Of a stretch of 20,218 nt of DNA, positions 1 through 20,218 are shown piece by piece. Position 1 is the stretch's first letter. Each line of letters begins with the position of its first letter. Source of the stretch: a virus. Below the pieces are notes generated by a model. It did not search any database and was not told the origin of the DNA. It saw only the letters and a program-made list of their open reading frames with translations. Position numbers and translations under genes: made by a program. The stretch lies in the IMG/VR virus record IMGVR_UViG_3300023440_000036, positions 1 to 20,218 of that record; one strand, written 5' to 3'.

Positions 1-1
1 T

Positions 2-130
2 GGTGTTACAATTAAAATTAGAAATGCAACAATGGCTGATGCTACTGGAACTAAGCGCAGTTTAACTAAATGGTTAAATGCAGCTGGATATGACTCAGCT
101 GACTATGAAGAAGAATTGAACGAAGGTTAA
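2..130 (+). CDS. C-terminal end of an unknown protein (5' truncated by window)
   Basis: An open frame enters from the left edge and stops with TAA at 128-130, giving 42 residues that begin GVTIKIRNATMAD and end ELNEG. The tail is acidic (DYEEELNEG). No start codon is visible and I do not recognise the family. It is followed by 45 nt without signals and then a promoter for the next gene, so it is the last gene of its unit. Confidence 0.6.
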   Translation, partial: GVTIKIRNATMADATGTKRSLTKWLNAAGYDSADYEEELNEG

Positions 131-175
131 TTGCGTAGATTTGACTTTTTCTTGAGACCTAATTGGAATTGTTTG

Positions 176-204
176 TGTACATTTACTTCATTTTTGTGTA
201 TAAT
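176..204 (+). promoter_or_regulatory. Probable sigma70-type early promoter
   Basis: A perfect TATAAT -10 box lies at 199-204. At the canonical 17-nt spacing the -35 position holds TGTACA (176-181), a 4/6 match to TTGACA. The TTTACT hexamer typical of the other promoters here is present but displaced to 182-187, only 11 nt from the -10. The promoter at 9245-9273 has the same displaced arrangement. It would drive the broken gene starting near 235. Confidence 0.55.
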
Positions 205-234
205 TCGTTTATTGATTTTAGTCAGTAGTTTTTT

Positions 235-1318
235 ATGTACAGATTTGATTTTAACGAAGAAGATTCACGGATTGTGACGGAGATTGGGTAGTTTTAACAT
301 CTAATGGGGTTGATTATGACGACTCATAGGTTGGTATTTTCAAGCTCTTGTTTTCAGACCCTGAGAAGCGTTCTTATGAGATTTGTTACGCTCCGGCTTA
401 TCAATTCCCTTTATCTTATCCTAAGTATAAGATTGAATGTATTAAAGCTGATTTTTTTCTCCAAGCATTCCAAGGCTGCTGAGGATTCTAATTCGTTCAA
501 ATGTTGGGTTAAAGACTACGAGTGGAGAGACGATCGTAAGAGGGAAGTTTTAAAGTCTTATTTTCTCCACGCAGCTGGTAAAACCCCAAATCAATTTTTC
601 GCTAGGGATTGTGAAGTTCAACTTATCGGAACACGAGAAGCTAGGGATTTTGAAATGGTTAATTGTTTCTATGGTAAACGTGGCTCTTCTTTGAATTTAG
701 GGTTGGTTTTGAAAAAAGACAAGTTTGGTATCCCAGCTGGTACTTTAGTTATGGTTTACACGTTCGGGTTGAACTTTTTCGGTCAAGATGGATCTATTGA
801 AGTCTTGAGGGTCGGGACTTTGCGTTTTTCACAAGTCATCGTAGGTTCTTCAAAGTTGGTTAAGTATTTTTTAAGAAATTTCATGAGTATGCGAGTAGGT
901 AAACGAGACATCCCGGTTGAAATTTTGAAATTTTACTCTGATTACGACCATAATATTGGGCGGAGTATGCACGGGTTGGGGGTTTGAGTTTGTCAATTAT
1001 AGCTGTGGTTGGTTTATGAACTACTGGTTGGAATCTGGTGAAGTTAAGGGACGTCAACCTAGCAAACACAAACAAATCATGGAGCAGATGTCTAAAGGTG
1101 AATTTTTATCAATCCCAAACGCAGGTGTTAAAACATTAGTCTTACACGTAACTGACGAAATGCGTAGGTTGGATTTGGAAGTTAAAGAGCCTAAGTTGTA
1201 CGTGCCTGTTAATAAAATAGAGTTCAGTACAACCACTCAAAACGCAAGAGATAAATCAAAACCCCATATGACAGCAACGCATCTTAGAAACGCAGCTAAC
1301 ACATTCGACGCTTGGTAA
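235..1318 (+). pseudogene. Frame-broken unknown phage protein, about 360 aa when joined
   Basis: One protein appears to be spread over all three forward frames. It begins near the ATG at 235 (MYRFDFNEEDS), moves into another frame by about 270 (reading DCDGDWVVLTSNGVDYDDS) and meets an in-frame TAG at 327-329. It continues as VGIFKLLFSDPEKRSYEICY up to a T7 run at 452-458. Dropping one T there joins KADFF to SKHSKAAEDSN in the next frame. A second join is at the G5 run 978-982, where dropping one G gives HGLGFEFVNYSCGWFMNYW and leads to the TAA at 1316-1318. Two lesions are therefore +1 changes in homopolymers, plus a nonsense codon and an early shift. I do not recognise the family. The longest single open segments are 304-987 and 956-1318, but neither looks like a natural start. 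Sequencing error is possible for the homopolymer sites. Confidence 0.6.
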
Positions 1319-1404
1319 CCACTGGTGTGTTCTCGCAAAAAAACAGCTGAGCGGACAAGATGGTTTGAACCACATTGATGTATCAAACACCAACAACTTA
1401 GTTG

Positions 1405-1441
1405 AAATAAGTATAAATAAGTATAAATAAGTATAAATAAG
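1405..1441 (+). repeat. 10-bp tandem repeat (about 3.7 copies) carrying three late-promoter boxes
   Basis: The unit AAATAAGTAT is repeated perfectly at 1405-1414, 1415-1424 and 1425-1434, with a partial copy that merges into the AAGGA ribosome-binding site at 1439-1443. Each period supplies one exact TATAAATA. The array sits directly upstream of the gene starting at 1452. Confidence 0.95.
1412..1439 (+). promoter_or_regulatory. Three tandem T4-type late promoters (TATAAATA)
   Basis: Exact matches to the T4 late -10 consensus TATAAATA occur at 1412-1419, 1422-1429 and 1432-1439, phased by 10 bp. By analogy with T4, where the start site is about 6 nt past the box, the first copy would start near 1425 and include the ribosome-binding site at 1439-1443. 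The last would start near 1445 and lose it. Only the upstream boxes should therefore give a normally translated leader. The same box precedes the capsid gene at 15903. Confidence 0.7.
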
Positions 1442-1451
1442 GATGATAAAT

Positions 1452-2882
1452 ATGAATTTTAAAGAGTTCTTGAGAGACGATTGTGATATGCTACACGAAG
1501 CTGTTAAAGTAACAGATGTTGATTCGGCTGTAGTTGCGTTGTTTGGCAAACAACCAAGTGAGGTTAACGATGATGAGTTGAAGTTTGCTGAATATATGTT
1601 CGGTATTGATTACTTCAAACAACACGCTCGTAAGAAAATAACGTCTGTTAGCGACGTGGAGCTGTTATACAAAGCGTTTTTCGGTAAAACATATAAAAAG
1701 AGCGTTGTTTCAGATAAAGAACTGGCTAAATTATTAAAGAAAACTGTCAAATACCGGTTATCAATTTTTAAATTAGACGATACGTACAAACTAACAAACG
1801 AAGATATTGATTATTTGATACGAACTAACCGCGAATATATAGACGACCAGTTTGAACTGAAAGGAATATCCGGAAGTTTCCTACTGAGCGCGATGCTTAT
1901 GTATGGTTTGTTTACTAAAAAAAGATCAACATTGCGGGTTAAGGGTACTAAAACAAAAGAATGTCGACTTGAGATTGCAAGCGGTGCAACGGCGGTTACG
2001 GTCCTGAAAAGAAAAAATGAAACTGATGTATTGTATACGCTCGACGATTCGAATTCTTGGTGGAGCTTTAGTGTGCAAATAGCTGAAGCAATATTGTCAC
2101 GCGATGACGCCTTCGAATATCTCAAAAGGCAAACGGGTGGTGAGCTTGCGGTATTGACTTTTGATGAGTTTGAATCAGAAGTTGAGAAAAAATTCAAACA
2201 TTACGATTTTTTCAAAGGTACAGATTTTATAACTTATGTTTACAGCGAATACGTTTCCTACTCAAAAACAGATTTTTATTCAATCATTAGCTTTATGGAC
2301 AACGCGTACGATCTTTATGCAGGCGGCACTTTCGTAGTTGGCGATAAATTTACATTTGCTGAAGTCCCCAGCGGTCTAACTGGCAGAATGTTAGGTAAAT
2401 ATATGTTGAACACAGCTAAACGTTTAGTAGCTTTAGGTCGTTTAAAACGTTTAAAGGTTAACGGAGTTAATGTTTACGTTTTGACTTCAGACGCTGATGT
2501 TGAACAAAAGGAGAAAAGACAAAAACTTCGTGAGTTTGATAAGCTAGCTAAGGAAATTTTCTGGGAGTTTCCTAGATCTGCTGAACAAGAGGCCATGGAT
2601 AAAGTTGGTGTGACTGCAGAACCTAACGATAACCGGGTTGTTATTTGGGTTAGATACGCTATGGCTGGATTCCGAGATAAAGATTCTAACGGAAGCCCAA
2701 CTGATGCGTTTGACCGACGTTTAGCAGCTAGTGAGAAGGAATATTATGATTTAGCTAAAGAACTTTCATCAAATCATGATGTAAATGTTGTTATCCGCAG
2801 TGTTTCACCGTTTGGAGGTAATCCAGATATGTTAGCTGAGAACACTTCTAGTTCTAATTTTACTTCTTTTCTAAATGGTTAA
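1452..2882 (+). CDS. Putative internal head/virion protein with T4-like capsid-targeting leader
   Basis: This encodes 476 aa. ATG 1452 is chosen over ATG 1443 because AAGGA at 1439-1443 is then 8 nt upstream and does not overlap the start. The N-terminus MNFKEFLRDDCDMLHEA resembles the leader of T4 internal head proteins (MKTYQEFIAEA), which ends at an L/I-x-E cleavage site for the gp21 protease. Here L14-H15-E16|A17 would fit. The body is soluble, mixed alpha/beta and lysine-rich, with a tryptophan pair in NSWWSFSV. I find no recognisable catalytic motif, and an ADP-ribosyltransferase role like T4 Alt cannot be shown. Three late-promoter boxes directly upstream and a strong terminator downstream support a late, single-gene virion transcript. 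The gene itself is certain; the packaged-protein role is an inference from leader plus promoter. Confidence 0.75.
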   Translation: MNFKEFLRDDCDMLHEAVKVTDVDSAVVALFGKQPSEVNDDELKFAEYMFGIDYFKQHARKKITSVSDVELLYKAFFGKTYKKSVVSDKELAKLLKKTVKYRLSIFKLDDTYKLTNEDIDYLIRTNREYIDDQFELKGISGSFLLSAMLMYGLFTKKRSTLRVKGTKTKECRLEIASGATAVTVLKRKNETDVLYTLDDSNSWWSFSVQIAEAILSRDDAFEYLKRQTGGELAVLTFDEFESEVEKKFKHYDFFKGTDFITYVYSEYVSYSKTDFYSIISFMDNAYDLYAGGTFVVGDKFTFAEVPSGLTGRMLGKYMLNTAKRLVALGRLKRLKVNGVNVYVLTSDADVEQKEKRQKLREFDKLAKEIFWEFPRSAEQEAMDKVGVTAEPNDNRVVIWVRYAMAGFRDKDSNGSPTDAFDRRLAASEKEYYDLAKELSSNHDVNVVIRSVSPFGGNPDMLAENTSSSNFTSFLNG

Positions 2883-2904
2883 TTGATAGTTATATTGTTG
2901 TTTT

Positions 2905-2939
2905 AAACCCCAAAGTAGCAATGCTTTGTGGTTTTTTTT
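2905..2939 (+). terminator. Rho-independent terminator
   Basis: An 11-bp stem with one mismatch pairs AAACCCCAAAG (2905-2915) with CTTTGTGGTTT (2924-2934). It has an 8-nt loop and runs into Ts up to 2939. It closes the gene ending at 2882. Confidence 0.85.
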
Positions 2940-2967
2940 ATGTGTTACATGTGCAAAACGAACTTGA

Positions 2968-2990
2968 TTAACCGGTTAACCGGTTAACCG
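2968..2990 (+). repeat. Palindromic 8-bp tandem repeat abutting a promoter
   Basis: The unit TTAACCGG is present 2.9 times (2968-2975, 2976-2983, 2984-2990). Because TTAACCGG tiled head to tail is self-complementary, it forms overlapping inverted repeats. It ends exactly where the -35 element begins (2991), the position of an activator or operator site. Confidence 0.8.
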
Positions 2991-3019
2991 TTTACTTTCC
3001 GATAAGAATAGTATATAAT
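2991..3019 (+). promoter_or_regulatory. T4-type early promoter
   Basis: TTTACT (2991-2996, within TTTACTTT) and TATAAT (3014-3019) are separated by 17 nt. The downstream leader AACGTTAATAAACGCACTA is almost identical to that of the promoter at 3370, so the two units look duplicated. Confidence 0.85.
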
Positions 3020-3052
3020 TAACGTTAATAAACGCACTAAGAGTCTAAAACA

Positions 3053-3350
3053 ATGAAAGTAATATTGATGACCAAACTGCAACTGAACAAAACTGAACAA
3101 AACTGAACAAAACTGAACAAAACTGAACAAAACTGAACAGCTCATAAACGCTTTGGATGAATTTCAAATTGAGTTTGTGGAATCAGATAGTGAAATTACA
3201 GTTCAAAAAGACCAAACTACTCATTTAGTAGCTGATGCTGGTAGGGTTAAAAATTTAATAGAACAACTCAGAATGAACGATTTGTTCGACTTGAACGTCA
3301 TGGTAGACACAGGAACTAAAGAAATGGAATTTATAATCGACGAAATTTGA
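3053..3350 (+). pseudogene. Small ORF disrupted by an expanded 10-bp repeat
   Basis: Starting at ATG 3053, behind AAGAG and a good promoter, translation gives MKVILMTKLQLNKTEQN and stops at TGA 3104-3106 inside a 10-bp tandem array. Past the array the frame continues LNKTEQLINALDEFQIEFVE and on to TGA 3348-3350. Removing four of the six array copies (40 nt) joins both parts into one open frame of about 85 aa: the two copies left encode LNKTEQ only once. The joined product is acidic and helical; I do not recognise it. As it stands only a short peptide, or an internal start such as TTG 3153, could be made. It may be a dead gene, or one whose reading depends on copy number. Confidence 0.65.
3081..3139 (+). 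repeat. 10-bp tandem repeat, 5.9 copies, inside a gene start
   Basis: AACTGAACAA is repeated perfectly at 3081, 3091, 3101, 3111 and 3121, with a nine-base partial copy at 3131-3139. Since 10 is not a multiple of 3, each unit gained or lost changes the frame. Any three consecutive copies also place a TGA in frame. Confidence 0.95.
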
Positions 3351-3369
3351 AGAAAACGGAAATTTACTG

Positions 3370-3398
3370 TTTACTTTCTGATAAAAAATGTATATAAT
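3370..3398 (+). promoter_or_regulatory. T4-type early promoter
   Basis: TTTACT (3370-3375) and TATAAT (3393-3398) have a 17-nt spacer and drive the 54-aa gene at 3433. The leader is a near copy of that at 3020-3044. Confidence 0.85.
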
Positions 3399-3432
3399 CA
3401 ACGTTAATAAACACACTATGGGACGTATAAAA

Positions 3433-3597
3433 ATGAGCTCAATCGATAATTTAGACGAAATTACAAAAGCCACTATGCTGGTGGACATTTTGATTGAAAT
3501 TGAAGAACTTTGTGAACTGCGCAAAGATTCAAGCAATGAAGCAGTTCTTGAAGAAATTGAAGAACTATGCGACCGGGCTTTTAACATCGTTCGCTAA
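3433..3597 (+). CDS. Small acidic helical protein, unknown
   Basis: This encodes 54 aa, starting MSSIDNLDEITKATM. ATG 3433 is preferred to the in-frame ATG 3418, because GGGA at 3420-3423 is 9 nt upstream and alignment with the duplicated leader at 3053 puts the start here. The protein is rich in Glu and contains two similar helices, IEIEELCEL and LEEIEELCDRA. It has no membrane segment and no recognised domain. It has its own early promoter, typical of small host-takeover genes, but no function can be assigned. Confidence 0.65.
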   Translation: MSSIDNLDEITKATMLVDILIEIEELCELRKDSSNEAVLEEIEELCDRAFNIVR

Positions 3598-3632
3598 AAA
3601 AAAGTTGGAACGAGAATCATGAGATATACGAA

Positions 3633-4028
3633 GTGAAAAACGTGCAAGAAACTAAACGAAAAGTTACAGCTTAAGAGTTAAGAGATATAGTATTGTGCGG
3701 TTGCACTCAAGAAGAAATAGACTCATTGGATTTGTCTGAAATCACCGACTGTTCTGGACTATTCCGTTGTTGTCTGTTTTTGAAAGAAGTCCCTGATTTA
3801 AACCTGCCTAATGTTACGTGTACATTTAGTATGTTTTACGGATGTGAGAATTTAACTTCGGTTGGTGTTTTAAACTTAACTGGCTGTAAGACTTTTAACA
3901 GTGTGTTTGAGAATTGTACATCTTTAGAGTTTATAAAAACACTAATTTTACCGCAAAAATTAAGCGCATCCAGTCTGTTCAAAGACGCAAAAATGTTATC
4001 AGATACACGTCCGGAGTTATTCATTTGA
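3633..4028 (+). pseudogene. DUF285/BspA-type leucine-rich repeat protein with in-frame stop
   Basis: The segment LDLSEITDCSGLF...LNLPNVTCTFSMFYGCENL shows repeated 'aromatic/Ser-x-hydrophobic-F-x-x-C-x-x-L' units, typical of DUF285/BspA-like leucine-rich repeats (about three units at 3720-3960). Upstream in the same frame is VKNVQETKRKVTA, then TAA at 3672-3674, then ELRDIVLCGCTQEEIDSL. The coding pattern crosses the TAA, so it reads as a nonsense mutation of a sense codon such as AAA, GAA or CAA. GTG 3633 or the out-of-frame ATG 3619 may mark the old start. A shortened protein from TTG 3693 (111 aa, TGA at 4026-4028) remains possible but has no good ribosome-binding site. Such proteins are common accessory genes in phages and gut/marine bacteria; the role is unknown. 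Confidence 0.55.
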
Positions 4029-4049
4029 AACGAAATCCGTAAATAACGA

Positions 4050-4078
4050 TTTACTTTATGAACAGAACAGTGTATAAT
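4050..4078 (+). promoter_or_regulatory. T4-type early promoter
   Basis: TTTACT (4050-4055) and TATAAT (4073-4078) have a 17-nt spacer, 8 nt before the ATG of the endonuclease pseudogene at 4087. Confidence 0.8.
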
Positions 4079-4086
4079 CAATATAA

Positions 4087-5067
4087 ATGAAACTAAAAAC
4101 ACTAACTCAGTTCATCGAAGAATCCATAGCCGTTCATGGATTAAAATATAACTACTCAGAAGCGGTTTACACATGTTCACGTGTTAAACTAACTATAATT
4201 TGTTCATGACATGGACAATTTAGTCAAACACCATCTAGTCACATAAATAATAAATATGGATGTCCTAGATGTTATAGTGGCGCTAGGAAAACGTTAACTG
4301 AGTTCATCCAAGATGCTCAAGTCATTCACGGAACTAAATACGACTACTCAGAAGTGGTTTACTTATGCAACAACGTTAAACTAATTATAACCTGTCCAGA
4401 ACACGGTCCTTTTGAACAAACACCATCTAGTCACATAAATATGGATGCCCAAGCTGTGGACACCTTAAAAAGGGAAATAAAAGCTCAACTGGCGAGTTCA
4501 TCCGAAAAGCTCATAGAATACACGGAACTAAATACGCTTATTCCAAAGTTGAATATATAAACACACACACACACACACACTAAAGTTAAAATTACATGCC
4601 AAGCACATGGGGTTTTTGAACAATGTACGACTAATCATTTAACAGGTCGTGGGTGTCCTAAGTGTTCTAAGAAAATCAACGACTGTAATTATGTAAATAG
4701 GTACGCGTTAAATGAAGAATTGGGTTCAAAACTTGGTATATTTTACGTAGTTGAGTTTACACACAAATGTTCTAGCGGTTACAACGAGTTTAGTTTTATA
4801 AAAGTCGGAATTACTTCAAAAACTGTCAAAGAACGTTACGCTAGTAGCAAACATGGTGGTAAAAACGATGATAAATTAAGTTACAAGGTCCACCTAGATT
4901 TGAAAATGAGCAACATTTCAACGGCTTTGTTAGAAATGGCTTTTTTCAAAGAACACAAACCAGATTTCATATTCCCAGAAGGGTTCAAATTCGGTGGTAA
5001 AACAGAATGCTACAAAAAAGAAAATTTCAAATTCAACAGGCTGGAAGGCTTAGAATGTTTAAAATAA
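4087..5067 (+). pseudogene. Broken homing-endonuclease-like gene: DUF723-type zinc-ribbon repeats plus GIY-YIG domain
   Basis: Three tandem units of the pattern 'F-I-x-x-A-x-x-x-H-G-x-K-Y-x-Y-S ... V-K-x-x-I-x-C-P-x-H-G' followed by G-C-P-x-C are visible at about 4114-4275, 4300-4460 and 4508-4665. A C-terminal domain follows (FYVVEF ... FIKVGITSKTVKERY ... LLEMAFFKEHKPDF), resembling the GIY-YIG/T5orf172 nuclease fold. Three lesions break it. TGA at 4207-4209 replaces the residue before HG in unit 1. A 7-nt loss near 4440, relative to unit 1 (ATAAATAATAAAT against ATAAAT), shifts frame. An (AC)10 run at 4561-4580 shifts it back. The longest intact part, 4720-5067 (115 aa), covers the nuclease domain. 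Genes of this type are mobile and often insert beside replication genes. It is probably inactive. Confidence 0.75.
4561..4580 (+). repeat. (AC)10 dinucleotide repeat inside the endonuclease pseudogene
   Basis: Ten perfect AC units lie where the protein frame should read YIN-TKVKITC. Their length makes upstream and downstream reading frames disagree, giving a stop at 4581-4583. Confidence 0.95.
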
Positions 5068-5079
5068 GGAGAGAACAAT

Positions 5080-6042
5080 ATGAAACCAATTTTAGGTATT
5101 GATATCGGTTACGCCCACGTCAAGTGTACCCTGATGGAAAAAGACGGGAGCATTTTACAACAGTTTAAATTCCCAAGCGTTATTGGGATTACTAAGAAAA
5201 ACGAACACATTCAAGATAAACGAATTTATGATTTTAAAGAAAATTCGTACAACGTTGGTGAAAACGCCCTTCACTTGCCAAGCGACCAGATTGTTGATAT
5301 TACGTCATATACGAACCTTGAGTACTTTTCCGCGTTATTCCTTTGGCACGCTTTGCAAATAATGGATTTAACAGAGGATGAAATGCCCGAAACCGTAGTT
5401 ACCGGATTGAGTGTAGCTCAACTTGAAAATTCTGGGTATTTCAAATCAGTCCTTGAAAATATAGAAGTTCAAGGTGTTAAACAATCTTTCAACGTGTTCG
5501 TGTTACCTCAAGGTTCTGGATCTAAAATCACCTTAGACACGTATGGGAATGATTTTCCAAACAAACAAATCAACTTCACCGGTGACCAAACTTACGTAGG
5601 TATTGATGTGGGCGGAAATACACTTGATATGTTCCTCGTCACGGACGGCCGGACTAGCCCATCGTTGTTCGAAGGTATTGAAAACCAAGGTATTGTTAGA
5701 ATTTGTGCTGAAATCGCAAAAGAAGTCAAATCTAAATTCAACCGCGGAATTTCAATCCAAGAAGCTAGGGAAGTTTTAGACACTAACGCTTACGCGTTAC
5801 GTGGAGTTAAACACGATTTTACCGAGTTTAACAAAACAACCAAGAAAGTGTATTTGAAAAATCTTTTAGATTTAGTCGAGACAAAATATGGAAAAATTTT
5901 AGACAAATGCGATTTTGTCTCTTTGAGTGGTGGTGGTGCTGGTATTTTTAACGGAACCGAAGATGGTTTTATCAAAGTCCCTAAGAATAAGCCAGAGTAC
6001 TATAACAGCATTGGTTTTGCAATCTGGGGAACAAAACGTTAA
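5080..6042 (+). CDS. ParM/StbA-like actin-family ATPase
   Basis: This encodes 320 aa from ATG 5080, with AAGGAG ending 8 nt upstream. The actin-fold nucleotide motifs are present in order: phosphate-1 GIDIGYAHVK (res. 6-15), phosphate-2 GIDVGGNTLD (174-183) and the adenosine motif SLSGGGAG (281-288). Length and order match plasmid ParM/Alp proteins, which polymerise to push DNA apart. In phages, actin-like proteins have been linked to positioning or segregation of phage DNA. No ParR-like DNA-binding partner and no parC-type iteron block flank it. Upstream is a dead endonuclease and downstream a terminator, so it is expressed alone, with no promoter of its own apparent within about 50 nt. The filament role is inferred from the family; the fold assignment is secure. 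Confidence 0.88.
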   Translation: MKPILGIDIGYAHVKCTLMEKDGSILQQFKFPSVIGITKKNEHIQDKRIYDFKENSYNVGENALHLPSDQIVDITSYTNLEYFSALFLWHALQIMDLTEDEMPETVVTGLSVAQLENSGYFKSVLENIEVQGVKQSFNVFVLPQGSGSKITLDTYGNDFPNKQINFTGDQTYVGIDVGGNTLDMFLVTDGRTSPSLFEGIENQGIVRICAEIAKEVKSKFNRGISIQEAREVLDTNAYALRGVKHDFTEFNKTTKKVYLKNLLDLVETKYGKILDKCDFVSLSGGGAGIFNGTEDGFIKVPKNKPEYYNSIGFAIWGTKR

Positions 6043-6067
6043 TAATGGTTTAATCAAACAATAATCT

Positions 6068-6111
6068 AAGGACAAATTTGCGATTTTAATTCGTAAGTTT
6101 GTCCTTTTTTT
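6068..6111 (+). terminator. Strong rho-independent terminator
   Basis: A 16-bp stem (6068-6083 with 6091-6106, two G-U pairs) has a 7-nt loop and runs into Ts to 6111, then a run of As. It closes the ParM-like gene. Confidence 0.92.
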
Positions 6112-6124
6112 AAAAAAAAAATAT

Positions 6125-6586
6125 ATGATATTCACTAAATTCAAAGAACTGGCCTATGAAAGAACAAACGTGTTCATAAAAATAAACAGCCTTAATCCGA
6201 TTGAATTGAGTTGTTTTAATTATGGGTTAGTCGCATCCGTGGTTTTATTTTTAGTGTGTCAATTTGTCAAAACGGATTCTTCGAACACATACACTATGGT
6301 GAAAACTGAACATTCGGATTATAAATCCCAACTGTGTGATGTTTTAAAGTTGATTGAAAAGTTTAAATTTGAACACAATCTAAATGAGATACTGTGTGAA
6401 ATAGACAACCGCGTTGAGTTTTTAGAAGATTACTTAGATTTTGGGTTTGTATTTCTTTCGTTAACGCTACAAAAAGCATACGCAAATAGAGGGTTTGAAC
6501 TTACCGAAATCACCAACATCGAACAACATATCAAACACCACAGAATTATTTTCGATTGTGGAACTACACTGATGATTCTCAAATGA
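6125..6586 (+). CDS. Unknown protein with one membrane segment
   Basis: This encodes 153 aa from ATG 6125. No ribosome-binding site precedes it, only an A run and the terminator tail, and no promoter lies between terminator and start, so expression may need read-through. A hydrophobic stretch YGLVASVVLFLVCQFV (about res. 33-48) looks like a transmembrane helix. The rest is charged and helical, including VLKLIEKFKFEHNLNEIL. I recognise no family. Codon use matches its neighbours. The weak start and lack of promoter make the exact 5' end uncertain. Confidence 0.6.
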   Translation: MIFTKFKELAYERTNVFIKINSLNPIELSCFNYGLVASVVLFLVCQFVKTDSSNTYTMVKTEHSDYKSQLCDVLKLIEKFKFEHNLNEILCEIDNRVEFLEDYLDFGFVFLSLTLQKAYANRGFELTEITNIEQHIKHHRIIFDCGTTLMILK

Positions 6587-6590
6587 AGTG

Positions 6591-6619
6591 TTTACTTTTA
6601 GTTCTATTTAATATACAAT
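6591..6619 (+). promoter_or_regulatory. T4-type early promoter
   Basis: TTTACT (6591-6596, in GTTTACTTTTAGTTC) and TACAAT (6614-6619) are 17 nt apart. It begins four bases after the upstream stop codon. Confidence 0.8.
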
Positions 6620-6648
6620 ACACATTATATTCACACGGGAGATTGATA

Positions 6649-7109
6649 ATGTCTACTAACGCAAATATTGCTGTGTTGGACCACGAAACTGGGAACCACT
6701 CAGTTTATTTACACTTGGATGGTTATCCTTCTCAGGTTTTACCAATTATGAACGAATATTTTAACATTTGGATTTGTTAACAGTGGAATTTGAGGAATAT
6801 ACACCACCACCAAGCAAACATACAGAAGAGTATAAAAAAGTAGAATTAGTCACTGAATCGGATGGTGTTCAATATTTAGACCAATATGTAGAAATCAAAG
6901 GTCTTTTGATACCATTTGGAGTTGATTTTTACTCAATTGACGATTTGCCAAGTAACAAAGAACTTTTTAGAAACCACAAAGATGCGTTGTTTTCCATGTT
7001 GTTGTTTCGGATAAAAAGAGGAGTTCCACTTAGTAATTATAAAAAGTCTAAATATTACAAATATTACTTAGAACGGCTGCAAAAAGACCATCCTGAGTAT
7101 CTTTTGTAA
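6649..7109 (+). pseudogene. Frameshifted 'YxHxDGYP'-type phage protein
   Basis: ATG 6649 follows GGGAG by 7 nt and reads MSTNANIAVLDHETGNHSVY then LHLDGYPSQVLPIMNEYFN. This is the start of a common phage family marked by 'VYxHxDGYP' and normally well over 100 aa. Here the frame ends at TAA 6778-6780 after only 43 aa. An overlapping frame, open from about 6768, continues LDLLTVEFEEYTPPPSKHTE to TAA 7107-7109 (113 aa) and has neither ATG nor ribosome-binding site. One missing base near 6762-6770 would fuse them to about 153 aa. A true short protein plus a separate TTG-started protein, or a programmed frameshift, is less likely but not excluded. The function of the family is unknown. Confidence 0.55.
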
Positions 7110-7112
7110 TTG

Positions 7113-7141
7113 TTTACTTTTAACCAAACCTAGTGTATAAT
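7113..7141 (+). promoter_or_regulatory. T4-type early promoter
   Basis: TTTACT (7113-7118) and TATAAT (7136-7141) have a 17-nt spacer and precede the 84-aa membrane protein. Confidence 0.88.
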
Positions 7142-7168
7142 TCGTTATGTGAATTAAAGGAGATGTTT

Positions 7169-7423
7169 ATGTTCAAAGATTTGGGTTTGTATTTTGGAGA
7201 CGTAGCAGTTAGCTACACATCAGGGGAAGCTGCGGTTATGTATTTAGCTGGAATTCTATCTGGGTTGATTTTTGGTTTCGTGATTGGACACGTTGTAGGT
7301 GTTAAACGAACCAAATTACAAAATGTTAATTTTGACAAAAACATGAAAGAGCTCAAAGAGTTGCGTTCTATGCGTTCTAAATTTTCATGGGTTGATGATG
7401 TGTTAGAAGTACAAGGCCGTTAA
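7169..7423 (+). CDS. Small membrane protein, unknown
   Basis: This encodes 84 aa. ATG 7169 has AAAGGAG ending at 7162; the in-frame ATG 7163 is too close to it. The central helix AAVMYLAGILSGLIFGFVIG (about res. 18-38) is a clear glycine-rich transmembrane segment. It is followed by a basic, helical tail (VKRTKLQ ... MKELKELRSMRSKF) that should face the cytoplasm. It stands alone behind its own early promoter. I recognise no family; a role at the host membrane early in infection is a guess from position only. Confidence 0.7.
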   Translation: MFKDLGLYFGDVAVSYTSGEAAVMYLAGILSGLIFGFVIGHVVGVKRTKLQNVNFDKNMKELKELRSMRSKFSWVDDVLEVQGR

Positions 7424-7436
7424 AAAAAATGAACTG

Positions 7437-7469
7437 TTTACTTTTGTTCATTTTAAGCAAACTGATAAA
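7437..7469 (+). promoter_or_regulatory. Early-promoter -35 with its -10 region replaced by a repeat
   Basis: GTTTACTTTTGTTCATTTTA at 7436-7455 matches the 5' half of the early promoters, but no TATAAT follows at 17 nt. Instead an 8-bp repeat begins at 7459, each unit offering GATAAA (first at 7464-7469, 4/6 to TATAAT, spacer 21 nt). It would be the promoter of the sliding-clamp gene, with reduced or altered strength. Confidence 0.5.
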
Positions 7470-7497
7470 CTGATAAACTGATAAACTGATAAACTGA
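7459..7497 (+). repeat. 8-bp tandem repeat, 4.9 copies, over the clamp promoter
   Basis: AAACTGAT is repeated perfectly at 7459, 7467, 7475 and 7483, with AAACTGA at 7491-7497. It lies exactly where the -10 element and start site of the clamp promoter are expected. Confidence 0.95.
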
Positions 7498-7524
7498 AGT
7501 TGCTAAAGAACACCACGACAAGCA

Positions 7525-7617
7525 ATGTTTGAGAGCATTGTTAAGACGTATCGTGTTCGAAGCACAGGAAGAAACACGACGTGGTACGATTCACAAAAAC
7601 CAAAGGAGTATGTATAA
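7525..7617 (+). CDS. Possible 30-aa leader ORF before the clamp gene
   Basis: ATG 7525 opens MFESIVKTYRVRSTGRNTTW and ends at TAA 7615-7617, one base before the clamp ATG. The clamp ribosome-binding site therefore lies inside it, an arrangement that could couple translation. A second frame over the same bases, in phase with the clamp, is also open from about 7493 and reads AKEHHDKQCLRALLRRIVFE. Only one, or neither, can be real. No good ribosome-binding site precedes ATG 7525. Confidence 0.3.
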   Translation: MFESIVKTYRVRSTGRNTTWYDSQKPKEYV

Positions 7618-7618
7618 C

Positions 7619-8323
7619 ATGCTAAACAAACAAACGATTGAAGTTTTACAACAAGTTAACAAGATGACCAATTCTGTGATTTTGAAGTTTCCAGAGACTG
7701 TGGCAGTTTCAGAAGCTCAAGATATGATGATTATGTTCAATGTTGAAGAGTTGGACGGTGATTCTTTTGAAGACATTGGGTTGAAGAATTCATTGGGTGA
7801 GTTTTTGAACTTAGTTAAGTTGTTCGGAGATGAACGCGTTGTTGAAGTTAATAACGGAGTTATTAACATCGCTGAAGCCGACACTTCTTCTGTTTTCATA
7901 ACCGACAACATTCAACTTATGAACGCTGAGGATGTAAAAGCCGATCATTTTACAAAGACTGAGGAAGTTCCGACAGTTGCTGAGTTTACGTTAACAACTC
8001 AGGATATTAAAAAGATCAAGTCTAGTTCTGGGGTTTTTAAAGACTTGACTGAGGTTATTTTTTCAAGTGAAGATGACGGTGTTTTTATTTCTTTAGGTGC
8101 CACTAACCGGTTCAACGCAAAGAGTAACAAATTCAGCATTAAGAAATCTACAGAAATTAAGAAACATTTCGAGATTAAAATCCCGGTTGATAATTTCAAA
8201 ATGTTACCAGAAGCTGACTATACTATGTTTGTTAAATACAACTCAAACCGTGACGCTTATCGTATTTTCTTAATCAGCGATTCTTTAGAATCTTTCAAAA
8301 TCCTAATGACTGTGAAAACTTGA
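7619..8323 (+). CDS. 45: DNA polymerase sliding clamp (T4 gp45-like)
   Basis: This encodes 234 aa (T4 gp45 is 228). ATG 7619 is chosen because AAGGAG at 7603-7608 lies 10 nt upstream and because MLNKQTIEVLQQVNKMTNSV lines up with the gp45 N-terminus (MKLSKDTTALLKNFATINSG). ATG 7610 is too close to the ribosome-binding site. Two clamp-type halves are visible: a first beta-rich half ending in the acidic VNNGVINIAEAD, and a second with TLTTQDIKKIKSSSGVF ... VFISLGATNRF ... PVDNFKMLPEADYTMFV. The protein would form the trimeric ring that tethers the phage polymerase and, in T4, also activates late transcription from TATAAATA promoters, which this window contains. The clamp-loader genes 44 and 62 are not adjacent. 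Its promoter region is altered by a repeat array. Confidence 0.87.
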   Translation: MLNKQTIEVLQQVNKMTNSVILKFPETVAVSEAQDMMIMFNVEELDGDSFEDIGLKNSLGEFLNLVKLFGDERVVEVNNGVINIAEADTSSVFITDNIQLMNAEDVKADHFTKTEEVPTVAEFTLTTQDIKKIKSSSGVFKDLTEVIFSSEDDGVFISLGATNRFNAKSNKFSIKKSTEIKKHFEIKIPVDNFKMLPEADYTMFVKYNSNRDAYRIFLISDSLESFKILMTVKT

Positions 8324-8631
8324 CTAAAACAGTGACCGTTGACTTGTCCAGTTTTGGCATTTCAACCATTAATTGTTTGTACGTTCCTAAATTGAGCATC
8401 ATGGATTTGTACAAAATTGGCTTGGAAGTAAAACCTGATGAAATGACGTTCTTGGTTTGTGATGAACTTACTAGACTAGATGTTGTTAATTTTTACGGTC
8501 GTAGATATGAAGCTGGGATGTATATTTCGGTTTATTTGTCAAACGGTATTAAATTCCAAGCCATTAAAGACACGCTGGAAGATCATTTCAAAACAGACCA
8601 ATGTGAATTAGTAAATTTGAATTTTTTTTAA
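8320..8631 (+). CDS. Unknown 103-aa protein, coupled to the clamp gene
   Basis: The frame opens with TTG 8320, which overlaps the clamp stop as TTGA, and ends at TAA 8629-8631. It starts MTKTVTVDLSSFGISTINCL; GTG 8332 is an alternative start. No ribosome-binding site is evident, so it probably depends on translation of the clamp. It is mixed alpha/beta and ends in the hydrophobic VNLNFF. In T4 the genes following 45 are 44, 62 and regA; this one matches none of them by eye. The bases TTGACTAAAAC at its start recur at 8639, just before the next gene. Confidence 0.65.
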   Translation: MTKTVTVDLSSFGISTINCLYVPKLSIMDLYKIGLEVKPDEMTFLVCDELTRLDVVNFYGRRYEAGMYISVYLSNGIKFQAIKDTLEDHFKTDQCELVNLNFF

Positions 8632-8663
8632 GCGCACATTGACTAAAACGGAGACTTAGCAAA

Positions 8664-9041
8664 ATGAAACATGCAAATTTAGATTTTCTAAATGGTGTTG
8701 ACAGTGTGGTTATTGGGTCAGCTGGGTTAGGATTGAGTGAACATAACGACATCGATGTGGCTGTTTGTGCTGAGGATTTACCAACCGGTAAACTACCAGG
8801 GGAAATCAGCAGAACTGACCTTCGTACGTATTTCTCAGTAGTTCCTTTAGGAAATAACGTTTTGATTAAACTTCCAAAAATAGATGTGATTGTTTACGAA
8901 AAGCGAGAATCTTTGGAAATTGTTAAAAGGGCAATGCATGATATTAAAAACGTACCGAAATACATATTAAAGGTCAAATCATTTCGAATCGTGCTGTTCG
9001 AAAAAGCTATGATTTACCACGGTATGCCTCAAGGCGACTAA
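8664..9041 (+). CDS. Nucleotidyltransferase-fold protein
   Basis: This encodes 125 aa from ATG 8664, with a GGAGA ribosome-binding site at 8650-8654. The core IGSAGLGLSEHNDIDVAV (res. 17-34) matches the minimal nucleotidyltransferase signature: Gly18-Ser19, then Asp29-x-Asp31. A third acidic residue is in KIDVIVYE (Asp74). These three acids bind metal in the family, so the fold and active site look complete. Short members of this family occur as stand-alone phage genes and as toxin or antitoxin partners (MNT/HEPN). No HEPN-like partner is seen next to it. The substrate is unknown. It sits downstream of the clamp operon with a 32-nt gap. Confidence 0.72.
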   Translation: MKHANLDFLNGVDSVVIGSAGLGLSEHNDIDVAVCAEDLPTGKLPGEISRTDLRTYFSVVPLGNNVLIKLPKIDVIVYEKRESLEIVKRAMHDIKNVPKYILKVKSFRIVLFEKAMIYHGMPQGD

Positions 9042-9043
9042 GA

Positions 9044-9235
9044 ATGAAACAAAGTATTATGCAATTTTTCTAATATGAACATTTACCAGAACACTTACAA
9101 TGGGTTTATATGGACATTTGCAAACTAGCAGACCATATGAACGTAGTTATTCCTCCGAGTGATGAGAAGACAACTGGGTTGAGAAAACTATTAGAAGCTA
9201 AAGATTGTTTCGTAAGAGCTTCTATGCTAACATAG
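9044..9235 (+). pseudogene. Small 'YEHLP...LRKLLEAKD' phage protein with nonsense codon
   Basis: ATG 9044 (or 9059) reads into MQFF, then TAA at 9071-9073, then in the same frame YEHLPEHLQWVYMDICKLAD and, further on, TTGLRKLLEAKDCFVRASM before TAG 9233-9235. The pattern FFxYxHLP...LRKLLEAKDxxVRA is a well-known family of about 60-70 aa in many phages. The TAA occupies the single variable residue between FF and YEHLP, usually a sense codon such as GAA or CAA. Otherwise the family pattern is fully kept, so the mutation looks recent, or the stop may be read through. Function unknown. Confidence 0.75.
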
Positions 9236-9244
9236 AAATAAAAG

Positions 9245-9273
9245 TGTAATTTTACTGAAAATCGGTGTATAAT
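9245..9273 (+). promoter_or_regulatory. Probable early promoter, variant -35
   Basis: TATAAT is at 9268-9273. At 17 nt the -35 is TGTAAT (9245-9250), while TTTACT lies at 9251-9256, 11 nt from the -10. This is the same layout as at 176-204. It drives the gene at 9315. Confidence 0.6.
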
Positions 9274-9314
9274 TCACTGTATTGAAGATACACAAATTAA
9301 AGAAGGAGAACAAT

Positions 9315-9680
9315 ATGGATATTGAGTTCTTATTAGGTAAGACTATAGACATCATTCGCAAACTACCAAACGATGAAGGAATTGCGTTTAAAATTGGTAT
9401 ACACACTTATCATTTAGCACACGTTCAAGTTTGTTGCGAAACCGTGTTCTTAGAAGACGTGTGTGGTGATTTGCAAGATTTGTTGGTTTCTCCAATTTTA
9501 TTAGCTGAAGAAGTTCAAAGCGAAGAATCGTTGGATTCAATCAGAGAAGCTCAATCTGAATGTTACACTTGGACATTTTACAAACTAGCTACTGTGAATG
9601 GATACGTAGATTTGCGGTTTTACGGAGAAAGTAACGGATATTATTCAGAAACTGCCGATTTTTACAAAGTTAACAAATAA
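9315..9680 (+). CDS. DUF7448-like phage protein
   Basis: This encodes 121 aa from ATG 9315, with AAGGAG at 9303-9308. The family pattern is well kept: LLGKTIDIIRKLPNDEGIAF, then the Cys pair and acidic loop in QVCCETVFLEDVCGDLQDLL, SPILLAEEVQSEE, and near the end YTWTFYKLATVNGYVDLRFY followed by GESNGYYSE. Proteins of this shape are widespread in phages and some bacteria and have no established function. The length is normal and no lesion is seen, unlike its upstream neighbour. I assign the family from memory of its pattern. Confidence 0.78.
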   Translation: MDIEFLLGKTIDIIRKLPNDEGIAFKIGIHTYHLAHVQVCCETVFLEDVCGDLQDLLVSPILLAEEVQSEESLDSIREAQSECYTWTFYKLATVNGYVDLRFYGESNGYYSETADFYKVNK

Positions 9681-9683
9681 ATG

Positions 9684-9712
9684 TTTACTTTTAGTTCATA
9701 TTAGTGTACAAT
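9684..9712 (+). promoter_or_regulatory. T4-type early promoter upstream of gp32
   Basis: TTTACT (9684-9689, in GTTTACTTTTAGTTCATATT) and TACAAT (9707-9712) have a 17-nt spacer. It starts 4 nt after the previous stop. Confidence 0.82.
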
Positions 9713-9717
9713 TCAAT

Positions 9718-9891
9718 GTATCGGAGTTGTATAAATAACAACGTATTTTATACATTTCGATTGATTTTGACGAAGAAAGTCTAATGGACTATAAACATTT
9801 CGAATTGGGCTCATATTGTTGAGTTCAAAAATTTAAAAAGCGAAGCACGAAGACTATAGTTTCTGAGTGCAAATATAAGGAAGAACAAAAG
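9718..9891 (+). other. Long leader of the gp32 gene with a decayed coding remnant
   Basis: This leader of about 170 nt separates the promoter from gp32. One frame reads ISIDFDEESLMDYKHFELGS, then TGA 9821-9823, then VQKFKKRSTKTIVSECKY up to the gp32 start. Its first part resembles, at DNA level, the start of the broken gene at 235 (GATTTTAACGAAGAAGATTC against GATTTTGACGAAGAAAGTC). It may be a gene remnant. In T4 the gp32 leader also binds gp32 for autoregulation; I see no clear pseudoknot here. Confidence 0.4.
9730..9737 (+). promoter_or_regulatory. T4-type late promoter box
   Basis: An exact TATAAATA lies 18 nt downstream of the early -10 box, so gp32 could be expressed both early and late, as in T4. 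Confidence 0.55.
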
Positions 9892-10848
9892 ATGACAGAT
9901 TTTAACACGGTACAAGGTGCAGATGCGTTTAACTTTTCAGCTATGAAAGCTGAGATTGGAAAGGACCCGTTTGCAACCCACAAAACTAGTTACTCCCGTG
10001 ACGAACGATTTTACATGTTGCAGAAAGATAAAGAAGGCAACGGAGCTGCCTTGATTCGGTTTTTGCCAGATTCAGAGCGTGGTATGTTACAACGGATGTT
10101 TAAAATTGGCACTACGGTTATTAAAAATGGTAAGAAACGGTTTGTGTCTGAATTTTCACCATCTACTATTAACCAACCTGATCCTTTTCAAGAAAAATGG
10201 CAAGATTTGTGGAATAGCGGAGAAAAAGAGACCGCTAAGATTTTTTCGCGAGGTGTTCGTTTTGTTAGTAATATTAAAATTCTAAAAGACCCATCCAATC
10301 CAGAAAACGAAGGTAAGATTTTCTTATATGAAATGTCTGGTTCTATGAAGGATAAATTACAAGCTGCGATTGACCCAAGCGAGCAAGATCGTTCGTTAGG
10401 GGCTAAACCTAAGGAGTTGTTCAACCCGCTGCAAGGTAATTCTTTCCGCCTAGTTGCTAAGATTGGTGCTAATAAACAAATCAACTACGATTCTTCTGAA
10501 GTTTTAAACGATATTTCTTCAATTTACAACTCGGTTGATGAAGCGCTAACGGATATTAAAGAAAACACCCACAAGCTGAGCGGTTTGATAAAACCCGAAT
10601 CTTTCATGACTTACGAAGAACTTAAGAAGAAGATGGCTTGGGTTACTTTCGAAGACGCGCAAACTCAACTGTTAACAGCCCAAGTTTCAGAACCCGTTCA
10701 AGCTGTTCAAGCTGTTCAAGCTGTTCAAGAAGTTCAAGCTGTTCACGAAGTTCAAGAAGTTCAAGCTGTTCAAGAACCTGCTAAACCAACCAAAGAAGAA
10801 TCTAATAATGATGTTTCTTTAGATTCTCTATTGTCTGGTTTAGTTTAA
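9892..10848 (+). CDS. 32: Single-stranded DNA-binding protein (T4 gp32-like)
   Basis: This encodes 318 aa (T4 gp32 is 301), from ATG 9892 with AAGGAAG at 9877-9883. GNGAALIRFLPD (res. 49-60) matches gp32 GNGQAVIRFLP, and ILKDPSNPENEGKIF (130-144) matches VVKDPAAPENEGKVF, both in the OB-fold core. The zinc-binding Cys/His cluster of T4 gp32 is missing; the stretch STINQPDPFQEKWQDLWNSG fills that place. A repetitive linker of nine three-residue VQA/VQE-type units (res. 269-295) precedes the acidic C-terminus ESNNDVSLDSLLSGLV, the part that recruits partner replication proteins in T4. It coats ssDNA during replication and recombination. RNase H and primase follow downstream. Expression is likely early and late, with a terminator right after. 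Confidence 0.9.
   Translation: MTDFNTVQGADAFNFSAMKAEIGKDPFATHKTSYSRDERFYMLQKDKEGNGAALIRFLPDSERGMLQRMFKIGTTVIKNGKKRFVSEFSPSTINQPDPFQEKWQDLWNSGEKETAKIFSRGVRFVSNIKILKDPSNPENEGKIFLYEMSGSMKDKLQAAIDPSEQDRSLGAKPKELFNPLQGNSFRLVAKIGANKQINYDSSEVLNDISSIYNSVDEALTDIKENTHKLSGLIKPESFMTYEELKKKMAWVTFEDAQTQLLTAQVSEPVQAVQAVQAVQEVQAVHEVQEVQAVQEPAKPTKEESNNDVSLDSLLSGLV
10696..10776 (+). repeat. 9-bp in-frame tandem repeat, 9 units, in the gp32 linker
   Basis: Nine units of GTTCAAGCT/GTTCAAGAA type (one GTTCACGAA) encode VQA VQA VQA VQE VQA VHE VQE VQA VQE. The unit length is a multiple of 3, so the gene stays open. Confidence 0.95.
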
Positions 10849-10876
10849 AACATTGAATTAGTTTACTAATTTAGAG

Positions 10877-10908
10877 GGTGTTTGTTAATTCAAGCACCTT
10901 TTTTTTTA
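10877..10908 (+). terminator. Rho-independent terminator after gp32
   Basis: GGTGTTTG (10877-10884) pairs with CAAGCACC (10891-10898) in an 8-bp stem with one G-U pair. It has a 6-nt loop and 10 Ts. Confidence 0.85.
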
Positions 10909-10922
10909 ATTTACTTTAAATA

Positions 10923-11120
10923 ATGTGACGAAAGTTAACTGAACAAGAATTTATCAAACATGCTAAGTTTGTTCACAGTGTTAAGTACGAGTATAGTCTT
11001 GTTGTATATGTAGGGAACCATAAAAAAATTAAAATTATATGTCCAGAACATGGTGGGGGTTTTGAGAAACCACCAATTAAACATTTGATGGGTTCTTGGT
11101 GCAAAAATGTTCACAACTAA
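10923..11120 (+). pseudogene. Remnant of a second DUF723-type endonuclease gene
   Basis: One zinc-ribbon-type unit is readable: RKLTEQEFIKHAKFVHSVKY, then EYSLVVYVGNHKKIKIICPE and HGGGFEKPP...MGSWC, ending at TAA 11118-11120. It matches the units of the gene at 4087. The first codon after ATG 10923 is TGA. The bases before it (ATTTACTTTA then AATAATG) look like the 4050 promoter with the part between -35 and start codon deleted. After the TAA, short frames such as FDVVEKYTINERLIKTVTHY suggest further decay up to the RNase H ribosome-binding site. The nuclease domain is missing. It sits between gp32 and RNase H, a classic spot for homing endonucleases in T4-like phages. Confidence 0.65.
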
Positions 11121-11207
11121 TACGGTCTTTTGACGTTGTAGAAAAATACACAATTAATGAACGGTTGATTAAAACTGTTACACATTATATAAAGGAGTCA
11201 AAAAAAT

Positions 11208-12308
11208 ATGATTTTGGTAGATTATAGTTCGATAATTCACAGAAAAATACACACAGCTGTTAAAAGAATAAACCCAAAAATGACAGACGGACAATATAAC
11301 ACATCCGAGTATGCTAATTATGTAAAACACTGCATTATGGAAGAACTTATAGAAATTCAAACTACTTTCTCTGGTGTGTACGGAGATTTGGTTGTTTGTT
11401 TAGACAACGCAGCTGGTGGATATTGGCGAAAAGACTTCTACCCAGGGTACAAAATGCAAAGAAAAGACACCAGGGATAAATCGCCGGTTAATTATAAAGA
11501 GCTGTTTGTAGAATTGCATGGGTTGATTGAAGCAATTCGTGATTTTACCACTTGGAAAGTCGTAGATGTTGAAAAGGCAGAAGCTGATGATTTGATTTTA
11601 ATATTGAGTGAAAAATATAACGAATACGAACCCATTTTAATCCATTCTCCTGATAAGGACATGTTACAAGCCGCCAAACCTGGAGCTAATGTTAAACAGT
11701 GGAGTTCACTGACTCACAAATGGTTAACCCCTGAGTTAAAATCTGGTTCTTTGGAAGCATGGATAGATGAACATTGCGTTTTAGGGGATGTTTCAGACGG
11801 TGTGCCTAAAATAGTCCATGGGACTGAGTTCAGCTATGAATTTTTATCGTATTTGAAAGAAAAGAAATGTGAATTTACAATTCCTGTGTTGTTTAAATCT
11901 GAACTGTCGAAAGATGTGAAAATCAGACTGTTGAACGAATTCAACGTTTATGAAACTAACCGGAAAGGCGAATCTACGGGCGTTAAAGCGGTTTACAAAC
12001 AGATTAGATTTGGTCCAAGCGGGTTGAAGAAAGTTATCAAAGAGTACGGAAGCATCAAACAGTGGTTAAAAACCGACAAAACACTCCAAGAGAACTACGA
12101 CCGGAATTACATTTTAGTTATGAGAGAGGGTATTCCTGAATATATAGAAGAAAAGATTCTAACTGCGTACAACGAAGCTAAAACTGAATATAAAAACCAA
12201 GAACTTGAAGAATATTTAAGAGCTAACAACATGAATATGATTTTAACAACATTGCCGATAGTTTTCAAAATAGACCGAGAATTAACGGCTTATGATTTTG
12301 GATGGTAA
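11208..12308 (+). CDS. rnh: T4 RNase H-type 5' nuclease (FEN family)
   Basis: This encodes 366 aa (T4 Rnh is 305), from ATG 11208 behind AAAGGAG. The metal-binding acids of the family appear in order: LVDYSS (Asp5), CLDNAAGGYWRKDFYPGY (Asp66, Arg74), AEADDLI (Glu125, Asp127, Asp128), SPDKDMLQ (Asp149, Asp151) and LGDVSDGVPKI (Asp194, Asp197). NVKQWSSLTHKWL is nearly the same as T4 NVKQWSPMHKKWV. The enzyme removes RNA primers and short flaps during lagging-strand synthesis, working with gp32 and the clamp. About 60 extra residues lie mainly in the C-terminal half. No promoter is visible in the decayed region upstream, and the gp32 terminator precedes it, so read-through or an unseen promoter is needed. 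Confidence 0.92.
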   Translation: MILVDYSSIIHRKIHTAVKRINPKMTDGQYNTSEYANYVKHCIMEELIEIQTTFSGVYGDLVVCLDNAAGGYWRKDFYPGYKMQRKDTRDKSPVNYKELFVELHGLIEAIRDFTTWKVVDVEKAEADDLILILSEKYNEYEPILIHSPDKDMLQAAKPGANVKQWSSLTHKWLTPELKSGSLEAWIDEHCVLGDVSDGVPKIVHGTEFSYEFLSYLKEKKCEFTIPVLFKSELSKDVKIRLLNEFNVYETNRKGESTGVKAVYKQIRFGPSGLKKVIKEYGSIKQWLKTDKTLQENYDRNYILVMREGIPEYIEEKILTAYNEAKTEYKNQELEEYLRANNMNMILTTLPIVFKIDRELTAYDFGW

Positions 12309-12356
12309 CTTCAGTTAATGTTCAGTTTGTAAAATACATAGAAAGAGCGTGCAATT

Positions 12357-13466
12357 ATGGGATTAGTTTCGGTAGATGTTAAGTATTTCAAGATGGCCGT
12401 TGGTTTGGAACGAATTGGTAGGGAGACTACCGAAGATGTCCAAGCCAAGTGTCCAGTTTGTGGAGATTCTAAAACTAAAACAAGTGCCAAACGTTTGCAT
12501 TTGTACAATAAAGGAACTGTAACCAACGTCAATTGTTTCAACGGCGACTGTCCAGTTCACAACAAAACAGTTTATGGGTTCTTGAACGAGTTTTTCCCAA
12601 ATTTAATAAGTCAATATAAACGAGAAACTTTCCAAAACACGCTAACTGAGCTTTCAAACGGCGGAGATGTGTTTGCATCTTTTAAAAAAACTACAAAAAC
12701 TACAAAAACTACAAAAACTACAAAAACTACAAAAACTACAAATAAACACGAAACGGAACCCACGTCTGAACCAAAAGATAGTTTATTGGATAGTTGGGAA
12801 CCTAATGATGTATTTTTACAGATACCTAAGCCACCAGTTCAAGTTCAAGATTTAACCATGTACATGCAACCGATCGAAGAATCTAAAACTGGGATGGATT
12901 ATTTACTAAACCGAGGAATTGAACCAAATACAAACTTCGGAAAGTGGTTCTTCGGAGATAGAGATTTGAAAATAGGGGAAACTTTGTATAGAATAACCGA
13001 TTCTGTAGTAGTTCCTTTGTATTATAAAGACGTGATGTATGGTTTTTACTCAAGAAGTACAGAAACTAAAAACTTCACAACTTACATGAACCACACGAAC
13101 ATCGGGTATAAAATTTTCAACTGGTTCAACGTCGATTTAGAAGAGCCTGTTTATATTTTCGAAGGAGTTTTTGACGCGATTGCTTCAGGGTTGTCGAACT
13201 CGATAGCTTTATTAGGAGCTAAACTTCCAGATGAAAGACTCAAAGAAATCAAAAAACCTATATTCTGCTTAGATAACGATAGGACTGGAATCATCAACTC
13301 TATACAGTATGCTAAAAAAGGACATAGCATATTTATACAACCGAAACAATTCAAAGAAAAAGACATGAATGAATTGATGTTGAATTATGGTTCTGTTTGT
13401 GGTTTGGTTAAGAATAATATAAAATGTGGAATTATAGCTGAGGTTGAACTAACATCTAGGTTGTGA
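12357..13466 (+). CDS. 61: DNA primase, DnaG/T4 gp61 type
   Basis: This encodes 369 aa from ATG 12357, with AAAGAG upstream. The N-terminal zinc-binding site is C32-x2-C35 ... C60-x4-C65-x2-H68 (CPVCGDSKTK; NCFNGDCPVH). A low-complexity linker of six KTT units follows (res. 111-128). The C-terminal half has the Toprim acids: Glu269 in VYIFEGVFDAIASG and Asp306-x-Asp308 in FCLDNDRTG. It synthesises the RNA primers of the lagging strand. It lies 48 nt after the RNase H gene, so primer maker and primer remover are probably co-transcribed. T4 gp61 is 342 aa, so the length is normal apart from the repeat. No gp41 helicase is adjacent. Confidence 0.9.
   Translation: MGLVSVDVKYFKMAVGLERIGRETTEDVQAKCPVCGDSKTKTSAKRLHLYNKGTVTNVNCFNGDCPVHNKTVYGFLNEFFPNLISQYKRETFQNTLTELSNGGDVFASFKKTTKTTKTTKTTKTTKTTNKHETEPTSEPKDSLLDSWEPNDVFLQIPKPPVQVQDLTMYMQPIEESKTGMDYLLNRGIEPNTNFGKWFFGDRDLKIGETLYRITDSVVVPLYYKDVMYGFYSRSTETKNFTTYMNHTNIGYKIFNWFNVDLEEPVYIFEGVFDAIASGLSNSIALLGAKLPDERLKEIKKPIFCLDNDRTGIINSIQYAKKGHSIFIQPKQFKEKDMNELMLNYGSVCGLVKNNIKCGIIAEVELTSRL
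12687..12740 (+). repeat. 9-bp in-frame tandem repeat, 6 copies, in the primase linker
   Basis: AAAACTACA is repeated six times, perfectly, encoding (KTT)6. It lies between the zinc domain and the catalytic core, where length change is tolerated. Confidence 0.95.
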
Positions 13467-13474
13467 TTCTTTTG

Positions 13475-13503
13475 TTTACTTTTAGTTAATTTCGTTGTAT
13501 AAT
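13475..13503 (+). promoter_or_regulatory. T4-type early promoter
   Basis: TTTACT (13475-13480) and TATAAT (13498-13503) have a 17-nt spacer and start 9 nt after the primase stop. Confidence 0.87.
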
Positions 13504-13530
13504 TACCAACAAATCGTACAGGAGATTTAT

Positions 13531-13683
13531 ATGTTGAACAAACCGTTTGTATTCAAGTGTAGAAAAACATTAGTTATGAAAACTAGAGATTTATATCATA
13601 ACCGTCCGATTAATTCTATGATGTGGTTGATTGGGACTGATAGTTTAAGTGAAATTATATCAAAAATGAGTAAAAATGAGTAA
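13531..13683 (+). CDS. Small basic protein, unknown
   Basis: This encodes 50 aa from ATG 13531 with AGGAG 6 nt upstream: MLNKPFVFKCRKTLVMKTRD and on to the stop at 13681-13683. The N-terminal part is strongly basic; no membrane helix or domain is recognised. Its last codons (MSKNE-stop) are made by a 10-bp repeat that continues into the next gene's start. The C-terminus may therefore have been altered by repeat growth. It has its own early promoter. Confidence 0.65.
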   Translation: MLNKPFVFKCRKTLVMKTRDLYHNRPINSMMWLIGTDSLSEIISKMSKNE

Positions 13684-13690
13684 AAATGAA
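13662..13690 (+). repeat. 10-bp tandem repeat across a gene junction
   Basis: AAAAATGAGT is present at 13662-13671 and 13672-13681, with AAAAATGA at 13682-13689 that carries the ATG of the next ORF. The repeat supplies the end of one gene and the start of the other. Confidence 0.85.
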
Positions 13691-13793
13691 CATATTCAAA
13701 CAGATCATAACTAACCGAGCCTTTAACGACTTGTTGTTGTTCGTAGTAGTTGTTGCGGTTTGGATAGGTATATTCCAATCGATGACTGAATAA
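13686..13793 (+). CDS. Very small membrane protein (35 aa)
   Basis: ATG 13686 overlaps the repeat and lies 2 nt past the upstream stop. It reads MNIFKQIITNRAF and then a strongly hydrophobic helix LLLFVVVVAVWIGIF (about res. 16-30), ending QSMTE at TAA 13791-13793. One short basic head and one transmembrane span is typical of small phage membrane proteins. There is no separate ribosome-binding site, so coupling to the upstream gene is likely. It is followed after 6 nt by the next promoter. Confidence 0.55.
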   Translation: MNIFKQIITNRAFNDLLLFVVVVAVWIGIFQSMTE

Positions 13794-13799
13794 AAACAG

Positions 13800-13828
13800 T
13801 TTACTTTTATACAAACTTAGTGTATAAT
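13800..13828 (+). promoter_or_regulatory. T4-type early promoter
   Basis: TTTACT (13800-13805) and TATAAT (13823-13828) have a 17-nt spacer. It drives the pair at 13866 and 14327. Confidence 0.88.
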
Positions 13829-13865
13829 TAACATCTTAATATACAATCAGGAGATTTTAGAAATT

Positions 13866-14330
13866 ATGTTTATCAAAATAAACGACAAGATTATAAATTT
13901 GACAAATGTGAGTAACATTCATATTTTAGAACGTAAGAAGCGCATTATTTTCAACATGAATTACTCAGTTCAGATTAAAACAAACCAAGGCGTTCAGAGA
14001 AACGTCAGTGATTATGTTTATTGGGACGCTTTCAGTGAAGAAGAGATGAAAGAAAACTTAAAAACCTTGTGGTCAGATGAAACATTCATTGGTACTTTTT
14101 TATCTGGTGTCGATGACAATGTTTGTATTAACACAGCTGAAATCAGCACAGTTAAGTTCATAGATAGAAAAAATCGTGTTATTTTCAACTTGAGTCATCC
14201 GGTTACATACAACGACAAAGATAACGTTCAACGAATCACGTCTGATTTTGTATATGTTGATTGTATTTCCCAAGAAACTTTCGGCGCATACGTCAAATAT
14301 GTTCAAGAAATGTTGGGGAATTTCAAGTGA
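13866..14330 (+). CDS. Unknown protein made of two duplicated beta-rich halves
   Basis: This encodes 154 aa from ATG 13866; AGGAG is 12 nt upstream. Residues of the first half, LTNVSNIHILERKKRIIFNM ... VQRNVSDYVYWDAFSEEEM, match the second half, INTAEISTVKFIDRKNRVIF ... VQRITSDFVYVDCISQETF. The protein is thus an internal duplication of a domain of about 65 aa, probably beta-sheet with a final helix. The two copies share RKxRxIFN and VQRxxSDxVYxD. No catalytic motif is seen, and I do not recognise the family. It overlaps the DsbA-like gene by 4 nt, so both are made together. Confidence 0.72.
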   Translation: MFIKINDKIINLTNVSNIHILERKKRIIFNMNYSVQIKTNQGVQRNVSDYVYWDAFSEEEMKENLKTLWSDETFIGTFLSGVDDNVCINTAEISTVKFIDRKNRVIFNLSHPVTYNDKDNVQRITSDFVYVDCISQETFGAYVKYVQEMLGNFK

Positions 14331-14623
14331 GTAATTCAGCAGCCCCTGGTTCAGTTCAAGAAGCCCAAGCTAATGTTGAAGAGTTTGCAATTCAACTGTT
14401 GATTAAACTACACGAGAAAAAAACAATCGACAACGATATTAAAGAACTCAAACAAACCTTCAAAGAGGAAGGAGTCCCTGTGCAAATCGTGTCCAGTATT
14501 ATCAACCGCATCAAAGCTGATAAGAAAAAATCAGAATCAGAAATATTCGAAGCCGAAACTATCCGTGAGTGGTTAGAACTTAATTCTAAAATTGACGACT
14601 CTATCGGTATGTTGGTAGATTAA
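14327..14623 (+). CDS. dsbA: DsbA-like double-stranded DNA-binding protein
   Basis: GTG 14327 overlaps the previous stop as GTGA and has GGGGA 7 nt upstream, giving 98 aa (T4 DsbA is 89). The C-terminal part, DIKELKQTFKEEGVPVQIVS ... RIKADKKKSESEIFEAETI, lines up with T4 DsbA (ELIKDIRIRAKDELGVDGKM ... LLALYHKDNRDVFEAETEEV). The shared points are the helix pattern, the central gly/val turn and FEAET. In T4 this small dsDNA-binding protein affects late promoters, and its gene lies in the cluster 33-dsbA-rnh, close to 59 and 32. Here gp32 and rnh are also nearby, which supports the call. The similarity is short and based on memory of the T4 sequence. Confidence 0.65.
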   Translation: MSNSAAPGSVQEAQANVEEFAIQLLIKLHEKKTIDNDIKELKQTFKEEGVPVQIVSSIINRIKADKKKSESEIFEAETIREWLELNSKIDDSIGMLVD

Positions 14624-14819
14624 ACTTGTTATTTCTGGTAAAATGGGTGACTTAACGTGACTTACGTCGTATTACATTTGTTTAATCTATGGTCGTGTGT
14701 GTGTGTATAAATGTTCAAATAAGGTTCTCATTGGAAAATAACAATGAGAGCCGCTTTTGTGTGGATTGTGAATTTTTTCAAAATCGACCTTCGTACGAAA
14801 TTCAGTAAAGGGTGACATT
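14624..14819 (+). other. Non-coding stretch holding a (GT)6 run and a terminator
   Basis: Apart from the (GT)6 run at 14695-14706, a near-late box TATAAATG at 14706-14713 and the terminator at 14723-14758, I see no gene or known signal here. Confidence 0.6.
14723..14758 (+). terminator. Terminator hairpin after the DsbA-like gene
   Basis: GGTTCTCATTG (14723-14733) pairs with CAATGAGAGCC (14742-14752) over 11 bp with one G-U pair and an 8-nt loop. Only a short CTTTT tail follows, so termination may be partial. Confidence 0.75.
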
Positions 14820-14993
14820 GTGAGTAGGACACATTGTAGAAGTGCTAGAGATACAGGTGGAAAATGTCAAGATGGGCTGTTTTTACAATCGCGTGTTGGT
14901 TTTTTCAAACGAATCATGTTGATGTTTAGCAAACGCCAATGGTCTTTCACCAAACGCCTCAAACAAAAGGAGACTCAACAACATGTTGTATAA
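14820..14993 (+). CDS. Possible small basic protein, unknown
   Basis: GTG 14820 follows AAAGGG by 7 nt and opens 57 codons (VSRTHCRSARDTGGKCQDGL at the start, stop 14991-14993). The product is very basic, with FFKRIMLMFSKRQWSFTKRLKQK in its second half split over two helices, and three or fewer acidic residues. It overlaps the next ORF by 11 nt and contains its ribosome-binding site. Real coding is plausible from the ribosome-binding site and spacing, but there is no family support. Confidence 0.4.
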   Translation: MSRTHCRSARDTGGKCQDGLFLQSRVGFFKRIMLMFSKRQWSFTKRLKQKETQQHVV

Positions 14994-15141
14994 AAACGAA
15001 ACTGAAGTAAAAATTGGTGATTTGTGCATGTTACAAAACGGTAAAGTAGGAACAGTGACCGTCTGTGGAGGTGTGTTGTTTCAAAAAAGTAAATATGAAA
15101 TGACTAAAATCACAGACAGAACTTTGATTAAACTTTCTTGA
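14983..15141 (+). CDS. Small beta-rich protein, unknown
   Basis: This encodes 52 aa from ATG 14983 with AAGGAG at 14967-14972. It contains VKIGDLCMLQNGKVGTVTVC, an SH3/KOW-like pattern of alternating strands with conserved glycines, and ends KITDRTLIKLS. Its stop TGA (15139-15141) overlaps the TTG start of the Cas4-like nuclease. Translation of the two is probably coupled, which hints at a shared job. No family is assigned with certainty. Confidence 0.6.
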   Translation: MLYKNETEVKIGDLCMLQNGKVGTVTVCGGVLFQKSKYEMTKITDRTLIKLS

Positions 15142-15827
15142 ACGGGTCTTTAAAACACACACCTTATTCATTCTCCAAGTTAAACACCCACCACCAATGC
15201 AACCGTAGGTTTAATTATCAATATTTGCTAAAGTTACCTCAGGAAAAAACAGACAGAACCTCTTTATTAAAAGGTTCCGCCGTTCATTCAATTCTAGAAC
15301 ATTATCCATCCAAAAGCACGCATAAATTAGCTCCAACGTACCAACACATCGTTGATAAATTCGTTAAAACAGAGATTGGTAAAAAATACCTAAATGCAAA
15401 ATCAACGCGTGAGATGAAGTTAGCTTTCGATTCGAACTTAAACGCTGTTAGTTTTTTTGACAAAACAGCTTTATTTCGCGGAGCTGTTGATTTGTTAACT
15501 GTGATTGATGAAATTTTACACATTTGTGATTATAAAACTGGTAAGTATAAAGAACAAAAGTGGCAAAATTACGACCAACTGATGTTTTACGCTATTTATT
15601 TCTTCAACATGTATCCTAAAATCAACACGATTAAACTAAGTTACATATACGTAGAACATGACTTAGAAAATGAACTAACATTAACTAGAGAATACTTAGA
15701 CAACTACACTTCCGAAATGTTCTCTAAAATCAAAGCCGCCGAAACCGACGAAATGTTTGAAAAAAACGTCTCCAAATTGTGTGATTGGTGTCCTTATAAG
15801 AAAGTCTGCTCAGAAAATGTAAAATAA
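15138..15827 (+). CDS. Cas4/AddB-like PD-(D/E)XK exonuclease with Fe-S cluster
   Basis: This encodes 229 aa. TTG 15138 is the only start downstream of the in-frame stop at 15129 and upstream of the conserved YSFSKLNTHHQC. The fourth iron-sulfur ligand is Cys21 and the other three are Cys215, Cys218 and Cys224 (CDWCPYKKVC). Nuclease motifs are His50 in GSAVHSILEHY, Asp118 in FRGAVDLL, Asp131-x-Lys133 in ICDYKTGKY and Gln147 in QLMFYAIY. All ligands and catalytic residues are in place, so it should be an active ssDNA exonuclease of the Cas4/RecB-nuclease type. No CRISPR genes are nearby; phage copies are thought to serve recombination or replication. It is coupled to the 52-aa gene by a TTGA overlap. 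Confidence 0.88.
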   Translation: MNGSLKHTPYSFSKLNTHHQCNRRFNYQYLLKLPQEKTDRTSLLKGSAVHSILEHYPSKSTHKLAPTYQHIVDKFVKTEIGKKYLNAKSTREMKLAFDSNLNAVSFFDKTALFRGAVDLLTVIDEILHICDYKTGKYKEQKWQNYDQLMFYAIYFFNMYPKINTIKLSYIYVEHDLENELTLTREYLDNYTSEMFSKIKAAETDEMFEKNVSKLCDWCPYKKVCSENVK

Positions 15828-15902
15828 ACTATTCGAACCATCATAACCTTCCAATAAGAAAAACTTCAAACTTTGCTATTTTGCATTCATTAACATAGTT
15901 GT

Positions 15903-15910
15903 TATAAATA
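15903..15910 (+). promoter_or_regulatory. T4-type late promoter of the capsid gene
   Basis: An exact TATAAATA lies 42 nt before the capsid ATG. The predicted start near 15916 leaves a leader of about 36 nt with the AGGAA ribosome-binding site. No early-type -35 is nearby. Confidence 0.8.
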
Positions 15911-15951
15911 CATAATAAAACATGTATTTTATATACACGACGAGGAAATCA

Positions 15952-16848
15952 ATGGTTAAAATTTTAGAAAACACAGTAGGACCTGCTGACATTAACATAG
16001 CTACTACTGACGAAAACTTGACGGTTGAACAGATGTTTCAGCAAGTTAAGTTACCTTCTTTAGGACGTGAGATTTTCTCAGTTCAACAAATGCACGGACC
16101 CACAGCCGCTTTGTTCAACATTAGAAACAGAGTTGCTCAACCCGGTAACCCAATAACTTTAACAAACGCTAACGATTTTCAATTAATTAGAAGTGAAGTC
16201 GCTTGTTTCCCAAGTGTAGCTATTTCAACCGGAATCACTCAAGAGATGACTCAGGATTTGAAATCCCAGTACGGAATGGAAGCTAATAAAATAATCGGTT
16301 CTTTGTTGAGAGGTTTGGCAAACGATGATGAAAATGCAAACACGTTGGCTTTTTTAAATGCTAATTCTTTAAACGGTCCTAGTTTAACATTATCTCCAAC
16401 AGTTAGAGCTAATGCAGAATTGACTTTGTTCACGGTGACTCAACGTGTTCAGGAGTTAGTTTTGAAAATGAACTCTTTGCATTTGGTAACGTTTGACGCA
16501 TTTGCAGTTTTGCCGGCGAGAGAATTGGCTGGGGTTATGGCTTTAGCTAATTACGCCCAAGGTGAAGTTCGAGAAAGCAATTCTAGTCTTTACGTAGCTA
16601 AAATTGGTAAAACTAAGTTTTACTTAAATCCAGACCCTTTGAGTACAACAGCTTATGTGGGTCTATTAGACCCTTTGAATATGAGCAAATCAAGCGCTGT
16701 TTTCTCACCTTATGAAGAAACTGTAGTTAACGGAGTTAATCCAGACACGGGTGCCGAACATTACCACATTTACAACCGTTACGCAATCGCAGTATCTCCT
16801 CTTCATAGACTAAACGAAGAATTGCTACATATGTTTAATATAGTATAA
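15952..16848 (+). CDS. Small gp23-family (HK97-fold) capsid protein
   Basis: This encodes 298 aa. ATG 15952 has CGAGGAAA upstream; ATG 15922 has no ribosome-binding site. Similarity to T4 gp23 runs along the chain. The N-arm LGREIFSVQQMHGPTAALFN resembles gp23 IFDICGVQPMNSPTGQVFALR. ITQEMTQDLKSQYGMEANKI resembles the gp23 SIELAQDLRAVHGMDADAEL region. KTKFYLNPDPLSTTAYVGLL ... AVFSPYEE and YNRYAIAVSPL resemble the end of the P domain (YYAPYV ... FKTRYGI). It is far shorter than gp23 (521 aa) or gp24 (427 aa). It lacks the long N-terminal scaffold-cleaved arm and the insertion domain. It may be the true major capsid protein of a distant lineage, or a paralogue. The single late promoter supports abundant late expression. 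Its stop codon lies in an 11-bp repeat. Confidence 0.78.
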   Translation: MVKILENTVGPADINIATTDENLTVEQMFQQVKLPSLGREIFSVQQMHGPTAALFNIRNRVAQPGNPITLTNANDFQLIRSEVACFPSVAISTGITQEMTQDLKSQYGMEANKIIGSLLRGLANDDENANTLAFLNANSLNGPSLTLSPTVRANAELTLFTVTQRVQELVLKMNSLHLVTFDAFAVLPARELAGVMALANYAQGEVRESNSSLYVAKIGKTKFYLNPDPLSTTAYVGLLDPLNMSKSSAVFSPYEETVVNGVNPDTGAEHYHIYNRYAIAVSPLHRLNEELLHMFNIV

Positions 16849-16907
16849 AAACAGTATAAAAACAGTATAAAAACAGTATAAAAACAGTATAAAAACAGGA
16901 TTAAAAC
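16842..16907 (+). repeat. 11-bp tandem repeat, 5 perfect plus 1 decayed copy
   Basis: AGTATAAAAAC is repeated at 16842, 16853, 16864, 16875 and 16886. The sixth, AGGATTAAAAC (16897-16907), carries the AGGA ribosome-binding site of the next gene. The first copy contains the capsid stop codon TAA (16846-16848). Each unit holds TATAAAAA, one base from the late box TATAAATA. Confidence 0.95.
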
Positions 16908-16909
16908 AA

Positions 16910-17179
16910 ATGAACTTTTCATCGATGTTATCAGAAACTACAGAAGTCCACTTAGGTGGTCTTAGTGAGGTTAGAGGGATTAAAACAAATGAAACAAACG
17001 TTCAAGAATCACCTAAAGACTTACTAAGAGCTTCTGGGTTCAAAATCAAGACAGTAACTCCGACAAGTTTTGGGGTAGAGATTGAATTTGCGACTAAGTA
17101 TCAAGACCTTGATATTGAAGAAGTGTTGCAGGATTTTAACATTAAACTAAAAGGCAGGTCTGTGTTTATCGTTGATTAA
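16910..17179 (+). CDS. Unknown 89-aa protein, possible packaged peptide
   Basis: This encodes 89 aa from ATG 16910, with AGGA 9 nt upstream inside the last repeat unit. The N-terminus MNFSSMLSETTEVHLGGLSE recalls the leader of the putative head protein at 1452 (MNFKEFL). It contains two L-x-E sites (LSE|T, LSE|V) of the type cut by the T4 prohead protease. The rest is a small alpha/beta domain (TVTPTSFGVEIEFATKYQDL ... GRSVFIVD). It follows the capsid gene directly, so co-expression is likely. The head link is inference; the family is unrecognised. Confidence 0.62.
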   Translation: MNFSSMLSETTEVHLGGLSEVRGIKTNETNVQESPKDLLRASGFKIKTVTPTSFGVEIEFATKYQDLDIEEVLQDFNIKLKGRSVFIVD

Positions 17180-17183
17180 ATCG

Positions 17184-17212
17184 TGTACTTTATCGAACGA
17201 TTGATGTATAAT
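17184..17212 (+). promoter_or_regulatory. Early-type promoter
   Basis: TGTACT (17184-17189, in GTGTACTTTATC) and TATAAT (17207-17212) are 17 nt apart. It drives the helicase gene. Confidence 0.78.
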
Positions 17213-17270
17213 ACCAACTTAGGATTCAACATGGCGTAATATCTTGTCAGAAGGAGCTTTAAATTCACAC

Positions 17271-19967
17271 ATGAACGATACACAAAATAACGAAATTGCG
17301 AAAATAACAATATTCCACGCAGACACTAAGAATAAAATCCCATACTCCCCTTTTGGGGATAAGACGTTTGTGTTTGAAACCGTGGAAGTTAAAAGCAATA
17401 TAGCGTTTTTCAACGTGCTAGTTAGTCGGTTTATTTTAAACATCCCTTTGGATTTACAAGAACCAATTCGAACATACAGGCGGAAAAAAAACCTAGATGA
17501 ATTTTACTTCGGCTGTGTAGATTATTTAATTTTAGACATAGATGATGTGTTTACTAAAAAAGGCAAAGACGCAGTTGTTGATTTTTTCAGAGATTTCAAA
17601 GTGATTTTGGGAGCTTCTAGGTCTTACAACGGAATTGATAATTTCAGAATGAAAGGTGTTTTGTTCACGGAACAGATGTCTTTTTTGGAATGTAAGCGCG
17701 TTTTGAAAAACATCCATTTGAAGTTGAAGGATTACTGCACGATTGACGAACACGTTGGGAGGAAGACTACTTTAAACGCGCCTATGTTGAGAAATGATGT
17801 GTTTTTCAACAACGAAAATGGTTCTTTGTACTCGCATGCAGAAACCCACGAAGTTTCTAAAATTGACAAAGTTAAGTCTAGTTATTCGAAAGGTGTAAAC
17901 GGATCTCAAGTACACGCAACTAAGTTAAACGTACGAGATTTGAAAGGTGTTAAAGTTAACACTATCGACCAGTTGTGTTTGAAGGCTTTTGAATCTATGG
18001 GATATACGGCTGTCAAAACTAACGAAAACGGTTCTATAACTTTCAAACACACGAGTGAAGTTAAATCAATAGGTGGTTATTTTTGGTTTAGAGAATCCCC
18101 TTACACTATGCACCACTTCAATTCTTTAAAAACTGTCGAGATATACGACTCAATTAGGAAACTACAAAAAGCCAAAGACTTGATGAAAACAAACCTGAAC
18201 TACTCGGATGAGTTTGAAAACTTCAACACTTCTACTAAAGTAATTCAAGTAAATCAAAAATACCTAACTCTAACCACTGATGTAAAATCGGCCTGTTCTG
18301 AATTTATAAGCGCTGAAGGGGGGTTGTTTAGTATTCGTTCTCCTATGGGGACTGGAAAATCAACAATCATCCACCACTTGATTAAAGAAGCTAACAACCA
18401 AGATATGAGTGTTTTGATAATAACTAACAGAATTTCAGTAGCTAACGACTTTAGTGAGAAATACGGAGTTAAAGTTTACAACCGAGACCAGTACGACATC
18501 GGAGATTCGTTAATCTGTCAATTTGACTCGCTTTGGAAGTACAACATTAGATTGTTCGACGTTGTTGTTATGGATGAATTCATAAGTCTTATGATGCACT
18601 CAAGAAGCAACTTGAATAATTCAAACTTGAACATTAGTAAATTTTTCGGTTCTTTTAATAAAAAGTTAATAATAGCAGATGCGTTTTTAACAGGTTACGA
18701 AAACTTCTTACTGAGTAACAAAACAGAAAACGTGTACATGGTTGATAATCTATACCGTGATTGTGTCGAGTTGAACTTATATGAAGATTTTAACAACTTC
18801 GTTAAAAATTTAGTTGAAAAATGCACAACAGAAAAATGTACAGTTTCTTGCACTTCTTTGAGTTTTTTAAACTCGCTACAGCTGTTGTTGCAAAATAAAG
18901 GAGTGAAAGTTGTAACTCTAACAGCATTGACTCCTAAAAGCACAAAACAACTCCTGTATGAATCTTTTAAACAACCAGATACCAAATACGACGTTTTATT
19001 ATACAGCCCAACGCTGACAGTTGGAGTATCCAACTTGAATTATGTGAATACACATTGGCATTTTGACAGTTCTATGAGTACAGATGCAGTTAGTTCAATC
19101 CAGATGATTAAACGAACTAGGAAAGTGAAACAAATCAACGTGTTTATCAAAGAACGAACCAACTATATCAAAACTACCTACAATACGATCAAAGATGAGT
19201 ACATGAGCAACATCAGTAAAAATGTAGACCAAAACTTCCTGTATGAAATAGATGACTATGGAGAAACAGTCCTTTCTAAAAATGGTAAAAAAGCTATCAA
19301 AATCGACGTTTTTAAAAATGTACTCGAATTTAACCACAAAGCAGCTACTATTTGGCTTATGAAATACCACTTCGCTAAAAAACCAAACATAAATAAACGG
19401 ACATTTGAAAGCAACATCCTTAGCAAATATACGAAAATGATAAAAGATGACTCAAAACTCGTTAAGAAATCAGCAATTACAGAATATTTGAAATTGAACA
19501 ACCTACAAAGAACTCAACTAATTGACGACACTTCAGCTGACCGAACTTTGCAAATATTAGCCGAAATGGACGATGAAATTAAACTAACATGCCCTGATGA
19601 AATAAGACAACAAATCATAGAACTCTCCATTAAAGATTATATGTTTTTGGATAAATGCCGGATGTTCAAACACGTCAAACAATACACAACTAAAGAAATA
19701 AACTCAGAAGATGTAAAATACCTAATTCAAGAATCTGTAATCAACAACAAAGATGTACTCGGAACTTACAACAACTTGCTCAAATTTGGACAAAATCAAA
19801 TACTTCCGTGGTATCAACAAAAATACATCAATAAAAACAAACAACTAAAATCAATCCTAAACGAATGCGGGTATAAAGTGCAAACTAAAAATAACTTCAA
19901 AACTATCGGATACCGAGCTTACGTCGTTGATGAAAATGTAAACATGTATTCTAAATATATCAAATAG
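17271..19967 (+). CDS. Large replication helicase: primase-like N-domain plus origin-binding-type SF2 helicase
   Basis: This encodes 898 aa from ATG 17271 (AAGGAG at 17251-17256). TTG 17244 in the same frame has no ribosome-binding site. The N-domain has LDIDD (res. 88-92), RMKGVLF (126-132) and TIDEH (157-161), a spacing like archaeo-eukaryotic primase active sites (DxD ... basic ... hD). The helicase core has Walker A SPMGTGKST (357-365), Walker B VVVMDEF (431-437), a later SPTLTVGVSN and an arginine motif QMIKRTRKVKQINVF. These are typical of UL9/Herpes_ori_bp-like SF2 helicases found in large DNA phages and viruses. The C-terminal 250 residues are helical and unassigned. It likely unwinds or primes phage DNA. 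It ends with the window's only TAG stop among intact genes, whose AG forms part of the next ribosome-binding site (AGGAAA). Confidence 0.75.
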   Translation: MNDTQNNEIAKITIFHADTKNKIPYSPFGDKTFVFETVEVKSNIAFFNVLVSRFILNIPLDLQEPIRTYRRKKNLDEFYFGCVDYLILDIDDVFTKKGKDAVVDFFRDFKVILGASRSYNGIDNFRMKGVLFTEQMSFLECKRVLKNIHLKLKDYCTIDEHVGRKTTLNAPMLRNDVFFNNENGSLYSHAETHEVSKIDKVKSSYSKGVNGSQVHATKLNVRDLKGVKVNTIDQLCLKAFESMGYTAVKTNENGSITFKHTSEVKSIGGYFWFRESPYTMHHFNSLKTVEIYDSIRKLQKAKDLMKTNLNYSDEFENFNTSTKVIQVNQKYLTLTTDVKSACSEFISAEGGLFSIRSPMGTGKSTIIHHLIKEANNQDMSVLIITNRISVANDFSEKYGVKVYNRDQYDIGDSLICQFDSLWKYNIRLFDVVVMDEFISLMMHSRSNLNNSNLNISKFFGSFNKKLIIADAFLTGYENFLLSNKTENVYMVDNLYRDCVELNLYEDFNNFVKNLVEKCTTEKCTVSCTSLSFLNSLQLLLQNKGVKVVTLTALTPKSTKQLLYESFKQPDTKYDVLLYSPTLTVGVSNLNYVNTHWHFDSSMSTDAVSSIQMIKRTRKVKQINVFIKERTNYIKTTYNTIKDEYMSNISKNVDQNFLYEIDDYGETVLSKNGKKAIKIDVFKNVLEFNHKAATIWLMKYHFAKKPNINKRTFESNILSKYTKMIKDDSKLVKKSAITEYLKLNNLQRTQLIDDTSADRTLQILAEMDDEIKLTCPDEIRQQIIELSIKDYMFLDKCRMFKHVKQYTTKEINSEDVKYLIQESVINNKDVLGTYNNLLKFGQNQILPWYQQKYINKNKQLKSILNECGYKVQTKNNFKTIGYRAYVVDENVNMYSKYIK

Positions 19968-19978
19968 GAAACACATTA

Positions 19979-20218
19979 ATGCAACAATCTAGAGTTTTTA
20001 TAGTAGACGTGACCGAAAAAGATTTACAAAACCACCAGTTAGTCATTGAGATAAACGAAATGGAATCAGACTTGCAACTAAGCTTGGAGTTTGTAACATA
20101 CGAAAAATGTTTAAAACAAGTATATCTTACAGCTAACTGTAAAACATCCGTTCATTTTAATTTTTTAGACTGTAGTTGTGTTATGAATTTTGAAGAATTT
20201 AAAATTTTAATATGTACG
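19979..20218 (+). CDS. Unknown protein, 3' truncated by the window
   Basis: ATG 19979 follows AGGAAA (overlapping the helicase stop) and is open for 80 codons to the window end. It begins MQQSRVFIVDVTEKDLQNHQ; the stretch seen is acidic and mixed alpha/beta, with several cysteines (YEKCLK, ANCKTS, LDCSCVMNF). No family is recognised. It is 11 nt from the helicase gene and probably in its operon. Confidence 0.65.
   Translation, partial: MQQSRVFIVDVTEKDLQNHQLVIEINEMESDLQLSLEFVTYEKCLKQVYLTANCKTSVHFNFLDCSCVMNFEEFKILICT

Follow-up and report, generated by a model that had tools for sequence, protein, structure and literature searches.

A tripled T4-type late promoter box, probably multiplied by replication slippage, in front of a gene without known relatives in a Vibrio phage-like virus fragment

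Results

The locus and its relatives

The window, by which we mean the whole 20,218-base virus record analysed here, is a fragment of a T4-like phage related to the Vibrio phages Va1 and TDDLMA. It codes for a partition protein, a sliding clamp (phrog_223), a gp32-like protein, a 5'-3' exonuclease, a primase, a RecB-like nuclease, a gp23-type capsid protein and a helicase, and its gene order is matched in Vibrio phage VB_VaC_TDDLMA. The late sigma factor gp55 is itself absent from the window, which is a fragment. No close DNA relatives were found in the phage collection. A sister contig in IMG/VR (G001) is ~85% identical across much of the window and lacks window positions 1-2980; no relative carrying the locus at 1405 was found in the phage collection or IMG/VR. 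Just upstream of this locus (304-1400) lies a homing-endonuclease-like gene (phrog_3339/559) that is split across several frames and looks degenerate.

Table 1 Features of the window
Feature	Coordinates	Strand	Remarks
Perfect 10-bp tandem array, unit AAATAAGTAT	1405..1441	+	3.7 copies, 100% (TRF)
Late promoter box 1, TATAAATA	1412..1419	+	RNA start predicted at 1425; box ends 32 nt ahead of ATG 1452
Late promoter box 2, TATAAATA	1422..1429	+	RNA start predicted at 1435; box ends 22 nt ahead of ATG 1452
Late promoter box 3, TATAAATA	1432..1439	+	RNA start predicted at 1445; box ends 12 nt ahead of ATG 1452
Shine-Dalgarno AAGGA	1439..1443	+	first bases come from the last array unit
ORF of 476 aa, MNFKEFLRDDCDMLHEA...	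1452..2882	+	family without known relatives; alternative ATG 1443 overlaps the Shine-Dalgarno
Likely intrinsic terminator, hairpin and T-run	2905..2940	+	-11.8 kcal/mol, z -2.9
Array AACTGAACAA, 10-bp unit, x5.9	3081..3139	+	inside small gene 3053-3353 (ATG 3053); frame broken, stop at codon 18
TATAAATA upstream of gp32-like gene	9730..9737	+	154 nt upstream; sister phage has TATAAATA at 7289, near the corresponding position
In-frame array AAAAACTAC, x6.3, in primase gene	12686..12742	+	~2 copies in sister phage
Single late box ahead of gp23/gp24-like capsid gene	15903..15910	+	ORF 15922-16848, likely ATG 15952
Array AGTATAAAAAC, x6.1, with near-boxes TATAAAAA	16842..16908	+	from capsid-gene stop codon to SD and ATG 16910 of next gene

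Makeup and geometry of the array

The earlier note had described three exact T4 late promoter boxes at 10-bp steps, fused directly to a ribosome-binding site, and both observations are confirmed (Table 1). The array passes straight into TAAGGA, which is followed by in-frame ATGs at 1443 and 1452. Since AAGGA overlaps the ATG at 1443 and lies 8 bases ahead of that at 1452, the latter is the likely start. The window as a whole contains six copies of TATAAATA against 1.7 expected, and none of the shuffles gave six. TRF reports exact head-to-tail units with a flanking partial unit, a structure of the slippage type. The direct repeat AAATAAG flanks TAT on both sides at this site, which would be sufficient for slippage.

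The T4 late box occupies positions -13 to -6 (PMC1524935), and by this rule the predicted starts lie 13 bases beyond the first base of each box. RNAs from boxes 1 and 2 are predicted to contain the Shine-Dalgarno sequence, that from box 3 to begin behind it. The suggestion that copy number could shift the start relative to the ribosome-binding site is thus right in its geometry, but the innermost of the three predicted starts would leave the message without a Shine-Dalgarno.

Boxes 10 bp apart fall within a single polymerase footprint, so they should exclude one another or compete, rather than behave as independent promoters. The earlier note had also placed the boxes on the same face of the helix. 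The arithmetic is correct for 10 bp, but it says little for boxes in one footprint; in other phages any step from 8 to 14 bp is common, 12 bp being the most frequent, and we have dropped the argument.

The gene behind the array

No homologue of the protein encoded at 1452 was found in PHROGs, Pfam, PDB sequences, a tblastn search against phages or an IMG/VR scan. AlphaFold, run without an alignment, gave a pLDDT of 38 and no confident fold. The N-terminus MNFKEFLRDDCDMLHEA resembles the capsid targeting sequences of T4-type phages, and MNFKEFLRDDCDMLHE|A looks by eye like a targeting N-terminus with a prohead protease site. Three TDDLMA genes that lie behind late boxes have similar N-termini (MKFKQFLAESDEMLES, MKFTEYLNE and MKFRDHL). 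In T4 the N-terminal targeting peptides of internal proteins are 10-20 residues long (PMC5694885). A reasonable guess is that the product is an internal head protein injected with the DNA or otherwise delivered; the earlier label of putative head protein has this targeting-like N-terminus as its sole basis, homology searches having returned nothing. The terminator downstream of the gene, which was not in the list from a consensus scan, is likely to close the transcription unit.

Late boxes in the wider clade

The complete genome of TDDLMA shows how TATAAATA is placed in this relative. It lies upstream of 26 of the 254 gene starts, where the mean for 56 words of the same letters is 4.0, and ranks first among them, although its genome-wide count is ordinary (42 versus 35.6). 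The genes that it precedes include those for major head, scaffold, portal, neck, tail tube, sheath and baseplate proteins. Box and ATG are 16-37 nt apart in 27 of the 29 cases, and the median gap is 28 nt; boxes 1 and 2 of the array fall within this range and box 3 below its minimum. TDDLMA also encodes a late-sigma-like factor (phrog_234, 2.6e-16). The single box ahead of the capsid gene in the window is conserved in the sister phage, and the homologous TDDLMA gene at 150945 is again preceded by a box.

Multiplied boxes are found elsewhere. When IMG/VR was scanned for triple boxes spaced 10 bp apart, 10 contigs were found, one of which has six copies before a Shine-Dalgarno and ATG. With looser steps, triple TATAAATA at most 45 nt before a Shine-Dalgarno and ATG occurred 27 times in sense and 3 times in antisense orientation among the 133 matches listed; these matches include near-duplicates, and all such multi-box counts are examples, neither rates nor a census. 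Among the matches listed, pairs of boxes before a Shine-Dalgarno and ATG have steps of 8-14 bp in 41 of 78 cases, compared with ~18 if steps were uniform, and the peak is at 12. Judged by their N-termini only, many of the genes behind multiplied boxes resemble those for tail sheath, tail tube, capsid or prohead proteins. Contigs with doubled or tripled TATAAATA at 9-12-bp steps before virion-like genes include L102, L111, L050, L105, L080, L141, L034 and L060. Ahead of its tail tube gene TDDLMA itself carries a pair of boxes spaced 9 bp apart (TATAAATAATATAAATAAG), which phiKT1024 and phiTY18, at 91% identity, keep without change. A triple array in Campylobacter phage CP21 was rejected as a virion-gene precedent, as it sits among transposase ORFs (IS607 family). 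The open papers searched contained no description of tandem late promoters and none of short tandem repeats tied to late genes.

Other short arrays in the window and its sister phage

The array at 1405 is one of eight perfect arrays (7-12-bp units, at least 2.5 copies) in the window, a setting that the earlier note had missed; 60 dinucleotide shuffles gave a mean of 0.017. TDDLMA has four such arrays in 196 kb, against eight in the 20 kb of the window. Where four window arrays have 5.9, 6.3, 2.8 and 6.1 copies, the sister phage holds one or two; reciprocally, the window is single-copy where three arrays of the sister phage have 2.8, 2.6 and 3.0. Each of the two lineages thus gains arrays of its own, and does so often. 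The private arrays of the sister phage (L154/L155) lie at contig positions 10275-10306, 12840-12868, 14229-14267 and 4327-4357, the window being single-copy at the three compared.

Array growth in this region can proceed without selection, as two cases show: one array breaks a gene and another has made near-boxes from a stop-codon region. The broken gene, at 3053, has an intact counterpart of 84 aa in the sister phage, with ~2 copies of the unit. The array behind the capsid gene is present in about one copy in the sister phage; its six near-boxes TATAAAAA arose from the stop-codon region, and in both the sister phage and TDDLMA the matching region is free of late boxes.

Further arrays touch other kinds of sequence. 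Repeats of 9 bp that keep the reading frame extend two protein segments: a TTK-rich stretch in the primase (12686-12742), which is shorter in the sister phage, and, in the gp32-like protein, a linker rich in VQ/AVQ (10696-10774). Just upstream of the sliding clamp gene, AAACTGAT x4.9 (7459-7497) occupies the expected -10 position of an early promoter (TTTACT at ~7439), which this array may have altered or abolished.

Discussion

The T4 late box is read by gp55 together with gp33 and the clamp (PMC2988020). Assignment of the array at 1405 to this promoter type is well supported by its letters and its setting: the earlier claim of T4-type late boxes ahead of a ribosome-binding site is borne out by a clade that uses TATAAATA before virion genes. 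The same note knew of no described phage promoter multiplied in this way, but that the multiplication is exceptional is not supported, given the seven further arrays in the window and the multiplied TATAAATA before virion-like genes of many T4-like contigs and before the Vibrio tail tube gene. The kind of promoter is known and multiplied boxes are present in other phages, so the layout is not unique.

We propose that the array is the late promoter of the 1452 gene, in which the number of boxes was recently raised to three by replication slippage; we consider this the probable reading, and slippage the most likely cause of the tripling. A gp55-like sigma factor and the sliding clamp would read the TATAAATA boxes upstream of the gene. 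Slippage between the two short AAATAAG repeats that flank TAT would have added boxes in a phage lineage that seems prone to frequent expansion and contraction of short tandem arrays. Boxes 1 and 2, whose spacing from the start codon is normal, would give messages containing the Shine-Dalgarno sequence, and box 3 alone would start RNA behind it and would probably be unproductive. If only the box that touches the Shine-Dalgarno were ancestral, the added copies would have brought a box to a workable distance. It is conceivable, though we consider it a rather long shot, that slippage serves as a promoter-building device, with 10-bp units moving late starts upstream step by step from unproductive to productive positions, so that copy number would act as a heritable and reversible dial on a virion gene.

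Against the slippage account stand the conservation of the tail-tube pair at 91% identity and the recurrence of short-step tandem late boxes before virion-like genes elsewhere. Because of this recurrence and the one conserved pair, multiplied boxes may be selected and not merely tolerated. Selection at 1405 itself would mean that several boxes in one footprint better capture the clamp-tethered polymerase and that copy number tunes virion-gene output, an alternative that we judge unlikely. The sense bias of triple boxes and the clustering of pair steps, both among the matches listed, are consistent with it, as are the many downstream genes resembling head, tail tube and sheath genes, the retention of TATAAATAATATAAATAAG between TDDLMA and phiKT1024/phiTY18, and the near-identical triple arrays before two diverged related proteins (L102 and L111). 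However, the IMG/VR figures cover the matches listed and are not a census, and at 1405 the exact copies and the seven other arrays, some of them damaging or outside promoters, point to recent slippage.

Another alternative is that there is no promoter at all. An AT-rich spacer before the ribosome-binding site might have been expanded by slippage, with TATAAATA accidental and the gene read from an upstream promoter, much as the array behind the capsid gene generated near-boxes where the sister phage and TDDLMA have no late box. We regard this as improbable, for the unit at 1405 includes the exact consensus, correctly oriented and correctly spaced relative to a Shine-Dalgarno and ATG, the word marks late genes of the clade, and a likely terminator follows the gene, as expected for a separate unit. 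Nor do we give much weight to an assembly or sequencing artefact, which would account for an array seen in one record only, beside a broken endonuclease frame and a broken gene at 3053. No window array exceeds 81 bases, a length that a single short read can contain; large genes (primase, gp32, a helicase of 907 aa) are intact whether they carry arrays or not; and the sister phage, a separate record, has arrays of its own. An artefact is accordingly very improbable.

Taken alone, the array is a modest example in which repeat slippage has probably altered a promoter of known type. Two by-products are useful. Late boxes in twos or threes, 8-14 bp apart, are a recurrent layout ahead of virion-like genes in T4-like phages. 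In the sister pair, 8-13-bp arrays turn over fast and reciprocally. With both in hand, the effect of late-box number becomes a simple question to test.

Among known systems, the locus is most readily compared with the T4-type late promoter, dependent on gp55, gp33 and gp45. It shares the exact consensus, an AT-rich downstream segment, no need of a -35 element, a position before a gene that is likely late, and a clade that has a late-sigma-like factor and clamp; it differs in that its boxes, three in number and all exact, form a 10-bp array that runs into the Shine-Dalgarno, with the innermost box too close to the start codon. The doubled tail-tube box of Vibrio phages TDDLMA, Va1, phiKT1024 and phiTY18, the nearest complete relatives, is likewise composed of head-to-tail TATAAATA, at 29 and 20 nt before the ATG, but is a conserved pair with a 9-bp step. 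Also comparable are IMG/VR arrays of at least three boxes at 9-11-bp steps directly before Shine-Dalgarno and ATG (L028, with six boxes, L050, L085, L102/L111 and L105), several with the innermost box 9-16 nt from the ATG, although they belong to other phages and to genes without homology to that at 1452. The short arrays of the window and its sister phage share with the array at 1405 perfect 8-11-bp units in ~3-6 copies that are single or double in the other phage; among them, the one at 1405 alone consists of exact late promoter boxes.

Follow-up and report, generated by a model that had tools for sequence, protein, structure and literature searches.

Frame breaks driven by slippage are already known. 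In the Streisinger model, slipped strands give rise to tandem duplication and frameshift. In the usual SSR frame switch, the unit can be read through, and gain or loss of a single unit rotates open and closed frames. Phase variation is defined in PMC11868660 by high-rate, reversible switching at a single locus; the bacterial SSR contingency loci described there carry the tract near the 5' coding end, their copy number sets the frame, and their lengths vary among genomes. In T4 gene 60, the other described system of relevance here, ribosome bypass of a non-coding gap depends on one stem-loop at the take-off site, on another on the 5' side and on contacts made by a 46-aa nascent peptide, according to PMC11194080. 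Our search of the open-access literature found no report of a phage gene that varies in phase through a tandem array. Here, we report a perfect 10-bp tandem array that splits a small early gene of a T4-related phage, and we compare this locus with the systems above, with its intact homologue in a sister contig and with the other tandem arrays of the same genome.

The contig and its relatives

The window, i.e., the whole stretch of DNA that was analyzed, is an entire IMG/VR record of 20,218 bp in which no tRNA was found. It codes for a T4-like replication block comprising a sliding clamp, a gp32-type SSB, an RNase H-type exonuclease (assigned from gene position and from the annotation of the syntenic Va1 gene), a primase, a ParM/actin-like protein, a gp23-type capsid and a large helicase, and it is part of a T4-related (T4-like) phage genome. 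The capsid is 54% identical to that of Vibrio phage Va1, 53% to that of phiKT1024 and 27% to that of Campylobacter phage CP220; Va1 and phiKT1024 also share with the window the order of MreB/ParM-like protein, clamp, SSB, RNase H, primase, capsid and a large gene of helicase size. These three relatives resemble the window's phage in having capsid homologues, but they are without the 85-aa gene described below, unlike the sister contig with its intact copy. Megablast against 50,697 phage records found nothing that matches the window, and a scan of genome contigs with the capsid alignment found nothing either. The sole IMG/VR contig found with the locus is L005 (IMGVR_UViG_3300023442_000027; records very near the window were excluded from the searches), hereafter the sister. 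Its DNA is 0.835 identical to the window over 15,092 aligned columns, i.e., the two are about 16% apart.

A 10-bp array splits a small early gene

The array at 3081–3139 (plus strand) consists of 5.9 perfect copies of AACTGAACAA (TRF, 100% match) and is 40 bp, i.e., four units, longer than the same site in the sister, which holds an imperfect pair only (AACTGAATAA AACTGAACAG) and no array. In the alignment of window and sister, there is one 40-bp gap within the array and none elsewhere in the gene. Arrays of this class were absent from 100 Markov-1 resamples of the window, the expectation of 49 consecutive period-10 matches is ~1e-22 at the window's base composition, and a chance origin is excluded.

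It had been proposed from the window alone that this repeat splits a small gene, that six copies end the protein after 17 aa and that two copies would give about 85 aa, and the comparison with the sister bears this out at the exact position of the array. Translation from the ATG at 3053 yields a 5' fragment (3053–3106, plus strand) of 17 codons, MKVILMTKLQLNKTEQN, and then hits TGA (3104–3106) within unit three of the repeat; this fragment and the sister protein agree in all of their first 16 residues. The 3' fragment (3117–3350, plus strand) is shifted by +1 from the frame of 3053, has no stop between the TGA at 3114–3116 and the one at 3348–3350 and is 93% identical to sister residues 13–85. 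In the sister, the gene is an intact 85-codon ORF (L005:791–1048) with two units, the natural case of the two-copy form. It has the same promoter block and begins at the equivalent of 3053, not of 3153; a homologue starting at the latter position, which would have meant that no gene is split, was thus not found. The 3' fragment of the window has no good start of its own, the TTG at 3153 being without a ribosome-binding site.

A T4-type early (sigma-70-like) promoter of the split gene, GTTTACTTT-N-TATAAT, is predicted by motif match at 2990–3019 (plus strand), its block ending 33 nt before the ATG, and a putative ribosome-binding site, AAGAG (AGGAG in the sister), is read from the sequence at 3039–3043 (plus strand), 9 nt 5' of the ATG. 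We take the promoter class to be T4 early on the basis of the T4 matches and the consensus. The TATNAT form stands before the same gene in the sister, and the initial 50 kb of T4 contain three matches to it; the scanned stretches of Va1, phiKT1024 and pv27 gave no match to this pattern. The pattern GTTTACTTTN{13,16}TANAAT has seven matches in the window versus 0 expected (100 shuffles). Plus-strand motifs of the type GTTTACTTT-N-TANAAT are located at 2990, 3369, 6590, 7112, 9683, 13474 and 13799.

Over the 73 codons of the 3' part, we counted nine synonymous versus six nonsynonymous changes, which gives a dN/dS of 0.135 for the window–sister pair (binomial P = 5e-4 against the site-count expectation, transition bias ignored); this value is pairwise, from two sequences only, and not assignable to one branch, and it fits a recent break. 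It could also mean continued expression. Of 17 window genes entered into the same comparison, 16 had a match; their values range from 0.05 to 0.39 except for a short ORF at 2.1. The split gene is considered real because of its promoter, its ribosome-binding site and its low dN/dS. A real gene is split here, and, as far as the two sequences tell, the split is probably recent.

With E values up to 10 allowed, tblastn of the 85-aa sister protein found nothing in the 50,697 phage records; the protein also has no PHROG match and no match to surface or host-range proteins in the libraries searched. A Pfam match to YLR146W-A (17.2 bits versus a cut-off of 27) was rejected as chance, and the AlphaFold model of the protein has a mean pLDDT of 52.8, too weak for a fold search. 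Antisense ORFs across the array were also rejected, since the clear genes of the stretch are all on the plus strand.

Stop codons in the array and the proposed ribosome bypass

An array of AACTGAACAA meets TGA in all three frames within three copies, and the frame entering from 3053 is always closed by the TGA in the third unit. With a TGA in every frame, arrays of at least three units are therefore closed, and only the two-unit form was seen open. A plain +1 frameshift as a way through was rejected: frame 0 is closed at 3104, and a TGA at 3114 closes frame +1.

If the protein were still made, ribosomes would have to hop from AAC-TGA at 3101–3106 to a later matching codon, e.g., the AAC at 3126, as in T4 gene 60. 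The split gene resembles gene 60, as the latter is portrayed in PMC11194080, in its two reading segments, its non-coding gap, the stop after a possible take-off codon and its setting in a T4-related phage; identical codons do lie downstream, and the pairwise comparison shows purifying selection on the 3' part. However, any repeat supplies such take-off and landing matches automatically, and the gap consists of repeats that are absent from the homologue. Gene 60 has a take-off stem-loop with supporting 5' and 3' stem-loops, whereas no stem-loop was found over the array, which is unpaired in the centroid fold of the RNA; the stretch 3020–3180 folds with z = +0.70, and 150 of 200 shuffled sequences have an equally good or better fold. 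The nascent peptide would be very short, 17 aa without KKYK, versus the 46 aa of gene 60 with its KKYK motif and tunnel contacts. Bypass, which the original prediction had entertained as a more speculative alternative, is disfavored by the missing structure and the short leader peptide, and we regard it as extremely unlikely.

Tandem arrays elsewhere in the genome

The array at 3081–3139 is not isolated but one among seven perfect 8–11 bp arrays in the window, the six others being at 1405–1441, 7459–7497, 10696–10729, 12686–12742, 13662–13689 and 16842–16898. Under a fixed definition of an array (period 5–20, at least 25 bp and at least 2.5 perfect copies), there are seven in the window (20.2 kb), three in the sister (23.75 kb) and seven in the 29 control loci, which amount to 511,357 bp once redundancy is removed (eight in the raw 660,608 bp; 27 of the 29 loci, counted earlier, had seven in 560,608 bp). 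Briefly, the control set is made up of L007–L018, L020–L034, L038 and L039, from which stretches at least 95% identical were removed for the non-redundant count, and the array counts omit L001–L004 (pieces of the window) as well as L019 and L035–L037 (pieces of the sister). The seven arrays of the window compare with 0.28 expected (P = 2e-8), and the six with at least 3.5 copies compare with 0.08 expected; please note that some control phages are distant relatives and that the genome regions covered partly differ. Va1, phiKT1024 and CP220 have 0.2–0.6 perfect arrays per 10 kb versus 3.5 in the window. An array density ~25 times that of the relatives, together with several multi-unit gains since the split from the sister, points to a measurable quirk of replication or repair; the genes for the phage's DNA polymerase and repair proteins are located outside this contig.

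Every window array with an alignable counterpart in the sister has another length there. The window is longer by 36 bp at 12686 (9-bp unit, in frame within the primase), by 45 bp at 16842 (11-bp unit, just past the capsid stop) and by 9 bp at 13662 (at the end of a small ORF); the array at 10696 is in frame and diverged from the sister, and those at 1405 and 7459 have no clear orthologous stretch there. The sister, in turn, is longer by one extra unit at L006:6464, and its 13-bp array at L006:7853 is missing from the window. At L006:3899–3930 in the sister, an 8-bp array (ACAGTCCA x4) occupies the last codons of a 618-aa ORF, i.e., a frame-changing array is tolerated at a gene end.

The arrays in gene interiors of the two phages are 10696 (9 bp), 12686 (9 bp) and 3081 (10 bp), and the other seven arrays, with periods of 8, 10, 11 or 13, lie between genes or at their ends. 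The period is divisible by three in two of the three interior arrays versus none of the seven elsewhere (Fisher two-sided P = 0.067, by hand classification), a pattern that, apart from 3081, agrees with selection against frame-breaking arrays, in counts too small for significance.

The position of several arrays directly before or after genes (1405–1441, 7459–7497 and 16842–16898) would suit a DNA- or RNA-level element, such as a protein-binding site, an origin or a recombination hot spot, in which case the damage to the gene at 3081 would be incidental. But the unit differs in each array, and the sister is without expanded arrays at the alignable orthologous sites, and we consider such an element very unlikely.

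Neighboring genes

The small early gene that follows the split gene (3369–3597, plus strand, with a promoter block of the same kind; the gene itself at 3388–3597) is intact in both window and sister. Behind it, a BspA/DUF285-like gene (3624–4028, plus strand) is broken in the window, with ATA versus ATG of the sister at the first codon and an in-frame TAA at 3672–3674 versus CAA of the sister. The homologue of an intact 458-aa sister gene (4087–5067, plus strand) is also broken in the window, with TGA at 4207–4209, TAA at 4558–4560 and a stretch in another frame at 4434–4556; the TAA at 4558–4560 adjoins an (AC)10 run, and the 458-aa sister protein contains repeats. In the accessory stretch at 3.05–5.07 kb, the window has therefore lost the integrity of three out of four genes that the sister has whole; besides the split gene, these are two of the next three accessory genes downstream, with lesions unrelated to the array. 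No internal stop was found in the window orthologues of ParM, gp32, RNase H, primase, nuclease, gp23 and the 898-aa helicase. Taken together, the setting resembles recent repeat-driven gene loss, in an unusually repeat-rich virus, more than a proven on/off switch.

The three largest expansions (3081–3139, 12686–12742 and 16842–16898) have each gained about four units and are nearly equal in perfect length (57–59 bp), for which a common cause is possible, as is an assembler limit on repeat length. The array could be an assembly or sequencing artefact of a metagenomic contig, and the lesions clustered at 3.6–5.1 kb could be errors as well. Yet the long core genes are intact, the nonsense change at 3672–3674 is a substitution rather than an indel, and assemblers normally shorten repeats and do not invent them. 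We judge an artefact to be distinctly improbable.

Probable gene loss and the proposed phase variation

We consider it probable that slippage has expanded short arrays across this lineage and that, at 3081, the outcome is a loss-of-function allele of a dispensable early gene. Slipped-strand mispairing while the phage DNA was replicated is the most likely way in which a pre-existing two-copy 10-bp repeat would have grown to six and would thereby have knocked out the small early gene. With one close relative in the searched collections, the direction and timing of the expansion are unpolarized; we infer growth from two copies to six, the slippage itself, the dispensability of the gene and the recency of its loss. 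Since expansions of the same kind occur elsewhere in the genome, the cause is probably a lineage-wide tendency to amplify 8–13 bp tandem units. Selection would then clear frame-breaking arrays from important genes, and they would be tolerated in intergenic DNA, at gene ends and in dispensable genes. The account builds on the intact two-unit homologue, the additional 40 bp, the truncation, the excess of arrays, the other expansions and the other broken accessory genes. As in a pseudogene, there is an intact orthologue with conserved start and promoter (L005:791–1048), and the neighborhood is decaying, with two further downstream accessory genes broken. The 3081 array is like the Streisinger case in that an existing direct repeat would expand to perfect copies without selection for switching; the difference is that the effect in the window is genome-wide, with multi-unit gains at several loci.

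The same array could instead be a selected contingency element, in which the early gene is ON with two units and OFF with three or more, and slippage between these states switches it within the phage population. This was the leading idea of the original prediction, and the part in which array length gates the frame holds, as the sister differs in copy number. A perfect, potentially hypermutable tract within the ORF differs by four units from the homologue; the only two known relatives are one ON and one OFF; the 3' part of the gene is conserved; the array sits close to the gene's 5' end, with the gene's own promoter immediately before it; and arrays of this lineage clearly vary in length. The likeness to bacterial SSR contingency loci, as PMC11868660 presents them, thus extends to the tract near the 5' coding end, the frame-setting copy number and lengths that vary among genomes. 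Unlike those loci, the unit at 3081 is longer (10 bp), there is no rotation of frames, and the locus belongs to an orphan early gene of a phage, with no match to a surface or host-range protein. Because TGA is present in every frame of the unit, a return to ON needs an exact loss of four units, not a one-unit step. The sister has no array to slip, only its imperfect pair, and nonsense changes, together with lesions of other kinds, disrupt neighboring genes. The on/off part of the idea is unsupported, with two alleles only, in diverged phages, and we hold selected switching at this locus to be unlikely. A broader version, in which elevated amplification of tandem units makes arrays hypermutable genome-wide and early accessory genes toggle between two-unit ON and multi-unit OFF states as phage contingency loci through slippage-prone replication, appears rather unlikely to us.

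If the arrays vary within the population, they would be contingency loci encoded by a phage, of which few cases exist; if they do not, the gene-loss reading would make them a clear, dated example of repeat expansion pruning accessory genes in T4-related phages.

Two minor features lie immediately 5' of the gene in the two contigs. Directly 5' of the split gene's promoter, the window carries a palindromic TTAACCGG repeat (2968–2989), terminator-like on both strands. Just 5' of the intact sister gene, L005:604–794 holds a partial second copy of the gene's 3' end; window 3297–3436 and L005:655–794 match at 76%, with a weak protein match (E = 0.005), and this partial copy suggests a past duplication of the small gene.
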